Below, in pieces: positions 1 through 64,000 of a stretch of 64,000 nucleotides of DNA. Origin of the DNA: Gordonibacter sp. 28C (GTDB taxonomy: Bacteria; Actinomycetota; Coriobacteriia; Coriobacteriales; Eggerthellaceae); NCBI RefSeq assembly GCF_003339845.1, contig NZ_PPTR01000003.1:310001-374000 (forward strand). The letters are read 5' to 3'. Made by a program: the position numbers and the translations under genes. Each line of letters starts with the position of its first letter. The stretch's first letter is position 1. The notes under the pieces are model-generated. The model was not told where the DNA came from and made no database searches. It worked only from the letters and a program-made list of their open reading frames with translations.

Positions 1-138
1 CGGCGTGCGGACCACCACGTCGTCCCCTTCCACGGACACCACGGTGCGCACCGTCCTGCCGTACTCGCTGCGCAGGATGTCCCCCGGCGCGAGCTCGGCG
101 TCGGCCAGGGGGGATGCGTCGGTAACGGGAACGAACAT
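1..138 (-). CDS. N-terminal fragment of unrecognised protein
   Basis: Reading leftward from an ATG at 138, an open frame of 46 codons runs off the window edge. It begins MFVPVTDASPLADAEL and continues with an acidic, valine-rich stretch that could be a small beta-barrel. An AGGTGA ribosome-binding site lies about 5 bases upstream of the ATG. I do not recognise the family from this fragment. It is transcribed in the same direction as the MoeA-like gene, but a hairpin at 192-220 lies between them, so it probably has its own promoter in the AT-rich stretch 145-190. Confidence 0.6.
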   Translation of the reverse strand, partial: MFVPVTDASPLADAELAPGDILRSEYGRTVRTVVSVEGDDVVVRTP

Positions 139-191
139 GCAATCACCTATTCTATACACAATCAAGAATATATATGTTCCAGATTAATATG

Positions 192-220
192 GCCCCGAGG
201 GCAAATCAAGCCCTCGGGGC
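192..220 (-). terminator. Hairpin downstream of moeA-like gene
   Basis: Perfect 11-bp inverted repeat (GCCCCGAGGGC / GCCCTCGGGGC) with a 7-base loop. On the minus strand it is followed by ATATTAATCT, a weak U tract. It sits 145 bases past the stop of the MoeA-like gene and is the best candidate for its terminator. Confidence 0.5.
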
Positions 221-364
221 GCATGTTTCATAGAAAAGTTGACGTTTCGGCTATTCGTTGCATCCTGCAAGGCCCTCGCGCACCGACAAGCGTGTCGCGG
301 AACCCCTTCCCCCCGTTCGGCGGAGATCGAAACCCGATCCCCGCCGGAGAGGCCTTGGCTTTGC

Positions 365-1768
365 TTATCGCAGCTCCACCTCGATCACGTCCCCCACCGC
401 CGGGGGCTCGATGCCGGGGCCGGAGGGCAGCAGGTAGTAGGCGTTGGCAGCCTGGGCCTCGACCGACCCCGGCCGGCCGGCCAGAGGCGCGGCTTCCAAC
501 ACGCCGTCGGCGCCCACGGACAGGCTCAGCATCTTGACGCCGAAGAACTCGGGTTCCCCGGGACCCGCGGACGCGGCGCGCGCGGGCGGATGCTCGAGCG
601 GGCGCGCCTCGCCGGGCAGCGGCTCGCCCGGCTCGGGCTTGGGGGCCGAGCCGGGGCCGCCCTGCGGGAACGGAGCCGCCAGGCGCGCCGGGATGCGCGG
701 AACCTCGGGCTCGAGGCCCAGGAACGTGCGCATGAGCGGGCGCAGGTAGAAGTTCAGCGTGAACGAAGCCCCGCCCGAGGGGCCGGAGATGCCCACGATG
801 GGCACGCCGTCCACCAGCGCGTACGAGCTGTGATGGCCGGGGCCGTGGTTCGTCTGGTGGCAGATGATGTCGCCCAGCTCCTCCATCACCTCGCACGACC
901 AGTCGTCGGACCCCTTGGACGATCCGGCGTTCAGCACCACGATGTCGGCCACCTCGCAGGCGCGCTCGATGGCCTGCCGGATGGCGTCCCGCGCGTCGCG
1001 CACGATGCCGAACGGCACGAACTCACCGCCCCACGCTTCCACCTTGGCGCGCACGAGAATGCTGTTCGTCTCGAAGTTCTTGCCTCGCGCCGCGAACGCC
1101 TCCGGCTTGTCGGGGTTGAACGGCACACCGGGCGGCACCAGCTCGTTGCCGGTGGGGATGAAGGCCACGCGCGGCTTGCGAACCACGGGCACGACGGCGT
1201 TGTTGCCGCTCGCGATGCGCGCCGCCAGATCGGGCGTGACGAGCGAGCCGGCCTCGGCGATGACGTCGAGGCGCTTCATCTGGCCGCCCGCCGGACGCGT
1301 GCCGGCGAATCGGCGCGACGGCGCGGCGTCGACGGCCACGCGCCGCTCGTCGTCCGACACCCGCACGTGCTCCACCACGATGGCGGCGTCGAAGCCCTCC
1401 GGCATGGCCACGCCCGTGTTGGCGAACTCCCAGTCCGTACCGCGCACCCAAGCCGACGTGTCGGGCAGCGCGCCCGGCTCGAGCCCCTCGAAGTCCCGCC
1501 AGTGCACGGCGATGGAATCCATACCGCAGGTCAGGCAGCTGGGAACGTCGCACTGGGCGCGCACGTCGTAGGCCAGCACGCGGCCCACGGCATCGGCGAC
1601 GGGCACCGTCTCGGCGAGCTTGCGTCCGATTTCGCGCCGATGGCCCTCGGCGTCCTGCGGCCCGTCGGCCGCGACGTCGCCCCAGCCGAAGCCGTCGCCC
1701 AAACGCGCGAGCATCTGCTCGACGGCCTGCTCGCGCGTCAGTTGGATGTGGTTCGAATGGTCTCTCAT
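365..1768 (-). CDS. moeA: MoeA-like molybdopterin molybdotransferase
   Basis: A 467-residue protein with the MoeA architecture. MoeA inserts molybdenum into adenylylated molybdopterin in the cytoplasm. The family motif MDGYAV appears as MDSIAV (residues 83-88), the TGAPLP-type motif as NTGVAMPEGFDA (117-128), and the MogA-fold core as NAGSSKGSDDW near residue 275. A GPSGG segment stands where the family usually has PGNPVS, and a C-terminal beta-domain closes the protein. I chose the ATG at 1768 because GAGGAT lies just upstream and homology begins there; an in-frame start further up at 1891 would add 41 residues of low-complexity sequence. The departures from consensus at MDGYAV and the PGNP loop suggest a divergent paralogue, so the exact step is less certain than the family. 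A molybdoenzyme cluster at 50-52 kb gives it a plausible client. Confidence 0.8.
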   Translation of the reverse strand: MRDHSNHIQLTREQAVEQMLARLGDGFGWGDVAADGPQDAEGHRREIGRKLAETVPVADAVGRVLAYDVRAQCDVPSCLTCGMDSIAVHWRDFEGLEPGALPDTSAWVRGTDWEFANTGVAMPEGFDAAIVVEHVRVSDDERRVAVDAAPSRRFAGTRPAGGQMKRLDVIAEAGSLVTPDLAARIASGNNAVVPVVRKPRVAFIPTGNELVPPGVPFNPDKPEAFAARGKNFETNSILVRAKVEAWGGEFVPFGIVRDARDAIRQAIERACEVADIVVLNAGSSKGSDDWSCEVMEELGDIICHQTNHGPGHHSSYALVDGVPIVGISGPSGGASFTLNFYLRPLMRTFLGLEPEVPRIPARLAAPFPQGGPGSAPKPEPGEPLPGEARPLEHPPARAASAGPGEPEFFGVKMLSLSVGADGVLEAAPLAGRPGSVEAQAANAYYLLPSGPGIEPPAVGDVIEVELR

Positions 1769-1973
1769 GAATCCTCTTTCCCTTGCTCCCACGTGGGCGG
1801 CGCGATCTCCCGCAGCGCGCTCCGCACCGACGAAGCACACTATATCCCAATGGGAATAATATACACCATGATGATCCGACCTCGAGGACAATATAGAGGG
1901 AAACCTCGTGCATGCCGGCTAACGATCAAGCGTCGCAATAGGCGGTTTTCCAAAAAACCTATTCCCGATCAAA

Positions 1974-1979
1974 ATTATA
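1974..1979 (-). promoter_or_regulatory. Putative -10 box of moeA-like gene
   Basis: A perfect TATAAT on the minus strand lies about 205 bases upstream of the MoeA-like start. It is embedded in a 14-bp sequence (GTCAAGTATAATTT) that recurs exactly upstream of secDF at 31186-31199. No good -35 box is visible. An imperfect palindrome TATCCCAATGGGAATA around 1841-1856, between this box and the gene, could be an operator. Confidence 0.4.
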
Positions 1980-1980
1980 C

Positions 1981-2009
1981 TTGACTAAGAATAAATTAGG
2001 CGTTAAGAT
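1981..2009 (+). promoter_or_regulatory. Sigma-70-type promoter, candidate sRNA
   Basis: TTGACT at 1981-1986, a 17-base spacer, then TAAGAT at 2004-2009. It abuts the divergent -10 box for the MoeA-like gene. The nearest downstream gene is 660 bases away and has its own promoter (2285-2313), so this promoter probably makes a separate short transcript. Confidence 0.45.
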
Positions 2010-2015
2010 AATCAT

Positions 2016-2117
2016 CGAGCAAGGATCGACCCCGACGTTTCTCCTCTCTCTCGTCGATTCTCCTCTCACTCGTCTGCGTCGAGGCCGCCTCCCCCTAGCG
2101 GCCTCGACCGCGTTTTG
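2016..2117 (+). ncRNA. Candidate small RNA with CU-rich segment
   Basis: This is the interval from the expected start point of the promoter at 1981-2009 to a hairpin at 2078-2108. The hairpin has 11-bp perfect arms (GTCGAGGCCGC / GCGGCCTCGAC) and is followed by CGCGTTTTGCG, which could act as a terminator. Between them, 2038-2070 is almost pure C and U with two TCTCCTC runs, complementary to Shine-Dalgarno sequences. No convincing reading frame is present. The call is inference from promoter, hairpin and composition only. Confidence 0.3.
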
Positions 2118-2284
2118 CGTTGCTTTCACGAAACGGCTAGGCGAAAGCCCGCCTATCTCGGCGATTTCTTTCCACTCGCCCGCAGCAGCCGCTTCCGCGC
2201 CCCCTGACTTTCCGGCCCTCCACCCCGCCGCCCTCTCTCGCTCCACAGTTCTGCCAAACTGTCCGGCTTTGCCGAACACCATGG

Positions 2285-2313
2285 TTGCGCGACGGTGCCG
2301 AGGCGGCTACAAT
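2285..2313 (+). promoter_or_regulatory. Promoter of the ribU riboswitch leader
   Basis: TTGCGC at 2285-2290, a 17-base spacer, and TACAAT at 2308-2313. Transcription would start near 2320, a few bases before the first stem of the FMN riboswitch, which is the normal layout. Confidence 0.6.
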
Positions 2314-2327
2314 GGGCCCCGATGGAT

Positions 2328-2518
2328 TCTGTTTCAGGGCGAGGTGAAATTCCTCACTGGCGGTAATCGGACAGCCGGCGTTCGCGCCGAGCCAAGCCGA
2401 GAGTCCGCGACCCTGCGAAGGCGCGTCCCGCTCGGCCCCGCGTCGAACGAGCACCCGACCAGGCTGACACCGGTGAAACTCCGGGACCAACGGTTAAAGT
2501 CCGGATGGAAGAGGCAGA
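2328..2518 (+). promoter_or_regulatory. FMN riboswitch (RFN element)
   Basis: The conserved RFN signatures occur in order: AGGGCGAGGTGAAATTCCTC then GGCGGTAAT at 2336-2368, GAGTCCGCGACCC near 2400, ACCGGTGAAACTCCGG near 2468-2484, and GGTTAAAGTCCGGATGGAAGA to about 2512. The outer stem pairs TCTGTTTC (2328-2335) with GAGGCAGA (2511-2518) using two G-U pairs. The element binds FMN and normally represses riboflavin synthesis or uptake genes when FMN is plentiful. Here it precedes a terminator and the RibU-like transporter, so it explains regulation of the whole ECF operon. Confidence 0.93.
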
Positions 2519-2569
2519 CGTCGCAAGCTGCGACCGCGTCCCCGCGACCGGTCGGATCCCTGCGAATCA

Positions 2570-2616
2570 CAAGCCCGTATGACAGGAGTGGAATTCATAC
2601 GGGCTTGTTTCTTTTT
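2570..2616 (+). terminator. Riboswitch-controlled attenuator terminator
   Basis: Perfect stem CAAGCCCGTATG (2570-2581) / CATACGGGCTTG (2596-2607) followed by TTTCTTTTT. It lies between the FMN aptamer and the ribU start, so FMN binding presumably lets this terminator form. Confidence 0.88.
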
Positions 2617-2673
2617 CTGCGAGGCTGGAAACGAACCCGATAGATCCGAGCCTCGCGGGAAGAAGGTGCCGAC

Positions 2674-3261
2674 ATGGCAGAGAACGCGCAGAACCTCGAA
2701 TTCACGAACACGAACAAATGGGACACCCGGCAGCTGGTGACGATGGCGCTCATGTGCGCCATCGCGGCGCTGCTGTCGTTCATCCAGATCCCGCTCATAC
2801 CCGGCGTGACGTTCCTCACCTACGACCCCTCGCTCATGCCGGCCATGGTGTGCGGCTTCGCCTTCGGGCCGGGCGCGGGCATCGCGGTGGGCGCCATCGC
2901 GGCGGTCATCCACGGGCTCATCCTGGGCGAATGGGTGGGCTCACTCATGAACATCGTGGCCACCCTGTGCTTCGTGTGGCCGGCGGCGGCCATCTACCGC
3001 CGCAAGCGCACGTTCAAGCGCGGCGTGGTCGGCCTGGCGGTGGGCGTGCTGGCCGCCACGGCGGGCGCCGTCGTCGCCAACCTCACCATCGGCGTGCTGT
3101 TCTGGTACGGCAGCGTCGACGTCATCCTGCCCATGCTGCTGCCGGCCATCCTGCCGTTCAACCTGGTGAAGGGCGTGGTGAACGCCGTGCTCACCCTGAT
3201 TGTGTACAAGGCTGTGTCCAACCTGATAACCCCGAAGAAGGCCCAGGTCAAAGGACACTAG
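2674..3261 (+). CDS. ribU: Riboflavin ECF transporter S component RibU
   Basis: A 195-residue integral membrane protein with about six hydrophobic segments. It carries the RibU-type pattern PGVTFLTYDPSLMPAM and FGPGAG in the first third. RibU binds riboflavin in the membrane and docks onto an energising EcfA-A-T module. The FMN riboswitch directly upstream makes the substrate assignment strong. A GAAGAAGG ribosome-binding site precedes the ATG. The fused ATPase and EcfT follow after 55 bases in the same direction, so the S subunit probably has a dedicated module, although EcfA-A-T modules are often shared by several S components. Confidence 0.9.
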   Translation: MAENAQNLEFTNTNKWDTRQLVTMALMCAIAALLSFIQIPLIPGVTFLTYDPSLMPAMVCGFAFGPGAGIAVGAIAAVIHGLILGEWVGSLMNIVATLCFVWPAAAIYRRKRTFKRGVVGLAVGVLAATAGAVVANLTIGVLFWYGSVDVILPMLLPAILPFNLVKGVVNAVLTLIVYKAVSNLITPKKAQVKGH

Positions 3262-3316
3262 AGCCACAGCCTGAACCGATTGCGACCCGTACGCGGGCAG
3301 TGAGGAAGCGCACGTT

Positions 3317-5329
3317 ATGATCGACTGCACGGACATCGAGTTCACCTACGACGGCGAGCGCCTCGCGCTCGCCGGGGTCGACCTCCAAGTGGAGGCGGGC
3401 GAGTTCGTCTGCATCCTGGGCGGCAACGGCAGCGGCAAGAGCACGCTGGCGAAGCATTTGAACGCGCTGCTGCTGCCCGACAAGGGCAGCGTGACGGTGG
3501 ACGGCTACAGCACCGCCGATCCCCGCAGCGTCTACCGCATACGCTCCACCGCCGGCATGGTGTTCCAGAACCCCGACGACCAGCTGGTGGCGTCGCTCGT
3601 GGAGGACGACGTGGCGTTCGGCCCGGAGAACCTGGGCGTTGAAACCGCCGAACTGGTCCGACGCGTGGAAGACTCCCTTCGACAGGTGGGCCTCGTCGGG
3701 TTCGAGACGCACGAGACGCATGCGCTGTCGGGCGGGCAGAAGCAGCGCGTGGCCATCGCGGGCGTGCTTGCGATGCAGCCGAAGGTGCTTGTCTTGGACG
3801 AGGCGTCGGCCATGCTCGACCCGCGCGGGCGCAAAGGGCTCATGCGCGTGTGCAAGGAGCTCAACGCCCAGGGCATGGCCGTGGTCATGATCACCCACTT
3901 CATGGAGGAGGCCGCCGAGGCCGACCGCGTGGTGGTGCTCGACCACGGCAAGGTGGCATGCCAAGGCGCGCCCCAGGACGTGCTCGTGCGCACCGACGTG
4001 CTGGCGAACCTCAACCTTGAAGTTCCCTTCGCCTGCGACCTGTCGCTCAAGCTGCAAGGGCTGGGCCTGGATGTTCCCACCTGCGTGAAGGAAGCCCAGC
4101 TCGTCGATGCCGTGACGGCCGCGATCGGCGAGGGGAGTTTCCCCTCCGTCATCCTGAGCGAAGCGACCGAAGGGAGCGCAGTCGAAGGATCCCGTGCGGC
4201 GCCAGCCGTGACGTTCCCTGCTAACGCCGCACGGGATCCTTCGACTCCGTGCCTGCGGCACTCCGCTCAGGATGACAACTCGGACGACGTCGCGATAGCG
4301 TTCGAGAGCGTGTCCTTCACCTACAGCCCCTCCAAGGGCAAGCGCAAACGCGGCAAGCGGGCGAAGGCCGAAGCCGAGGGGGGCAAGCGGGCCGATTGGG
4401 GCAACGACCCCGACGCCGTGTGGGCCCTGCACGACATAAGCTTCTCCGTCCGGCGCGGGGAGTTCTTCGGCATCGCCGGGCACACGGGGTCGGGCAAATC
4501 GACCCTCATCCAGCACATGAACGGCATCCTGCACCCCACCTGCGGGCGCGTGCTGGTGGAGGGGCGCGACGTGGCCGACAAGGCCCAGGCCGCCAGCGTG
4601 CGCGCCGACGTGGGCGTGGTGTTCCAGTACCCCGAGCACCAGCTGTTCGCCGACACCGTGTACAACGACGTGGCGTTCGGCCCCCGCAACCTGAAGCTCT
4701 CCGACGACGAGGTGGACGCGCGCGTGCGTGAGTCGCTCGAGCTCGTGCGGCTCGACTTCGACGAGGTGCAGGGCCTGAGCCCCTTCGAGCTCTCGGGCGG
4801 CCAGCAGCGCCGCGTGGCGTTCGCGGGCGTGCTGGCCATGCGCCCGGGCATCCTCGTGCTGGACGAGCCCGTGGCCGGCCTCGACCCGGCGGCGCGGCGC
4901 GACTTCCTGGCCCTCATCGCCCACCTGCACGAGCAGGGCCGCACGGTGGTCATGATCTCGCACAGCATGGACGACCTGGCCGAGCGCTGCGACCGCGTGC
5001 TCGTGCTGAACGAGGGGGAGACGTTCGAGGTGGGCACGCCGGGCGACGTGTTCCTGCGCGCCGGCGAGCTCAACGGCATCGGGCTGGGCATTCCCGCCGC
5101 GCAGCGCGTGGCGAACAGTTTGCGCGAACGGGGCCTTCCCCTCCCCGCAGGCGTCCTGTTCGACAGCGGGTCGCTGGCGCGCGCCCTCGTCGATCTGGCG
5201 GACGACGCGGCGGCGGACGGTCGCGGCTCCGGGAGCGGCGCGGAGGCCGGCGGCCCCGGCAATCCGTCCGCCGTCGGCGGCGCGGCGGGCGGCCTCGAAA
5301 GCGGCGGCTCCGAAGGCGGCGCGCGATGA
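3317..5329 (+). CDS. Fused EcfA1-EcfA2 ATPase of ECF transporter
   Basis: A 670-residue protein with two complete ABC ATPase domains, normally separate EcfA1 and EcfA2 subunits. Domain 1 has Walker A GGNGSGKST (35-43), signature LSGGQ (138-142) and Walker B LVLDEAS (159-165). Domain 2 has Walker A GHTGSGKST (about 388-396), signature LSGGQ (about 492) and a LVLDEP Walker B. The fused ATPases power vitamin uptake with EcfT and RibU. The linker is unusual: residues about 278-320 are encoded by a 129-bp interspersed inverted-repeat element inserted in frame, followed by a Lys/Arg-rich stretch. The C-terminal tail is Gly/Ser/Ala-rich and apparently disordered. The stop overlaps the ecfT start (ATGA). 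Confidence 0.92.
   Translation: MIDCTDIEFTYDGERLALAGVDLQVEAGEFVCILGGNGSGKSTLAKHLNALLLPDKGSVTVDGYSTADPRSVYRIRSTAGMVFQNPDDQLVASLVEDDVAFGPENLGVETAELVRRVEDSLRQVGLVGFETHETHALSGGQKQRVAIAGVLAMQPKVLVLDEASAMLDPRGRKGLMRVCKELNAQGMAVVMITHFMEEAAEADRVVVLDHGKVACQGAPQDVLVRTDVLANLNLEVPFACDLSLKLQGLGLDVPTCVKEAQLVDAVTAAIGEGSFPSVILSEATEGSAVEGSRAAPAVTFPANAARDPSTPCLRHSAQDDNSDDVAIAFESVSFTYSPSKGKRKRGKRAKAEAEGGKRADWGNDPDAVWALHDISFSVRRGEFFGIAGHTGSGKSTLIQHMNGILHPTCGRVLVEGRDVADKAQAASVRADVGVVFQYPEHQLFADTVYNDVAFGPRNLKLSDDEVDARVRESLELVRLDFDEVQGLSPFELSGGQQRRVAFAGVLAMRPGILVLDEPVAGLDPAARRDFLALIAHLHEQGRTVVMISHSMDDLAERCDRVLVLNEGETFEVGTPGDVFLRAGELNGIGLGIPAAQRVANSLRERGLPLPAGVLFDSGSLARALVDLADDAAADGRGSGSGAEAGGPGNPSAVGGAAGGLESGGSEGGAR
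4148..4276 (+). repeat. In-frame palindromic repeat inside ecfAA
   Basis: A 129-bp element, exactly 43 codons, bounded by GTCATCCTGAGCG and its complement CGCTCAGGATGAC. It contains perfect 21-bp inner arms at 4181-4201 and 4225-4245, starting GTCGAAGGATCCCGTG. A half copy lies at 14037-14091. The structure resembles a non-autonomous miniature element. It is translated here as part of the interdomain linker. Confidence 0.8.
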
Positions 5330-6123
5330 ACGTGTTCTCCTTCGGCAGTTACTATCCGGGGACGAGCCCCCTGCACCGCATGGATCCGCGTGCGAAGCTG
5401 CTGCTGGGCATCGTCTTCATCGTCGTGGCGCTCGCCGCCCACCACGCCGCCGCGCTCGGCGTGGTGGCCGTGTTCGTGGCGGGCTTCTACCTGCTGTCGC
5501 GCATCCCTTTGAAAAACGCGGCGAAGTCGCTCGCCCCCCTGCTGTTCATCGTGGTGGTGGCCTCGCTGCTGAACCTGTTCGTGGTGCAGGGAGGGCCCGT
5601 GATATTCGAATGGGCGTTCATCCGCATCTCGGAAGGGGGCGTGCAGTCGTGCCTGACCATCGCCGCGCGCCTCGTGCTCATCCTGCTGGGCATGAGCCTG
5701 GTCACCATGACCACCATGACGCTCGATCTGACCGAGGCGCTCGAGAGGCTGCTTTCCCCCTTCGCCCGCTTCGGGCTGCCCGCCCACGAACTGGGCATGA
5801 TCATGGGCATCGCGCTGCGGTTCCTGCCGCAGTTCGCAAGCGAGCTCGTGACCATCTACCATGCCCAGGTCAGCCGCGGCGCCGCGCTGGCGAGCAGCCC
5901 CGTGAAGGGCATGCGCATGCTGTCTTCGCTCATGGTCCCCCTGTTCACCAGCGCGTTTCGCCATGCGGAGACGCTTTCCGCCGCCATGGACGCGCGCTGC
6001 TACCACGGCGGCGCGGGGCGGACCCGCCTGCACCCCCTGAAGTTCTCGGTGCGCGACGGCGCGGCCGTGGCCGTGCTGGCCGTGCTGGCCGCGTGCGTGG
6101 GCGCGGCGGACGTGCTGTTTTAG
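5326..6123 (+). CDS. ecfT: EcfT transmembrane component
   Basis: A 265-residue membrane protein of the EcfT (CbiQ) family. EcfT couples the cytoplasmic ATPases to the substrate-binding S component. The N-terminal motif LHRMDPRAKLL matches the family start. Several hydrophobic segments follow, then the two coupling-helix motifs, here AQVSRGA (about residue 184) and AMDARCY (about 225), in place of the usual paired ARG motifs. The gene overlaps the fused ATPase by 4 bases and is the last member of the riboswitch-controlled operon. Confidence 0.92.
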   Translation: MNVFSFGSYYPGTSPLHRMDPRAKLLLGIVFIVVALAAHHAAALGVVAVFVAGFYLLSRIPLKNAAKSLAPLLFIVVVASLLNLFVVQGGPVIFEWAFIRISEGGVQSCLTIAARLVLILLGMSLVTMTTMTLDLTEALERLLSPFARFGLPAHELGMIMGIALRFLPQFASELVTIYHAQVSRGAALASSPVKGMRMLSSLMVPLFTSAFRHAETLSAAMDARCYHGGAGRTRLHPLKFSVRDGAAVAVLAVLAACVGAADVLF

Positions 6124-6176
6124 ACCGAAAAGCCCACGGAGACGAACAACGACGATCCCGACAGACAGGAGCCCTC

Positions 6177-6587
6177 ATGACCGGAACCGAAACCGTACTC
6201 CAGTATCTCTCAGCCGTGCCCGCCTGGTACCTGGCCACCAGCGTGGACGACCAGCCCCATGTGCGCCCGTTCAGCTTCGCCGCCGAGCAGGACGGCAAGA
6301 TATGGTTCTGCACCGCCACCACGAAGGACGTGTGGGAGGAGCTCACGATCAACCGGCGCTTCGAGGCCACTTCCTGGTGGCCCGGCCACGGCTGGCTCAT
6401 CCTGCGCGGAGAGGCGGGGCTCGAAGACCGGGTTGGCGACGACATTCGCCGGGCGGGCTACGACCATATGACCGGGCTGGGCGAGCGCTACGAGGGGCCG
6501 GACGACCCCACGCTCGTGTTCTTCTCCGTCGAGAACCCGCAGGCATGGATATGCAACCACGACGAGTGGAAGCCCCTGGCCCTCTAG
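6177..6587 (+). CDS. Pyridoxamine 5'-phosphate oxidase-like protein
   Basis: A 136-residue single-domain protein of the split-barrel flavin-binding type (PNPOx-like). The pattern is N-terminal AWYLATSVDDQPHVRPFSF, then GKIWFCTATTKDVWEEL and GWLILRGEAG. Such small proteins usually bind FMN, F420 or heme; the real substrate is unknown. The ATG at 6177 is preceded by ACAGGAG. It begins 53 bases after ecfT with no terminator visible between, so it may be read through from the FMN-controlled operon, which would fit a flavoprotein. Confidence 0.8.
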   Translation: MTGTETVLQYLSAVPAWYLATSVDDQPHVRPFSFAAEQDGKIWFCTATTKDVWEELTINRRFEATSWWPGHGWLILRGEAGLEDRVGDDIRRAGYDHMTGLGERYEGPDDPTLVFFSVENPQAWICNHDEWKPLAL

Positions 6588-6604
6588 GACGTCCGCACGA
6601 CGGC

Positions 6605-6829
6605 CTAGCCCCGCCTCTCGCCGAACAGCTCCCCCACGCTCGCGCCCAAACCGTCGGCTATGCGTTTGAGCACGTCAACGGTGGGGTTGGCGGTGCCGCG
6701 CTCGATAGCTGCAAGATAGGGCCTGCTCACGCCCACCATGAGCGCGAACGTGGTCTTCGACACACCGGCCCGCGTGCGCAATTCCGCAATATTCGCGCCA
6801 AGTTGGGCTTTCAGTGTATTATTCTCCAT
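6605..6829 (-). CDS. Small XRE-family DNA-binding repressor
   Basis: A 74-residue protein that is essentially one Cro/C1-type helix-turn-helix. It begins MENNTLKAQLGANIAELR and contains VSKTTFALMVGVSRPYLAAI with the usual ERGTANPTVDVLKRIADGL tail. It would bind DNA as a dimer. An upstream in-frame start at 6898 is unlikely because a promoter-like TATAGT and a perfect palindrome lie between it and the chosen ATG. No strong ribosome-binding site is seen. It is divergent from a 64-residue unknown gene, and the shared palindrome suggests autoregulation and control of that neighbour. Confidence 0.82.
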   Translation of the reverse strand: MENNTLKAQLGANIAELRTRAGVSKTTFALMVGVSRPYLAAIERGTANPTVDVLKRIADGLGASVGELFGERRG

Positions 6830-6864
6830 GCTGGAAAAGGCTAGTATCGAGCCATGGAGATAAC

Positions 6865-6880
6865 GTAAACTATAGTTTAC
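6865..6880. promoter_or_regulatory. Palindromic operator for XRE repressor
   Basis: GTAAACTATAGTTTAC is a perfect 16-bp palindrome centred on a minus-strand TATAGT, which could be the -10 box of the XRE gene (TTGTAT lies 18 bases upstream). Its position in a divergent promoter region fits an autoregulatory operator. Confidence 0.6.
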
Positions 6881-6955
6881 AGCACACGGATAATACAACT
6901 GGCCGGTTGGTCATAGATTATCTTTCCGATCGGATATTGAGATACGGGGTTGACG

Positions 6956-7150
6956 ATGGTGCACGAGGAGTACGTACGGCAGATGGGAGCGGTAAAAACC
7001 GCGGCAGCCCGCATATTCGACCTGGCGGAAACCGAGGAAGAGGTCTGCCGCCTCGAGAAGGCCATCAACCACGAGATCATGTACCTTGCGGCCATCGCCC
7101 AGTCCGAACTGGTGAAGCCCGCAGACGGCTGGGACCAGTTCGGCCGCTGA
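6956..7150 (+). CDS. Unrecognised 64-residue protein
   Basis: A small, mostly helical, acidic protein starting MVHEEYVRQMGAVKTAAARI and ending ADGWDQFGR. No family is recognised. The start is the ATG at 6956 after ACGGGG; a TTG two codons earlier is also possible. It is divergent from the XRE repressor, with the palindromic operator between them. The pair could form a regulator-partner unit, but there is no toxin signature, so I leave the function open. Confidence 0.5.
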   Translation: MVHEEYVRQMGAVKTAAARIFDLAETEEEVCRLEKAINHEIMYLAAIAQSELVKPADGWDQFGR

Positions 7151-7265
7151 TTCGCTCCGAGAGCGCCGTCGCGCGCCGAACGCGCCGCATCGGGCCGCGC
7201 CGTGTGATGGCGCGACGTGCGCGGTCACCGCACCGTCGCACGGCGCCCGCGCACGTCGCTAGTCG

Positions 7266-7589
7266 CTAGTCGGCGAAATCGTAAAGGTCCTTCGTGGCCT
7301 GGCGGAAATCGGCGTACACCTCGGCCGCCACGCCCTCGTCCTCCACGAGCTCGAAGGCGGAAGGCTGGCCGTCGTCGTCCAGCTCCGTCACCTCCAAGAG
7401 CACGACTTCGCCCGACGACCCCGCCGGCTCGTCTTCCGACACGGGGAAGAAGAAGCCGTAGCGCCGGTCGTTGTGCAGCACGAGCCCCAAGAACTCCAGA
7501 ACGGCGTCGTCGCCGTTCTCGTCGACGAACTCGAGCGTCACGCCCTCCTCGATCGGCGGGCAGAAATTCGGGGCGCTTCCCTCGCGCAT
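7266..7589 (-). CDS. DUF1292-like acidic protein
   Basis: A 107-residue, very acidic protein. The pattern VTLEFVDENGDDAVLEFLGLVLHNDRRY followed by FFPVSEDE and VVLLEVTELDDDG matches the small DUF1292 family, whose role is unknown. I chose the ATG at 7589 because GGAAGGAGA sits 6 bases upstream; earlier in-frame starts would add a Cys/Arg-rich stretch without similarity. It lies just downstream of the membrane LuxR gene on the same strand, 82 bases away. Confidence 0.7.
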   Translation of the reverse strand: MREGSAPNFCPPIEEGVTLEFVDENGDDAVLEFLGLVLHNDRRYGFFFPVSEDEPAGSSGEVVLLEVTELDDDGQPSAFELVEDEGVAAEVYADFRQATKDLYDFAD

Positions 7590-7671
7590 GCGCGTCTCCT
7601 TCCTCGCGGGACCCCGCGCGCCCATCGCGGCGCGGGTCCTTGTTTTCCCTGAGCAGCATAGCATATCGGCA

Positions 7672-9171
7672 TCACGCCGCGTCGCCCGCCGCGTCGCCCT
7701 CCACGAGATCGATGAGCTCCTGCTGGGTGTGCACGCCCAGCTTCTGGTAGATGTGGCGGATATGCGTTTTGGCGGTGTTGCGCGTGACGCGGCATTCCTC
7801 CTGGATGAAGGCGCCGTTGCGGCCGCGGGCCAGCAGCGCGAACACCTCGCCCTCGCGCTCGGTGAGCCCGTGCGCGCGGGCCAGGCGCTCGCAGCGCGCC
7901 TCGATGTCCGTGCGGGACTCGGGCGCGGGCGGCGCCACCTCCTCGACCGGCTTCACGCCTTGGATGGCGTCGGTGAAGCTGAAACCGCGCAGCCCCATCC
8001 ACACGTATCCCACGAACGCGGCCGCCACCAGGGCCAGCACGAGCAGCCGCACATCGCCCGCCAGCGCGTCGCCCGACGACGACGCCTGCCCCAGCACCAC
8101 GCCCACCGTGGCGCCGAGGTTCGACGCGCAGAAGCCCTGCCCCAGCGCCGTGACGCCGCCGGCCGGGTTGCGCGCGGCCACGATGGAGAGCACGGCCCAC
8201 GTGAGCACGTTGAACGTCTGCGCGCCCACCGCGAGCGCCTGCTGGGCCACGGTGCCGAACAGCGCGGTCTGCGCCGACGACATGAGGAAGCCGAACACCA
8301 CGAGCAGCGCCGACACGTGGAACAGCGCGTCCTCGCGCCGAGTGCTGCGCGTGCGGGCGCACCACGCCGCCACCGCGAGCAGCGCGGCGCCCGGCACGGC
8401 CATCGTCCACCACGCACCGGCGTCGGCCCCGAACTCGATGGACAAGCCGAAGCCCACCTCGAACAGGAATATGCACACGAACAGGCGGTTGAACGGCCCG
8501 GGGAACGAGCCGGGGTTCGTCACCGCCAGCTCGCCCGGCCCGGAGGCGAGCGACGCGCGGGACCTCGCCACAGGACCGGTCGTCACCGCAAGTGCCGCCA
8601 TGGGAAGCAGCGCGTAAAGGACCGGCGCGAGGGCGGCCAGCACGGCTCCGAGCGCCAGGTAGGCGATGTACGACAGGAACACGCCTCCCGCAACCGTCAC
8701 CAGCACCCCGCGCGGGCGCAAGCCCGTCAACGACAGCCCCGCCACGACGACCGCCCACGCGCGGCCGCACGACAACAGCGCCACGGCAGGCGCCGCGAGC
8801 CCGGCGGGGTAGCCCATCGCCGCCGCCGCGACCCACAGCGCAGCGCCCGCCGCAAGGGCCGCGCACGCAACCGCCGACAGCGCGGTCGTCGGCAGCGGCT
8901 TGCGCCGACGATGGGCGGCAAGGGCCCACAGCGCGAACGCGGCCGCGTAGGCCAACCCGCAGGCGGCCAGCGCCCAGGGCGCACGGGCCTCGAGGGGAGG
9001 ATAGAGGAACCCGTTCTGCACGAACGTCGAGAGCGACAGCGCCGCCACGGCCGCGAGGGCGCGCGCGTCCACAAGCGCCCTCGCGGCAGGCGGCTCGCCC
9101 GCCGCGGCGTCCTCCGAGCCGCCGCCGGCCGGGCGGCGCGGTCGAGATGCCGGATCGTGCGCGTTTCCCAT
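7672..9171 (-). CDS. Membrane-linked LuxR-type regulator
   Basis: A 499-residue protein. Roughly 12 hydrophobic segments fill residues 30-410 and resemble an MFS-like sensor. A C-terminal GerE/LuxR helix-turn-helix follows: GLTEREGEVFALLARGRNGAFI then NTAKTHIRHIYQKLGVH and QQELIDLVE. This domain order is typical of Coriobacteriia regulators that sit next to the catabolic or transport genes they control. The gene is divergent from the M20 peptidase and YfcC transporter, with a 202-base intergenic region, so those are the most likely targets. GAAAGG precedes the ATG. Confidence 0.88.
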   Translation of the reverse strand: MGNAHDPASRPRRPAGGGSEDAAAGEPPAARALVDARALAAVAALSLSTFVQNGFLYPPLEARAPWALAACGLAYAAAFALWALAAHRRRKPLPTTALSAVACAALAAGAALWVAAAAMGYPAGLAAPAVALLSCGRAWAVVVAGLSLTGLRPRGVLVTVAGGVFLSYIAYLALGAVLAALAPVLYALLPMAALAVTTGPVARSRASLASGPGELAVTNPGSFPGPFNRLFVCIFLFEVGFGLSIEFGADAGAWWTMAVPGAALLAVAAWCARTRSTRREDALFHVSALLVVFGFLMSSAQTALFGTVAQQALAVGAQTFNVLTWAVLSIVAARNPAGGVTALGQGFCASNLGATVGVVLGQASSSGDALAGDVRLLVLALVAAAFVGYVWMGLRGFSFTDAIQGVKPVEEVAPPAPESRTDIEARCERLARAHGLTEREGEVFALLARGRNGAFIQEECRVTRNTAKTHIRHIYQKLGVHTQQELIDLVEGDAAGDAA

Positions 9172-9373
9172 CGGTAACCTTTCTTTAGTGCCGTTCGCCG
9201 CTTAAAACCTACCGTTCGCACCCTCGTAACGCCGCCGGGGTGACGATCGAATCGCCTTCACCCCCGTATTGTACCGCCCGAAAGGCGCCTCGGAACGGGC
9301 GCGAACGCGGAACGGCGCCTCCCTTCGCAAGCGAGCGCCGACCAACCCCCACGAACCAAGGAGGTACCACCGT

Positions 9374-10582
9374 ATGACCATCTTGGAAGAAGCGCGAGCG
9401 TTGGAAGGCGACATCGTCGCCGACCGCCGCTGGCTGCACGAACACCCCGAGATCGGGTTCGACCTCCCTCAAACGACGGCCTACGTGGCCGAACGTCTGC
9501 GGGAAATCGGACTCGAGCCGGAAGAGATCGTGCCGGGCGGCCTGGTGGCCACCGTCGGCGACCCGTCGAAAGGCCGCTGCTTCATGCTGCGCGCCGACAT
9601 GGACGCCCTGCCCTTGCGCGAGGAGACGGGGCTGCCCTTCTCCTCTCGGAACGATTACATGCACGCCTGCGGGCACGATGCGCACACCGCCATGCTGCTG
9701 GGAGCCGCGCGCATCCTGAAAGCGCGCGAGGCCGAGCTGCCCGGCTGCGTGAAGCTCATGTTCCAACCCGACGAGGAGGGCACAGCACCCGACGAGATCT
9801 GCGGCAACGAGGCCATGATCAACGCCGGCGTGCTGGAGAACCCGCACGTCGACGCCGCCACGGCCATCCACCTCATGCCGTTCGACTACCGCCGGGGCGA
9901 GATCGCCACGCGCCCGGGCACCGGCTTCTCCTCCATCGACGACATCGACATCGTCGTGCACGGCAAAGGCGGGCACGGCTCGCGCCCGCACCAGCTGGTC
10001 GACCCGTTCAACATCGCCTGCCACATCTTCCTCGGCGCGTAGAACCTCATCGCGCGCGAGCTCGATCCCAACGACCAGGCCGTCATCACGTTCGGCGCCA
10101 TGAACGGCGGCACGGCCGCCAACATCGTGCCCGACGACGTGCATCTGCTGGGCACCCTGCGCACCATCGACGAGGGCACCCGCGCGCACCTCAAAGAGCG
10201 CATGGAGGCCCTGTGCCGCAGCATCGCGGAAGGCTTCGGCGGAAGCGCCGACGTGCAGTTCCTCCGCGGCGTGCCCAGTGTGCACAACGACCCTGTGCTC
10301 ACCGACGAGCTGATCGACTACGTGGAGGACCTCACCGGCCGCCCCGTCACCATCCTCGAGAAGCCCATCTCGGGCTCCGACGACATGAGCGTCATCTCCC
10401 AGGCCGTGCCCACCGTCTACTTCGTGCTGGGCACCGGCTCCGAAGCCGAAGGCGTGCGCTACCCCGTGCACAACTCCCGCGTGGTGTTCGACGAGAGCGT
10501 GTTCGCGGAAGGCGCGGCGATGACCGCGACGATGGCCCTGCGCTGGCTGGAAGCCCGCGCGAACGACGACAAGGAGAACTAG
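9374..10582 (+). pseudogene. M20 peptidase/amidohydrolase, amber-interrupted
   Basis: The frame encodes an M20-family metal-dependent amidohydrolase of 402 residues. These hydrolyse N-acyl amino acids, aminobenzoyl-glutamate or small peptides. Metal-site motifs are HACGHDAHT (from H97) and DEEG (E134/E135), with the lid-domain motif GKGGHGSRPH near residue 200. An in-frame TAG at 10040-10042 (codon 223) interrupts the sequence ...HIFLGA-stop-NLIARELDP; a single C-to-T change from CAG (Gln) would explain it. The downstream half is still open and well conserved, so the lesion is recent, a sequencing error, or read through. AAGGAGGT precedes the ATG. It sits one base before the YfcC transporter, with which it probably forms an uptake-and-hydrolysis pair. 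Confidence 0.85.
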
Positions 10583-10583
10583 C

Positions 10584-12116
10584 ATGGCCGAGAACGAGAA
10601 GCTGGCGACCGAAGCCGCCGAAGCCGCGCCCGTCGCCGCGGCCCCCGAGCCCGGCGGCAAGAAGAAGCGCAAGAAGAAGGGCGCGCCCGACTCCTTCATC
10701 ATCCTGATGGCGTGCCTCATCGGCGTGGCGCTGGTAACCGTGGCGATGTCGTTCTTCACGAGCGAGGTCACGGGAGCTTCGTTCGCCGACGTCCTCACCT
10801 CCCCGGTGCTCGGCTTCGCCAGCGCCATGCAGGTGTGCGTGTTCGTGCTGGTGCTGGGCGGCTTTCTGGCCATGGTGAACAAGACCGGCGCGCTCGACAC
10901 CGGCGTCGCCACGCTCGTGCGCGCGCTCAAGGGGCGCGAGCTGGTGCTCATCCCCATCCTCATGCTGCTGTTCGGCATCTGCGGCTCCACCTACGGCATG
11001 ATGGAGGAGACGGTGCCGTTCTACATCCTGCTGGCCGCCACCATGTACGCCGCGGGCTTCGACACGCTCACCGGCGCGCTCGTGGTGCTGCTGGGCGCGG
11101 GCACTGGCTGCATCGGCTCCACGGTGAACCCGTTCTCCGTGGGCGTGGCCTCGGCCGCCCTCACCGACATGGGCATCGCCGTCGACCAGGGCGTCATCAT
11201 CGGCTTCGGCCTGGTGCTGTTCGTCATCGCCGAGGCCATCTCCATCTTCTTCGTCATGCGCTACGCCAAGAAGGTCAAGGCCGACAAGGGCTCCACGTTC
11301 CTGTCGCTGCAGGAGCAGGAGGAGTCCGAGAAAGAGTACGGCCAGATGGATGAGGATGCGGAGAACCCGGCGTTCTCGGCCGTGCTCTCCGGCAAGCAGA
11401 AGGTCGTGCTCGTGCTGTTCGCGCTCACGTTCGTCGTCATGATCGTGGGCTTCGTGCCGTGGCAGAACTTCGGCATCGACCTCTTCATGGCCGGCGGAAC
11501 GGTGGACGATCCGTCCGGCGCCTGGAGCGCGTTTCTGACCGGCGTGCCGCTGGGCATGTGGTACTTCAACGAGGCCACGGCGTGGTTTTTGCTCATGGCC
11601 ATCGTCATCGGCGTCTTCGCGCGCTTCGCGGGCAAGGACATCGTGAAGACGTTCCTCGGCGGCTGCGCCGAGATGGTGAGCGTCGCGCTGGTCATCGCGC
11701 TGGCGCGCTCCGTCGCCGTCATCATGGGCGAGACGCAGCTCGACACGTTCATCCTCACGAACGCGGCGAACGCGCTGTCCGGCGTGCCGGCCTTCGTCTT
11801 CGCCCCCGCCACGTTCCTGTTCTACTTCGTGCTGTCGTTCGCCATCCCCTCGAGCTCCGGCATGGCCACGCTGGCGATGCCCATCATGGGACCGCTGACC
11901 AACGGCCTGGGCTTCTCCGCCGAGGTCATGGTGATGATCTACGTGGCCGCTCACGGCTTGGTGGCCATCATCACCCCGCTGAACGGCGCCGTGCTGGCGG
12001 GCCTCGCGCTGGCGAAGGTGCAGTACGCCACCATGCTCAAGTGGGTCATGAAGGTGATCGTGGTCACCGGCATCGTGCTGGTGGTGGTGCTGACCGTGGC
12101 GATGCTCATCATGTAG
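10584..12116 (+). CDS. YfcC-family transporter
   Basis: A 510-residue membrane protein of the YfcC/C4-dicarboxylate-anaerobic-carrier group, with roughly 12 transmembrane segments after a Lys-rich N-terminus (GGKKKRKKKG at about 24-33). Motifs include FGICGSTYGMMEE in one half and FAIPSSSGMATLAMPIMGPL in the other. Family members carry dicarboxylates, amino acids or peptides; substrates are poorly known. It follows the M20 gene by one base, so the substrate is probably the peptide or acyl-amino acid that the hydrolase would cleave. A strong hairpin at 12138-12178 ends the unit. Confidence 0.85.
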   Translation: MAENEKLATEAAEAAPVAAAPEPGGKKKRKKKGAPDSFIILMACLIGVALVTVAMSFFTSEVTGASFADVLTSPVLGFASAMQVCVFVLVLGGFLAMVNKTGALDTGVATLVRALKGRELVLIPILMLLFGICGSTYGMMEETVPFYILLAATMYAAGFDTLTGALVVLLGAGTGCIGSTVNPFSVGVASAALTDMGIAVDQGVIIGFGLVLFVIAEAISIFFVMRYAKKVKADKGSTFLSLQEQEESEKEYGQMDEDAENPAFSAVLSGKQKVVLVLFALTFVVMIVGFVPWQNFGIDLFMAGGTVDDPSGAWSAFLTGVPLGMWYFNEATAWFLLMAIVIGVFARFAGKDIVKTFLGGCAEMVSVALVIALARSVAVIMGETQLDTFILTNAANALSGVPAFVFAPATFLFYFVLSFAIPSSSGMATLAMPIMGPLTNGLGFSAEVMVMIYVAAHGLVAIITPLNGAVLAGLALAKVQYATMLKWVMKVIVVTGIVLVVVLTVAMLIM

Positions 12117-12137
12117 CGGCACCAAAGCGCCTCAGAG

Positions 12138-12178
12138 AACGCGAAGGAAGCCGACATCAGGTCGGCTTCCTTCGCGTT
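12138..12178 (+). terminator. Terminator after YfcC transporter
   Basis: Perfect 18-bp stem (AACGCGAAGGAAGCCGAC and its complement) with a 5-base loop, 20 bases after the stop. No long U tract follows. Confidence 0.65.
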
Positions 12179-12240
12179 ACGCCGCCCACACGGCGCTCAT
12201 AAGCGTGTGCTAAACTGAGGGAAAGGAATCGAGGTGAATC

Positions 12241-12426
12241 ATGACCGACCGCCAAATGGAAATCCATATCGAAGAGGCCGCCAGCTCGCTCGCCGTCGAG
12301 GGGCTACACATGACCGAGCGCGAAAAGGAGAACCTGCGCAGGATCGGTCGCGGCGAACTGTCATTCTCGGATCTGATTGCGCAATACGTCGAAGAAGCGA
12401 AAACCACGGGCCTGCGCTATGCCTGA
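12241..12426 (+). CDS. VbhA-like antitoxin of Fic toxin
   Basis: A 61-residue helical protein. It contains SLAVEG (residues 16-21), matching the Fic-inhibitory motif [S/T]xxxE[G/N], in which the glutamate blocks ATP binding in the Fic active site. The C-terminal part, RRIGRGELSFSDLIAQYVEEA, resembles the VbhA antitoxin family. The gene overlaps the Fic gene by 8 bases, the usual arrangement for translational coupling. A GAGGTGA-type site precedes the ATG. Confidence 0.85.
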   Translation: MTDRQMEIHIEEAASSLAVEGLHMTEREKENLRRIGRGELSFSDLIAQYVEEAKTTGLRYA

Positions 12427-13033
12427 TCGGGAGTATGGCTACGCGTACGATGCCGAGGATGCTTACCTTTATGCCGGAACCGATGTGCTGGCAAACCGTT
12501 TCGGCATCAGATCCCGCGAAGAGCTGTGGGAAATAGAGCGCGCCCTCTCCGGTGCGAGAATCGCTGAAATCGACATCAGCCCGGTACCGGGCTCGTTCGA
12601 CCTCGACCACCTCTGCGCAATCCACCGGGCAATCTTTGGCGACCTGTATCCTTGGGCGGGCGTGATACGCACGAAAAGCTTCATCGCAAAGGGTGCCAGC
12701 CTCTTCTGCTCGCCCGAGTTCATCGTCCCTTATTCCAACGAACTGTTCGGCAAGCTCAAGTCCGAACGCTACCTGCAGAATCTCGACCGAGACTCATTTA
12801 TCGTACGCCTCGCCTATTTCATCGCAGAAATCAACGCCCTCCACCCTTTCCGGGAAGGCAACGGAAGGGCGCAGAGGGCCTTCGCGAACCAGCTTGCGCG
12901 AAACGCCGGCTGGGAGTTGAACTTCCGCAACGTCGAAGCGGCGGAACTTTGCGAGGCATACATCGAGTCAATGCATGTGAGTACCGATCGTCTCGAACGT
13001 CTTTTGCGCGAGCATGTGACGCCCGCCGGCTAG
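12419..13033 (+). CDS. Fic-domain AMP-transferase toxin
   Basis: A 204-residue Fic protein. The catalytic loop HPFREGNGRAQR (142-153) matches the active consensus HPFxxGNGRxxR, with the histidine and both arginines present. Family members transfer AMP, or occasionally other moieties, onto target proteins; the VbhT class poisons topoisomerases. The start is the ATG at 12419, inside the antitoxin's last codons. The upstream gene supplies the inhibitory motif, so the pair is a class I Fic module. No conjugation genes are nearby to suggest an effector. Confidence 0.9.
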   Translation: MPDREYGYAYDAEDAYLYAGTDVLANRFGIRSREELWEIERALSGARIAEIDISPVPGSFDLDHLCAIHRAIFGDLYPWAGVIRTKSFIAKGASLFCSPEFIVPYSNELFGKLKSERYLQNLDRDSFIVRLAYFIAEINALHPFREGNGRAQRAFANQLARNAGWELNFRNVEAAELCEAYIESMHVSTDRLERLLREHVTPAG

Positions 13034-13048
13034 CACGTCTTCCGCACC

Positions 13049-13963
13049 TCACGCTCCCGGCCATTGGAACAGGTCGTCGCGGTGGTCGCCCACCCAGGCG
13101 AGCGCGAAGTCGCAGAACTCCTGCGCCTGGGGCGACAGCTCGACGCCGGCCTTGCGCACGATGAAGGTTTCCCAGAGGAAGCTCCGATCGGCAAACGGGC
13201 GGATGACCGTATGCGCGCGCTTGCCGCCCCAGGCGGCGAAGTCGAACGACACGGCGATGGCGTCGCCCTGCTCGGCCAGCCGATGGCACAGGTCCAGCTC
13301 GGTGGCCTCCACGACGATGTCCACGTGCACGCCGGCGTTCAACAGGCGGTTCACCACCAGATGGTGCGAGGCGAACTCGCGGCTGACCATGGCGAGAGGC
13401 TGGCAGTCAAGGTCCGCGTAGTCGACGGCCGCCTTGCGCGCGAGGGGGTTCTCCTCGTTGATGACGAGGCACGGCCGGTGGACGGTGAACGGCACGGCAT
13501 GGAACACCGACAGGTCGATAGGCCCGCCCAGCACCCCGATCTCCACCGTGTTGTCGGCCAGACGCTGCTTCGCGATGGCGTCGGGGCTCTCCATGACGCG
13601 CGGACTGACCAGCGGATGGCTTTCGGCGAAAGCGCGAAAGAACGCGAGCGAGAGGTACTCCGACACCCCCTGCGTCGAGGCGATGTTGAGCGTGTACTTG
13701 AGCGCGCGGGCGGCCTCCACCTCGTCTTTCACGCCCTCGAGCAGGCGGATGACCATCTGCGCGCGGCGGTAGAGCGCGTCGCCCTGCGGCGTGGGCCTCA
13801 CGCCGAAGTGGTTGCGGGCGAACAGCGACGTGCCCAGTTCCCCCTCGATCTTCTGGATGATCTTGCTGCAACCCTGCGGGCTGAGGAACTGCTCCTTCGC
13901 GGCCCGCGTGATGCTCTTCGTCTCGTAGACGGCCACGAACACCTTGAGATCGCGCGTGTCCAT
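13049..13963 (-). CDS. LysR-family transcriptional regulator
   Basis: A 304-residue protein. The N-terminal winged helix (MDTRDLKVFVAVYETKSITR; recognition region about 17-45, including FLSPQGCSKIIQKIE) is followed by a periplasmic-binding-protein-like effector domain. The start at 13963 is preceded by GGGAAGGGAGG. It is divergent from the MFS-nitrilase pair across 388 bases, so those are the likely targets and their substrate the likely effector. That interval also holds a palindromic repeat and a half copy of the element found in ecfAA. Confidence 0.88.
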   Translation of the reverse strand: MDTRDLKVFVAVYETKSITRAAKEQFLSPQGCSKIIQKIEGELGTSLFARNHFGVRPTPQGDALYRRAQMVIRLLEGVKDEVEAARALKYTLNIASTQGVSEYLSLAFFRAFAESHPLVSPRVMESPDAIAKQRLADNTVEIGVLGGPIDLSVFHAVPFTVHRPCLVINEENPLARKAAVDYADLDCQPLAMVSREFASHHLVVNRLLNAGVHVDIVVEATELDLCHRLAEQGDAIAVSFDFAAWGGKRAHTVIRPFADRSFLWETFIVRKAGVELSPQAQEFCDFALAWVGDHRDDLFQWPGA

Positions 13964-13982
13964 GGCCGCCTCCCTTCCCTGT

Positions 13983-14020
13983 AATGTCCCAAAAGGGGAC
14001 AGTCCCCAATTGGGACATTT
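13983..14020. repeat. Palindromic GTCCC repeat, copy 1
   Basis: A 38-bp near-perfect palindrome: AATGTCCCAAAAGGGGAC, one central A, then GTCCCCAATTGGGACATT. A second, perfect copy lies at 15607-15639. Two internal mismatches are seen. The same-sequence arms at two nearby intergenic sites point to a small interspersed palindromic family of the REP kind. Confidence 0.75.
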
Positions 14021-14036
14021 GCAGCTCTCCCGGCTG

Positions 14037-14091
14037 ACGCCGCGCGGGATCCTTCGACTACGGCGACTTCGCCGCCTACGCTCAGGATGAC
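14037..14091. repeat. Half copy of the ecfAA palindromic element
   Basis: This matches the right half of the element at 4148-4276: GCCGCGCGGGATCCTTCGAC, a variable middle, then TACGCTCAGGATGAC. The left half is missing. It occupies the LysR-MFS intergenic region. Confidence 0.7.
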
Positions 14092-14351
14092 AAAGCGCAC
14101 AGCGCGCTGCCCTCTCCGTCGGCACGTCGGTTCCGTTCCTTCATTCTACGCACCAGGGCGTGCGTTTAGAATCGGCCTCACGTGACTATTGATACCCCTC
14201 TCCGCATCGTTCATTCCGCTATAGAGCACGCCCGCGTAGGCTGGAAGCAGTACGGGAGGTATGAGAGCGGCCGCTTCGGGGACGCGAAGGCGGAGCCGCC
14301 GCGAAGCGAACGCGGTCCGGCCTACGGGCCGCGAGGAAAGGGGTGAGGCGA
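14092..14351. other. LysR-MFS intergenic region, remainder
   Basis: About 260 bases after the two repeats and before the MFS start. It must hold the MFS promoter and probably a LysR operator, but I see no convincing -35/-10 pair or dyad. The stretch 14280-14340 is GC-rich with a GGCC repeat. No credible gene is present. Confidence 0.5.
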
Positions 14352-15557
14352 ATGGAACGGAAGAAGATTTCTCCCGGCCTCGTGCTGTTCATGATGCTCA
14401 TGTCCATGACGGCAGGGGCGATGTGCCTGAACAAGGTGGCGCCCATCGTGCCGGTGCTCACGGAGAGCATGGGGCTTTCGGGCGCCGGGCAGGCGGGGCT
14501 GCTCATGTCGGTGTTCGTGTTCTCGGGCATCTTCCTGGCCATACCCAGCGGCGTGATCATCGCGAAGCTGGGCTACTACAAAACCGGCATCATCGCGCTG
14601 GCGGCCATCTTGGCGGGCTCGGTGGTGGGCGCGCTCAACCTGGGGTACGCCGTCATGTTGGGCAGCCGCATCGTGGAGGGCGTGGGGCTTATCCTGCTCA
14701 TGACGCTGGGGCCGGCGGCCGTGGCCAGCTCGTTCGACGACAAGCGGCGCGGCAGCGCCATGGGCCTGCTCATGTGCTTCATGGCCTTCGGCCAGATAGC
14801 CATGTTCAACCTGGCACCGCGTATCGCCGAAGCCGGGGCGTGGGAGAACGTGTGGTGGTTCACGGCCGCGTACGCCGTCGTGTTCCTAGTGGTTTGGATC
14901 ATCGCGCTGCGCAACCTGGACGCGTCGCTCGCGGCGGCGGGCGCGCCGAGCGGCGAAGCAGCGGAGCCGGCGGCCGCGCCGGCCAAGCTGTTCTCGAAGG
15001 ACGTGTTCCTGAACAAGGGCGTGTGGCTTATCGGCATCACGCTCATGGTGTACCTCATCGCCGAGCAGGGCGTCATCTCGTTCCTGCCCACGTACCTGGC
15101 CGAGGTGCGCGGCATGGACGCCGCGGCCGCCAGCTCCATCGTGAGCATCGCGCCGCTCGTGGGCATTCCCGTGGGCATCGTGGCGGGCATGGTGTCCGAC
15201 AAGATGGGCTCGCGCAAGAAGCCGCTCGGCGTGCTCATGCTGGCGAGCGCCGTGACCTACGCGCTCATGCCCACGTTCCCCACCGGCGTGTTCGTAGTGC
15301 TGGTGGTGCTGTTCGGCATCGCGGTCATGGGCATCGTGGGGCTGTGCTTCTCGGCCGTGGCCGAGCTCGTGCCGCCCGCGCAGGGCGACATGGCGGTGGC
15401 GTTGCTCAACACGTTCCAGTGGGTGGGCATCTTCCTCAGCTCCAGCCTGGTGGGCCTGCTCATCGAGGCGTTCGGCTGGGACGTGATGTTCTACCTCATG
15501 GTGCCGCTGGCCGTGGTGGGCGCCGTGTGCACGTTCGTCACGCCGAAGCTGCGCTAG
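14352..15557 (+). CDS. MFS transporter
   Basis: A 401-residue major facilitator protein with 12 predicted membrane segments in two halves, split by an Ala/Glu-rich cytoplasmic loop near residues 195-215. The loop 2-3 region IPSGVIIAKLGYYKTG is the family's signature A in degenerate form. It resembles the CynX/NimT-type carriers, but the substrate cannot be read from sequence. I chose the ATG at 14352; a GTG three codons earlier is possible. It is followed after 109 bases by a nitrilase gene, so it may import a nitrile, amide or carbamoyl compound for that enzyme. Confidence 0.85.
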   Translation: MERKKISPGLVLFMMLMSMTAGAMCLNKVAPIVPVLTESMGLSGAGQAGLLMSVFVFSGIFLAIPSGVIIAKLGYYKTGIIALAAILAGSVVGALNLGYAVMLGSRIVEGVGLILLMTLGPAAVASSFDDKRRGSAMGLLMCFMAFGQIAMFNLAPRIAEAGAWENVWWFTAAYAVVFLVVWIIALRNLDASLAAAGAPSGEAAEPAAAPAKLFSKDVFLNKGVWLIGITLMVYLIAEQGVISFLPTYLAEVRGMDAAAASSIVSIAPLVGIPVGIVAGMVSDKMGSRKKPLGVLMLASAVTYALMPTFPTGVFVVLVVLFGIAVMGIVGLCFSAVAELVPPAQGDMAVALLNTFQWVGIFLSSSLVGLLIEAFGWDVMFYLMVPLAVVGAVCTFVTPKLR

Positions 15558-15606
15558 AACGCAAGGCCGCGCAAAACGGCGTTCGCAACGCGCGTTCGCC
15601 GCAAAA

Positions 15607-15639
15607 TGTCCCAAATGGGGACAGTCCCCATTTGGGACA
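15607..15639. repeat. Palindromic GTCCC repeat, copy 2
   Basis: A perfect palindrome of 16-bp arms around one A (TGTCCCAAATGGGGAC / GTCCCCATTTGGGACA). It lies between the MFS and nitrilase genes, 27 bases before the nitrilase start. It could fold in the transcript and affect read-through or translation of the second gene. Confidence 0.8.
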
Positions 15640-15666
15640 CAACGCCAAAACGAAGGAGGAACATCC

Positions 15667-16563
15667 ATGAAGGACATCATTAACGTCGCCGTGGTCACGT
15701 TCGAGCCGCGCTGGGGCGACAAGGAACGGAACCTGAACCGCATCGTGGGCTATATCGAGTGCGCCGCCGCGCGCGGGGCGAACCTGGTGGTGCTGCCCGA
15801 GACGGCGCTCACCGGCTACGACGTGGTCGCCGTCCCGGAAGGCGAGGAATGCATGCACCACCGCCTGGCCGAGCCCATCCCGGGGCCGTCGACGGAGGCC
15901 GTGGCCGAGGTCACGCACCGCTTGGGCGTGTACGCCGTGTTCGGCCTGGCCGAGCGCGCCGAAGACGGCACCGTCTACAACGCCGCCGTGGCCTGCGGGC
16001 CCGACGGCGTGCTGGGCCGCTACCGCAAGATGCACCTGCCGGGGGCCGAGTCCACCTGGGCCGGCCGCGGCGACGAGCCGTTCATGTTCGGCACGCCGTG
16101 GGGACCCGTGGGCGTGAGCATCTGCTACGACACGTTCGTGTTCTCCGAGATCATGCGCTACTACCGCGCGAGCGGGTGCCGCCTGATAGCGAACCCGTTC
16201 GCCGTGAACACGGGTGTCACGGCCCGCAACATAAAAGACTCGCTCGAGTACCTGGCCGCGAACAACGACGTGTACATAGCCTCGGCGAACTGCACCGGCT
16301 GCGCCGTGTCCGACGACTTCGTGGGCGGCAGCAGCGTGATAGGCCCCGGCAAGAACGTTCCCGCCATCTGCTACTACACCGGCGGCCCCTGCGGAGCGCC
16401 CGGCTCCGACGAGCAGGAGCTGCACCTGGGCACCGTCGATTTGTCCTACGTGGACAAGCCGTTTTTGGCCAAGCAATGGGCCGACGCGGAGCCGGACTTC
16501 CGCCCCGGTGTCTACGCCCGCTGGTACGGCGAGCTGGCCGCCCAAGAACGGTTCAAACGGTAA
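15667..16563 (+). CDS. Nitrilase-superfamily C-N hydrolase
   Basis: A 298-residue carbon-nitrogen hydrolase with the Glu-Lys-Cys triad in place: E45 in VVLPETALTG, K121 in GRYRKMHLP, and C153 in VSICYDTF. These cytoplasmic enzymes cleave amides, carbamoyl groups or nitriles. The length and motif spacing are those of the aliphatic amidase/carbamoylase branches rather than true nitrilases; the substrate is unknown. AAGGAGG lies just upstream of the ATG. It probably forms a transport-and-cleavage unit with the MFS gene under the LysR regulator. Confidence 0.9.
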   Translation: MKDIINVAVVTFEPRWGDKERNLNRIVGYIECAAARGANLVVLPETALTGYDVVAVPEGEECMHHRLAEPIPGPSTEAVAEVTHRLGVYAVFGLAERAEDGTVYNAAVACGPDGVLGRYRKMHLPGAESTWAGRGDEPFMFGTPWGPVGVSICYDTFVFSEIMRYYRASGCRLIANPFAVNTGVTARNIKDSLEYLAANNDVYIASANCTGCAVSDDFVGGSSVIGPGKNVPAICYYTGGPCGAPGSDEQELHLGTVDLSYVDKPFLAKQWADAEPDFRPGVYARWYGELAAQERFKR

Positions 16564-16701
16564 AGAGCTTGCTTTTCAACGACGGGATAGACGGGATAAC
16601 GGGCGTCGTGGCCGCCCGCCTGCGCCGGGCGCGCACTCCCTGCGCAGGCGGGCCAAGCAGCATTCGTAGAAGCGCATGAAGACAGGCGGACATGCAAGCC
16701 C

Positions 16702-16748
16702 GCAAACAACGAGGAAGGACCCGGGCCGGGTCCTTCCTCGTTGTTTGC
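16702..16748 (+). terminator. Long hairpin terminator after nitrilase
   Basis: A perfect stem of about 22 bp beginning GCAAACAACGAGGAAGGACC, with a 3-base loop. It lies 138 bases after the nitrilase stop. The rest of 16564-16878 shows no gene or other feature. Confidence 0.7.
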
Positions 16749-16878
16749 AGAGCCCCGTGCCTCGCGCCGTGGGTTACGGAAGAAGGCGGCGTTTCGGCGC
16801 ACACATGCACCAAAGCCCAACGAATGCACCGAATAGGCGCTCTTAGGATCGATCCGAGCAGCACGGGGAGCGCTTTTC

Positions 16879-16947
16879 AACGATCCGATAACACCGAGGT
16901 AACGATCGGATCTCTGCGTGACACGTAAAAGACAATTCGTAAATACT
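16879..16947 (+). promoter_or_regulatory. Shared adhesin promoter element, copy A
   Basis: Three AAC boxes start at 16879, 16890 and 16901, exactly 11 bp apart. GTGACA (16918-16923) follows, and AATACT (16942-16947) after an 18-base spacer. The region also contains GATCCGA...TCGGATC as an inverted repeat. The same layout recurs before the next three genes. Direct repeats at one helical turn before a -35 box are typical of OmpR/PhoB-family activator sites. Confidence 0.6.
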
Positions 16948-17013
16948 AAGGATACGGTTTAAACAGCAAATCCCAATTGTTTTGTCGTTACCTGACGAAT
17001 GGAGGAGTCTCCT

Positions 17014-18693
17014 ATGCACGATATTCGTGCCCTACCCGCCTCGACCCTGCCACACCGCGCACTGGCAATTCTGCTCGCAGTGTTGCTGGGGGCTTCAATG
17101 CTCCCCTTGACTGCGTTCGCCGACCTGGAAGAAAGGGGAACCCAGCGCCCCGATGCACCGGGCAACGTTCAAGCGTTTCTCGAAAGCGACGGCGTCCACG
17201 TAACATGGGATGCCGTGGCCGATGTCGATGGATACTCCGTATTCCGCAGCGTCGCTAAAAACGGTCCCTTTGAAATAATCTTCGACTTGAACGCTCAAAA
17301 CCTTTCTTGTTTAGACCAAGATGCCGCCCCTGGCGGAACGTACTACTATATCGTTATTTCCATGGGGCCCGATATGAAGAGCCTCCCGTCGAACGTCGCC
17401 AGCGTTACCTTGCCCCCGTACGGGCAGTTCCATGTGACTTACGACGGTGCCGGCGCCGACGCGGGCACGGTGCCCGTGGACTACAACACATACCTCGCAG
17501 GGGACCTGGTCACCGTGCCTACCGAGACGCCCACGCGCATCGGATCCGAGTACACGTTCGGCGGTTGGAAGGACTTCGCGACCGGCGAGGTGTACCAGCC
17601 TGGAGACCCGTTCACAATGCCCGAAGGCGGCATCACCCTCACTGCGCTGTGGGCCGAGCACGCCGTCCCCGGCAACAACAGGCTCGTGCTGGACGACGAG
17701 ACCCTGACTGCGGGCGACACGGTGCGGTTCACGGCCACGGGCGACCGCCAGGACGTCGCAGGCACCGCCGGCGGGGAGACGCGCTACATCCCCATCTCCT
17801 GGACCATCTTGCCGCTGCTCGACGGTGTCGAACTTCCCTTCGATCCTCCCACCTCCCCCTATCGGGGCGGTGCGATAATGGGAGAGCCCGGCCGCTACTA
17901 CGTGATGGTGACCTACGACATGCAGTACTTCAACATCTGTTGCAACGAGTGGGAATCCATGGGCCCCGACAATCACGATATTATCGCGGTTCCCTTCTCG
18001 GTGAGGGCTCAGGTCCACAGCCTCACCTACCTGCGCAACTACACGCCCGAGGACGCGTTTTTCTCGCCAGCGGGCAACTTCGCAGCAGGAACCGAGGTTC
18101 CTTTGAGCGACATCGGGTCGGTGGGCATCCTACAGGACGACTACACCCGCGACGGCTATAGGTTCATGGGCTGGAGCGCCGATCGCTTCGCCAGCCAGGG
18201 TGTCGTAGGCGACTACCTCATGCCGAGCGAAGAGACCGCATTGTACGCCATATGGGCACGCGAGCACGCGGTCACCTACGACGGCAACGGCGCGGACGGC
18301 GGAACGGTTCCTACGGACCCGCTCGCCTACGTCAAGGACGACGCGGTGACCGTGGCGTCCGACGAGCCCACGAGGGCCGGCTACAAGTTCGCCGGCTGGA
18401 CGGCCGACCACGACGGCAATGTCTACCGCGCCGGCGACACGTTCGCCATGCCCGAGGGCGACGCGCGCCTGGTAGCCCGCTGGACCCCACAGGCGGCCCC
18501 GGGCCCGGACAACAACCAAGCCGCGAAACCGGGCACGCCCGCGAACACGCCGAAGGGCACGCAGGCCAGCGCATCGAAGATGGGCTTCCTGCCCAAGACC
18601 GGCGACGAGGCCGCGCCGTTCGCGCTCTTGGGCATCGTGGCCGCTCTGGGAGCCTCGGGCGTGCACGTGCTGCGCAAGAAGAAGCAGGAGTAG
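17014..18693 (+). CDS. LPKTG cell-wall surface protein 1 (array)
   Basis: 559 residues; first of five tandem paralogues. A signal peptide (MHDIRALPASTLPHRALAIL..., cut near AFA-D at about 34) leads into a fibronectin-III-like domain (about 45-130). An InlB/Flg_new repeat of the VTYDG...GG kind follows, then one GDRQ module (about 222-333; GDRQ and GETRYIPISWTI visible, with an ICCNEW dicysteine). Two more repeats and a Pro/Asn-rich linker come next, then LPKTGDE (526-532), a membrane segment and KKKQE, the sortase anchor. It should be covalently linked to peptidoglycan; an adhesive role is inferred from the repeats. I chose the ATG at 17014, 7 bases after GGAGGA. Confidence 0.88.
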   Translation: MHDIRALPASTLPHRALAILLAVLLGASMLPLTAFADLEERGTQRPDAPGNVQAFLESDGVHVTWDAVADVDGYSVFRSVAKNGPFEIIFDLNAQNLSCLDQDAAPGGTYYYIVISMGPDMKSLPSNVASVTLPPYGQFHVTYDGAGADAGTVPVDYNTYLAGDLVTVPTETPTRIGSEYTFGGWKDFATGEVYQPGDPFTMPEGGITLTALWAEHAVPGNNRLVLDDETLTAGDTVRFTATGDRQDVAGTAGGETRYIPISWTILPLLDGVELPFDPPTSPYRGGAIMGEPGRYYVMVTYDMQYFNICCNEWESMGPDNHDIIAVPFSVRAQVHSLTYLRNYTPEDAFFSPAGNFAAGTEVPLSDIGSVGILQDDYTRDGYRFMGWSADRFASQGVVGDYLMPSEETALYAIWAREHAVTYDGNGADGGTVPTDPLAYVKDDAVTVASDEPTRAGYKFAGWTADHDGNVYRAGDTFAMPEGDARLVARWTPQAAPGPDNNQAAKPGTPANTPKGTQASASKMGFLPKTGDEAAPFALLGIVAALGASGVHVLRKKKQE

Positions 18694-18741
18694 CGCCGAT
18701 CCCCGCAAAAACCTGCGCCCTTCCCTAGCAACTCCGCAGAA

Positions 18742-18769
18742 AAGCAGCCCCGGCGAACCGGGGCTGCTT
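18742..18769 (+). terminator. Terminator of surface protein 1
   Basis: 12-bp perfect stem AAGCAGCCCCGG / CCGGGGCTGCTT with a CGAA tetraloop, 48 bases after the stop. Confidence 0.75.
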
Positions 18770-18878
18770 GCGTTCGGGTGCCCGAGCCGGCAACGATTTT
18801 GGTCCTTGCCGGCGTCCGCGCCCGAGGAGCGCCCTTTTAAGCTTTCGGGGGCGAATCGACCCAAAAAGGTCGCTTTTC

Positions 18879-18947
18879 AACAACACGATGACACCGGGGT
18901 AACGGTACGGAAGTTCTGTGACACGGGGAAAACGTTTCGTCAATACT
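18879..18947 (+). promoter_or_regulatory. Shared adhesin promoter element, copy B
   Basis: Boxes at 18879 (AAC), 18890 (GAC) and 18901 (AAC), 11 bp apart. GTGACA (18918-18923), an 18-base spacer and AATACT (18942-18947) follow. Every distance equals that of copy A. Confidence 0.6.
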
Positions 18948-18951
18948 TGAG

Positions 18952-18982
18952 ACACGGTTTGGGTATCAAATCCAAGCCGTGT
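18952..18982 (+). promoter_or_regulatory. 5' leader hairpin of surface protein 2
   Basis: ACACGGTTTGG (18952-18962) pairs with CCAAGCCGTGT (18972-18982) over 11 bp with one G-U, followed by CTTTTG. It starts at about the expected transcription start, so it would be a 5'-terminal stem-loop. A related, imperfect hairpin lies in the leader of gene 3 (21188-21220). Confidence 0.4.
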
Positions 18983-19018
18983 CTTTTGTCGTCTACCGAC
19001 AAGTGAAGGAGAAACCCC

Positions 19019-20914
19019 ATGCACACTATCCGCACCGCACCCACCTCGCCCCCGGCACGCCGCGCGCTCGCGTTTCTGCTCGCGCTGCTGCTGGGGCTGT
19101 CGATGATCCCTCTGGCCGCGTTCGCCGGGCCGTCCGCAGAGCCGTATGCGATCCCCGAACCGCCGAGCAACATCCAGGCGAGGGACACAAATTACGGCAT
19201 CGAGATATCTTGGGACCCTGCCGCGCAAGCCAATTCTTACATTCTGTACAAAGGTGATTCACTAACGGGGCCTTGGAGAGAAATCGCCCATCCGGAACGT
19301 TCCCCGTACACGAATGCAGACGCTCAACCAGGCAAGACATATTTCTACCGCCTCTCCACGTTTTGGAATGAAGAAGCAAGCGACATGTCCGCCGTCGCCA
19401 GCGCCATGATACCCGACCCGAGCCCATCCGCACAAACCTACCCCCTGATCTACACCTGCGATTACCCCGACGGCAGCGACTCTCTCACATCGATTGCCGG
19501 ACAATTCGCCTCGGGCACCCCCGTCACCCTGAGCGACATCACGTCGGTGGACCCCGATGGCGAAGACTGGTCCAACCCCAACTTCAAGTTCATGGGATGG
19601 CTGAACAGCAGCGACGGCACGGTATACAACCCGGGCACTACCCTTCCCATGCAAGAGCCGTTCCTGCTCCTGTCTGCTGCATGGGATAGCCCCTTCGGAA
19701 TCACCTACGACGGCAACGGCGCGGACGGCGGCATCGTGCCCGTCGATAACGGCATGTACTTCTCGCGCGACCTGGTGCATATCCCCCTCGACACGCCAAC
19801 GAAAACCGGATACACGTTCGTCGGCTGGAAGAACCGCGCGGACGGCGCGGTACACCAGCCGAATGAGGACTTTCCCATAACGCGGGGCGGCGCCTACCTC
19901 GTCGCCCTCTGGGCCGAGCGTGCCGACGCGGGCAAGAACACGCTCGTGCTGGACGACGACGACCTAACCGCAGGCGACGCCGTGTGGTTCACGGCCACGG
20001 GCGACCGCCAGAGCGAGACGGGCTCCACCGGCGGGGAGGCGCGCTTCGTCCCCGTGTCATGGACCATCGAGTCGAACTTCCACGACCTGCCCTTCTCCCC
20101 CGACGCTCCCTATCGGGGCAGCGCGATAATCGACGAGCCCGGATCCTACATCGTGACGGCAACTTACGTCGAGCAGTTCTTCAACATCTGCTGCGACAGC
20201 TGGGAGCCCACGGGCAACACCGCGACGCTCTCGAAACCCTTCACGGTGAAGGCGCGCACCTACGAGCTGTCCTACTTCCGCAACTACACGCCCGAGGACG
20301 CGTTCGTCGCACCCGGCGGCGCCTTCGCCGCAGGCGATACCGTGGCTTTGAGCAGCATCGACTCGGTGGGCGTCACGCAGGACGACTACACCCGCGAGGG
20401 CTACCGCTTCATGGGCTGGAACACCGACCGCACCGCCGACTGGAGCGTCACCGGGAACTTCGCCATGCCGAACGGCAAGACGGACCTCTACGCCATCTGG
20501 GCGCCCACGTGCGCCGTGGTCTACGACGGCAACGGCCACGACGGCGGCACCGTGCCCGTGAACGAGTTCGCCTACGTCAAGGGCGACGCGGTGACCGTGG
20601 CGTCCGACGAGCCCACGAGGGCCGGCTACAAGTTCGCCGGCTGGACGGCCGACCACGACGGCAAGGTCTACCGCGCCGGCGAGAAGTTCGCCATGCCCGA
20701 GGGCGGCGCGCGCCTGGTGGCCAAATGGACCCCGCAGGCGGCCCCGGGCCCGAACAACAACCAGGCCGCGAAGCCCAGCGTACCGAAGGCCCTTTCCAAG
20801 GCGGGCTTCCTGCCCAAGACCGGCGACGAGGCCGTGCCGTTCGTGGCCCTGGGCGCGCTCGCGGCCGCCGGCGCGCTGGGCGTGCGCTCTCTGCGCAGGA
20901 AGAAGCAGGAATAG
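19019..20914 (+). CDS. LPKTG cell-wall surface protein 2 (array)
   Basis: 631 residues. The signal peptide MHTIRTAPTSPPARRALAFL... is nearly identical to those of genes 3 and 4. Then come a fibronectin-III-like domain (about 45-132), a 'YRNYxPxD'-type repeat, a VTYDGNG-type repeat, one GDRQ module (about 303-415; GDRQSETG, RFVPVSWTI, NICCDSW), two more repeats of both types, an Asn/Pro linker, and the anchor LPKTGDE at 598. GAAGGAGAAA precedes the ATG. It is a cell-wall protein by its anchor. The last repeat is almost identical to that in genes 1 and 3, suggesting gene conversion. Confidence 0.9.
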   Translation: MHTIRTAPTSPPARRALAFLLALLLGLSMIPLAAFAGPSAEPYAIPEPPSNIQARDTNYGIEISWDPAAQANSYILYKGDSLTGPWREIAHPERSPYTNADAQPGKTYFYRLSTFWNEEASDMSAVASAMIPDPSPSAQTYPLIYTCDYPDGSDSLTSIAGQFASGTPVTLSDITSVDPDGEDWSNPNFKFMGWLNSSDGTVYNPGTTLPMQEPFLLLSAAWDSPFGITYDGNGADGGIVPVDNGMYFSRDLVHIPLDTPTKTGYTFVGWKNRADGAVHQPNEDFPITRGGAYLVALWAERADAGKNTLVLDDDDLTAGDAVWFTATGDRQSETGSTGGEARFVPVSWTIESNFHDLPFSPDAPYRGSAIIDEPGSYIVTATYVEQFFNICCDSWEPTGNTATLSKPFTVKARTYELSYFRNYTPEDAFVAPGGAFAAGDTVALSSIDSVGVTQDDYTREGYRFMGWNTDRTADWSVTGNFAMPNGKTDLYAIWAPTCAVVYDGNGHDGGTVPVNEFAYVKGDAVTVASDEPTRAGYKFAGWTADHDGKVYRAGEKFAMPEGGARLVAKWTPQAAPGPNNNQAAKPSVPKALSKAGFLPKTGDEAVPFVALGALAAAGALGVRSLRRKKQE

Positions 20915-20950
20915 CGTTCTGTTGAGGCACGTTGCAGACAACTCCTAAGC

Positions 20951-20989
20951 ACGAGGAAGCCCCGGTTCGCCGAGGGCTTCCTCGTTTTT
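20951..20989 (+). terminator. Terminator of surface protein 2
   Basis: ACGAGGAAGCCC / GGGCTTCCTCGT stem followed by TTTTTG, 37 bases after the stop. Confidence 0.88.
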
Positions 20990-21113
20990 GCGAGCAACGC
21001 GCCAGAATACCCATGGCCCTTTGAGAAAACGGCACCCGCACGAGTGCTTGAGGGCATGCCCATACGCAGCATCGCTGATTGAATCGTTTCTGAGAACGCG
21101 AGCCTCTTTTTTC

Positions 21114-21183
21114 AACGATCCGACAACGTCGAGGTAACGATCCGACGATCTCAGTGACACAGCGAAAACAATTAATAAATACT
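21114..21183 (+). promoter_or_regulatory. Shared adhesin promoter element, copy C
   Basis: AAC boxes at 21114, 21125 and 21136 (11-bp steps), all continuing as AACG. GTGACA (21154-21159), an 18-base spacer and AATACT (21178-21183) follow. The first and third boxes share AACGATCCGAC, a clear direct repeat. Confidence 0.62.
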
Positions 21184-21249
21184 TAAGAAACGGTTTGGAC
21201 AGAAAAACCACGCCGTGTTTTTGTCGTTACCTGACGAGAAGGAGTTCCC

Positions 21250-23688
21250 ATGCACACTATCCGCACCTTGCCCACCTCGCCCCCGGCGCGGCGCGCGCTG
21301 GCATTCCTGCTCGCGCTGCTGCTGGGGCTCTCGATGATCCCTTTGGCCGCGTTCGCCGACCAGGGCACAGGCCCGGACGCGACCGTCAACCCTCCCGGCA
21401 ACGTTCACGCAGAAGTTTCGATGCAAAATGCCATCTTGGTTGACTGGGATCCGGTCGACGGCGCTGACTCTTATTGGGTGTACTGCCGCGATTCAGGCTC
21501 GAACGACTTCTCCCTCGTAGGCGTTCGAAGCGTTCCGAACTACGTGAGCGACGGCCTCGCGCCGGGCACGACCTACTACTATTACGTCGTCGCCTACAAA
21601 GGCGTCGAGCCGAGCGCCCCTTCGGGCATCGTCTCCGCAACGACGAACGGAGAGGTCCACGCGGTCACGTACTATCGCAACTACCCCGAAGGCGATACGG
21701 AATTCGTATCTGGCAGAAACTTTCTCGCCAGCGCCAGCGTCCCTCTGAGCGACATCACGTCGGTTGGCACCGCCGGCGCGAACTGGTCTCGCCCCGATCT
21801 CAAGTTCATGGGTTGGATGGATGGAGACGGCCAAGTGATCTCAGCCGGCACCGTGGTCCTCATGCCCGATCGGCCTCTAGCCCTCTCCGCCATTTGGGAA
21901 ACCCAGCGCAAGGCAATCTACATCAGCGACGGCGCCGAAGAGAACACCGTACCCGTGGACAACCGGGGCTACTTTCCGGGCGACCTCGTGACCGTGTCTT
22001 CCATGGTGCCCGTATGGCCGGGACACACGTTCGGCGGATGGCACAACTTGTTCACCGGCCAAGTGCTCCAGCCGGGCGACACGTTCCCCATGCCGGAAAA
22101 CGGCGCCATTCTCCTTGCCCAGTGGCCCGAGCGGGCCGACGCGGCCAACAACACGCTCGTGCTGGACAACGACGATTTGTACTTGGGCGAACCGATTTCG
22201 TTCACCGCCACGGGCGACCGCCAAGACGCGACGGGCACTTCCGACGGCGACACGCGCTACATCCCCGTCAAGTGGACCGTCGACCCGTTTTCCGACGTCC
22301 CCTTCATCGACACGTACCCCTTCACGGCCGGCGCTGTAACGCTGAACCTCGGCGCCCAGTCGGTGACGGTCACCTACGAAAAGCAGGTGTACGACGTCTT
22401 CGTCGGCGATTGGGTTTCCACACCGGAAACCACAACCCTTTCGAAGCCTTTCACCGTAAAGGAACGGGTGAGTCCGCTCACGTACCACCGCAACTACGAC
22501 TCCGGCGACACCGCCTCCGCAAGCGGCGGAGACTTCGCGCCAAATGTCTCCATCCCCTTGAGCGACATCACGTCGGTGGGAACCGACGGCGACAACTGGG
22601 CTCGCAGCGGCTACCGGTTCATGGGCTGGAGCGACGACCCCAGGAGCCCATGGGGCTTCACGGTACAGTACCCCATGCCCGATGGGCCCTTGAATCTATA
22701 CGCCACCTGGGGTGCCCTGCACACGGTCACGTACGACGGCGACGGTGCCGACGGCGGCATCGTGCCCGTGGACAACAACGAGTACGTTACGGGCGAAGAG
22801 GTGCCTGTGCCCAGCGACATGCCTACGAAGACCGGGTACACGTTCGGCGGCTGGCTGAATACGCTGAACGGCCAGGTGTACCAGCCCGAACGTATCTTCT
22901 TCATGCCGGAAGAGGGAGCCAACCTCAAGGCCCTGTGGGCCGAGCACGCCGACCAGGGGCAGAACACGCTCGTGATAGATGACGACGACCTCATCGTGGG
23001 CGACACGATGACATTCACGGCCACGGGCCACCGCCAAGACGTTGAGGGCTCTGCCGGCGGGGAGACGCGCTTCATCCCCGTCTCGTGGACCGTCGAATCG
23101 GTCCTGCCCTACCTGCCGTTCGCAAACCAGTATCCCTTCACGGGCAGCTACGTGACGAGCACCCCCGGCACCTACACCTTGACGGCGGTGTACGTCGAGG
23201 AGTTCTACAACATCTGCTGCGACACGTGGGACCCCACGGGCAATTGCGTGTCGCTCTCGGTCCCCTTCACCGTGCGGGCTCCGGGCGCCTACGCCGTGGT
23301 CTACGACGGCAACGGCCACGACGGCGGCACCGTGCCCACCGACGCGCTCGCCTACGCTAAGGACGATGCCGTGACGGTGGCCTCGGGCGAGCCCGTGAAG
23401 TCCGGGCACGTCTTCGCCGGCTGGAAGGCCGACCACGACGGCAAGGTCTACCGCGCCGGCGACGCGTTCGCCATGCCCGAGGGCGGCGCGCGCCTGGTGG
23501 CCCAGTGGACCCCGCAGGCGGCCCCGGGCCCGAACGGAGGCGGCTCGAAGGGCACGCCGGCCGCCCTGTCCAAGGCGGGCTTCCTGCCCAAGACCGGCGA
23601 CGAGGCCGTGCCGTTCGTGGCCTTGGGCGCGCTCGCGGCCACCGGCGCGCTGGGCGTGCGGTCCCTGCGCAGGAAAAAGCAGGGGTAG
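21250..23688 (+). CDS. LPKTG cell-wall surface protein 3 (array)
   Basis: 812 residues. The signal peptide ends at AFAD (about 37). A fibronectin-III-like domain (about 45-135) is followed by five InlB/Flg_new-type repeats and two GDRQ modules (about 297-408 and 568-678). The second module carries the NICCDTW dicysteine; in the first that segment reads VYDVFVGDW. The C-terminus has a short Pro/Gly linker, LPKTGDE (779), a hydrophobic segment and RRKKQG. AGAAGGAG precedes the ATG. Compared with gene 2 it has one extra repeat-GDRQ unit, so length variation in the family comes from whole-module duplication. Confidence 0.9.
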   Translation: MHTIRTLPTSPPARRALAFLLALLLGLSMIPLAAFADQGTGPDATVNPPGNVHAEVSMQNAILVDWDPVDGADSYWVYCRDSGSNDFSLVGVRSVPNYVSDGLAPGTTYYYYVVAYKGVEPSAPSGIVSATTNGEVHAVTYYRNYPEGDTEFVSGRNFLASASVPLSDITSVGTAGANWSRPDLKFMGWMDGDGQVISAGTVVLMPDRPLALSAIWETQRKAIYISDGAEENTVPVDNRGYFPGDLVTVSSMVPVWPGHTFGGWHNLFTGQVLQPGDTFPMPENGAILLAQWPERADAANNTLVLDNDDLYLGEPISFTATGDRQDATGTSDGDTRYIPVKWTVDPFSDVPFIDTYPFTAGAVTLNLGAQSVTVTYEKQVYDVFVGDWVSTPETTTLSKPFTVKERVSPLTYHRNYDSGDTASASGGDFAPNVSIPLSDITSVGTDGDNWARSGYRFMGWSDDPRSPWGFTVQYPMPDGPLNLYATWGALHTVTYDGDGADGGIVPVDNNEYVTGEEVPVPSDMPTKTGYTFGGWLNTLNGQVYQPERIFFMPEEGANLKALWAEHADQGQNTLVIDDDDLIVGDTMTFTATGHRQDVEGSAGGETRFIPVSWTVESVLPYLPFANQYPFTGSYVTSTPGTYTLTAVYVEEFYNICCDTWDPTGNCVSLSVPFTVRAPGAYAVVYDGNGHDGGTVPTDALAYAKDDAVTVASGEPVKSGHVFAGWKADHDGKVYRAGDAFAMPEGGARLVAQWTPQAAPGPNGGGSKGTPAALSKAGFLPKTGDEAVPFVALGALAATGALGVRSLRRKKQG

Positions 23689-23737
23689 CGCCATCTCCTG
23701 CAAGGGTCGCGCCTAGACGGCAGCGGCAATCTTTACA

Positions 23738-23775
23738 CAAGGGAAGGGCCCCGGCATGCCGGGGCCCTTCCCTTG
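23738..23775 (+). terminator. Terminator of surface protein 3
   Basis: A 17-bp stem CAAGGGAAGGGCCCCGG and its complement around CATG, about 50 bases after the stop. The U tract is poor. Confidence 0.7.
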
Positions 23776-23823
23776 CCCGGTCCTGCGCGGTGTCGGCAGA
23801 AGTCCCTCGACGACCCGTTTTTC

Positions 23824-23869
23824 AACGCCACGGCAACGACAAGGAAACGATCTGGCAATCGTCGTGACA
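23824..23869 (+). promoter_or_regulatory. Shared adhesin promoter element, copy D
   Basis: AAC boxes at 23824, 23835 and 23846 (11-bp steps), each continuing as AACG, then GTGACA at 23864-23869. The -10 position is degenerate here (TAGAAC), so this copy may be weaker or more dependent on the activator. Confidence 0.5.
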
Positions 23870-23966
23870 TAGCGGCAACGGCTCAACTAGAACGGCTACG
23901 CGATCTGGATAATGGGGTGGTGACACTCGCATTACCAATCCGTACCCGATGGATGAAGGAGTTCCC

Positions 23967-26528
23967 ATGCCGCACCTTCGCACCTTGCCCACTTCGCCCC
24001 CGGCACGCCGCGCGCTGGCTTTCCTGCTCGCGCTGCTGCTGGGGCTGTCCATGCTTCCCCTGGCCGCGTTCGCCGAGTCGTCCGCTCGGGCGACCCTCGA
24101 CCCTCCCGCAGGACTCGGCGCCAACGCCACATCGTCGAGCTCCATCGAGATAAGCTGGGCCGCCACCTCCGGCGCCGAAGGCTACCGGGTGCTTCGCAGC
24201 ACCTCGGAGTCGGGGAGCTACGAGCAGATAGCAAACACGACATCGACGAGCTACACCAACACCGGGCTCAGTCCGGACACGACCTACTACTATATGGTCG
24301 CCGCCTACAACGCCAGCGAGACGAGCTCCTTCGGCGGTCCCGTCAGCGCCAGAACGGAATCGCTCCCCGCGCAGCAGGCCGACCCGGGCCTGAACACGCT
24401 CGTGATGGACAACTACGAGCCGTACGCGCACGAGGGATTCGGGTTCACGGCCACGGGCGACCGCCAGGACGCCGCAGGTACCGTGAACGGCGAGACGCGC
24501 TACGTCCCCACGTCGTGGACCATCAGGTCGGATCTTTCAGGTTTCTTCTCCGGCCCGGCCCCCTACAAAGACAGCGTGATCATCGACCAGCCCGGCAACT
24601 ACACTTTGACGGCCACTTACACCTTGCAGCGATACATCCCGAGCGTTGGTTGGCTGCCCATGGACAGCACCGCAACGCTCTCGGTCGACTTCACCGTCAA
24701 GGCGCGCACCTTCGAGCTCACCTACCTGCGCAACTACACGCCCGATGATGCGTTCTTCTCGCCCGGCGGCAGCTTCGAAGAAGACGCCCTCGTATCCGCC
24801 AGCGACATCACGTCGGTAGGCGTTCCAGGCGACAACTGGGCTCGCGTCGACGGCTACGTCTTCGGCGGTTGGCTGGACAAGGACAGCGGCAACTTGTACT
24901 ACCCCGGCGAACAGTTCCGCATGGTGAAGGGGGGCATGAGCCTCACCGCCCTTTGGGGGGCACAGGCGGATGCGGGCAAAAACACGCTCGAACTGGACAA
25001 CAACGAGCCGTACGCGCACGAGGTGTTCACCTTCACGGCCACGGGCGACCGACAGGACGAGCCCGGCACCGTCGACGGCGAGACGCGCTACGTCCCCACG
25101 TCGTGGACCATCAGGTCGGGCCTTTCCGGCGACTTTCCCAGCACGTCCCCCCGCGAGGAAAGCGCGATCATCGACCAACCCGGCGACTACACTTTGACGG
25201 CAACCTACGCCCTCGAGCACTACTCGCACAGCATGGGCTGGCAGCGCACGGGCGACACCGCGACTCTCGCAACCGATTTCACCGTGAAGGAGCGCACCTA
25301 CACGCTCACCTATCTGCGCAACCACTCGCCCGAGGACGCGTTCTTCTCGCCCGGCGGGGAATACCCGGCGGGTACTTCCATCCCTTTGAGCGACGTGTCC
25401 TCGGTGGGCACCACGCACGATGATTACACCCGCGCCGGCTACAAGCTCATAGGTTGGAACACCGACCGATCTGCCAACTGGGGGCAGGTGTACAGCTACA
25501 CCATGCCGAACGAAAACACGTCGCTGTACGCCATCTGGGCGCCCGCCTACGCGGTAACCTACGACGGCAACGGGGCGGACCCCGGCACGGTGCCCGTCGA
25601 CAACAACACGTACCTGGCGGGAGATCCGGTGAACATCCCCGTCGAAACGCCCACGAGGGCCGGCACCGGGTACACGTTCGGCGGATGGCAGAACCCTGCG
25701 GGCGGCAAGGTGTACCTGCCCGGCGACCGCTTCGCCATGCCCGAAAACGGCATCACCCTCGTCGCCCTGTGGGCCGAGCAGGCCGACAAGGGCAAGAACA
25801 CGCTCGTGGTCGAGGACGACGACCTGACCGTGGGCGACACGCTGCGGTTCACGGCCACGGGCGACAGGCAGGAGGCCACCGGCGACGTGAACGGGGAAAC
25901 GCGCTACGATCCCGTCTCGTGGACCATCGTCCCGCTCCTCTCGAACCACATGCCCTTCGCGAACCAGCATCCCTTCACCGACAGCATGGTAATGAACATG
26001 CCGGGCAACTACGTTCTGACGGCGACCTTCGTCATGCGGGTGTACGACGCGAACATAAAGGCATGGCACCCCGTGGGCGACCTCGAGATGATATCGGTTC
26101 CCTTCACGGTGCGGGCGCCGGGCGCCTACGCGGTGACCTACGACGGCAACGGCGCGGACGGCGGCACCGTGCCCGTGGACGCGCTCGCCTACGCCAAGGG
26201 GGACACCGTGACCGTGGCCTCCGACGAACCCACGCGGACCGGCTACACGTTCGACGGCTGGACGGCCGACCACGACGGCAAGGCATACCGCGCCGGCGAC
26301 ACGTTCTCCATGCCGGAGGGCGGCACGCGCCTCGTTGCCCGCTGGACCCCTCAGGCGGGACCGGCGCCGGACAACAACCAAGCCGCGAAGCCGGGCGTTC
26401 CGACCGCCTTGTCCAAGGCGGGCTTCCTGCCCAAGACCGGCGACGAGGCCGTGCCGTTCGTCCTTCTGGGCGTCGTGGCCGCCTTGGGGGCAGCGGGCGT
26501 GCACGCTCTGCGTAAAAAGCAAGGGTAA
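23967..26528 (+). CDS. LPKTG cell-wall surface protein 4 (array)
   Basis: 853 residues, the longest of the five. A signal peptide (MPHLRTLPTSPPARRALAFL...) precedes a fibronectin-III-like domain (about 45-130). Three GDRQ modules follow (about 140-247, 336-441 and 608-717), interleaved with four InlB/Flg_new-type repeats. A Pro/Asn linker, LPKTGDE (821), a membrane segment and RKKQG close it. The first two GDRQ modules share the variant NNEPYAHE/NYEPYAHE lead-in and lack the dicysteine, so they look like a local tandem duplication. I chose the ATG at 23967 behind GAAGGAG. Confidence 0.9.
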   Translation: MPHLRTLPTSPPARRALAFLLALLLGLSMLPLAAFAESSARATLDPPAGLGANATSSSSIEISWAATSGAEGYRVLRSTSESGSYEQIANTTSTSYTNTGLSPDTTYYYMVAAYNASETSSFGGPVSARTESLPAQQADPGLNTLVMDNYEPYAHEGFGFTATGDRQDAAGTVNGETRYVPTSWTIRSDLSGFFSGPAPYKDSVIIDQPGNYTLTATYTLQRYIPSVGWLPMDSTATLSVDFTVKARTFELTYLRNYTPDDAFFSPGGSFEEDALVSASDITSVGVPGDNWARVDGYVFGGWLDKDSGNLYYPGEQFRMVKGGMSLTALWGAQADAGKNTLELDNNEPYAHEVFTFTATGDRQDEPGTVDGETRYVPTSWTIRSGLSGDFPSTSPREESAIIDQPGDYTLTATYALEHYSHSMGWQRTGDTATLATDFTVKERTYTLTYLRNHSPEDAFFSPGGEYPAGTSIPLSDVSSVGTTHDDYTRAGYKLIGWNTDRSANWGQVYSYTMPNENTSLYAIWAPAYAVTYDGNGADPGTVPVDNNTYLAGDPVNIPVETPTRAGTGYTFGGWQNPAGGKVYLPGDRFAMPENGITLVALWAEQADKGKNTLVVEDDDLTVGDTLRFTATGDRQEATGDVNGETRYDPVSWTIVPLLSNHMPFANQHPFTDSMVMNMPGNYVLTATFVMRVYDANIKAWHPVGDLEMISVPFTVRAPGAYAVTYDGNGADGGTVPVDALAYAKGDTVTVASDEPTRTGYTFDGWTADHDGKAYRAGDTFSMPEGGTRLVARWTPQAGPAPDNNQAAKPGVPTALSKAGFLPKTGDEAVPFVLLGVVAALGAAGVHALRKKQG

Positions 26529-26570
26529 AGCCCTCTCGCAGAGACGCGCCGTGCGCATCCGCAATCACGA

Positions 26571-26604
26571 GGAAGGCTCCGATTCGTCGGAGCCTTCTCC
26601 TTTT
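26571..26604 (+). terminator. Terminator of surface protein 4
   Basis: 11-bp stem GAAGGCTCCGA / TCGGAGCCTTC with a TTCG tetraloop, then TCCTTTT. Confidence 0.82.
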
Positions 26605-26797
26605 CCGGCGCAGGCTCCTAGCGCCCGCGCGCTTTAAAGCGCACCGACGTCGCGAAGCTCGTCCACGAACGGGCAACGCTGCGGCAACGGTCCCATAAAC
26701 CGCCATCACGTGACGGAAACGGCTTGCGACCAGGGAAGGCGTATTCATGATAATGAATTTGCACCCCATTCGCAGCCGTCCCACGAAGGAGACCCTC

Positions 26798-28207
26798 ATG
26801 CACAACATTCGCACCCTGCCCGCCCCCTCGCCGGCGCGCGCCGCATTGGCGCTCGCCCTCGCGCTGTTCCTGGCGCTTTCGATGCTCGTTCCCGCCGCAT
26901 ATGCCGAACCGTCCGCAGGAGCGGATGCGACCGTCGAGAAGCCCGTGAACCTGAGGGCGGACGCGCTGTGGTCCGACGCCATCGTAACAAGCTGGAGCCC
27001 CGTCGCCGACGCCCAAGCCTACGAGGTGTACCGCAGCACCAGCGAGCCGGGCCCTTACGAGCTCATAGGCACCTCGGCGTCGGCAGAGTTCATGGACGTC
27101 GGCCTCAATTCGAACACGACCTACTACTATCGCGTCGCAGCCGTGGACGGCAGCGGCAACCGCAGCGACCTGTCCGACATAGCCAGTGCGACGACGCCCG
27201 ACAAGCTCTACCAGCTGTCTTACTACCGCAATTACTACCCCGGCGACACGACTATCGCATCAGGAGGAATGCTCGACGGGGGCCACTACCTTCGCTTGAG
27301 CGCCATCACGTCGGTGGGCCCCGAAGGTGGAGCCGGCGTCGACTGGTCCCGACCCGGCTACCAGTTCGTAGGCTGGATGGACATGGCAACCGGCGCCGTC
27401 TACCAAGCCGGCGAGACGTACGCCATGCCATACGGAGACGCGTCGCTGCGCGCCCTCTGGGCGGCCCAGTACACGGTGACCTACGACGGCAACGGCGCGG
27501 ACGGCGGCACGGTGCCCGTGGACACCAACGGCTACGCAGCGGGAGACCCGGTTACGGTGGCGCCCGACGAGCCCACCAGGACCGGCTACGCGTTCGCCGG
27601 ATGGCTGAACGAGAACGACGGCGGCGTGTACCGGGCCGGCGAGACGTTCACCATGCCCGACGGAGGCGCCCGCCTGGTCGCTCGTTGGGCCCCGCAGGCC
27701 GACGCGCACCAGAACGCGCTCGAGCTCGACAACGACAACCTGCTCGCCGGTGACGACGTGTCGTTCCTGGCCACAGGCCATCGCCAGGACGAGCCAGGGA
27801 GCATTGACGGCGAAACGCGTTACGTGCCCGTGTCCTGGGAGGTCACTTCGTCCATCCACGGCGACTTCCCCGCCGCGTCCCCCCATCGCTCCAGCGCGAC
27901 CATGAGCGATCCCGGCAACTATGCCGTCACGGCATCCTACGCCCAGGAGCGCTACGTCGCCGGCACGGGCTGGCAGCGCACGGGAGCCTTCGAAACGCTC
28001 TCGCAGAGCTTCACGGTGAAGGCACGCCCGGTCGATCCCGTGAACCCCGTCAACCCGACCGATCCGACGGACAAGCGGCCGCCGCTCGTGCAGGTGTCCA
28101 AGGGCGGTCTGCCGAAGACCGGCGACACCGCCCCGTTCGTCGCCCTGGGAGCCCTGGCCGCCCTCGGCGCCGGCGGCGTGCTGGCCTCCCGCAGGAAGTC
28201 CAGCTAG
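26798..28207 (+). CDS. LPKTG cell-wall surface protein 5 (array)
   Basis: 469 residues, the shortest and most divergent paralogue. A signal peptide ends at AYA (about 33). A fibronectin-III-like domain (about 46-134) is followed by one 'YRNYYPGD' repeat, one VTYDGNG repeat and one GDRQ module (about 301-412, without the dicysteine). A Pro-rich PVNPTDPTD linker leads to LPKTGD (438), a membrane segment and RRKSS. It lacks the C-terminal extra repeat seen in genes 1-4. Its upstream region has AAC boxes (26675, 26686, 26698) and GTGACG (26710), but the spacing to the -35 is 6 bases longer than in copy D, so control may differ. An ATTCAT/ATGAAT dyad at 26743-26758 is unique to it. Confidence 0.88.
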   Translation: MHNIRTLPAPSPARAALALALALFLALSMLVPAAYAEPSAGADATVEKPVNLRADALWSDAIVTSWSPVADAQAYEVYRSTSEPGPYELIGTSASAEFMDVGLNSNTTYYYRVAAVDGSGNRSDLSDIASATTPDKLYQLSYYRNYYPGDTTIASGGMLDGGHYLRLSAITSVGPEGGAGVDWSRPGYQFVGWMDMATGAVYQAGETYAMPYGDASLRALWAAQYTVTYDGNGADGGTVPVDTNGYAAGDPVTVAPDEPTRTGYAFAGWLNENDGGVYRAGETFTMPDGGARLVARWAPQADAHQNALELDNDNLLAGDDVSFLATGHRQDEPGSIDGETRYVPVSWEVTSSIHGDFPAASPHRSSATMSDPGNYAVTASYAQERYVAGTGWQRTGAFETLSQSFTVKARPVDPVNPVNPTDPTDKRPPLVQVSKGGLPKTGDTAPFVALGALAALGAGGVLASRRKSS

Positions 28208-28244
28208 CGTCCGCGCGGCGAACCGCGAAAACGCCCCATAGGCA

Positions 28245-28286
28245 TAAACGAGGAAAGCCCCGGCTCGCCGGGGCTTTCCTCGTTTA
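28245..28286 (+). terminator. Terminator of surface protein 5
   Basis: A 19-bp perfect stem containing AAACGAGGAAAGCCCCGG and its complement, with a CTCG tetraloop. Confidence 0.78.
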
Positions 28287-28312
28287 CCGCAGGCGCTTCC
28301 GCCCGCAACGCA

Positions 28313-28341
28313 GGGAAGGCTCCCACGATCGGAGCCTTCCC
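28313..28341 (-). terminator. Terminator of secDF
   Basis: GGGAAGGCTCC / GGAGCCTTCCC, an 11-bp stem located 14 bases past the secDF stop on the minus strand. Confidence 0.65.
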
Positions 28342-28354
28342 CGATTCCTGCGCG

Positions 28355-31075
28355 TTACTTCTTGTCGGGGCGTTTCTTGCGCTTCGCCTTGGGCGGCTTG
28401 GGCGCCGCCTTGGAAGCGCTCGCGCCGTGCGGCTTGTCGCCGGAAGCCGCATACCCGGCAGCAGCGTTCGGGGCCTGAGCCGTCGCGGTACCCTGGGCGC
28501 TTCCCGCATTCGCGGCCGGCATGGCATTACCCGCCTTCGCGGCGGCCGGAACCATGGCGTTCGGGTTCGCGAACTCGAAACGGCCCACCTGCGAACCGTA
28601 CTTCTTCTGCAGCTTCGCGTAGCGCGGCTCGCGGGTCTTCCACATGGAGTACAGCGGCGTGGCCACCGCCACCGACGAGTAGGAGCCGCAGATCAGGCCG
28701 ATGGCCATGGCGAACGCGAAGTCCTTCAGCGTCTCGCCGCCGAAGAACAGCATGGCTAGCACCGGGATGAGCGAGGTGAGCGTGGTGTTGATGGTGCGCA
28801 CGAGCACCTGGTTGATGGAGTGGTTCGCCATCGTCATGAACGTGCACTTGATGTCGTCGCCCTGCATGTTGTCGTTGATGCGGTGGAACACGACCACCGT
28901 GTCGTAGAGCGAGTAGCCCAAAATGGTGAGCAGCGCGGCGATGGTGTTGGGGTTCACCTCGCGTCCCACCAGGGCGTAGATGCCCATGACCAGCACCAGG
29001 TCGTGCAACAGCGCCACGATGGCCGTGACGCCCATCTTGTAGTCGAACCGGATGGCGATGTAGATGATGATGAGCACGATGGACACCAGGAACGCGATGA
29101 GCGACGACTGGATGACGCTCGCGCCCCAGTCGGGCCCGATGGTGGTGACCTCGAAGCTCTCGGTGGACAGGCCCAAATCGTCGGCCACCTGGTTCGCGCG
29201 CGTCGTGGCGTCCTCGGCGCTCGTGGTGGTGGTGCGCACGAGGAAGCCCTCCTGGCCGTCGGCGTTCGTCGTCTGGATGACGGCGTCGGGCTCGCCGGCC
29301 TGGTCGAAGGCGGTGCGCAGCTGCTCGGTGGTCACGTCGCCCGTGCCGTGGAACGAGATGGACGTGCCGCCCACGAACTCGATGCCGAAGTTCAGGCCCT
29401 TGAAGCCCACGACGGCGAACGACGCGCACACGAGCACCGCCGCCACGGTGAGGAAGATGCGCCGATGGCCCAGGAAGTTGATGTCGTGCTTGATGAAGCG
29501 TCCGCGCGGCTTGCGCGCCGCCTCCGCGGCGGCCTCGCCGGCCTCGCCCGAACGCTTCTCGGCCAAGCGCTCGCTGGCGGACGCGTCCATGGCCTCGCCG
29601 GCCTCCGCCGCGGCCGTGCTCGTGCCCTCGGCCAGAGCCAACGCCTCGTAGTCCTTGGCGGCGGCTTCGGCGTCCTTCACACCCCAGAAGCCGGGGTGCT
29701 TCGCGATGACCTTCGGCGCCAGCAGGCGGATGAGCGGCGCCTTGAACAGCAGCATCATGACGATGTCGCACACGATGCCCAGCGCGAGCGTCAGGCCGAA
29801 GCCCTTGACGCTGGCCGTGGCCAGGAAGAACAGCGACAGCGCCGACACCAGCGTCACCAAGTCGGCGTCGATGGACGTGACGATGGCGTGCCGCACGCCC
29901 GTGATGGACGCGGCGCGAACGCTGCGGCCCATGCGTATCTCCTCGCGGAAGCGCTCCATGGTGAGGATGGACGAGTCGGCCGCCATGCCGATGGTGAGCA
30001 CGACGCCCGCGATGCCCGCGAGCGACAAGCTGAACAGCCCGAACGCGGACAGCGTGGCCAGAATGCCCAGATACAGCACGGCGAAGATGCCCATGGCCGC
30101 CGCCGTGATGATGCCCAGGCCCCGGTAGAAGAACAGCAGGTACAGCATGACCACGGCCAAGCCGATGAGCGCAACGAGCACGCCGGACGCCAGCGCGTCC
30201 TGGCCGAGCGTCGGGCCCACCACCTGGCTCTGCGCGTACTCGAAGCTCACGGGAAGCGAGCCGCTCTCCAGCACGGTCTGCAGCGATTTGGCCTCGTCGA
30301 GCGAGTAGTTGCCCGTGATCTGCACGTCGCCGTTCGGGATCTCGGACTGCACGGCGGGCGCCGATTGCACCTCGCCGTCCAGGATGATGACGATCTTGCC
30401 CTTCGTGGAAACCAGGTCCTTCGTGGCCTCGGCGAACGCGGCGGTGCCCTCGCCGTCAAGCTGGATGTTCACGCCGTAGTCAGTCGACGTCTGGCTCGCT
30501 TGGCCGACGGACACGTTCGTGATGTTGCTGCCGGTGACGAGCGGGGTGTAGGTGCCGCTCTCCACCTTCAAGTGCTCGGTGGTGCCCGAGGGCAGCGAGT
30601 TGCCCAGCTCGTCGGTGACGGTGGCCTCGTTGCCGAACTGGCCGTTCTCGATCTTCGTCTTCACGTCGTTGTCGGTGAACGAGTCGAGGCGCGCGAACTC
30701 CAGCTTGCCGGTCTTGCCGATGGTGTTGAGCGCGTCCTCGGTGTTGGTGAGGCCGGGGATCTGCACGAGTATCTGGTCGGTGCCCTGCACCTGAACCACG
30801 GCCTCCGAGGCGCCCAGCGCGTTCACGCGGCTCTCGATGATGGCGCGGCTCTTCTCCATGTCGTCGGCGGAGACGGCCTGGCCGTCGGTGCCCTTCGCCG
30901 TGAGGACCACCGACAGGCCGCCTTGGATGTCCAGACCCTGGTTGATCTTCTCCTGCGGAGGCGCGAACATGAATATCGACCCCACCACCAGCAGGGTCGT
31001 GACAATAAGGAGCCAGACGTTGCGCCGGTCGACCGAGCGGCCGGGCTTCTTCTTCGGTTTCTGGGCTGTCGCCAT
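28355..31075 (-). CDS. secDF: SecD-SecF fusion protein translocase subunit
   Basis: A 906-residue fusion of SecD and SecF, which use the proton gradient to help SecYEG export proteins. The SecD half has GLDIQGG, a large extracellular domain, and the membrane motif GMAADSSILTMERFREE, where most homologues have GxxVDANVLIFERIREE. The SecF half has GIEFVGGTSISF and YSLYDTVVVFHRINDN. The two are joined by a charged Ala/Glu-rich linker, and the C-terminus is a Lys/Ala-rich tail. I chose the ATG at 31075 behind GAGGAG. The leader contains the GTCAAGTATAATTT promoter motif at 31186-31199. It is the export machinery that the surface proteins upstream would rely on. Confidence 0.93.
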   Translation of the reverse strand: MATAQKPKKKPGRSVDRRNVWLLIVTTLLVVGSIFMFAPPQEKINQGLDIQGGLSVVLTAKGTDGQAVSADDMEKSRAIIESRVNALGASEAVVQVQGTDQILVQIPGLTNTEDALNTIGKTGKLEFARLDSFTDNDVKTKIENGQFGNEATVTDELGNSLPSGTTEHLKVESGTYTPLVTGSNITNVSVGQASQTSTDYGVNIQLDGEGTAAFAEATKDLVSTKGKIVIILDGEVQSAPAVQSEIPNGDVQITGNYSLDEAKSLQTVLESGSLPVSFEYAQSQVVGPTLGQDALASGVLVALIGLAVVMLYLLFFYRGLGIITAAAMGIFAVLYLGILATLSAFGLFSLSLAGIAGVVLTIGMAADSSILTMERFREEIRMGRSVRAASITGVRHAIVTSIDADLVTLVSALSLFFLATASVKGFGLTLALGIVCDIVMMLLFKAPLIRLLAPKVIAKHPGFWGVKDAEAAAKDYEALALAEGTSTAAAEAGEAMDASASERLAEKRSGEAGEAAAEAARKPRGRFIKHDINFLGHRRIFLTVAAVLVCASFAVVGFKGLNFGIEFVGGTSISFHGTGDVTTEQLRTAFDQAGEPDAVIQTTNADGQEGFLVRTTTTSAEDATTRANQVADDLGLSTESFEVTTIGPDWGASVIQSSLIAFLVSIVLIIIYIAIRFDYKMGVTAIVALLHDLVLVMGIYALVGREVNPNTIAALLTILGYSLYDTVVVFHRINDNMQGDDIKCTFMTMANHSINQVLVRTINTTLTSLIPVLAMLFFGGETLKDFAFAMAIGLICGSYSSVAVATPLYSMWKTREPRYAKLQKKYGSQVGRFEFANPNAMVPAAAKAGNAMPAANAGSAQGTATAQAPNAAAGYAASGDKPHGASASKAAPKPPKAKRKKRPDKK

Positions 31076-31187
31076 GGAGGTTCTCCTCGTTCGTTTCATC
31101 GTCTTGCGCATGCGCGGAGAGCCCCGCGACACGTCAACTGTCCTATTGTGCCACAAATCCCGACCAGCGAACACTACTTGTCATTAA

Positions 31188-31193
31188 ATTATA
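31188..31193 (-). promoter_or_regulatory. Putative -10 box of secDF
   Basis: TATAAT on the minus strand within GTCAAGTATAATTT (31186-31199), about 112 bases before the secDF start. The same 14-mer occurs upstream of the MoeA-like gene. TTGAAA lies only 14 bases upstream, so the -35 is poor. Confidence 0.45.
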
Positions 31194-31277
31194 CTTGACC
31201 GCGAACATTTCAAGCGCAAACGAAGGCATCGCCCGCCTCCACGCATCAACCTGCCAGCATCCGTCGAACAGGGCGCT

Positions 31278-33414
<2,137 letters not shown>

Positions 33415-33494
33415 TGCGTTGTTTCCTTAGGTCGAAGATGCGCGTCTCTCAACGTGGTAGTATAAACGACGCGACGAAGGAGCGTGCGAACCCG

Positions 33495-34265
33495 ATGAAA
33501 TTGTTACTTCACGCCTGTTGCGGACCGTGCTCGCTCGAGCCGACGCGCATCCTGCGCGCGGCGGGCCACGACCTGACGATAGCCTATCTGAACTCGAACA
33601 TCGCGCCCGCGGCCGAGTACGCGCGCCGCCGCGACACGCTGCGCGCCTGGGCCGCGGGCGAGGACGTCCCCGTGATCGAGGGAGCCTACGAGCCCGAAGC
33701 CTGGGAGGCTTCGGTCGGACGCGTGGGCGAGGCGGCGCTGGCGGCCGCAGGAGGCGACGTGCTCCGCTGCGCGACGGAGGCGCCGCTGCGCGAGGCCCGC
33801 TGCCGCGCCTGCTACCGCCTGCGCTTCGAGGAGGCCGCGCGCCTCGCGGCCGAACGGGGCTTCGACGCCGTGGGCACCACGCTTTCGGTGAGCCCCTACC
33901 AGTTCACCGACGTCATCCGCGAAGAGCTGGAGCGCGCCGCCGCGCAAGCGGGCGTGAACGCCCTGTTCGAAGACTACCGCCCTTTCTACGACGAGGCCAC
34001 GCGCAGAAGCCGCGAGGCGGGCATGTACCGACAGAACTTCTGCGGCTGCCGCTTCTCCGAGGCCGAGGCCGCCGCCGAGCGCGCGGAGCGCAAGCGCCTC
34101 CGAGCCGCCGAGCGCGAGGCCCAGGCCGCTTTGCACGCCGAGGAGCGCGCCGCCGAGGAAACCGCCCGCGCCGCGAAGAAGGCCGAGCGGCAAGCCTACG
34201 CCGAGAAGCAGGCGCGCAAACGCGCCGCGCTGAAGGCCCTGCGAGAGCAGCAGCGCGAGCAATAA
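33495..34265 (+). CDS. queH: QueH epoxyqueuosine reductase
   Basis: A 256-residue QueH. It reduces epoxyqueuosine to queuosine, the last step of the pathway, using an Fe-S cluster and two metals. The N-terminal motif LLLHACCGPC supplies the vicinal cysteines C8/C9. CRACYR and NFCGCRF provide the remaining conserved cysteines, and GTTLSVSPYQ is the family signature. The start MKLLLHACC is canonical although GAAGGAG is about 12 bases away. The last 65 residues are an unusual, highly charged Ala/Glu/Arg/Lys helical tail, probably a coiled coil, absent from typical QueH. Confidence 0.9.
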   Translation: MKLLLHACCGPCSLEPTRILRAAGHDLTIAYLNSNIAPAAEYARRRDTLRAWAAGEDVPVIEGAYEPEAWEASVGRVGEAALAAAGGDVLRCATEAPLREARCRACYRLRFEEAARLAAERGFDAVGTTLSVSPYQFTDVIREELERAAAQAGVNALFEDYRPFYDEATRRSREAGMYRQNFCGCRFSEAEAAAERAERKRLRAAEREAQAALHAEERAAEETARAAKKAERQAYAEKQARKRAALKALREQQREQ

Positions 34266-34638
34266 GGCGAACCGCCCCCATCAGGCGCCCCATGCTCGCC
34301 TTTCGGCACAATAATCACCGATTACCTGCAAATCCGAAGCCGAAAACCACCTTGCGAACTTGCGTCGATCGCCCGGGCCCACCGTTTGCCCTGCTCATAC
34401 GTTTCGAAAACAAGACGCTCGCGCCCAAACGTTCGAGAGTTTGCAGAGAATCGGTCAAAAATGTGCCGAGAACCCTCGCCCGACAACGCTCCCATCGCCC
34501 ATTAAAACACTCCTCCGATGGGCCATGGCCCAGCAGCAAGACGCGCAACCGTGCCGAGCCCAGAGTAGAATATTCTAGCCGCATGCAACAATTCCCCTCC
34601 GAATCCCGTATCATCAGGTAAGGAGGTTGACGATCGTG
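34266..34638. other. Intergenic region queH-lipoprotein
   Basis: 373 bases with no credible gene. A perfect 12-bp palindrome TAGAATATTCTA lies at 34566-34577, about 60 bases before the lipoprotein start, and overlaps a TAGAAT that could be a -10 box. It may be the promoter/operator of the lipoprotein-sigma factor unit. No terminator for queH was found. Confidence 0.4.
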
Positions 34639-35196
34639 ATGCACACCGAAGCACGGCCGAAAGCTCGAACGCAGATACCCGCCCTGCTCGTCGCGGCCGC
34701 ACTGGCAGCTTGCCTGGCGGCCGCCGGCTGTGGAACCGCTGCGCGCGACGACGAACCGGACGCAACGCACAACGCGCAAACGGCCCCCGAAGCCATCGGG
34801 AGCGGCGACGCTGCGGAACCAACCGAATCGGCCCCGAACGAACCCGCAACCGTCTCGGGCAAAACGATCGACATGCAGAACTACTCGGTGACGCTTCCCG
34901 AGCCGCTCGCATCCGACTGCTCGTTCGCCATCGGAGAAGAAAGCCCGTCCCCCGGCAAGACATGGGTTGGCGACAACGTGAACGTGATATCCGACGAAAC
35001 GGGCCGCGCCGTGTTCTTCGTTGCCTGTTTCTCGAACGATTGGGGCCCGCAGGGGATGCTCTACGCCAAGCTGCTCGGGCCGGCTTCGGCGACCGACGGC
35101 GCGAACGTCTACCTTTGCCAGGCGCAGGTCGACGGCGACCAGAACCGCGTTCCCGACGAAACCGAAACGTACGCGGCGTACGTGACTTTGCGCTAG
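34639..35196 (+). CDS. Putative lipoprotein of unknown function
   Basis: 185 residues. A basic N-terminus and hydrophobic stretch lead to ALAACLAAAGCGT, where the first cysteine fits the lipobox LAAC best. An acidic, Thr/Glu-rich linker follows, then a compact domain of about 100 residues (TIDMQNYSVTLPEPL to YAAYVTLR) that I do not recognise. It should sit on the outer face of the membrane. AAGGAGG precedes the start; a GTG at 34636 is better spaced and equally possible. The ECF sigma factor and its membrane partner follow directly, so it may belong to the same envelope-sensing unit. Confidence 0.65.
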   Translation: MHTEARPKARTQIPALLVAAALAACLAAAGCGTAARDDEPDATHNAQTAPEAIGSGDAAEPTESAPNEPATVSGKTIDMQNYSVTLPEPLASDCSFAIGEESPSPGKTWVGDNVNVISDETGRAVFFVACFSNDWGPQGMLYAKLLGPASATDGANVYLCQAQVDGDQNRVPDETETYAAYVTLR

Positions 35197-35236
35197 CCTC
35201 GCGGAAGCGCGCTACGCCGAAGGAAGAGACCCGATC

Positions 35237-35749
35237 ATGGACGATGCGGCCGAAGACGCCTCTAGCCTCGTGGACATAGCGGCGGCCATCGATGCCTGCG
35301 GCAGCGCCGTTCTGCACCTGGCGCTCTGCAGGACAGGTTGCCGAGCCGGCGCGGAGGACGTGTTCCAAACCGTGTTCCTGCGCTTGTACCAGAAAGCCCC
35401 CGCATTGGAAAGCGACGAGCACCTCAAGGCGTGGCTTCTGAGGGTGACCGTGAACTGTTGCAACGACCTTTACCGAAACGCTCGAAAGCACCGACAGGTG
35501 GCCCTTGACGAAGCGATTGCCGTGGAAGCGGCGAGCGGCCTTCCCGACGAAGACGTCGACTCTCTGAAGCGCGCCATGGGAAAGCTGTCGGAAAAGCAAC
35601 AGGTGGCGCTCCATCTTTTCTATTTCGAAGGATACAAAACCGACGAGATAGCGAGCATCATGGACGAAAGCCCCGCAACGGTCCGGTCGTACCTGCACCG
35701 CGCTCGCAAGGCCCTGAAGATCACGCTGGAAGGAGGCCGCGATGCTTGA
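35237..35749 (+). CDS. ECF-type RNA polymerase sigma factor
   Basis: A 170-residue sigma-70 family protein with only regions 2 and 4. Region 2 includes AEDVFQTVFLRLYQKAP (about 39-55), and region 4 includes LHLFYFEGYKTDEIASIM then TVRSYLHRARKAL. Extracytoplasmic-function sigma factors are released from a membrane anti-sigma factor by a signal. The next gene overlaps its end by 8 bases and encodes a single-pass membrane protein, consistent with that partner. Confidence 0.9.
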   Translation: MDDAAEDASSLVDIAAAIDACGSAVLHLALCRTGCRAGAEDVFQTVFLRLYQKAPALESDEHLKAWLLRVTVNCCNDLYRNARKHRQVALDEAIAVEAASGLPDEDVDSLKRAMGKLSEKQQVALHLFYFEGYKTDEIASIMDESPATVRSYLHRARKALKITLEGGRDA

Positions 35750-37616
35750 GTCGGAGTTCCGGAACGCCTATCGGAAAGCCCACGAGGGCATCGACGTTTC
35801 CGACGATTTAAGGGAAAGGACCCTCGCGTTAGTCGCGAAAGAGGCGCCCAACCGCGCGAACGCCGTTCAGCCTGCCGAAGCCTCGGCCGGACAGACCGGC
35901 GGCGCGAATCGCAGCCGGACGTCGGCGGAAAAGCCGCCGCATGCTGCAAAGCGGGAGGGAAAAAGGGCTCGCTCCCCCGAACCGCGCATCGTGCGTCGCT
36001 GGGGCCTCGCCGCGGCGGCCTGTCTCGCACTCGCGGCGCTCGCGACGGGGCTCACGTTGGCGAACCCCTTCGGCCAACCGGACCCGAACGAACAGCCAGG
36101 CACGACGGCGAGCACGAAGGCCGACGGGTTCGTCCTGCAAGCCTATGCGGCAACGAGCAACACGCTCCTTGAACCTGGGGAGGACGGCACCGTCGTATTC
36201 AGCCGCGACATGGGGTACTCTGCCTCTAGTGACTACTACGACCAGGACGGATGCTACACCGGCTGCCTGTTCGGCGTGCAGGGCGACGGCATCGTGGGCG
36301 TCCAGGCCTCAACGAGTCGCGGGCAGCTCTACCGCTACACGTACGAAGAGTTCAAGGTCGGCGACGAACCAGAGAAGTGGCGCGAGGCCCTTTCGTGGGA
36401 TCCCACGAGGCGAGGCCGGGGCGCGTACTACGGAGCGTACGACAACGTGCAACCTGCGAGAACGGATTCCAGCCAGGGCAGCGACGACCCCGACAGCGTC
36501 GTCCAGGTGCGTCTGGCGAAGAAGCTCGGCAGCACCATCGACGTGGACATGGCACCCGGGACTTCGGGCGACTATTACTTCGGGCTATGGACGAACGACC
36601 CTTACGAAACAGGGCGCGACCCAGGCGAAGCCGCCATCGACCTGTTCGACGGGGAAACCCTGACTGTAACGGTGGAGTTCGAAGACGGCAGCACCGCCAC
36701 GAAGGTCATAGCGCTGCACGCAGCCGATATGAAAGCGGCGTGGACGGACTCGGGCATGGGCAGCGCGCAAGGCTGGGAAGTGTTGCCTGAAACGGCGGAC
36801 CGCAACGCGCTGCAAGAGGGGGAATCGTACGTTCACACGCTCTACGGCGTCGTGACCGACGAGAACGACGGACCGTTCCCCGGCTCGCTCGAACAGGCAA
36901 ACGAGCTCGAGGACGCACCCGAACCCCCTGCGGCGCTCAGCAGCGAGCCCTCCGCGATACCGGAGAAAGACCAAGACGGAAACGATTTCGCGCTTCAGGC
37001 GTCCAACGTGCTCGACTCGCAGGGGAAGGCCCTCCTCGCCGAGGCGAACCAGACGTTCGAGCGCGGCAACGGCACAACGTATTGCGCCGACGGCAACGGC
37101 ACGTTCGAGATAACGAACGTGCATGCCAAGCGGCTGGCGCAACTTCCCGAGGGCGTGTCCGTACTTGACACCAACGTCGTCAAGTACGGCGACCTGGCTT
37201 ACTTCAACAAGTGCCAACGGGAAGAGCGCGGCTTCGCCGTGACCGAGGACGGTCGCATCGAAGGCGCATACGCGTTCGTAGCCGTTTCGATGGATGTCGC
37301 GAACACCGACGACGCGCAGGCGTTCAAGAACACGTCGCAGTTCTCGAAACTCGTCCTGAGAAACGAGGACGGCCGCTGCCTCATCCTCAACGCACCTTTG
37401 CTGTACAGCGACTGGTGGGGCCATGATCGCGCAAGCGAGGGGTTTGAAACCCGCACCGCTCTTGCCGCCGGCGAGAAGCGCAGGATGACGCAGGTGTTCG
37501 CCGCGCCGGCGGGATGCCTGCACGATTCCGGCCTCCTGTTCGTGGTGTACGACTCGTTCACATCCGTTCCGCAAAACGAGAATTACCATGCGTTCGCCAT
37601 CGGCGGTTTAGGCTGA
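35742..37616 (+). CDS. Putative membrane anti-sigma factor, large ectodomain
   Basis: 624 residues. The short cytoplasmic part (about 1-85) is charged. A single membrane segment (about 88-108) is followed by an extracellular region of about 515 residues with no family I can name. The overlap with the ECF sigma gene argues that the N-terminal part binds that sigma factor. The ectodomain contains paired cysteines (CYTGC) and repeated acidic, aromatic stretches, and could sense an envelope or extracellular signal. Anti-sigma factors usually have far smaller external parts, so this size is notable. Confidence 0.65.
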   Translation: MLESEFRNAYRKAHEGIDVSDDLRERTLALVAKEAPNRANAVQPAEASAGQTGGANRSRTSAEKPPHAAKREGKRARSPEPRIVRRWGLAAAACLALAALATGLTLANPFGQPDPNEQPGTTASTKADGFVLQAYAATSNTLLEPGEDGTVVFSRDMGYSASSDYYDQDGCYTGCLFGVQGDGIVGVQASTSRGQLYRYTYEEFKVGDEPEKWREALSWDPTRRGRGAYYGAYDNVQPARTDSSQGSDDPDSVVQVRLAKKLGSTIDVDMAPGTSGDYYFGLWTNDPYETGRDPGEAAIDLFDGETLTVTVEFEDGSTATKVIALHAADMKAAWTDSGMGSAQGWEVLPETADRNALQEGESYVHTLYGVVTDENDGPFPGSLEQANELEDAPEPPAALSSEPSAIPEKDQDGNDFALQASNVLDSQGKALLAEANQTFERGNGTTYCADGNGTFEITNVHAKRLAQLPEGVSVLDTNVVKYGDLAYFNKCQREERGFAVTEDGRIEGAYAFVAVSMDVANTDDAQAFKNTSQFSKLVLRNEDGRCLILNAPLLYSDWWGHDRASEGFETRTALAAGEKRRMTQVFAAPAGCLHDSGLLFVVYDSFTSVPQNENYHAFAIGGLG

Positions 37617-37637
37617 GGATCTTGCAAGGCGCTTGAA

Positions 37638-37655
37638 TTGCAAGTATACTTGCAA
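37638..37655. promoter_or_regulatory. Perfect 18-bp operator of the VapBC-like pair
   Basis: TTGCAAGTATACTTGCAA, a perfect palindrome. It lies between TTGAAT (37633-37638) and TATGTT (37657-37662), which could be the -35 and -10 boxes. This is the usual position for an antitoxin-toxin autorepression site. Confidence 0.7.
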
Positions 37656-37685
37656 GTATGTTATTCAGCGAACCGAGGAGGCGCC

Positions 37686-37919
37686 ATGCCGCAGCTTTCT
37701 TTGTACTTGGACGATCCCACGATGGAAAGCCTGCGCGCCAACGCCGCGCGCGAGGACAAAACGCTCTCGAAGTTCGTGGCGGGCGTGCTGCGAGATCATG
37801 CGGAGAACAACCTTTGGCCGCAAGGGTTCTTCGACTTGTACGGGGCCTGCGATGACGACACGTTCGTCGAACCACCGGAGATTCCTTGGGAATTCGACGC
37901 ACCTCGGAAATGGTTGTAG
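37686..37919 (+). CDS. Antitoxin of VapBC-like pair
   Basis: A 77-residue protein starting MPQLSLYLDDPTMESLRANA. A short beta strand followed by helices indicates a ribbon-helix-helix DNA-binding domain (about 1-48). The Trp/Pro/Asp-rich tail NNLWPQGFFDLYGACDDD probably binds the toxin. The ATG at 37686 follows CCGAGGAGG. The stop is immediately followed by the toxin's GTG start. A perfect palindrome upstream is its probable operator. Confidence 0.82.
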   Translation: MPQLSLYLDDPTMESLRANAAREDKTLSKFVAGVLRDHAENNLWPQGFFDLYGACDDDTFVEPPEIPWEFDAPRKWL

Positions 37920-38342
37920 GTGAAGGCCGTGTATCTTCTCGACTCCAATATCTGCATTGATTTTATGCGCGGGGAACTCCCCTACGCCTACGGCATGATG
38001 CGCAACAGCAGCCCAAAGCTCTTCAAAATTCCCGCTATCGTGGAAGGCGAGTTGAGACTCGGCATCGAAAAAAGTAAACGGCCGGAAAAGACCCGGTGGC
38101 TCGTCGACGAATTCACGCTGCCGTTTGAAGTGGTGCCGTTCGATTCGAAATGCGCGCAAGTCTATGCGCGCATACGCGGCGAACTTGAAAAGACAGGTAA
38201 GAAGATCGGGCCGAACGACCTCATCATCGCCGCCACCGCGCTGGCGAACAATGCGGTGCTCGTGACCAACAACGTGGCCGAGTTCAAGCGCGTGCCAGGG
38301 CTTTCCTTGGAATGCTGGTACGAAATGGAGTGGGAAGCATGA
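37920..38342 (+). CDS. PIN-domain (VapC-like) RNase toxin
   Basis: 140 residues, starting with GTG immediately after the antitoxin stop. The PIN acidic residues are visible: D8 in YLLDSN, E42/E44 in VEGELRLG, and D100 in GPNDLIIAATAL. A VTNNVAEF segment stands where the usual fourth acidic site motif is TRNxxDF. VapC toxins cut specific tRNAs or rRNA when the antitoxin is degraded. The gene is intact. Confidence 0.9.
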   Translation: MKAVYLLDSNICIDFMRGELPYAYGMMRNSSPKLFKIPAIVEGELRLGIEKSKRPEKTRWLVDEFTLPFEVVPFDSKCAQVYARIRGELEKTGKKIGPNDLIIAATALANNAVLVTNNVAEFKRVPGLSLECWYEMEWEA

Positions 38343-38372
38343 GCGCAGGTTCCGCCGGATGGCGCCAACGCC

Positions 38373-38378
38373 TATAAT
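38373..38378 (+). promoter_or_regulatory. Putative -10 box of queA
   Basis: TATAAT 48 bases before the queA start; only a weak -35 (TTCCGC) lies 17 bases upstream. Confidence 0.4.
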
Positions 38379-38425
38379 AGATGGCTCGACATCCCTCGAA
38401 CAAACCGCCCAAAGGACGCGCACGC

Positions 38426-39505
38426 ATGAAAACCTCAGACTTCGACTACGACCTTCCCCCCGAACTGATCGCGCAGGAGCCCGCCGCCGAGCGCGACGGG
38501 TGCCGCCTGCTGGTCATGGACCGCGCAACCGGCGCGCTGGAGGATCGCGTCTTCCGCGATATCGCCGACTACCTGCGCCCGGGCGACCTGCTGGTGGCGA
38601 ACGAGACGCGCGTCATGCCCGCGCGCCTGCTGGGTGCGAAGCGCGGCACCGGCGGTGCGGCCGAAGTGTTCCTGCTGCGCCAGCACGGCACGCCCACCGA
38701 GAACCGAAGCGCGCTGTGGGAAGTGCTCGTGCGCCCCGGCAAGCGCCTCAAGCCCGGCACCGGCGCCGTGGTCGATTTTGCGGACGCCGCGGGCAACGTG
38801 GCGCTGTCGGCCGAGATCGTCGACTGGGCGGAGGACGCCCAGAGAGGCGAGCGCCTGGCGCGCCTCACCACCGAGCTGCCCTCGCTCGACGAGGCGTTGC
38901 ACGCCGTGGGCCACACGCCGCTTCCGCCCTACATCAAGGACTACGCCGGCGACGAGGAGCTGTACCAGACGGTGTACTCCCGCCGCGAGAGCTCGGCCGC
39001 CGCGCCCACGGCGGGCCTGCACTTCACCCCCCAGCTCATCGAGCGCCTGCGCGAGCAGGGCGTGCGCTGGGAAACCGTGGAGCTGGAAGTGGGCCTGGAC
39101 ACGTTCCGCATCGTGGACGAGGACGATCCTGCGCAGCACACCATCCACACCGAGCTCTACACGGTGCCCGAGCGCACGGTGGACGCCATCGCCGAGACGC
39201 GCGAGCGCGGCGGCCGCGTGGTGGCCGTTGGCACCACGAGCGTGCGCAGCCTGGAGAGCGCCTGGGACGCCGAGGTCGGCGCCGTCACGCCGCGCGAGCG
39301 CGAGGCCACGTCGCTCTACCTGCTGCCGGGATCGGAGTTCCACGTGGTGGACGCGCTTGTCACGAACTTCCACGTGCCGCGATCCACGCTCATGATGCTG
39401 GTGAGCGCGTTCTCGTCGCGCGAGCACATCATGGCCGCCTACCGGCACGCCATCGCCGAGCGCTACCGCCTGCTCTCGTTCGGCGACGCCATGTTCATCG
39501 CCTAG
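38426..39505 (+). CDS. queA: QueA, tRNA ribosyltransferase-isomerase
   Basis: A 359-residue QueA. It transfers and isomerises the ribosyl group of S-adenosylmethionine onto preQ1 in tRNA to make epoxyqueuosine. Family motifs include FDYDLPPELIAQEPA at the start, ANETRVMPARL near residue 65, PTAGLHFTPQL near 198, and VTNFHVPRSTLMMLVSAF near 320. Length is normal. The ATG at 38426 is preceded by AAAGGA. Together with tgt and queH it supplies three late steps of queuosine synthesis within 8 kb; no queCDEF genes are in this window. Confidence 0.95.
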   Translation: MKTSDFDYDLPPELIAQEPAAERDGCRLLVMDRATGALEDRVFRDIADYLRPGDLLVANETRVMPARLLGAKRGTGGAAEVFLLRQHGTPTENRSALWEVLVRPGKRLKPGTGAVVDFADAAGNVALSAEIVDWAEDAQRGERLARLTTELPSLDEALHAVGHTPLPPYIKDYAGDEELYQTVYSRRESSAAAPTAGLHFTPQLIERLREQGVRWETVELEVGLDTFRIVDEDDPAQHTIHTELYTVPERTVDAIAETRERGGRVVAVGTTSVRSLESAWDAEVGAVTPREREATSLYLLPGSEFHVVDALVTNFHVPRSTLMMLVSAFSSREHIMAAYRHAIAERYRLLSFGDAMFIA

Positions 39506-40296
39506 CGCGCCTTCCGATCCAAGTAGCCCACCACGAACTCGGCCCAGCTGTAGTTCGCCAGGTACTCGCCCGTGTAGGCGTTCACCGCCGAGGCGTCGCC
39601 CGCAAGGAAGCGGTAGTAATCGCAGTCGACGGCGTCGACGTCCACGGACAGGCTGTTGTAGTTCTTCACCACCACGTGCTCGGCGCCCACGGCCCGCAGG
39701 GCCTTCATCATGGCGGCGATGATCGTCTGCATCTGGCGCTGCACGGACAGCGTGTAGGGGCGGTCCTCGAACAGCACCGACGCCAGCTCGCGCACGGCGC
39801 AGCTGCTGCCCCGCTTGTGAACGAGGTAGGCCATGAGCTCCTTGGCCTTGCTGCGCGGAAACGTAACCGGACGCCCGTCGCAGAGCACCTCGAAGTTGCC
39901 GAACGTCTTGACGACCACGCGCCCGCAAGCGGGCGGTTGCGGTGCCGCACGCAGGTTCCTCAGCTCGCAGGCAACGTCCTCCGAGGACACGGGCTTCAGC
40001 ACGTAGCCCGACGCATGCAACGAGAACGCCTCAACCGCGTACTGCGAATAGGCCGTGGCGAACACGATGCCCATGCGGGCGTCTGCCTCCTTCAGGCGGC
40101 GCGCGAGCTCGATGCCGCCGAACGAACCGGTTTCCACATCGAGGAACGCCGCGTCGAAGGGTTCCGCCCGCGCGACGTCGAGGGCCTCGTCGGGATCGAG
40201 GCAGCACACGACCTGCGCCGTCGGCGCCGCTTCGCGAATGGCCTTCTCGAGGGCACGCAGCGCGGGCTGCTCGTCGTCGACCGCCAGTATCCTCAT
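39502..40296 (-). CDS. Response regulator with SARP-like output domain
   Basis: 264 residues. The receiver domain (1-115) has D53 as phosphoacceptor in AFLDVET, acidic D7/D8, T81 and K101. From about residue 118 the output domain reads VKTFGNFEVLCDG followed by RSKAKELMAYLVHKRG, the winged-helix form seen in SARP-type activators rather than LytTR. It overlaps the kinase gene by 4 bases and ends convergently with queA, sharing 4 bases at the stop. I chose the ATG at 40296 because homology begins there. Confidence 0.85.
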   Translation of the reverse strand: MRILAVDDEQPALRALEKAIREAAPTAQVVCCLDPDEALDVARAEPFDAAFLDVETGSFGGIELARRLKEADARMGIVFATAYSQYAVEAFSLHASGYVLKPVSSEDVACELRNLRAAPQPPACGRVVVKTFGNFEVLCDGRPVTFPRSKAKELMAYLVHKRGSSCAVRELASVLFEDRPYTLSVQRQMQTIIAAMMKALRAVGAEHVVVKNYNSLSVDVDAVDCDYYRFLAGDASAVNAYTGEYLANYSWAEFVVGYLDRKAR

Positions 40297-41651
40297 CCGT
40301 CCGCCCTTTCGCTTCCAACCGGCCCCGCCGCGGGGCTGCCACCGCAGGGTCCGCGAGCATCCTTCGGCACGCGCACCGTCACCGTCGTGCCCGAACCGGG
40401 CGCGCTTCGCACGTCCAACGTCCCGCCGCACATGCGGTCGATGCGCTCGCGCACGCTCGCCAAGCCCACGTGCGAGCGCCCGTCGTCGGCCTGCGGCGCG
40501 TCCGCATCGAAACCCGGGCCGTCGTCGGCCACGCTCACCTCGAAGCCGTCGGGCGTCGCACGCGCCGAAAGGCGAACCGTCCCGCCGCCCTTGAGCTTCG
40601 TCACGCCGTGGCGCACCGCGTTCTCCACGAGCGGCTGCACCGTGAGCGCCGGCACCGAGAACGCCGTCGTGCGCACGTCCTCGTTCCAGCGCAAACGGTC
40701 GCCGAAGCGCCGCTGCTCCAACGCCACGTACGTGCGCACGTGGTCGAGTTCCTGCGCGAAGGGAACGGGCTCGGCCTGGGCCAGCGCGTCCATGTTCGCC
40801 CGCAGGTACGCGGAGAACTCGCGGATGGCCTTCTGCGCCTCATGGGCGTCCACGTCCACGAGATCGTGGATGACCGTGAGCACATTGTACAGGAAGTGGG
40901 GCTGGATCTGGCTGACCATGAGATCGGTGCGGCTGCGCTCGAGCGCCAGCCGTTGCTCTTGGAACGCATGCGCCTGCTCCATCTGCACGCCCAAGTACAG
41001 CAACACCGTGGCGAGCGTGACCGCCAGATAGGTCAGCATGATGCCGCCCGCGAACAGCTGCGCCGCGTAGGCTGCCAGCATGACGCCCAAGCTGGTCGAC
41101 AGCACGGCGAGCGCGTATGATTCCAGGCTCTTGCGGCTGCGCACTATGCATGCCACGCCCACCGCCAGGAACACCACCATGACGCCCTCCGAGAGCACGG
41201 CCCACAACCCGCCCTCAAGGTAGACGTTGCTCGCATCGAACGTGTAGAAAACGGGGACGAACGCGTTGAGCACCATGAGGCCCATCATGACGGCCGCGGC
41301 CCCCCAACCGAGCCACGCCATGAACGGCGGCACGCGCCGATCGCGCTGCATCAGATACGTGGCGATGTACTGGGCGAGCACCGCGAGCTGGGCGAAGTCG
41401 AACGCGAACGAGAGGAACACTGCCACGCGCATGACGGCGCCTATGACAGGATCGGGGTTGCCCTCCACGAGCCAGGCGACCGCGTCGGCCAATTGCGCGC
41501 AGCCTCCGCACGCGAACGCCGCCACCGCCAGCAGATGCAGCCGGCTTTCCGGCCGCCGCACCACCAGCAGGCACACGGCCAGCACGAGCGACAGCACGCC
41601 GCCGAACGTCTCGAGCATCACGTTGATGTAGCTAACCGTGCCCAGCGCCAT
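40293..41651 (-). CDS. LytS-type sensor histidine kinase
   Basis: 452 residues. Eight or so membrane segments form the N-terminal sensor (about 1-230). A His-kinase domain of the LytS/YehU kind follows, with QIQPHFLYNVL carrying the phosphorylated histidine near 252, and an ATPase domain with VQPLVENAVRHG and DDGPGFD. The start at 41651 sits behind GGAGGAGG; the longer frame upstream is not supported. It pairs with the response regulator that overlaps it by 4 bases. The signal is unknown. Confidence 0.88.
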   Translation of the reverse strand: MALGTVSYINVMLETFGGVLSLVLAVCLLVVRRPESRLHLLAVAAFACGGCAQLADAVAWLVEGNPDPVIGAVMRVAVFLSFAFDFAQLAVLAQYIATYLMQRDRRVPPFMAWLGWGAAAVMMGLMVLNAFVPVFYTFDASNVYLEGGLWAVLSEGVMVVFLAVGVACIVRSRKSLESYALAVLSTSLGVMLAAYAAQLFAGGIMLTYLAVTLATVLLYLGVQMEQAHAFQEQRLALERSRTDLMVSQIQPHFLYNVLTVIHDLVDVDAHEAQKAIREFSAYLRANMDALAQAEPVPFAQELDHVRTYVALEQRRFGDRLRWNEDVRTTAFSVPALTVQPLVENAVRHGVTKLKGGGTVRLSARATPDGFEVSVADDGPGFDADAPQADDGRSHVGLASVRERIDRMCGGTLDVRSAPGSGTTVTVRVPKDARGPCGGSPAAGPVGSERADG

Positions 41652-41777
41652 CCGCCGCCTCCTCCGGTCCACGACAGCGCGATTATAGCAAAGGGCTGAC
41701 CCGACGGGTTCGCGCAAGACACGGCAACGCGCTGGCTGCCGTCCCCTCGGCGCTTTCCCCGCTGCGCAGGTCGAAGA

Positions 41778-41810
41778 CAAAAAAATGACCCCGCGCTCGC
41801 GGGGCCATTT
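41778..41810 (-). terminator. Terminator of cold-shock gene
   Basis: AAATGGCCCCGCG / CGCGGGGTCATTT stem followed on the minus strand by a run of seven T. Confidence 0.85.
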
Positions 41811-41833
41811 CGGCATGTTTTTGTGAGGTTTGC

Positions 41834-42037
41834 TTACGCCTTCGTCACGTTGCTGGCCTGGAGCTTGCCGTTCTGGCCAGTCGTCACGTCGAACTGCACC
41901 GCAGCGCCTTCGTCGAGCGTCTTGAACCCGTCCATCTTGATCTCAGAGAAGTGGACGAAGAGATCCTCGCCGTCGTTCTGGGAGATGAACCCATAGCCTT
42001 TTTCGGGGTTGAACCACTTCACGGTACCTTCTGCCAT
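41834..42037 (-). CDS. Cold-shock protein (CspA family)
   Basis: A 67-residue single-domain RNA chaperone. RNP1 is KGYGFI and RNP2 is DLFVHFS, and the N-terminus is [11 protein letters not shown], all canonical. The ATG at 42037 follows AGAGGA. A frame extending upstream to 42103 is unsupported. It has its own strong terminator. The 190-base leader/intergenic region up to the efflux gene contains a short CCGGTTTAGCCGG hairpin with seven T on the plus strand near 42174, but no other clear signal. Confidence 0.95.
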
Positions 42038-42230
42038 TTTAAATCCTCTTTCCTCTCCCTGATCCTCAGGGAGGCAACACTGCATGCTGCATGGCGGCAG
42101 CACTCGCCCTCACCTCGAGAGCACATGACTACTATACGCTATCCAAAGCCGAAAAGAGTCGGGATTCCCGGTTTAGCCGGTTTTTTTACCGTTTCGTTAG
42201 GTTGGCCGGTTCAACTTCGAGGGAGACGCG

Positions 42231-43526
42231 CTAACGAGCCGAACGCTGGGGCTCGGCCCCCACGGGAGCCTGAGCTTGCAGCCGCGCCGACGGCGATCCG
42301 TCCTTGATGCCCTTGAGCGGGACGCGCGATTTCAGCAAAACCGCCCAGCCGACGACAGCCGCCGCCATGGACGCCACGATGAGCACGCCGATGCCGAAAA
42401 CGTAGCTCGACCACGGTAGAACCGCCAACAGCATGCCCACGCAACCGATGGCGGTGTGGGTGAAGTTGATGAGCGACGACGCCGCGCCGGTGTCCCCTTC
42501 CTGCTGGGACAGCAGGATGTTCGTGCTGTAGGGGCGCACGCATGCCTCCGTGAGGGCGAACACGAGGAACGTGACGCAGAACAGCACCGGCGAGAGCTCG
42601 CCCACGACGAGCATCGCAACGCCCGAGAGCAGGGCTGCGGCCAGAAGGATGCCGGTGAAGCGGCGGGCGCTCACATGCTTGGACGCTTTGAGCCAGATGA
42701 AGGGACCGGCGGCGGTCAGCAGAGCGGCCACCGCGAAGAACGCGCTGTACTCGAGTTCGCTCAGGCCGAAGAACGAGATGTAGACGTAAGACCCCACGGC
42801 GATATAGGCCATGAAGGGCAGGTTGTACAGCCCCACGATGCCCAAGAACGAAGAGAAGCCCTTGTTGCGCGCCACGGCCCCCAGCTGCCCGACGCTGCCG
42901 AGCACGGTGCCGCGGTAGCGCTCCTCCTGCGGGAGCGTCTCGTCGAACAGAACCGCGAGCGCGCAGCAGAACACGCCCACGGCGCCCAGGGCGCAGAACG
43001 TCATGCGCCAATCGAACACCTGCAAGATGAGGGCGCCCAGCACCGGGGACAGCACGGGCCCTACCACGAACATGACCTGCACGACAGACAGGATGGCCTC
43101 GCGTTTCTCCGCCTTGAAGGCGTCTTTCACCACGGCGGTGGACACGGCGCTCGCGGCGCCCGCGCCCAGCGCCTGCACGATGCGGAACGCGATGAGCATC
43201 TCTATGTCGAGCGCCAACGCGCACAGCCCGCTGGCGGCCGTGTACACCGCCACACCCGCCAACAGCACGGGACGGCGGCCGTAGCGGTCGCTCAGAGGGC
43301 CGAACACCAACAGGCCCACGGCGAAGAACAGGAAGTAACCCACAAGCGTGAGGTTCACGGCGCCGGCGGTGGCGTTGAAGTGCTCCGTCATATGGGGCAC
43401 GGCAGGCGTGTACATGTCGAGCGAGAGGGGCGTCACCAGACTCGCAGTGACGAGGAGGACGACGAGTCCCATCGGTCCGAGCTTGCTTTGAGGCCGGACG
43501 AGCCATTGCTGCATATTCTTTTTCAT
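42231..43526 (-). CDS. Bcr/CflA-family multidrug efflux MFS protein
   Basis: 431 residues with 12 hydrophobic segments. The N-terminal half has LDMYTPAVPHM and the MFS signature GPLSDRYGRRPVLLAG, both typical of the Bcr/CflA drug-proton antiporters. AIVQ...RIVQALGAGAASAVSTAVV marks helix 4. The C-terminal tail is cytoplasmic and low complexity. A GAAGGAA site precedes the ATG. Exact drugs cannot be inferred. Confidence 0.88.
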   Translation of the reverse strand: MKKNMQQWLVRPQSKLGPMGLVVLLVTASLVTPLSLDMYTPAVPHMTEHFNATAGAVNLTLVGYFLFFAVGLLVFGPLSDRYGRRPVLLAGVAVYTAASGLCALALDIEMLIAFRIVQALGAGAASAVSTAVVKDAFKAEKREAILSVVQVMFVVGPVLSPVLGALILQVFDWRMTFCALGAVGVFCCALAVLFDETLPQEERYRGTVLGSVGQLGAVARNKGFSSFLGIVGLYNLPFMAYIAVGSYVYISFFGLSELEYSAFFAVAALLTAAGPFIWLKASKHVSARRFTGILLAAALLSGVAMLVVGELSPVLFCVTFLVFALTEACVRPYSTNILLSQQEGDTGAASSLINFTHTAIGCVGMLLAVLPWSSYVFGIGVLIVASMAAAVVGWAVLLKSRVPLKGIKDGSPSARLQAQAPVGAEPQRSAR

Positions 43527-43654
43527 TGCCAGATTCCTTCTAGGTTCCGAAGGCGACCCGAAACGGGATTACGAGGCGATTACTCTAGCGGAATGAATTC
43601 GAATGGGGCCGCAATCCGCCGATCACCATATAGTCACCATCATCTAACAAAACG

Positions 43655-44134
43655 CTACTCGGCCGAGCGCTCCGAAACCCTTGCGTCGGGGCCGGCGGGA
43701 GCATCGGCGGAAGCTATGTCGATGATGGCCTCCTCGGCACCTTCGAACTCGTCCAGCAGGCCGGGCATGTCGGCCGGGTCGTCGGGCAGGTCGAGCCCGT
43801 AGGCATCGCCCAGCGAGCGCGCCTGCGCGAGGCGCAGGTCGGAAAGGGCGTCCTCGCCCGCTTCGCGCAGGTACAGGGACGCCAGCATGAGGCTGCGCGC
43901 CACGTACTCGATGACGCGCGGGTCGGTGCCCGAAACCTGCAGGATGGAGGCCATGGACTCCGGTGCCAGGGACAGCAGCGTGCCGCCGTCGATGTCGGTG
44001 GCCTCGCCCACGGCGTCCTCCAGCATGTCCGCCGCAGCCTTCGGATCGCGATCGTCCCGTGCCCTGATCCAGCTGCGCCGCAGTATCTCCGCGAATTGCA
44101 GCAGTATGCGCATGAGGTAATCCTGTTCGAGCAT
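43655..44134 (-). CDS. DUF6483-like helical protein
   Basis: 159 residues, all-helical, starting MLEQDYLMRILLQFAEILRR. The segment MLEDAVGEATDIDGGTLLSLAP and then YVARSLMLASLYLREAG suggest a TPR-like or bundle fold. I believe it belongs to a small family of unknown function found in gut Firmicutes and Coriobacteriia (DUF6483), but without a search this is moderate. The start at 44134 follows GGAG. It lies downstream of ruvB on the same strand, 49 bases away, and could be a late member of the ruv transcript. Confidence 0.62.
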   Translation of the reverse strand: MLEQDYLMRILLQFAEILRRSWIRARDDRDPKAAADMLEDAVGEATDIDGGTLLSLAPESMASILQVSGTDPRVIEYVARSLMLASLYLREAGEDALSDLRLAQARSLGDAYGLDLPDDPADMPGLLDEFEGAEEAIIDIASADAPAGPDARVSERSAE

Positions 44135-44183
44135 GTTCCGGCTCCAATCTCTTCCGTGCGCTTGCCGCACGAAGCGTTCGTTT

Positions 44184-45251
44184 TCAGGCCGACGGCGCCT
44201 GCATGCCCAAATGCTCGTAGGCCCGGGGCGTCGCCTGGCGGCCCTTCGGCGTGCGAACCATGAGGCCCTGCTGCATGAGAAACGGCTCGTAAACGTCCTC
44301 GAGCGAGTCGGGGTCTTCCGACAGAGCCGAGGCGAGCGTCGTGAGCCCCACGGGGCGGCCGCCGAACTGCACGGCCAAAAGCTCCAGGATGCGGTTGTCC
44401 ACGGCGTCTAGCCCGAGCGCGTCCACCTCGAAGAAGCTCAGAGCCTGCGCGGCCACATCCTCGTCGATGCGTCCGTCGCCGCGCACCTGGGCCCAGTCTC
44501 GCACGCGCTTGAGCAGGCGGTTCGCCAGACGCGGGGTGCCGCGGCTGCGGCGCGCTATCTCCAGCGCGCCGTCCTCGGCGATGTCGATGCCCAAGATGGA
44601 CGCCGAGCGCCGCACGATGGAGGCCAGTTCCTCGGGCGTGTAGTACGCCAAGCGGAACGAGATGCCGAAGCGGTCGCGCAGGGGGCCCGTGAGCAGCCCC
44701 GTGCGGGTCGTGGCGCCGACGAGCGTGAAGTGCGGCAGGTCGAGCCTGATGGAGCGCGCGGCCGGCCCCTTCCCCACCACGATGTCGAGCGCGAAGTCCT
44801 CGAGCGCGGGGTAGAGCACCTCTTCCACCATGCGGTTCAAACGGTGTATCTCGTCGATGAACAGCACGTCGCCTTCCTCGAGGTTCGTGAGGATGGCGGC
44901 CAAATCTCCCGTGCGCTCGATGGCGGGGCCGCTCGTGGTGCGGATGCTCGCGCCCAGCTCGTTGGCCACCACGGTGGCGAGCGTCGTCTTGCCCAGGCCG
45001 GGGGGGCCCGAGAACAGGATGTGGTCCACCACGTCGCCGCGCGCCCGGGCCGCCTCGATGAGGATGGCGAGCGACTCCTTCACCTTCGTCTGGCCCAGGT
45101 AGTCGCCCAGGCGCTTCGGGCGCAGGCTTCGGTCGAGGGCGAGATCGTCCTCCGTGAGCTCGGCCGCCACGACGCGCGGCCGCTCGACCGCCGCATCCAC
45201 ACCGTCGGCAACGTAGCCCAAGCCCTCGATCTCTATGTCGCTGCGTTCCAT
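44184..45251 (-). CDS. ruvB: Holliday junction helicase subunit RuvB
   Basis: 355 residues. A AAA+ motor that drives branch migration with RuvA. Walker A is GPPGLGKTT (82-90), Walker B is LFIDEIH, sensor 1 is GATTRTG, and the C-terminal winged helix ends with [13 protein letters not shown]. Normal length. It follows ruvA by 59 bases in the ruvCAB order. Confidence 0.96.
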
Positions 45252-45310
45252 AGCCGCCTATCCTCGCGCGTTGCCGTCGCCTACCAAGGTACCACAGGTT
45301 CCCGCGCGCA

Positions 45311-45910
45311 TCAGCGTTCGCCTCCCAACCGTTTGAGGGCGTACTGCAAAAGGGCGCCCTCCGCCGCGCCTTCGGGCGCGCCCTTGAGGGCCAGGTCGGC
45401 CTCCGCCGACGTGAACCCCATGGACAGCAGCGCCTCGCGCGCGCCCCGAAGCCGCTCGTCGGCCTGCGCGGACGGGGCTTCCGCCTCGTCGAACAGCCCC
45501 GCGAGGCCCTGGTCGAGCGACCCCTTCAACTCCAAGATGATGCGCGAGGCCGTCTTCTTGCCCACGCCGGGGATCTTCGACACGCCGGTCACGTCCTGCG
45601 CGGCGATGGCCGACACGAGCGCCTGCGGCGTGAACACCGAAAGCGCGGCCAACGCCACCTTCGGCCCCACTCCGCTCACGCCGATGAGCCTCTCGAACAG
45701 GGCCTTCTCCTCGATCGACAGGAATCCGTACAGCGCGACGGCATCCTCGCGCACCTGCAGGTAGGTGTGGACCTCCACGGGCGCGCCCGCTTCCGGCAGC
45801 TTCGCCAGGCTCGCCTGCGACATGCCCACGGCGTAGCCCACGCCGTTCACGTCGACGAACGCGGCGGTGGCGGTCTTGCCCGCGAGCCTTCCCTTCAAAA
45901 ACGCGATCAT
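45311..45910 (-). CDS. ruvA: Holliday junction subunit RuvA
   Basis: 199 residues. It binds four-way junctions and loads RuvB. Start MIAFLKGRL is canonical, and two helix-hairpin-helix motifs, LIGVSGVGPKVAL and SKIPGVGKKTASRI, are visible. The C-terminal domain III that contacts RuvB begins after the acidic linker near 145. AAGGAGG precedes the ATG, which overlaps the ruvC stop by 4 bases. Confidence 0.95.
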   Translation of the reverse strand: MIAFLKGRLAGKTATAAFVDVNGVGYAVGMSQASLAKLPEAGAPVEVHTYLQVREDAVALYGFLSIEEKALFERLIGVSGVGPKVALAALSVFTPQALVSAIAAQDVTGVSKIPGVGKKTASRIILELKGSLDQGLAGLFDEAEAPSAQADERLRGAREALLSMGFTSAEADLALKGAPEGAAEGALLQYALKRLGGER

Positions 45911-46437
45911 CGCGCGCCTCCTTGCGTTGCGGCTGCGGCGGCCGCGGCCGCGAAGCCCTCGTGGGTCGTATAGCATATGGCGGCCGCGAGCGCGTCGGCC
46001 GCGTGGTCGGGGCTCGGCACGGCCTCCAGCGCCAGCAGCTGGCGCACCATGTACTGCACCTGGTCCTTGTCGGCGGAGCCGGCGCCCACCACCGCGAGCT
46101 TGATCTGGCTCGGCGAGAACTCCCCCACGTCCAGGTCGCCCTCGGCGCATGCCACGAGCGCGGCGCCGCGCGCCTGGCCGGTGGCGAAGGCGCTCTGCGT
46201 GTTCACGCCGAACCACACCGTCTCGATGCCCACGCAGGTGGGCTCGAAGCGCGCGATGACGGCGGCCATCTGCTCGTGGATCTTGCCCAGCCGGCGCGCC
46301 AGCGGCGCGGAGGCCGGCGTGGAGATGCACCCGTAGGCCACGCAGGACAGGCGCGGTCCGCTCTGGGTCACGATGCCCCAGCCCGTGTTCGCCAGCCCCG
46401 GGTCGATGCCGAGTATCGTTCGTTCGGTGCGCGCCAT
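45907..46437 (-). CDS. ruvC: Holliday junction resolvase RuvC
   Basis: 176 residues from the ATG at 46437; an alternative ATG at 46446 adds three. RuvC is a dimeric endonuclease that resolves Holliday junctions. The catalytic acidic residues are in GIDPGLANTGW, GIETVWFG and DHAADALAAA. The last twenty residues are an Ala-rich extension. Its stop overlaps ruvA (4 bases). A LexA-type box lies immediately upstream, so the operon is probably SOS-induced. Confidence 0.95.
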   Translation of the reverse strand: MARTERTILGIDPGLANTGWGIVTQSGPRLSCVAYGCISTPASAPLARRLGKIHEQMAAVIARFEPTCVGIETVWFGVNTQSAFATGQARGAALVACAEGDLDVGEFSPSQIKLAVVGAGSADKDQVQYMVRQLLALEAVPSPDHAADALAAAICYTTHEGFAAAAAAAATQGGAR

Positions 46438-46453
46438 CGTCCTCATTTCTTCG

Positions 46454-46467
46454 CAAACGAATGTTCG
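46454..46467 (-). promoter_or_regulatory. LexA (SOS) box of ruvCAB
   Basis: On the minus strand CGAACATTCGTTTG matches the Gram-positive LexA/DinR consensus CGAACNNNNGTTCG with one mismatch. It sits just before the ruvC start and downstream of a TACTAT/TATACA -10 region. Confidence 0.75.
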
Positions 46468-46498
46468 CTTGTATAGTATCACAAAACTGAGGGCCCAC

Positions 46499-46528
46499 GA
46501 AAAAAGACGCGCTCGAAAGCGCGTCTTC
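46499..46528 (-). terminator. Terminator of yebC
   Basis: AAGACGCGCT / AGCGCGTCTT stem with a TTCG tetraloop on the minus strand, followed by TTTTTT. Confidence 0.88.
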
Positions 46529-46624
46529 TCTATTGTCTTTGCAAACTCGCCGCGTGCCGTTTGCCGAGCCCGCGAGCGCGATGCTCGACGGCGGCTTCAG
46601 AAGCGCGGCGGAAGGGCGGGCCCG

Positions 46625-47425
46625 TTACTCGTCGAGCGCCTCGGCGATCTCGTCGGTGATGTCCATGACGTGGTAGACGTTCTGCAGGTCCTCGAGCTCC
46701 TCGAGGTTGTCGATCAGGCGCATGACCTTCTTCGCATCGGACACGCTCACCTGGGTGGGCGTGGTGGGGATCATGGTGAGCTCGGCGCCCTTCGTCTCGG
46801 TGCCGGCATCCTCGAGAGCCTTCTTCACGGCCATGAGGTCGGTGGGGCCGGTGTAGACGATCCACTCGTCCTCGGCGTCCTCGTAGTCGTCGCCGCCGGC
46901 CTCGGCCACGGCGAGCATGAACTCCTCCTCGTCGGCCGCGGCGCCGTTCGGCTTCACGGGGTTCTTCTTGTCGCCGGTCTCGACCTCCTTGGGCACCATG
47001 ATCTGGCCCTTGCGCTCGAACTGGAACGCCACGGAGCCGGACGTGCCCAAGCTGCCGCCCGCATGCGAGAACGCGCTGCGCACGTCGGCCGCGGTGCGGT
47101 TGCGGTTGTCGGTCAGCGCCTCGCAGTACACGGCGATGCCGGCCGGGCCGTAGCCCTCGTAGACGACCGTCTCGTAGTTCGCGGCGTCCTTGCCGGAGCC
47201 GAACGCCTTGTCGATGGCGGTTTTGATCTTGTCTTTAGGCAGGGAGTAGCCCTTGGCCTTCTCGATGGCGGCCGCAAGCGACGCGTTGTTCTCGGGGTTC
47301 GGGTCGCCGCCCTCCTTCGCCGCCACCGTGATGATGCGCGACAGCTTAGAGAACAAGGCGGAGCGCTTCGCGTCCTGCGCCGCCTTGCGGTGTTTCGTTG
47401 TAGCCCACTTTGAATGCCCAGACAT
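46625..47425 (-). CDS. yebC: YebC/PmpR-family protein
   Basis: 266 residues. Start MSGHSKWATTKHRK and GGSLGTSGSVAFQFERKG are family hallmarks. Family members have been described as transcription regulators and as factors relieving ribosome stalling; which applies here is unknown. It is a full-length three-domain protein with an extra acidic insertion near 170-185 (DDYEDAEDEW). It has its own terminator and lies upstream of ruvC in the common yebC-ruvCAB order. Confidence 0.93.
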   Translation of the reverse strand: MSGHSKWATTKHRKAAQDAKRSALFSKLSRIITVAAKEGGDPNPENNASLAAAIEKAKGYSLPKDKIKTAIDKAFGSGKDAANYETVVYEGYGPAGIAVYCEALTDNRNRTAADVRSAFSHAGGSLGTSGSVAFQFERKGQIMVPKEVETGDKKNPVKPNGAAADEEEFMLAVAEAGGDDYEDAEDEWIVYTGPTDLMAVKKALEDAGTETKGAELTMIPTTPTQVSVSDAKKVMRLIDNLEELEDLQNVYHVMDITDEIAEALDE

Positions 47426-47579
47426 ATGCGGTCCCTTCCAAATACAGCAATACCAACGGTGTATTCTAGCACACCCGTCAAACGCCCCGTTCCCTCATCT
47501 CACGGTCTTCAAAAAACGCAGGGGCGGGCGGAGACCCCCGTCGCCGCCCGGCGAGAGGCAACGAAGGGGCTGCGCGCGA

Positions 47580-47631
47580 ATGCTCCCGCATTGGACCGCC
47601 TCAGGGGGTAGGCGGCCCAATGCGGGAGCAT
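47580..47631. repeat. Large 22-bp-arm inverted repeat
   Basis: ATGCTCCCGCATTGG-A-CCGCCT pairs with AGGCGG-C-CCAATGCGGGAGCAT around an 8-base loop, with one mismatch. No U tract. It could be a bidirectional structure or the remnant of an inverted-repeat element. Confidence 0.65.
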
Positions 47632-47726
47632 CCTGTACGCGGATTGCGCGCGCCGCGGGATGCCGTCGGCAAGGGATGGAAACGCCCTGCCGCGGACGCG
47701 GCCCCGCCCCGCCGGCCTCCCGCTCC

Positions 47727-47757
47727 GTGCAGGGTCCCGGCGCACGGGGCCCTGCAC
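47727..47757 (-). terminator. Terminator of MFS carrier
   Basis: GTGCAGGGTCCC / GGGGCCCTGCAC stem with a 7-base loop, 18 bases after the MFS stop on the minus strand. Confidence 0.6.
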
Positions 47758-47774
47758 AGGCTGCACGGAAAGGG

Positions 47775-49052
47775 CTAGATGTTCTGTGCGACCCCCTTGG
47801 CGTCGTACATCTTCACCAAGGCGTAGCAAACCGTGGCCACGAGCTGGGCACCGCACACCATGTAGGCCAAAGCGCCGAACTCGCCGGCGAACGCGTCGAT
47901 GAACATGCCGCCCAGCGGCGAGCCCAGCATCATGCCCAGGTCGACCGCCACGGTGAACATGGCAACCATCGAGGCGCCGGCGCGGGCATCGGGCACGGCC
48001 TGGGGACAGAGCGTCCACATGGCCGCGCAATAGCCCGACTCCACGACCGAGTACACCACCAGCATGATGATCGCGCCGGGTATGCCGGACACGCGGAACA
48101 TGAGGAAGAACGCCACGGCCCAGATGAGCGAGTTGATGACCATGAACTTACGGCGCTTCGTGATGGCATTCAATATGAAACCGAAAACGATGCAGCCGAT
48201 GCATTCGATGAGGTACATCGCGCCGGTCATGTTGTTGGCCATGATGGCGTCGGCCGTGCCGGACGCCTGCCAGAACGGCGAGATCCAAGCGATGACCGTG
48301 GAGTTGGAGATGCCGAACGCGAAGCCGGCCAGGGCCATGATCCAGGCGTTCTTGTACTTGCAGGCGGCGAAGATGCTCACCTTGCCGCCGGTCTCGTCGT
48401 TGAGGTCGGCGTGGTTCTCGCCCGCAGGCGGCACCTTCACGAACAACGCGTAGATGACGATGGAGATGATCAGCAGCACGATGCCGACGATCCACAGGTT
48501 CTTCCACGCGTAGCCGAACGCGTCGCCGAAGGCGTTCGTGATGGGAATGCCGAAGAAGAACGAGGCGCAGATGCCCCACATCTGCCACGAGCTCCAGATG
48601 CCCATGGGAGCGCCGCGCTTCTCGATGGGAAACCACATGGCGATCGCCGAGGGGGCGATGACGCCGATGAAGCCCAGGCCGAAGCCCTCGATGATGCGGG
48701 CGATGATGATGGCCGTGGCGCTGTCGGCGAACACGCCGATGACGCCGCCCACGACGGCGAACACGAGCGCCACCAGGCCGCCCACCTTGATGCCCCACTT
48801 CTTGATGATGGCCACCGCCGGGAAGGCCAGGAATATGCCCACCAGCGTGAACAGGCTCATGAGCCAGCCCGCCGTGGCGTTGTCGAGCGCCAGGTCGCGG
48901 GCGATCGAAGGAGCGGTGGGATCGGGCGAGGCCAAGACGCCGGTTACCTTGTACTGCGCGAAGGCCATCACGATACCGGCCAGGAACACCGAGAGCATGA
49001 CCACCCAAGCTCCCTTCGGCGTTTTCGCCTTTCCCTTGCTATCTTCTACCAT
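47775..49052 (-). CDS. MFS carrier of the molybdoenzyme cluster
   Basis: 425 residues with 12 membrane segments. It resembles the OFA-type (oxalate/formate antiporter) and related carriers. Visible patterns are WLMSLFTLVGIFLAFPAVAI, the FGLGFIGVIAPSAIAMWFP helix-4 region and a GAP...MGIWSSWQMWG loop. I chose the ATG at 49052 behind AGAGGGG. It is the last gene of the minus-strand run that starts with the molybdopterin oxidoreductase, so it probably moves that enzyme's substrate or product. The substrate is unknown. Confidence 0.82.
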   Translation of the reverse strand: MVEDSKGKAKTPKGAWVVMLSVFLAGIVMAFAQYKVTGVLASPDPTAPSIARDLALDNATAGWLMSLFTLVGIFLAFPAVAIIKKWGIKVGGLVALVFAVVGGVIGVFADSATAIIIARIIEGFGLGFIGVIAPSAIAMWFPIEKRGAPMGIWSSWQMWGICASFFFGIPITNAFGDAFGYAWKNLWIVGIVLLIISIVIYALFVKVPPAGENHADLNDETGGKVSIFAACKYKNAWIMALAGFAFGISNSTVIAWISPFWQASGTADAIMANNMTGAMYLIECIGCIVFGFILNAITKRRKFMVINSLIWAVAFFLMFRVSGIPGAIIMLVVYSVVESGYCAAMWTLCPQAVPDARAGASMVAMFTVAVDLGMMLGSPLGGMFIDAFAGEFGALAYMVCGAQLVATVCYALVKMYDAKGVAQNI

Positions 49053-49210
49053 TTCAACCCCTCTCAAGTGAATGGCAGACGCACGCGTCCGCGCGCCGCC
49101 GGCTCGCGGCGGGCGAAGTCCTTCGTGTGCGGGATACAGCGGCATCTGCCACTTTGACGGATCGCGGTGCGGGCCCGGCTCCCCCCTGGAGCCCGCGCCG
49201 CCCTAAAAAA

Positions 49211-49435
49211 CTACTTCGGCGCGCCCGGAGCCTTCGGAGCGCCGGGCGCTTGGGGCGCCCCCGGCGCCTTGGGCGCGCCCGGAGCCCCCGACGGAGCGCC
49301 TGCGGCGGAGATCTCGGGCATGTCCCCCTTGCAATGCGGGCACTTCTTCAGCACCACGCCGCCCATGATGGGCACCTTCTCGCCGCAATGCGGGCATACG
49401 GGCACCGATTCTGCCGCTGCTGGTCTGAAACACAT
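49211..49435 (-). CDS. Zinc-ribbon protein with collagen-like tail
   Basis: A 74-residue protein. Two CPHC knuckles (residues about 14-17 and 32-35) form a zinc ribbon. The last 27 residues are a perfect low-complexity run of Gly-Ala-Pro units with Lys or Gln interruptions (GAPKAPGAPQAPGAPKAPG). AAAGGA precedes the ATG at 49435. It lies between the small 72-residue gene and the MFS carrier in the molybdoenzyme run. The ribbon may bind metal or protein; the tail could be a flexible arm. I do not know its role. Confidence 0.65.
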   Translation of the reverse strand: MCFRPAAAESVPVCPHCGEKVPIMGGVVLKKCPHCKGDMPEISAAGAPSGAPGAPKAPGAPQAPGAPKAPGAPK

Positions 49436-49500
49436 ACGCACATCCTTTCACGGGCCGGGCCGAAAGCGCGATGGCCCGGCCTCACCTAGACGACACCTGC

Positions 49501-49719
49501 CTACCAGGCGAACCCGTTCTCGCCGCGACCGGGCTTGGGCTTCACCTCGTTGCCGAGCTTGATCAACCCGAGGCCGTAAGGCTCGGACTGGCCGGCTTCC
49601 TTCTTCGTCAGGCCCACGCTGGCGAGGATGTCCTCGTAGGACTCGCCGCCGGCCAGACGGCCGTTAAAGTACTCGATGCGCTCTTGCATCGACATGTTGA
49701 AAATAGCGTCGCGATCCAT
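49501..49719 (-). CDS. Unrecognised 72-residue protein
   Basis: A small protein starting MDRDAIFNMSMQERIEYFNG. A helical segment (GGESYEDILASVGLTKKEAG, about 24-43) looks like a helix-turn-helix and is followed by a basic, Gly-rich tail. GGGGG precedes the ATG. It sits directly downstream of the ferredoxin subunit (61 bases) and looks like an operon member. A DNA-binding or protein-assembly role is possible but not shown. Confidence 0.6.
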   Translation of the reverse strand: MDRDAIFNMSMQERIEYFNGRLAGGESYEDILASVGLTKKEAGQSEPYGLGLIKLGNEVKPKPGRGENGFAW

Positions 49720-49780
49720 GTGATACCCCCTTGGTCTGAAGTGGGGCTGCGCCCGTTTTTCAGGCGCAGCCGGGCAACTG

Positions 49781-50140
49781 CTAGTGAACCTTGAAGATGG
49801 CGACCTTCTCGCCCAGACCGGCGGCCTTCTTGGCGAGTTCGTCGAGCGGGCCGTAGTCCATGCAGAACGTCAGGCAGTGCTTCACGCACATCGGCTTCTT
49901 GCCGGCGTCGAGACGGCTGGCGCACAGGTCGCAGCGGTCCGTGGGCACGGGGATGTAGTCCCAGTCCCAACCGTCCTCCATCGTGGCGTCGTCTTTCTTC
50001 CACGGGCCCTTCTCGAAGACCTTGATGCCGTACTGGTCGGCGGCGAGGCCCTTCTCTTCCTGACAGGCGACCACGCACGAGCCGCAGTTGTCGCAGTACT
50101 TGTAATCGATCAGAAGACCGTAGTTGCTGTAATCAGCCAT
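49781..50140 (-). CDS. Ferredoxin-like Fe-S electron-transfer subunit
   Basis: A 119-residue DmsB/NrfC-type subunit. Clusters are bound by CDNCGSCVVAC (about 17-27), CDLCASRLDAGKKPMC and CVKHCLTFC. This is fewer than the four complete motifs of long DmsB proteins, so two or three clusters are likely. It carries electrons to or from the molybdopterin enzyme encoded 15 bases upstream. I chose the ATG at 50140 behind AAGGGG. There is no Tat or lipoprotein signal, so the complex is cytoplasmic unless exported by partner subunits not present here. Confidence 0.88.
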   Translation of the reverse strand: MADYSNYGLLIDYKYCDNCGSCVVACQEEKGLAADQYGIKVFEKGPWKKDDATMEDGWDWDYIPVPTDRCDLCASRLDAGKKPMCVKHCLTFCMDYGPLDELAKKAAGLGEKVAIFKVH

Positions 50141-50155
50141 CTTTCCCACCCCTTT

Positions 50156-52495
50156 CTAGTAAATGCGGCCGTGGTTCTCGATGAGAACCGGGGGAACCTG
50201 CTTGTAGTTCTCCTCGTTCTGGTCCTCCAGGCTGGCGACCTTGCGGATGTTGGCCATGATGCCCTTCGCCGGGCAGCCGAAGCCGAGGTTGCCGACGTTG
50301 AAGTGGGGAACGAGCAGGTTGAAGTTCGACTTGAACACGCCGTAGAGGTTCGGGGCGTCGCCGTCCTCCTCGGGGAACCACCAACCGTGCTGGCAGTGGA
50401 TGGTGCGCTCATCGATCGTCGGGGTGACGCGGGCGCGCCAGTTGCCCTTGCCGAACATGTTGTACACCTGCACCCAGTCGCCGCTCTGAATACCGTACTT
50501 GGCGGCGGTGACGGGGTTGATCTCGACCTCCGGATCGGGGTTCAGCGCGCGCAGCTTGGCGATCTGGCGATGTTCGGAGTGGAAGAACGCGGACACGCGG
50601 GCGCCGGAGGTGGCCATGAGCGGGTACTCCTCGGCCAGCTCGGGCTTGGACACCTGGGAGTACGTGGGCTCCTCGTAGTACGGCATGGGATCCTCGCCCC
50701 AGGCGTCGTAGAGCACCGAGTAGAGTTCGAACTTGCCGGAGACGGTGTTGAAGCCGGGCTCGCCGTCGTTGCGGAGCATGCCCTTCTCGTACTTGCGATA
50801 GGTCATCGGCGGGAAGTACACGCCCATTTCCTTGAACTCGTCCCACGTGAACGGCAGCAGCGGCTCGTCGTCGAGCTGCTCGTCCAGCCACTCCGTGACG
50901 TCGTTGTACTTGGACCAGTTGGCATGCGGCGTGACGCGGCGACCCACCTCGTAGCAGATCTCGAGGTCGGACTTCGTGTCGCCCGTGCTGAACGCCTTGG
51001 CCATGCAGCCCAGCCACACGTTGTTCGACATGTAGTACGGGATGACGAAACCGTCATGCTCGGCGAACGTGCTCATGGGAAGGAACAGGTCGGCCAAACC
51101 CTCGATGGTGGGGTTCATGTACAGATCGCTTGCGACCGTGAACTCCATGGGCAGAAGCGCCTTGTACCAGCGCTGGTTCTGATCGGAGCAGGTGGCGGAC
51201 ACGAAGTTGGAGGAGTTGATCCAAGCCATCTTCGGGGCGTAGGGGATGCCCGTCTCGAGCGTCTCGAGCGTCTCGTCCGGATGGGTGGACGCCATGGTCG
51301 CGGCGAACGCCGGCCACTTGTCCACGCCGATGCGCTTCTCCCAGATCTCGTCGGACAGGTACTGGCGGGAGTCGGTGCACCAGTGGCCCAGGCGCACGGA
51401 GGGATCGCCCACCGTCAGGCCGCCGGGCACGTCGATGTTGCCGGTGATGGCCATGATGGACAGGATGGCGTGGCCGGCCTGCACGCCGTTCTTGTTCTGG
51501 TCGATGGCCAGGCCCCACAGGATGCACATGGGGTGCGCGTTCGCCATGACGCGGGCGGCGGTGCGGATCTCCTCGGCAGGGACCCACGTCTGCTTCTCCA
51601 CGAGCTCCAGGGGGTACTCGTTCACGCGCTCGGCCAGCTCGTCGAAGCCGTAGCACCAGTTATCGACGAAGTCGTGGTCGTAGAGGTCCTCGTTGATGAT
51701 GACGTTCAGGATGCCGAGCGCCAGCGAGGCGTCGGTGCCGGGCTTCAGCTGCAGGGTCATGTTGCCCTTGCGGGAGCCGAGCCAGGTGACGCGCGGGTCG
51801 ATGCAGATGATCTTCGTGCCGCGCTTCATCATGTCGATGAGCGAGTGGCCGAAGAAGCCGTCGCCGTTGGACCAGAGGGGCATCTTGCCCCAGCACACGG
51901 CCACCTCGGTGAGCTCGTACTCCGGGTTGTCCATGCGGTCGGGGAAGTAGCCCGTGTCGATCTCGGGATAGCCGGCGCCCAGGATGTAGTCGGCCACGGA
52001 GGAACGCGGGCCGTAGCAGGACCAGCCGGACTGCGCGTAGCACAGGTTCGGGGTGTTCAGCACCGAGAAGGCCACCGGGTAGTAGAACATGCACGCTTCG
52101 CGGCCGGTGCCGCCGTACACGACGATGGCCTCGCGCCCGTACTTCTGCTCGATGTCGGCGACCTTCTCCTGGATGATCTCGTAGGCTTCGTCCCACGTGA
52201 TCTGCTCCCAGGCGTCGGACTGGCCGCGCTTCGCGGGGTCGCGCTTCATCGGGTGGACGATGCGCTTGGGATCGTAGGTGTAGTCTTTCAGGGCCAGGCA
52301 CCGGGGGCACAGGCGGCCCTGCGTGATCGGGTGGGTCTCGTCGCCCTCCACGTGGACGAGCTTGCCGTCCTTCACGTGCAGCTCGACACCGCATCCAACC
52401 GGGTGGTCTCCCGGAGGGGACCAAGCACAGGTCCTGAAGATAGTCGAGCCATCAGGCTGCGGCGTTTGCCACTCATGGTCAAACTGCTTCTCCAT
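50156..52495 (-). CDS. DMSO-reductase-family molybdopterin oxidoreductase
   Basis: 779 residues, catalytic subunit of the DMSO reductase family. The N-terminal cluster region is CAWSPPGDHPVGC with a further CPRC, an atypical spacing of cysteines for the [4Fe-4S] site. Cofactor-binding segments include YAQSGWSCYGPRSSVADY near 150 (the cysteine could ligand Mo or W), WGKMPLWSNGDGFFGH and GNIDVPGGL. No twin-arginine signal is visible, and no TorD-like chaperone gene is nearby. Many Eggerthellaceae relatives dehydroxylate catechols or reduce other organics. The substrate here is unknown. GAGGAAGAGG precedes the ATG. Confidence 0.88.
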   Translation of the reverse strand: MEKQFDHEWQTPQPDGSTIFRTCAWSPPGDHPVGCGVELHVKDGKLVHVEGDETHPITQGRLCPRCLALKDYTYDPKRIVHPMKRDPAKRGQSDAWEQITWDEAYEIIQEKVADIEQKYGREAIVVYGGTGREACMFYYPVAFSVLNTPNLCYAQSGWSCYGPRSSVADYILGAGYPEIDTGYFPDRMDNPEYELTEVAVCWGKMPLWSNGDGFFGHSLIDMMKRGTKIICIDPRVTWLGSRKGNMTLQLKPGTDASLALGILNVIINEDLYDHDFVDNWCYGFDELAERVNEYPLELVEKQTWVPAEEIRTAARVMANAHPMCILWGLAIDQNKNGVQAGHAILSIMAITGNIDVPGGLTVGDPSVRLGHWCTDSRQYLSDEIWEKRIGVDKWPAFAATMASTHPDETLETLETGIPYAPKMAWINSSNFVSATCSDQNQRWYKALLPMEFTVASDLYMNPTIEGLADLFLPMSTFAEHDGFVIPYYMSNNVWLGCMAKAFSTGDTKSDLEICYEVGRRVTPHANWSKYNDVTEWLDEQLDDEPLLPFTWDEFKEMGVYFPPMTYRKYEKGMLRNDGEPGFNTVSGKFELYSVLYDAWGEDPMPYYEEPTYSQVSKPELAEEYPLMATSGARVSAFFHSEHRQIAKLRALNPDPEVEINPVTAAKYGIQSGDWVQVYNMFGKGNWRARVTPTIDERTIHCQHGWWFPEEDGDAPNLYGVFKSNFNLLVPHFNVGNLGFGCPAKGIMANIRKVASLEDQNEENYKQVPPVLIENHGRIY

Positions 52496-52632
52496 CTCAC
52501 ACTCCTCTTCCTCGTCATTCCCTCCATGCGGTCATCCGCATGCTTTCGGCCCTGATCGTCCGGGTCGATTTCGCTCACCATATACTGCTGGGCGTCGTTT
52601 ACCCATCAAGTAAAAAGTAGTAATTTATCTGG

Positions 52633-52662
52633 TCATACCCTTGTCTAAAACCGCTGGTATGA
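52633..52662 (-). promoter_or_regulatory. Candidate operator upstream of molybdoenzyme
   Basis: TCATACC (52633-52639) and GGTATGA (52656-52662) form a perfect 7-bp inverted repeat with 16 bases between, within the short extended forms GGTCATACC and GGTATGAGACC. It lies about 140 bases before the oxidoreductase start and overlaps the region expected for its -35 box. A LuxR-type regulator site is one possibility. Confidence 0.4.
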
Positions 52663-52798
52663 GACCGGTGCGGCGCTTTCGGGCCGTGGCCTCCCCGTAG
52701 GGGCGGGGCTTGCACCGCCCCTCAACAAGGCGCGCCCTCGCAGGTCGAGCGGGCGGCCGCCGGGGACGCGATGGGGCGGCACGGCGTGTGTGGGCATG

Positions 52799-52836
52799 AA
52801 AAAGAGCCGAAGCCCGCTGTGGGCTCCGGCTCTTTA
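52799..52836 (-). terminator. Terminator of trigger-factor-like gene
   Basis: AAAGAGCCGAAGCCC / GGGCTCCGGCTCTTT, a 15-bp stem with one mismatch, followed by T5 on the minus strand. Confidence 0.85.
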
Positions 52837-52885
52837 CAAACGGTGCGGGGCGAAGCGCCCCGAAGGCGGAAGGGAGGCCGCCGGC

Positions 52886-54025
52886 TCACCGCATGGGCAC
52901 CAGGGGCGGCTTCAACATGGGGTCGGACGTCGCGTGGGCGCGAACCATCTGCTGCTTGCGGTACTTCGCCTCGATCTCGTGCTTGAAGCCCTTGTCCTCC
53001 GCCCCGTCGGGGGTCAGGAAGAGCGCGTCGCGGGTGACGATCTCGGCTACTTTCGCACGCAGCGCCAGATCCTTGAACGTGTCGATGCGGCCCGACTGCT
53101 CGGCCTCCACCCGGGCCTCGTACGTCCTTTCGGGCGTGGGCTCGCCGAACATGAAGTCGATGTCGTCGTCGTTGAGTTCGATGCCGAAGCGAGTGGCCCA
53201 CGAGGCGAGCGCTATGTCCTGCGTCACGCGGTCGCGGGCGTCCCGGTCGATCTGCTCGGCGAAGGCGACGTCGTCGAGCCCCTGGATGGCCAGGTACGCC
53301 GCGCGGTCCAGCTCGTACTGCTCGAGGAAGCGGTCGAACTCGCGCATCATCTGCTTGGTCACCTGGCTCACGACCTCGGCGGGAAGCTCCCCCTTGAGGC
53401 GTTTCCCGATCTCGCCCATGACGAGGTACTCGACGTTGTTGGCGTATTCGCGGCGACGCTCTTTGAGCAGCCTGCTCGCGGTCTTCTCGCGGAACTCGTC
53501 CACCGTGTTGGAAAGGGCGATGTTCTTCGCCACCCACGCGTCGGTGATCTCGGGCGTGACGAACCGGCGAAGCGCCAGCACCTCCATCCGGGCCACCAGC
53601 TCCACCGTCTCGGGCTCGCCCGCCTCGCCCGCGCCGCAACCGCCGTCGGCCGGCGCCTCTCGCTCGGAGGCGACCTGGGAGTAGTCGACGTACGGGAACC
53701 GCGCCTCCACGACGTCGCCCACCTCGTGCCCCAGCAGGGCGACCTCGGCCTCCTCGGGCAGCGACCCCACGCCGAGCTGCACGTCCACGTTGTCGTGGGT
53801 CAGCCCGGGAAACGGGTTGTCCCCCTCCATGGTCTTGATGTTCATGAGAACCAGGTCGTCCGCGCGCACGGGATGCGGGTCGACGGTGACGTTGGTGGCG
53901 TGCCGGGCGGCGATGCGCTCCATCTCCGCAGCCACGTCCTGCTCCGACACCGTGAAATCCGGCAGCGTCAGCGTCACTCGATCGTAGGAGCGCAGCTCGT
54001 AGTCTCCGTACTTTTCCTGAATCAT
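52886..54025 (-). CDS. Trigger-factor-like chaperone, no ribosome domain
   Basis: 379 residues. The FKBP-like domain (HPVRADDLVLMNIKTM, then VGSLPEEAEVALLGHEVGDVVEARFPY) is preceded by only about 55 residues, and the ribosome-docking motif GFRxGxxP of true trigger factor is absent. The rest is the helical SurA/trigger-factor-type chaperone domain (DEFREKTASRLLKERRREYA, FDRFLEQYELDRAAYL). It lies upstream of the molybdoenzyme run, not beside clpP-clpX as canonical tig does. This suggests a dedicated folding factor for the neighbouring enzyme or for metal-cofactor proteins, by inference. GGAGAGGAAGG precedes the ATG at 54025. Confidence 0.75.
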   Translation of the reverse strand: MIQEKYGDYELRSYDRVTLTLPDFTVSEQDVAAEMERIAARHATNVTVDPHPVRADDLVLMNIKTMEGDNPFPGLTHDNVDVQLGVGSLPEEAEVALLGHEVGDVVEARFPYVDYSQVASEREAPADGGCGAGEAGEPETVELVARMEVLALRRFVTPEITDAWVAKNIALSNTVDEFREKTASRLLKERRREYANNVEYLVMGEIGKRLKGELPAEVVSQVTKQMMREFDRFLEQYELDRAAYLAIQGLDDVAFAEQIDRDARDRVTQDIALASWATRFGIELNDDDIDFMFGEPTPERTYEARVEAEQSGRIDTFKDLALRAKVAEIVTRDALFLTPDGAEDKGFKHEIEAKYRKQQMVRAHATSDPMLKPPLVPMR

Positions 54026-54105
54026 AGCCCTTCCTCTCCTCGACGAAAAACGGTTTTTTCGAACCTTCAGAGCCGATGCAAGCCGGCACCGGCCCGATCG
54101 AGGCG

Positions 54106-54474
54106 CTAGCCCGCCCCCTCGTGCCTCTTCGCCAGAACCTGCTTCCTGCAAGGCGCGTCCGCGCCGCCGCGCGGCCTGTCGCGCCTGCCGCACGGATAGG
54201 CGCACACGATTCCGCTGTACCGGCACGGCTGAGGGCGGACGACCTCGCGCACGGCGTCGGCCAGATCGGCCCCGCAGTGCCGGCAGGAGAAGCGGCTGGC
54301 CGCCCCGTCGTCCGGAGCGTGTCCGGCCTTCGGCTTCGGCGCCTTCCAATACCCCAGGGCGTACAGGCAGTCGCCGCGGGAAAGGATCGTCGCCTTCCCG
54401 CACGCGCCGCACACGAAGGCCTTCCTTTCCGCCGGCTTGCACTTGTCGCACATCTGGCTGCAGTGCATGCACAT
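54106..54474 (-). CDS. Cys-rich zinc-ribbon-type protein
   Basis: A 122-residue protein with many paired cysteines: MCMHCSQMCDKC at the start, CGAC near 29, CRHC near 70, and CRYSGIVCAYPCGRR near 90. These form several zinc-binding knuckles. Charged Lys/Arg stretches separate them. No family recognised. The ATG at 54474 follows GGAAGGGG. It lies 80 bases upstream of the trigger-factor-like gene on the same strand and may be co-transcribed with it. Confidence 0.65.
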   Translation of the reverse strand: MCMHCSQMCDKCKPAERKAFVCGACGKATILSRGDCLYALGYWKAPKPKAGHAPDDGAASRFSCRHCGADLADAVREVVRPQPCRYSGIVCAYPCGRRDRPRGGADAPCRKQVLAKRHEGAG

Positions 54475-54803
54475 GGCCAGTCCCCTTCCTCCGAACGAAA
54501 CGGCAGCGAACGGCCCTCTCGCGCGCTTCCCGCAGCCGCGGACGCCTCGGGCGTCGCCGCGGCCGGTGCGATGGTAACGATCGGGCACCGTTGCGAGCCG
54601 GGCCACCTACGCATAGCGAGCCCGCCGATACAATACCAGCGTGTCCTCTTTGCGTAGATTTTTCCATCGGGCACGAAGGTTGAATGCGCCCGGCGGCAGG
54701 CTTCAAACCGTCGAGATTCATACCGCATGCCTTACACGCCCGAGGCTTGTTTGCGATAGCTTCTCTTTACATGATTGTTCTTTTATCGGGGGGAGGAAGA
54801 ACG
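54475..54803. other. Divergent control region for Cys-rich gene and LuxR
   Basis: 329 bases between the leftward Cys-rich gene and the rightward LuxR gene. A plausible promoter for the LuxR gene is TTGTTT (54747-54752), a 17-base spacer and CATGAT (54770-54775). Near 54573 a GGTAACGATCGG sequence repeats a 12-mer from the adhesin promoter of gene 1. No gene is seen. Confidence 0.4.
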
Positions 54804-56555
54804 ATGAATGCCGAGGGCAAGGGCGGGAGCGCGACCATCGTAGGAGACATCCAGAAAAGGGAAGAGGGATTGCTGTCGTTTCTCGGCGGCTTCGTCAGCC
54901 TGTCGCTGATGATACTGGCGGTTTTCCTTCTGCTGTTCGACTCGTCGCTTTCCGACGGGCGCTTCGCGCTGCTCGGCATCGAGGTGCCCTACCTGGTCGT
55001 GCTCGCGCTGTCGGCCTTCGCCTCGCTGCTGGTGCTGAAGTGGAAGTGCACGTTCTTCATGTCGTCCCGCGGCAAGCTGATCATCGTCGTCGCCTCCGTC
55101 GTGGGAACGTGCGCCTGCCCTTTGCTCTTCGGGATCGGCGCGACGTGGGCCCTGCCCCTCGTCGCCGTCGGCATCGTCTGCACGAGCTTTCGGTGGTGCC
55201 TGCGGATGTGCGAGTTCTCGCACATCCTGCTGGTGTCGCTCATCTCGATGGCGTTCGTGTGCGCCATCATAGCCACGGGCCTGTTCTCGATGATGAAGCT
55301 TTCGAACCTCGAGGTGACGGCGGTTTCCAGCAGCCTGGCCATCCTGTCGTGGATTCTGCTTAGGGCCAACAAGACGGGCGTCAACGAGGAGCTCATGTCC
55401 GTCAGCGGGGCGGAGTCCAGGAAGCGGGCGATGACGGCCAGCGCGGACCGATGGACGTACACGACCATCGGCCTGGACTTCGGCTTCGCGCTCGGCCTCG
55501 TGTGCACGCAGCGCCACGACCTCATGGAGTACGGCGCGTTGGGCACCCTTGCCCCCGCCGCCCTCTTCGTCGTGCCCGTGGCGCTGGCCGGCTTCGTCTT
55601 GCTCGCGTTCCACGAGAAACGGGACTACGCGCTCGAGCGCTACTCGAAGGACCATTTGGCCCTCACGGTCGCGCTCGGAGCCCTGCCGCTGTTCCCCCTG
55701 CCCACCGTGGGAAAGTACGCTTGCTTGATGTTCCTGATGCTCATAGCCTCCATACAGATCATCATCGTGATAAACGCAAGCGTCGAGTTCATCCGCTTCG
55801 AGGAGCTGAACCCCGCCTGGTACATGGGCGAGGAGGCGTTCGTCGGCGGAGGCGTGGCGGCAGGGCTGATCTGCGCCTTCGGAGGCGTTTCGAACGGGCT
55901 GGACTCCCCGGTGCTGCTCGCGGTCTGCATCCTGGTGGTCCTGTTCAACGTGTTCGCCCAAACGTTCATGAACAAGGGCGCCTACCCCACGTCGGATCTG
56001 TTCGACCGCATCCTGTGCATAGAGGACGAGACGAGCCCCGCCGGAGACCGCGAGCCCCTCGCCGCCGCCGACGAGAAACCCTCCGACGAAGGGCGACCGG
56101 ACCGGCAGACCGGCCCGGTCGGGGAACCGGGCGGCCGCGGGGGCGCATGGCGCTTCAAAGTAGCCTACGTATGCAAGAAGTACGACCTGTCCCCCCGGCA
56201 GACCGAGATCTTCGAGCTGCTGGCGAAGGGGCGCGACGCCAAGTTCATCGAGGAGACGTTCTGCATCTCCAAAGCCACCACCAAGACGCATATCTACAAC
56301 ATCTACTGCAGGCTGGACATACACTCCAAACAGGAGCTCATCGACCTGGTGGAGTCGGTGTCGCCCGAAGAGATACGCGCGGCGGGTGCGCCCCCGCGAA
56401 GCAAGGCGACCCTGCTTGACCAGGCGCCGAAAACCGACGGCGGGAACAATGCGCGCGGCGCCGGCGACCCGACACGGGCACGCCCGACCGACGCGATCGG
56501 CGAGGCGCAGGTCGCAGATGTCGAAACGGCCACGGAACGCCTACGGTATCGATAA
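54804..56555 (+). CDS. Membrane-linked LuxR-type regulator
   Basis: 583 residues. Roughly 12 hydrophobic segments (about 20-400) form the sensor, followed by an acidic linker and a LuxR/GerE domain: YDLSPRQTEIFELLAKGRDA then TTKTHIYNIYCRLDIHSKQELIDL. The final 80 residues are low complexity. I chose the ATG at 54804 behind GGGAGGAAG; an upstream in-frame start would add 40 residues. It shares the domain plan of the genes at 7672 and 62241. It is the closest dedicated regulator to the molybdoenzyme cluster and could control it. Confidence 0.88.
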   Translation: MNAEGKGGSATIVGDIQKREEGLLSFLGGFVSLSLMILAVFLLLFDSSLSDGRFALLGIEVPYLVVLALSAFASLLVLKWKCTFFMSSRGKLIIVVASVVGTCACPLLFGIGATWALPLVAVGIVCTSFRWCLRMCEFSHILLVSLISMAFVCAIIATGLFSMMKLSNLEVTAVSSSLAILSWILLRANKTGVNEELMSVSGAESRKRAMTASADRWTYTTIGLDFGFALGLVCTQRHDLMEYGALGTLAPAALFVVPVALAGFVLLAFHEKRDYALERYSKDHLALTVALGALPLFPLPTVGKYACLMFLMLIASIQIIIVINASVEFIRFEELNPAWYMGEEAFVGGGVAAGLICAFGGVSNGLDSPVLLAVCILVVLFNVFAQTFMNKGAYPTSDLFDRILCIEDETSPAGDREPLAAADEKPSDEGRPDRQTGPVGEPGGRGGAWRFKVAYVCKKYDLSPRQTEIFELLAKGRDAKFIEETFCISKATTKTHIYNIYCRLDIHSKQELIDLVESVSPEEIRAAGAPPRSKATLLDQAPKTDGGNNARGAGDPTRARPTDAIGEAQVADVETATERLRYR

Positions 56556-56626
56556 AACGGCGTCGCCTCGAACGCAGCGCCCTACAATCTTGCAAGACGA
56601 GAACCTCCAATGGAAGGAGCACCACC

Positions 56627-57091
56627 GTGAAAGGAAATCCCGAACTCATCGACTCGCTGAACGACCTGCTGGCCAGCGAGCTAGCCGCCATCAACCAGTA
56701 CATGGTGCACGCGGAAATGGCCGAGGATTGGGGCTACGAGCGCCTGAGCAAGAACTTCAAGACGCGTTCGATCACCGAGATGAAGCATGCGGAGCGCCTC
56801 ATCGAGCGCATCCTGTTTTTGGAAGGCACGCCCATCGTGTCGAACCTGGACGACATCCATATCGGCTCCACCATCCCGCAGCAGGTGGACAACGACCACG
56901 CCTCCGAGCTAACCGCCATCAAGATGTACAACGAGGCCATCGTGCTGGCAGGCAAGGTGCTGGACTACGCCACGCGCGACGTGCTCGAAGGCATCCTGCG
57001 CGACGAGGACAAGCACCTCGACGAGCTGGAGGAGCTGCAGGACCAGATCGAGCAGATGACGCTGCCCACGTTCCTCTCCACGCAGAACTAG
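56627..57091 (+). CDS. bfr: Bacterioferritin
   Basis: 154 residues. A 24-subunit iron store with ferroxidase activity. The di-iron ligands are all visible: E18, E51, H54, E94, E127 and H130. The heme-binding methionine M52 (TEMKHAE) is also present. Starts with GTG at 56627, behind GGAAGGAG. The stretch between the LuxR stop and this gene is only 71 bases and ends with a plausible promoter region. A strong terminator follows. Confidence 0.95.
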   Translation: MKGNPELIDSLNDLLASELAAINQYMVHAEMAEDWGYERLSKNFKTRSITEMKHAERLIERILFLEGTPIVSNLDDIHIGSTIPQQVDNDHASELTAIKMYNEAIVLAGKVLDYATRDVLEGILRDEDKHLDELEELQDQIEQMTLPTFLSTQN

Positions 57092-57129
57092 CGGCAACGA
57101 GTTCGCGCGCCCGCAAACTCGGCGAATCG

Positions 57130-57175
57130 AAGGCCGGTGCCGGTCGGGAGAACCCCGTCCGGCACCGGCCTTTTT
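57130..57175 (+). terminator. Terminator of bfr
   Basis: AAGGCCGGTGCCGG / CCGGCACCGGCCTT stem with a 15-base loop and TTTTT. Confidence 0.9.
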
Positions 57176-57224
57176 CGCGAGCGGGACACGGCAACCGCCT
57201 TGGATCCTCCAGCCCGAAGGATCC

Positions 57225-57644
57225 CTATCCCAAAAGCTTCTTCAGGTAAGCCCCCGGCGAGATGACGGGCACCTCGCTCCCCCGATAGTCGCGCTCGTTT
57301 CGCGTGACGATGTAGTCGAGGCCTGCTCGGCGGGCGGCTTCCGCCACCACGGCATCCTCGAAATCGCGGATGCCCGAATGCGCTCCTCGCAGGCATTCGC
57401 CAAAACCCACGTCCGCCACCGAAAGGGAGTCGAGCAGGATGCTCACCACTTGCAGACTGCGCGCCTTGTCGTGGTAGACATAGCGGTTCACCAGGTAGTA
57501 GATGTCGGTGAGGGTGCTCCCCGAAACGGCAAGGTGGGCCTTTCCCTGGGATGCCAGAAAAAGCAAGCTCTTCGCATCGTCCGCCCATTCTCCTCGGTCG
57601 GCGAGGGCGTCGATCACCACGTTGGTGTCTACGAGAGCGCCCAT
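57225..57644 (-). CDS. PIN-domain toxin
   Basis: 139 residues. PIN acidic residues are D6 in ALVDTNVVIDAL, E83-region acids, D94/D97 in GIRDFEDAVVAEAARRAG, and the TRNERDY segment near 114-120. It probably cleaves RNA. It is preceded by GGAGGAG. The gene overlaps its antitoxin by 16 bases. A short stem (GGATCCT...AGGATCC) at 57202-57224 could be the terminator. Confidence 0.88.
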   Translation of the reverse strand: MGALVDTNVVIDALADRGEWADDAKSLLFLASQGKAHLAVSGSTLTDIYYLVNRYVYHDKARSLQVVSILLDSLSVADVGFGECLRGAHSGIRDFEDAVVAEAARRAGLDYIVTRNERDYRGSEVPVISPGAYLKKLLG

Positions 57645-57856
57645 TTCTCCTCCGCCCGTATCGCACGCGCCTCGTCCACGGAGGCGGTAGGGGGAAGTAT
57701 GCCGAACAGCGACTTCATCGCGTCCGAGCGTTCTGCGTAGGGGCTGGTCAGCTTCGCGATCGTACGACCGTTCTTGCTGATGAGGACATCCTCGTGCTGC
57801 GCTGCGTCGAGGTAATGCCCCAGGTTCGACTTCAATTCCGTCGCGGTTACCATCAT
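57629..57856 (-). CDS. Phd/YefM-type antitoxin
   Basis: 75 residues. Starts MMVTATELKSNLGHYLDAA and continues LISKNGRTIAKL, the Phd/YefM DNA-binding fold. The C-terminal half (about 40-75) should bind the PIN toxin. AGAGGA precedes the first ATG. It is followed by the overlapping toxin and preceded by a TCGTAC dyad at 57870-57899 that is probably its operator. Confidence 0.85.
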   Translation of the reverse strand: MMVTATELKSNLGHYLDAAQHEDVLISKNGRTIAKLTSPYAERSDAMKSLFGILPPTASVDEARAIRAEEKWALS

Positions 57857-57869
57857 GGCTTTTCCTCTT

Positions 57870-57899
57870 TCGTACGATTCCTTTTTCTTTATCGTACAA
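57870..57899 (-). promoter_or_regulatory. Candidate operator of Phd-PIN pair
   Basis: TCGTACGAT and ATCGTACAA, a 9-base inverted repeat (8 of 9 matching) with a 12-base spacer, just upstream of the antitoxin start. The TATGAT-like box nearby is a likely -10. Confidence 0.5.
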
Positions 57900-58078
57900 T
57901 ATCATAGTAGGTATCGAACAACAACCGCGCCAGGGTGCGGGCGTCTCGGCGGGCGCTCGACGCCACGCCGCACGCCTGCCGCAATCCTTACACGATCCTT
58001 GCGCGCGCATGACCTCCGCCTTGCCCGTCCTTTACCTTGCACGCATACGATAGGCGCGCAATCGACCGAAAGGACATC

Positions 58079-60931
58079 ATGGAACCCCTCGAAACCGCAT
58101 ACGATCGAGGAACGTTCGGCGTGACGCGCCGCGCGTTCCTCAAACTGGCCGCCGTGGCGGGCGTGAGCGTGGCGGGCGGCATGCTCGTGTTCCCCGACCA
58201 AGAGGCGAACGCCACGTTCACGCGGCCCGACCAGCCGCAGTGGCCGACGCTCTCCGGCAACAAGGTGCGCTTCACGGTGCACAGCGACACGCACTACACC
58301 GGCTGCGACGTCGAGCAGAAGCTGCCCTACGCCTTCGACACCATCTACCAGGCCGTGCCCGACTGCGCCGCCCACGTGTTCGACGGCGACTCGGTGAACG
58401 CGGGCACCACCGGCGAGTACGCCGCGCTGTTGGCCGGCGCCAACGCCGCCATCAAGAAGCCGGCGCTGTTCGTCATGGGCAACCACGAGTACGGCGTGGG
58501 CGGCAACGCACTCGGCGGCAACGCGGTGACGAACTTCAAAAGCTTTCTGTCGCAACTGACCTGCGAGGGAGCCCCGCAGAAGCCGGGCGGCGACAAGGAG
58601 GGCAAGTTCAACGTGCACACGACCGTCGGCGGCTACCACGTGATCGCCGCCAGCTGCGGGCACGGTTACTGGTACGGCGACACCATGTACGACGACGACG
58701 GATCCACCCAGATCTCGCGCCTCGACTGGATGAAACGAGAGATAGCCGCGGCGGCGGCCGACGACCCCACCGGCACCAAGCCCATCTTCTTCATGACGCA
58801 CCATCCCTTCCCCGACACCGTGTGGTACTCTCCCACGTCGTTCAACGCCGGCTGGATAGGCGACTTCGGACCCTCCGACGACCGCAACTCCAAGACGTTC
58901 TACAACGAGCTCAAGGCCAGCTACCCGCAGCTCATCCACTTCTCGGGGCACACGCACATTCCCGAGGAGGACCCGCGCTCCATCTTCCAGGACCTCGACG
59001 GGTTCACGCTCGTGCAGACCGCGACGTTCGGCAACAACTTCTGGATGCGCGGCGGCGCGAAGGCCGACGGCTACGACGAGAACGGATCCACCGGCGGGCA
59101 CCCGGCCAGCGGCTACGACGCGAGCCAGTGCCTTCTCGTGGAGGTCGACCCGGCCAACGGGCACGAGGTCACCATCCGCCGCATGGACTTCCGCCGCGGA
59201 TCCTACCTCGGCCGCCCCTGGACGTTCAAGGTGTCCGACAAGTCCACGTGGACCTACACGCACGAGGCCATGGGGGCCGCCAGCAAGCCGCCCGTGCTGG
59301 AGCAGGGCGCCGCCGTGCGCATCCCGACCGATTCCATCACGCAGACCGGCGCGTCGTTCACCATCACCGCCGACAAGGTGAAGCCCGACGCCTCGGGGCT
59401 GGCCGACGACGTGGTGATGGCCTACCGCATCGTCGTGGTGGACGCGCAGGGCGCCGAGGTGTACAACGCCTGCTACATGTCCGATTACTACAAGGCGCCG
59501 GTCAACCAGCCCGCCGAGTTCACGCGGCCGCTGTTCGGCGCGAAGCTCGCCCCTGAAAGCGCCTACAGCCTGAAGGCCTACGCCCGCAACCCCTGGGAGA
59601 AGGAGACGCTCGTGGGCGAGGTCATCTTCACCACTGCGGGCCAGGAGGTCGCGCCGGCCACGCCCCTTCTGTCGGTCGACTTCTCGACGGGCTCGGCCGA
59701 GGACTCGTCCGACGAGCCCCACGCCGTCACCGCGTTCGGCAGCCCCGCGTTCGAGTTGGTGGAGGACTTCGGCAAGCAGGTCGCCGTGTTCAACGGATCC
59801 ACCGACGCGTTCGGCTACGATTTCGCATCCGCGGACTTCACCAAGCTGGCCACCTCCACCACCGCCGAGATACTGCTGCAGTTCACCAGGAAGCCCAGCT
59901 CGGGCTACAACGACGTCTTCTCGTGCGGGCAGGGCGGCGGCCAGTGGCTCGAGTACTATCCCGACGGACTCCTGCATTACTACTTCACCGACGGCACGAC
60001 GAGCGTGTCGGCCCCGGTCGAGCCGGGCACGTGGACGCACATCACCGCCACGTACGACGGCACCGCCATCAAGATATACCAGGACGGCGTGCTGGCCGGA
60101 GAAACGGCCGCCTCGGGGCCCATAGCCCCGCCGAGCTCGTCGCCCTACCGCTGGTTCATCGGCGCCGACATCGACGGCTACGGCAATCCCCAGGCGTTCA
60201 GCGCCGCGAAGGTGGCGTTCGCCAAGCTGACGCACGGCACCGTGGCAACCGCCGAAGACGTTGCGACGAGCTACCTGGCATGCGCCCCCGCCGCCATCGA
60301 GCTTCCCGACGTGGAAGAGTTCGGCTCGCCCACGGCAGGGGCGGTTTGCATCATCGCGCTGGCAACCGCCACCGCCGCGAACGGCGCCTCCCTCGAGGTC
60401 GTGCCGAGCGTCACCGATCCCGCCGGCAACCCCGTGGGCCTCTACATCACCTCGGTGCCCGAGGGGGCCCAGATGCTCGCAGCCGCGGCAGGCGCCACGC
60501 TGTACTCTTTCATCCCCGCCGAAGAGGGCGACTACACGGTGGCCTACCGCGCCGGCTACTCGCAAGCCTCGATGGCCGTGCCGGTCGGGGCCGCCATCGT
60601 CGACCCGGGCCCCGATCCCGACCCTGACCCGGACCCCGACCCCAAGCCCGACCCGGACCCGGACCCCGATCCGGACCCCACGCCCGACCCCGTGCCCACG
60701 CCGACGCCCAACCCCGGCGGCACGGGCACCGGCGGCGGTTCGGGCACCGGCGGCGGTTCGGGCAAGCCCGAGGTATTCCCCATCTCGTCCGGCGGCTCGA
60801 AGCTGGCGAAGACGGGCGACCCCCTCGACCTCGGGGGCGCGCTGGTGGGCATGGCGGCAGCTGCCGGCGCGGCCGTCTGCGTGGCGCGCAGCTTCCTCAA
60901 GGGCGAGTTCCACGACGAGGACTCCCTGTAA
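58079..60931 (+). CDS. Tat-exported, cell-wall metallophosphoesterase
   Basis: 950 residues. A twin-arginine signal (TRRAFLKLAAVAGVSVAGG from R17) precedes a calcineurin-like metallophosphoesterase domain. Metal ligands lie in HSDTHYTG, FDGDSVNAG, GNHEYG, THHPFP and SGHTHIP. Downstream are a beta domain and a LamG/concanavalin-like domain (about 535-730). A Pro/Asp repeat (PDPDPDPDPDPK...) near 845-880 and a Gly-rich linker follow. The C-terminus has LAKTG (909-913), a membrane segment and a short tail, which fits a variant sortase signal. The hydrolysed phosphoester is unknown. AAAGGA precedes the ATG at 58079. The catalytic residues look intact. Confidence 0.88.
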   Translation: MEPLETAYDRGTFGVTRRAFLKLAAVAGVSVAGGMLVFPDQEANATFTRPDQPQWPTLSGNKVRFTVHSDTHYTGCDVEQKLPYAFDTIYQAVPDCAAHVFDGDSVNAGTTGEYAALLAGANAAIKKPALFVMGNHEYGVGGNALGGNAVTNFKSFLSQLTCEGAPQKPGGDKEGKFNVHTTVGGYHVIAASCGHGYWYGDTMYDDDGSTQISRLDWMKREIAAAAADDPTGTKPIFFMTHHPFPDTVWYSPTSFNAGWIGDFGPSDDRNSKTFYNELKASYPQLIHFSGHTHIPEEDPRSIFQDLDGFTLVQTATFGNNFWMRGGAKADGYDENGSTGGHPASGYDASQCLLVEVDPANGHEVTIRRMDFRRGSYLGRPWTFKVSDKSTWTYTHEAMGAASKPPVLEQGAAVRIPTDSITQTGASFTITADKVKPDASGLADDVVMAYRIVVVDAQGAEVYNACYMSDYYKAPVNQPAEFTRPLFGAKLAPESAYSLKAYARNPWEKETLVGEVIFTTAGQEVAPATPLLSVDFSTGSAEDSSDEPHAVTAFGSPAFELVEDFGKQVAVFNGSTDAFGYDFASADFTKLATSTTAEILLQFTRKPSSGYNDVFSCGQGGGQWLEYYPDGLLHYYFTDGTTSVSAPVEPGTWTHITATYDGTAIKIYQDGVLAGETAASGPIAPPSSSPYRWFIGADIDGYGNPQAFSAAKVAFAKLTHGTVATAEDVATSYLACAPAAIELPDVEEFGSPTAGAVCIIALATATAANGASLEVVPSVTDPAGNPVGLYITSVPEGAQMLAAAAGATLYSFIPAEEGDYTVAYRAGYSQASMAVPVGAAIVDPGPDPDPDPDPDPKPDPDPDPDPDPTPDPVPTPTPNPGGTGTGGGSGTGGGSGKPEVFPISSGGSKLAKTGDPLDLGGALVGMAAAAGAAVCVARSFLKGEFHDEDSL

Positions 60932-60958
60932 GTCCGGCGTGCTTCGACCGCAGGGCCC

Positions 60959-61005
60959 CAGATGCCCCGCCCCTCGGCGCTTCGAGGAGCGGGGCATCTG
61001 TTTTT
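60959..61005 (+). terminator. Terminator of metallophosphoesterase
   Basis: CAGATGCCCCGC / GCGGGGCATCTG stem followed by TTTTT, 28 bases after the stop. Confidence 0.9.
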
Positions 61006-61149
61006 ACGCATCGGCCTTCGATGTGAAAGACAACGGACCTGCGACGATGCTACACTCGCGGCAACGTATGGGGAGGTCGCCGCCGAAGCGCGGCGCCTGC
61101 GGCTCGCAGCGCGGGGGATGCGCGCGAGCCCGCGTCCAAGGAGGTCGCC

Positions 61150-62073
61150 ATGACGGTTCCGGTTTGGGTCACGCCCGTTTCCATGGTCGTCTACATCGTG
61201 CTCTTGATGCTGCTCACCGAATTCATGCGACGGCACTGCCGCACGTCCATGTGGGTGTGGGTGGTGTCCCTGGTCACCATACCGCTTTGGATCGCGAACA
61301 TCCCCGGCGACGACTGGTTCCGGTGGGCGAAGAACCTCTCCGTCATCCTGCCGCTCATCTTCGCGGGCGTGGGCCGCATCGCCGCCGTCGAGCAGAAGGA
61401 CACGCCGTTCTGGCGCACCATGCGCAAACGCTGGGTGCGTTGGGCACTGTACGGCATCGTGTTCTGCAATATCGCCGAGGCCACGCTGCGCGATGTGCAG
61501 ATGGGCAACATGATGAACGCGCTGGCCGGCTTCATATTGTGCGTCACCATGCCGTTCGGCGACAAGTACTGGAAGTACGACACGTCCAGCCACGGCGAGA
61601 TCCTGTCCTACACCGTGCCCATGTGGAACTTCCTGTACACCACGTGGAACGCCTGCTTCGTGTACGCCGAGGGCCACGAGTTCTTCGCGTCCACCTGCTG
61701 CATCCTGGCCGCGGCCGAGCTCTACCCCATCATCATGCGCCGCCCCGAGCTGTACATCACCGGGCGCATCTACACGCTGGGCGCGCATCTCTTGCTGCGC
61801 AGCTGCTTCCCGCTGCTGTTCCCCACCATCATGAACAGCGCCGCATGGTTCAACCCCGAGGTCATGTACTGGTGGGGCATGGTGAACGGCATCATCGGAA
61901 TCCCGTTCGTGTTCTGGTACTGCTACCAGTTGAGCAGCGGCAAGGCGCCGGTCGCGTTCCGACGCGGCAAAGCGCGGCAGAAGTACCTCGAGGGCCGCGA
62001 GAACGGAACGATCGACGAGTACGGCGACCCGGTGGATCCGGTCGCCGGGAGGGACGCGATACCTCTCGGCTAG
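61150..62073 (+). CDS. Integral membrane protein (DUF5692-like)
   Basis: 307 residues with about eight hydrophobic segments and a charged C-terminal tail. Features include MTVPVWVTPVSMVVYIVLLM at the start, DDWFRWAKNLSVILPLIF, and a conserved-looking CFVYAEGHEF. I think it belongs to a small family of unknown function (DUF5692), but this rests on memory, not a search. AAGGAGG lies 6 bases before the ATG. No partner is suggested by the neighbours. Confidence 0.6.
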   Translation: MTVPVWVTPVSMVVYIVLLMLLTEFMRRHCRTSMWVWVVSLVTIPLWIANIPGDDWFRWAKNLSVILPLIFAGVGRIAAVEQKDTPFWRTMRKRWVRWALYGIVFCNIAEATLRDVQMGNMMNALAGFILCVTMPFGDKYWKYDTSSHGEILSYTVPMWNFLYTTWNACFVYAEGHEFFASTCCILAAAELYPIIMRRPELYITGRIYTLGAHLLLRSCFPLLFPTIMNSAAWFNPEVMYWWGMVNGIIGIPFVFWYCYQLSSGKAPVAFRRGKARQKYLEGRENGTIDEYGDPVDPVAGRDAIPLG

Positions 62074-62240
62074 CCTTCGACGACAGATCCGCTTTCGGCA
62101 ATTCCATCGCTAAACCGATACCGGCGTTTGCCCGGCAAACCGCTGCCGCATGCTCGTCGTCCCCAAACCCTCCTCGAGAGCGACTCGCCTTCCCATCGCC
62201 CTGCAAACGGCGGGTCGCCTTCGAAGAGGCTTGAAGCACC

Positions 62241-63707
62241 CTATTCTTCGACGCCGCTTTCGCGTTCCAGCAGATCGATCAGCTCTTGCTGCGAATGCAC
62301 ATCGGTTTTTCGGTAAATGCTCTTGATGTGGCTTTTCACCGTCTCGTCGCCTATGACCAGCTCCTCGTGGATATAGGCCCGGTTGCGTCCCTTCGCCAGC
62401 AGGAAGAACACCTCGATCTCGCGCGGCGAAAGGCGGCAGCGACGCGCCAGGCGCGTGCCGGCTTTCTCGAAATCGGACGTGGCGTCGGCCTCCTCCATAG
62501 GCTTCACGAAGCCCCATCCCGTGTTGGCCGAACCGCTTCCCATGGCGAACAGCGCGATGAGAAGGATCACGAAGACGATGCCAGCCGACAGCATGGCAAG
62601 TCCCAAATCATCTTGAACGAACGCGAGGGCGCTCGAAGCGGCGATCGATCCGACGAATTGCCCCAGTTGGATGGACAGCAGACCCCATCCAACCACCCAG
62701 CCGGTGGGCACCCTTCCCCGTGCGGCCAGCACAGGCCACAGCGCCCACAGCACGATGTAGAAGTACTGATAGCCGAACTGGTGCACGGCGGTGCCGATGA
62801 CGTTCCACGGCTCGTGCAGCGGCAGGAACAAGAACCCCGCCGCCATGAGCGGCAGCGCGATCTGGTATGTCAGATGGTCGAAGTCCATCTTGTACACGCT
62901 CATGGTGACGAACACGGCCAGCGCGCCGCCCGCGATGGCGATGATGTTCAACTGGTCGCGCACGCCGATCCATTCGCTGTCCACCGGAGCGATCAGCCCC
63001 TTCATGGCGCCGAACGACACGCCGAAGAACACGGCTATCACCATCATGCGCACGGGCGGCTTCTCGCGCACGCGCACGTTGCGCATGGCCCGGGGCGGCC
63101 GCGGCACGCTGCGCTTGAAATGGACGAAGCACCCCATGCTGACGAGGGGCAGCAAAACCACCGTCAGCTGCGCCATGTCGATAGGCAGCAGGCTGATGAC
63201 CAGGTACGCCACGGCGGCGATCAGCAAAGACACCACACTGTAGTTCACCGTGCGCTGAGATCCCAGAGACGCCAACAGCTCGGCCCACAGCACCACGACG
63301 ATGCCGCTGCCCACGCCCGTGAGCAGCGAGCCGGCCAGATAGACGGCCCAGGCGCCGCCGTCCGTTAAAACGAGCGACGGATGGGAGATGGCCAGCGTCC
63401 CCAGCGCGGTGAACGCGGCGGCAAGGACGGGGAGGCTCTTCACGTCGGACAGCGGGTTCCTCGCATAGGAGAGCAGCAGCAAAAACGCGATGGTCACCAC
63501 GTTCGCCAGCAGCGACGTCACCCACAGCGGCTCCAGCGCGATGGCCGCAAGTCCCGCCGCGGCGCCGGCGGGAACCGACGAGCCGAGCAGCGTTCCCTCG
63601 GCGTAGAACAGCGAGCTCCAAAACACGCACCAGATCCACGTCCAATGCGCCGCGAACCCGAGCACGTCGGGCGTGCGCCATAGTTCCTTGCGCAACGATG
63701 ATGTCAT
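62241..63707 (-). CDS. Membrane-linked LuxR-type regulator
   Basis: 488 residues with about 12 hydrophobic segments (about 15-395) and a C-terminal LuxR-type domain: CRLSPREIEVFFLLAKGRNR then DETVKSHIKSIYRKTDVHSQQELIDLL. I chose the ATG at 63707 behind GGGGAGGG. It is divergent from the gene starting at 63978, with a CCCCC-N5-GGGGG dyad in the shared control region. This arrangement is the same as that at 9.2 kb, so the neighbour is the likely target. Confidence 0.88.
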   Translation of the reverse strand: MTSSLRKELWRTPDVLGFAAHWTWIWCVFWSSLFYAEGTLLGSSVPAGAAAGLAAIALEPLWVTSLLANVVTIAFLLLLSYARNPLSDVKSLPVLAAAFTALGTLAISHPSLVLTDGGAWAVYLAGSLLTGVGSGIVVVLWAELLASLGSQRTVNYSVVSLLIAAVAYLVISLLPIDMAQLTVVLLPLVSMGCFVHFKRSVPRPPRAMRNVRVREKPPVRMMVIAVFFGVSFGAMKGLIAPVDSEWIGVRDQLNIIAIAGGALAVFVTMSVYKMDFDHLTYQIALPLMAAGFLFLPLHEPWNVIGTAVHQFGYQYFYIVLWALWPVLAARGRVPTGWVVGWGLLSIQLGQFVGSIAASSALAFVQDDLGLAMLSAGIVFVILLIALFAMGSGSANTGWGFVKPMEEADATSDFEKAGTRLARRCRLSPREIEVFFLLAKGRNRAYIHEELVIGDETVKSHIKSIYRKTDVHSQQELIDLLERESGVEE

Positions 63708-63838
63708 GCGTCCCTCCCCTTGCGTGCACCGGAAGCCCTCGCTTCGCGCCGCGGCGCACGAGTGAATCCGACAGCTATCCCCATGCAAGAGTATACGCGA
63801 GGGACTCATATCGTGCCGAGCTGGCCGTGCAAATAGCC

Positions 63839-63855
63839 TCCCCCAGGTAGGGGGA
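63839..63855. promoter_or_regulatory. C5/G5 dyad between LuxR and divergent gene
   Basis: TCCCCC-AGGTA-GGGGGA, a 6-bp inverted repeat with a 5-base spacer, followed 18 bases later by a half site AGTTCCCCC. Located between the third LuxR gene and the gene that starts at 63978. Confidence 0.45.
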
Positions 63856-63977
63856 AATCACGCACGGAGCCAAAGTTCCCCCGGCCGACGGGATGATGAC
63901 GCGCGGGGTCAGGCGTATGGTCGGGGCAACGCGGCAGCAAGGGGCCGCAAGCTAAACAACGGAGGAGGGAATCGAAC

Positions 63978-64000
63978 ATGGAGGAAGAAAAGAAGCAGGG
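63978..64000 (+). CDS. Start of a gene cut by the window edge
   Basis: Seven complete codons are visible (MEEEKKQ) after GGAGGAGGG. The gene is divergent from the LuxR regulator. Nothing can be said about its product. Confidence 0.5.

Follow-up and report, generated by a model that had tools for sequence, protein, structure and literature searches.

Surface-protein genes and their upstream regions

The window, meaning here the whole 64,000-nucleotide stretch of the Gordonibacter sp. 28C genome that was analysed, contains five tandem surface-protein genes. A carbon-nitrogen hydrolase gene lies upstream of the cluster, and the downstream neighbours were taken for secDF by eye. All five proteins carry Listeria-Bacteroides (Flg_new) repeats and three of them fn3 domains; the Pfam anchor model was reported for four of the five. 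Because a start of the form MHxIR or MPxLR is common to the family, the reading frames suggest that genes 1, 4 and 5 begin within their predicted ORFs, at the ATG codons given in Table 1. For gene 5 the inner start is also preferred because the listed one overlaps the -10-like hexamer. No account of the locus appeared among the papers listed in a literature search on the genus.

A search of five genomes of the genus detected the surface-protein family in three: the window genome (G000), G066 (Gordonibacter sp. Marseille-P2775, LT827128.1), which has four genes in the same place, and G067, which has one. The family was not found in G065 and G068 by this search.

Table 1. Surface-protein genes and upstream elements in the window (positions count from its first base).
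Feature	Position	Strand	Elements
Promoter p1, boxes 1-3	16879..16903	+	AAC at 16879, 16890, 16901
p1 downstream part, class A	16918..16947	+	GTGACA 16918-16923 (box 4 GAC 16920), box 5 GAC 16931, -10-like AATACT 16942-16947
Surface protein gene 1	16999..18693	+	Flg_new repeats, LPKTG anchor; likely real start ATG 17014 (read from sequence)
Promoter p2, boxes 1-3	18879..18903	+	AAC 18879, GAC 18890, AAC 18901
p2 downstream part, class A	18918..18947	+	GTGACA 18918-18923 (box 4 18920), box 5 AAC 18931, AATACT 18942-18947
Surface protein gene 2	19019..20914	+	Flg_new repeats, LPKTG C-terminus
Promoter p3, boxes 1-3	21114..21138	+	AAC at 21114, 21125, 21136
p3 downstream part, class A	21154..21183	+	GTGACA 21154-21159 (box 4 21156), box 5 AAC 21167, AATACT 21178-21183
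Surface protein gene 3	21250..23688	+	Flg_new repeats, fn3, LPKTG C-terminus
Promoter p4, boxes 1-3	23824..23848	+	AAC at 23824, 23835, 23846
p4 downstream part, class B	23864..23913	+	GTGACA 23864-23869 (box 4 23866), box 5 AAC 23877, -10-like GATAAT 23908-23913
Surface protein gene 4	23949..26528	+	Flg_new repeats, fn3, LPKTG C-terminus; likely real start ATG 23967 (read from sequence)
Promoter p5, class B	26664..26754	+	CAC 26664, AAC 26675, AAC 26686, CAC 26707, AAC 26718, -10-like GATAAT 26749-26754
Surface protein gene 5	26747..28207	+	Flg_new repeats, fn3, LPKTG C-terminus; likely real start ATG 26798 (read from sequence)

Anatomy of the box array

An earlier sequence-only reading had described three AAC boxes (one of them GAC) at 11-bp steps upstream of four of the five genes, with GTGACA 17-18 bases past the last box and, in three cases, AATACT after a further 18 bases. 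All 12 boxes were found on the sequence where they had been placed, at exact 11-bp steps before four surface genes. GTGACA is separated from the last AAC by N14 in p1 and p2 and by N15 in p3 and p4, and the 18-base spacer to AATACT was confirmed at the first three promoters. The description had to be extended in two respects. The fifth gene also has an array, in degenerate form (CAC-N8-AAC-N8-AAC ... CAC-N8-AAC), so that the count is five of five genes; and although boxes 1-3 are real, the array comprises five boxes, GTGACA itself holding the fourth.

Ten promoters from three species were compared: p1-p5 of the window genome, q1-q4 of G066 and r1 of G067. The five boxes of the array are built round RAC and fall into a triple (boxes 1-3) and a pair (boxes 4-5). 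The GAC within GTGACA is box 4, and a further RAC 11 bp downstream of it is box 5. Measured from box 5, the offsets are -52 to -54 for box 1, -41 to -43 for box 2, -30 to -32 for box 3 and -11 for box 4; boxes 3 and 4 start 19-21 bp apart, which is no multiple of 11. Boxes 1 and 2 are 11 bp apart in 10/10 promoters, CAC and GAC variants counted, and boxes 4 and 5 in 9/10, the exception being q3, which has GCC at box 4 and has lost GTGAC. Box 2 is AAC or GAC throughout (GAC in p2). The other departures are CAC (p5, q4) or GAC (r1) at box 1, GGC at box 3 of r1 (box lost), CAC at box 4 of p5, and GAC at box 5 of p1.

The five-box pattern was present in eight of the ten real intergenic regions (absent from q3 and r1). 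When each of the ten regions was shuffled 1000 times, it occurred in no shuffle for nine regions and once for q4. The pattern that defines class B promoters (see below) occurred at most once per region in the same number of shuffles, and was found in four of five real class B promoters, q3 being the one without it.

Two predicted positions of the core promoter

Behind the array, the -10-like element occupies one of two positions. In class A (p1, p2, p3, q1 and q2) AATACT starts at +11 from box 5. In class B (p4, p5, q3, q4 and r1) GATAAT starts at +31, exactly so in 5/5 promoters across three species. The class B core promoter therefore lies 20 bp, or about two helical turns, downstream of the class A position behind a fixed array. 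In class A the pair of boxes 4 and 5 would overlie the predicted -35 region, leaving 8 bp between its end and the -10-like hexamer; in class B the pair would lie just upstream of a poor -35.

GTGACA can be a -35 element in class A. In class B it ends about 38 bp upstream of GATAAT, which is too far, so it cannot be the -35 of that hexamer. The box 4 GAC is retained in class B promoters p4, q4 and r1, which fits a role as a predicted binding box. The earlier view that the repeats stand just before a -35 formed by GTGACA thus fits the three AATACT genes but fails at genes 4 and 5, with GATAAT 31 bp after box 5. Between positions 16500 and 28300 of the window three sigma-70-like sites were listed, all of them the GTGACA-N18-AATACT of p1-p3, against a shuffle expectation of 1.5 (sd 1.2); p1-p3 have a predicted consensus-like promoter near the array.

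Immediately after the p2 -10, at 18949-18985, the leader can fold into a perfectly paired hairpin (about 16 pairs) with a run of T behind it. The G066 ortholog q1 shares the hairpin (z -4.95 for p2 and -4.55 for q1), which may serve as an attenuator or stabilise the 5' end. A 5' hairpin common to all promoters was rejected: among the eight leaders folded (p1-p5 and q1-q3), only p2 and q1 were significant, and the other six gave z of -0.2 to -1.13.

Distribution of the array

The array is restricted to the surface-gene locus. Many random matches with the same spacing would have spoken against a functional site, and none were seen: CAAC-N8-RAC-N8-AAC-N14/15-GTGACA had four matches in the 3,864,912 bases of the genome, all at this locus, whereas neither the other strand nor a reversed control pattern gave any. 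A 97-column profile of the four promoters recovered the four real sites in its own genome, the next match having an E of 0.3. Across 138 family genomes the profile found G000 and the same locus in G066; four other family genomes gave a single match apiece (E 0.001-0.005), close to what chance would yield in 138 genomes. Nothing below E 0.03 was found outside the surface-gene locus when a box-only profile was run across the genus. The strict five-box pattern gave four matches in G000, one in G066 and one control match among the 138 genomes; it misses q2, q3, q4, p5 and r1 by design, so its absence elsewhere covers close copies only.

Comparison with known operators

An 11-bp period of direct repeats is typical of regulators of the OmpR/PhoB type. 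The array has such repeats, spaced by about one helical turn, at boxes 1-2 and at boxes 4-5, and 21 OmpR-type (Trans_reg_C) domains are encoded in the window genome. In the parts of the published accounts drawn on here, the actinomycete OmpR-type operators of GlnR (gTnAc-n6-GaAAc) and AfsQ1 (GTnAC-n6-GTnAC) share with the array its 11-bp period and similar five-base units (PMC10704036, PMC6988585). The nearest units are box 3 (GTAAC in 5/10 promoters, GAAAC in 2/10), box 4 (GTGAC in 7/10) and box 5 (AAAC in 6/10). An exact GTGAC-n6-GAAAC at boxes 4-5 was found in q4 only, and the other promoters agree in part. Unlike the GlnR and AfsQ1 operators, the array has mostly CAAC or TAAC at boxes 1 and 2, is longer, has its step broken between boxes 3 and 4, and stands before surface proteins, not nitrogen genes.

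The PHO boxes of Streptomyces PhoP, as far as the cited section describes them, also have direct repeat units of 11 nt, and the other strand of the array offers GTT as in their GTTCACC (PMC6988585); GTT is all that the two have in common, and the remaining unit differs. The WalR/VicR operator TGTWAH-N5-TGTWAH, in the portion of the source used, again shares the 11-bp period but has a different half-site (PMC4168254): in the aligned boxes the period fits and the sequence does not.

Alternative explanations

The sequence-only reading took conserved spacing as evidence of a functional site. Within the window alone equal spacing could also come from plain duplication, because the four promoters are paralogous copies: one promoter could have been copied along with its gene, the spacing itself serving no function. 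The surface genes are indeed tandem paralogs, 43-57% identical to the first of them, p1-p4 have 79% mean column identity over 97 columns, and the promoter family is small and partly made of recent duplicates. The comparison between species points instead to selection. In the ortholog pairs p2-q1, p3-q2, p4-q3 and p5-q4, matched by order and likeness with no tree, box columns were identical in 57/60 comparisons vs 147/224 for the other columns of the same stretch (Fisher p 7e-7, a guide only, since the cells lack independence and the sequences used for counting had also served to pick the box columns). With two r1 pairs added the counts were 80/90 and 208/336. As a yardstick, 146/161 fourfold sites of the neighbouring hydrolase gene were identical between the window and G066, a figure that codon bias can raise. 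A second species conserves the array and a third retains traces of it, and in 5/5 diverged class B promoters from three species GATAAT keeps its distance of 31 from box 5. We consider mere inheritance of the likeness improbable.

Other kinds of reader were weighed against an OmpR/PhoB-fold regulator. A LytTR-type regulator could read boxes 1 and 3, 22 bp apart, with box 2 incidental; the genome has six LytTR domains, the first and third units of p3 are nearly identical, and the spacing of boxes 1 and 3 is near the published layout, given in the cited portion as 9-bp repeats that mostly have 12 bp between them and frequently stand some 10 bp upstream of the -35 (PMC6193735). However, box 2 is kept as AAC or GAC in every promoter, boxes 4 and 5 are 11 bp apart, not 21-22, the repeat sequences quoted there are unlike the array units, and two 9-bp repeats about 12 bp apart were not found as the sole pattern, so that this reader too appears unlikely. 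Slightly better placed, though still with a small chance, is an activator of the SARP type, a winged-helix protein too but no response regulator. In the operators of AfsR and its relatives, according to the excerpt cited, repeats recur at 11 or 22 bp; the final one lies 8 bp from the -10, and the upstream one overlies the -35 (PMC10936776). The five class A promoters follow this rule with repeats 11 bp apart. The five class B promoters break it, their pair lying 20 bp further upstream, and the array has an additional upstream triple. A BTAD protein is encoded once in each of the five Gordonibacter genomes, including the two where surface genes were not found. In the window genome it is a large protein (L213; G000:C5, around 21508-21810), unlinked to the surface genes, in which the stretch preceding BTAD, near the C-terminus, looks by eye like a SARP DNA-binding domain; Pfam gives BTAD alone. 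A small MerR-type protein like BldC might form a filament on the repeats, and its cooperative head-to-tail binding to varying numbers of direct repeats, as the consulted part of the report describes it, would suit the array (PMC5859096). Its units there are 9 bp and A+T-rich, AATTXXXX(C), whereas those here are 11 bp with RAC, and we regard this as very improbable.

Search for the regulator

No regulator gene was detected in or beside the cluster among the 17 window proteins scanned with Pfam, plus one rescan. Among the five genomes compared, no OmpR-type regulator was confined to exactly the three species with surface genes, and the box block was absent from all 21 OmpR-type regulator loci. 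Ten of these 21 regulators were scanned with NCBIfam, and none reached the cut-off of a named regulator among those shown. L111 is a WalR/MtrA/RpaB-like response regulator with an adjacent kinase, 98-100% identical across the genus; it was below every named NCBIfam cut-off shown. L108 and L113 had clear orthologs in G066 only, and L128 occurred in G000 only, among the five genomes. L108 adjoins a kinase and a molybdopterin oxidoreductase and L113 a kinase and an ABC transporter; neither was retained as a stand-out candidate.

Proposed operator and mechanism

The array is probably a head-to-tail operator for a regulator of OmpR/PhoB fold, with binding predicted. The shared OmpR/PhoB-type operator proposed in the earlier reading remains the best fit and is strengthened by the two further species; five boxes, two registers and five genes change its details. 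Speaking against it are the broken step between boxes 3 and 4, the losses in q3 and r1, the small and partly duplicated promoter family, and the negative outcome of the regulator search among the proteins and loci covered. In the mechanism that we infer, which takes in start sites, protein binding, regulator fold and activation, each of the five tandem genes would have its own sigma-70-type promoter under one common operator of five 11-bp half-sites with central RAC, in a triple and a pair. The likeliest reader would be one winged-helix regulator of OmpR/PhoB fold, whether a response regulator or an activator resembling the SARPs, which would bind the array head to tail and recruit RNA polymerase, and the whole surface-gene family would be switched together; the five surface proteins are thus probably under joint control.

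A single regulator might also give opposite outputs within the family, the core promoter having slipped by 20 bp behind a fixed array. At the class A promoters, which look strong by themselves, protein on boxes 4-5 would cover the -35 region and could block RNA polymerase; at class B, with its poor -35, the same protein could activate. We hold this to be improbable; if true, one signal would make the cell swap part of its surface proteins for another set.

The element is of an ordinary kind in a little-studied genus; its one unusual trait is that the core promoter takes either of two positions, 20 bp apart, behind an array that stays fixed. The five-box operator, found at a single tandem family of surface-protein genes, is a clear bait for the regulator in this gut genus, and two registers behind the same array provide a natural test of one operator at two distances.

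Other features of the locus

Just past the hydrolase gene, 16563-16600 reads CTTTTCAACGACGGGATAGACGGGATAACGG, by eye like a decayed promoter block. In G068 (L217) other small ORFs replace the surface genes after the hydrolase gene; judged by eye, they resemble a toxin-antitoxin pair. A gene for an ECF-type sigma factor (about 35237-35749) lies about 7 kb from the surface genes and overlaps a 624-aa ORF with no Pfam match, the two falling within 35237-37616. The -35 elements of ECF sigma factors often contain AAC; an ECF promoter was nevertheless rejected, as it would leave the repeated boxes at 11-bp steps unexplained and no conserved ECF-type -10 was seen. The sole Rfam match across the window was an FMN riboswitch at 2326-2520 on the + strand (86.2 bits).

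Follow-up and report, generated by a model that had tools for sequence, protein, structure and literature searches.

Tandem families of LPXTG adhesins that diversify by recombination, such as Sdr/MSCRAMM and Alp/Rib, are well known. Gordonibacter is important for polyphenol metabolism (urolithins), and our literature search on LPXTG proteins or surface adhesins of this genus found nothing specific. Among the fibrillar-adhesin-like proteins of Firmicutes and Actinobacteria, the adhesive domains are mostly N-terminal, with Flg_new counted among the stalk domains (PMC9210967). Here, we analyzed a modular array of surface protein genes in a 64,000-nt stretch of DNA from Gordonibacter sp. 28C, hereafter called the window. 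This modular array is real and known in kind. We consider it likely to be a genus-level locus of tandem, wall-anchored, fibrillar-adhesin-like proteins that turns over by gain and loss of genes and modules and by exchange, and that displays a divergent tip. With the Listeria internalins (InlA/InlH, TIGR02543 repeats), the array shares B-repeats placed before an LPXTG anchor, and the NCBIfam internalin models match weakly there, with scores far under their cut-offs (best 44.5 vs 1050; 33 vs 1600). Unlike the internalins, it is devoid of a leucine-rich-repeat domain (no LRR model match).

The variable locus is bordered on its left by a gene for a nitrilase-like carbon-nitrogen hydrolase (15667..16563, + strand), conserved in all five Gordonibacter species compared, and on its right by a gene for a fused SecD-SecF (28355..31174, - strand). 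Between them, the window holds five intact, adjacent ORFs on the + strand, whose starts were picked from visible ribosome-binding sites. Each encodes a signal peptide (SP) and an LPKTG sorting signal, confirming the five adjacent LPKTG genes proposed in the first-pass annotation. Their modules are a fibronectin-III-like tip (F), an InlB B-repeat (B), a divergent B-like repeat (C, about 82-86 aa) and the GDRQ module (G, 109-116 aa), followed by the anchor, and the module order of each protein was checked by HMM segmentation. The first gene, g1 (17014..18693, 559 aa), is ordered SP-F-B-G-C-B-LPKTG, with F at 17143-17418, B at 17419-17664, G at 17665-18012, C at 18013-18258, B at 18259-18495 and the anchor at 18583-18690. 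The order SP-F-C-B-G-C-B-LPKTG was found in g2 (19019..20914, 631 aa; F 19151-19435, C 19436-19687, B 19688-19921, G 19922-20257, C 20258-20503, B 20504-20740, anchor 20804-20911). Next comes g3 (21250..23688, 812 aa), which reads SP-F-C-B-G-C-B-G-B-LPKTG (F 21385-21654, C 21655-21900, B 21901-22134, G 22135-22467, C 22468-22713, B 22714-22947, G 22948-23283, B 23284-23520, anchor 23578-23685). SP-F-G-C-G-C-B-G-B-LPKTG is the order in g4 (23967..26528, 853 aa; F 24096-24377, G 24378-24707, C 24708-24965, G 24966-25295, C 25296-25541, B 25542-25781, G 25782-26120, B 26121-26357, anchor 26421-26525). The simplest order, SP-F-C-B-G-LPKTG, belongs to g5 (26798..28207, 469 aa), with F at 26933-27205, C at 27206-27463, B at 27464-27697, G at 27698-28024 and the anchor at 28103-28204.

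The segmentation bore out the suggestion that the five proteins differ in the number and order of their repeats and GDRQ modules. As had been claimed, g3 has one extra G and one extra B relative to g2, and g4 has three G modules, the first two being the most alike (68% aa, 78% DNA). The ends of the proteins are less uniform than the "near-identical" wording of the first-pass annotation implied. Signal peptide segments are only 42-84% identical (g2 and g3 reach 95% over the first 37 residues) and anchors 62-94%, with the 94% reached by g2/g3 only. The last repeats of g1 to g3, described in the same terms, are B modules with 76-81% aa and 82-86% DNA identity.

The Listeria-Bacteroides repeat model matches all five proteins with E-values of 2e-14 to 6e-28, which excludes chance, and PF09479/PF18998 were likewise found in all five, where the B, C and G stalk modules number three to seven per protein. 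Pfam fn3 was above its cut-off at the N-terminus of g3, g4 and g5; F in g1 and g2 was assigned from alignment and from the predicted g2 structure, not from Pfam, and the F HMMs were built from these same sequences. TIGR01167 was above cut-off in all five proteins and PF00746 in four of them, and the proteins have the layout of LPXTG substrates, namely an N-terminal signal peptide, the LPXTG motif, a hydrophobic stretch and a basic tail. No known adhesive Pfam domain was found in the five proteins, the N-terminus giving fn3 only. The whole-protein model of g2 is a chain of beta domains, of which the tip matches the bacterial Fn3-like protein 3mpc (TMt 0.82).

Given 17 G modules as input, AlphaFold2 predicted a confident beta sandwich with an Ig-like fold (pLDDT 94.5). 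Foldseek returned generic Ig-like sandwiches only, none at E <= 0.001, no sequence family in Pfam or NCBIfam covers the module, and no PDB sequence matched it. Across the order, 5 of 397 genomes contained relatives of G, three of them from Gordonibacter and the others from two further genera, and none was found in viral contigs. The distant copies are those of the two other genera, a second site in Gordonibacter sp. Marseille-P2775, one Lachnospiraceae MAG and one Clostridia MAG. They lie near the C-terminal end of their proteins and, in four of the five cases, directly precede an LPXTG-like or LAPTG-like anchor. We infer that G is a stalk domain in wall-anchored proteins that has not been described before.

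The first-pass annotation had also suggested looking for a sortase elsewhere in the genome, and one was found, of class B. This sole convincing PF04203 match was assigned by TIGR03064 at 147 bits, just under the cut-off of 153.75; a second PF04203 match was rejected as a sortase, its frame being of low complexity. No class A housekeeping sortase was found in the genome, as TIGR01076 had no match. The srtB gene lies in an exopolysaccharide-type cluster, next to a gene for an SPQTG protein. The likeness to the C. difficile SrtB system (PMC4155245) lies in the class B enzyme, the only sortase found in the Gordonibacter genome. The C. difficile enzyme cleaves (S/P)PXTG (PMC4155245), whereas in Gordonibacter the srtB neighbor has SPQTG and the array LPKTG. 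Since the characterized class B relatives prefer other motifs, anchoring through LPKTG is not assured.

We then compared the interval between the nitrilase-like gene and secDF in five Gordonibacter species, using one genome each, of which only two have full arrays. The number of array genes at this syntenic locus was 5, 4, 1, 0, and 0. Gordonibacter sp. Marseille-P2775 has four genes, m2, the counterpart of g2, and m3 to m5, the orthologues of g3 to g5, while G. pamelaeae has a single, partly masked g5-like gene (p5). In genome G001, secDF and the nitrilase-like gene are 88 bp apart without an array. Genome G004 has no array genes and carries an unrelated 17-kb insert coding for a histidine kinase, a LytTR regulator, an AlbA_2 protein and a 3347-aa Fn3-rich LAPTG protein. 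These differing contents between conserved borders indicate a variable surface-protein site. The orders in Marseille-P2775 are F-C-B-G-C-B (m2), F-(C-B-G)x3-B (m3), F-G-C-G-C-B-G-C-B (m4) and F-C-B-G (m5). Relative to g3, m3 contains one additional C-B-G unit adjoining F, and m4 has one additional C before the last B when compared with g4. The m5 and g5 genes are collinear with 82% DNA identity, and g1 has no positional counterpart in Marseille-P2775. At the G-to-B joint, g4 has VRAPGAYAV in common with g3 and m3, where m4 instead continues into C. The simplest account would be a transfer of this tail joint from g3 to g4, the opposite direction being possible. The genome of Gordonibacter sp. 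28C is a draft in 32 contigs, in which repeats might have been misjoined. We find such an assembly artefact hardly credible, given that the longest exact repeat within the array is only 81 bp and that an independent single-contig genome has orthologous genes in the same order at the same locus.

The two arrays have diverged more than their surroundings. Flanking DNA is 93.5-95.7% identical, with a dS of 0.14-0.20 for the flanking genes, whereas the pairs g3/m3, g4/m4 and g5/m5 are 77-82% identical with a dS of 0.42-0.49, two- to threefold higher than in the flanks, g5/m5 included. Uniform divergence, which the first-pass annotation had set against its idea of shuffling, was not seen, as divergence between the arrays of the two species is non-uniform. 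Along g3/m3, identity rises from 73% to 94% and falls back to 75%. The conserved tract of g3 (22948..23517, + strand), which corresponds to modules G2-B3 and is 94% identical to m3, ends at module edges: the fitted change points are 22936 and 23518, and the edges 22947 and 23517. Its dS of 0.14 (0.08-0.21) equals that of the flanks, while the preceding modules reach 0.60 (0.47-0.76). This dS pattern reflects recombination with copies of different ages, not protein-level selection alone. Positive selection was rejected as the sole cause of the array divergence, since synonymous divergence is elevated as well.

The high dS could also reflect alleles imported from other species, not exchange inside the array. 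The locus would then be a hotspot where segments of surface proteins arrive from other lineages via the conserved flanks and where recombination within the array is secondary. The raised dS of all orthologues, even g5/m5, is consistent with such import, as are the empty locus in G001, the unrelated insert in G004 and F tips that look replaced. However, no donor was found, with G relatives so restricted in the order and none in viral contigs, the G+C content of the array (65.0%) matches that of its flanks (64.8 and 67.5%), and two exchanges, between g2 and g3 and between g1 and g2, are internal to the array. We regard import as a possible but doubtful main cause.

The first of these internal exchanges concerns the 3' end of g2 (20789..20916, + strand), which is 94% identical to positions 23563-23690 of g3. 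Among the anchors, that of g2 clusters with that of g3 (97/98), and trees joining the orthologues (g3+m3, g2+m2) were rejected (p-AU 0.006 each), while the B module directly before the anchor still places g3 with m3. These trees show that the anchors of g2 and g3 were exchanged after the species split. The second is an identical 81-bp tract in the last B of g1 (18339..18419, + strand), matching 20584-20664 in the last B of g2. With a run of 26 polymorphic sites (0/2000 permutations, 21 pairs tested), it is probably a gene-conversion tract.

Elsewhere, module trees pair modules across species with bootstraps of 94-100 (g3_G1/m3_G2, g3_G2/m3_G3, g4_G1/m4_G1, g4_G3/m4_G3, and g5_G1/m5_G1), and some B and C modules likewise pair by gene with a support of 94-100, so most duplications arose before the species split. 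A recent duplication of G1/G2 in g4 was rejected, as m4_G1 groups with g4_G1 (88% DNA) and G1 and G2 share 78%. Hence, the proposed growth of the family by unequal crossing-over and gene conversion is supported between species, in copy number, whole-module differences and conversion between genes; its recency is not, as the g4 G1/G2 pair and the majority of module duplications precede the split. A long-standing, stable set of paralogues with distinct functions, diverging under purifying and directional selection and now recombining little, would also explain why most internal modules pair by gene across species, why g5 and m5 are collinear and equally similar throughout, and why identity among paralogues is low. 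Such stability is rather unlikely in view of the fourfold jump in synonymous divergence at module edges within one gene pair, the anchors and last B repeats that follow a different tree from adjoining modules, and the gene and module counts that differ between species.

The upstream regions were also compared. The site GTGACA-18-AATACT is common to g1, g2 and g3, where it accounts for the only three sigma-70-like sites found; it is also present at m2 and m3 and absent at g4, g5, m4 and m5. The g1 element (16874..16947, + strand) consists of three AAC(G/A) boxes 11 bp apart and then the promoter-like site (16918-16947). In the elements of g2 (18874..18947, + strand) and g3 (21109..21183, + strand), the promoter-like sites are at 18918-18947 and 21154-21183, and upstream of g4 (23818..23966, + strand) the 11-bp AACG boxes are kept and the promoter-like hexamers absent. 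Three AAC(G/A) boxes at 11-bp steps were observed in g1, g3, g4, m2, m3 and m4, and two in g5, and their spacing is less regular in g2 and m5. The long form of the element has three copies genome-wide, all at the array. This arrangement resembles an activator site on one helix face. A single operon was rejected, each gene having its own promoter-type upstream region with gaps of 269-335 bp. The repeated modules and conserved ends resemble families with phase or antigenic variation proper, in which one gene is expressed and the others are silent donors, or a promoter is invertible. Such a system is very improbable here: every one of the five genes is intact and has a start, a ribosome-binding site and an upstream region of its own, the array shows neither inverted repeats nor notable tandem repeats, and the flanking genes scanned, from LysR to tgt, included no recombinase.

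The F tips of g2, g3 and g4 share 50-58% DNA identity with their orthologues, compared with 42-58% among paralogous F in one genome and 84% for F of g5/m5. F is less alike than the sequence on either side of it, namely the signal peptide and most of the stalk, and in two of the g2, g3 and g4 pairs its synonymous sites are close to saturation. F is the fastest-changing part of these proteins, a point absent from the first-pass annotation. The tips of g2, g3 and g4 were either replaced or evolved very fast. An fn3 domain can itself be a stalk domain, and no known adhesive domain was detected, so the reading of F as a ligand binder rests on its position and divergence.

The array proteins are probably fibrillar-adhesin-like with a fast-changing tip. 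They would be secreted and then presumably attached to the wall by a sortase through LPKTG, forming a rod in which the Ig-like G modules and the B-repeats B and C make up the stalk, with one Fn3-like domain at the exposed end. The comparison of sister species shows that the locus changes as genes and whole modules are gained or lost and as stretches are exchanged between neighboring genes, for which homologous recombination between repeated modules would be the engine. The F tip would bind ligands or be exposed to the immune system, and the conserved ends would keep export, anchoring and expression working. More tentatively, recombination at module edges could exchange a single Fn3-like tip on conserved stalks within species and hosts, giving strain-specific ligand or immune profiles, with G as a new Ig-like stalk family of wall-anchored proteins in Eggerthellaceae and Clostridia. 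With conserved borders, clear orthologues and one domain changing on a steadier stalk, the locus offers a natural experiment in commensal surface change. It makes testable whether commensal adhesin tips diversify for ligand choice or immune escape, and it points to an undescribed Ig-like domain.

The array shares with fibrillar-adhesin-like proteins (PMC8286594, PMC9210967) a signal peptide, an N-terminal distal domain, stalk repeats including Flg_new (PF09479), a C-terminal sorting signal and fast evolution. Unlike them, it lacks a catalogued adhesive domain, so we describe it as working like these proteins and do not file it as a member. It also differs by its unnamed G module, its five tandem genes and the turnover of modules across species at one locus. 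The array works like the Sdr/MSCRAMM and Alp/Rib families in being modular, with conserved ends and changes in repeat number. Compared with these, it has different domains, a gut Eggerthellaceae host, and a variability centered on a single small Fn3-like tip.

The sole sortase found in the window genome (G000), a class B enzyme, is encoded in an exopolysaccharide-type cluster, next to genes for an LCP-family transferase and a protein anchored through SPQTG (stretch L028:6811-8553, G000:C27). The array proteins carry LPKTG instead, an apparent mismatch in specificity. In two species, most genes of the array are preceded by AAC(G/A) boxes that recur in 11-bp steps (window 16874-16904 and 21109-21139, and counterparts), ahead of a GTGACA-18-AATACT element common to g1-g3 and to m2 and m3 of Gordonibacter sp. 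Marseille-P2775. Together, these elements suggest a candidate activator-controlled regulon.

In another Gordonibacter species (G004), the nitrilase-secDF site is occupied by a different 17-kb insert (L025:1387-18632), encoding a histidine kinase, a LytTR response regulator, an AlbA_2 protein and a Fn3-rich LAPTG protein of 3347 aa, with a 453-aa ORF ahead of its gene in a different frame.

The G module has distant relatives near the C-terminus of surface-type proteins from two MAGs, one of Lachnospiraceae and one of Clostridia, and from other Eggerthellaceae (stretches L052:1-2265, L053:9053-10441, L033, L034 and L049), with which it appears to form an unnamed domain family.
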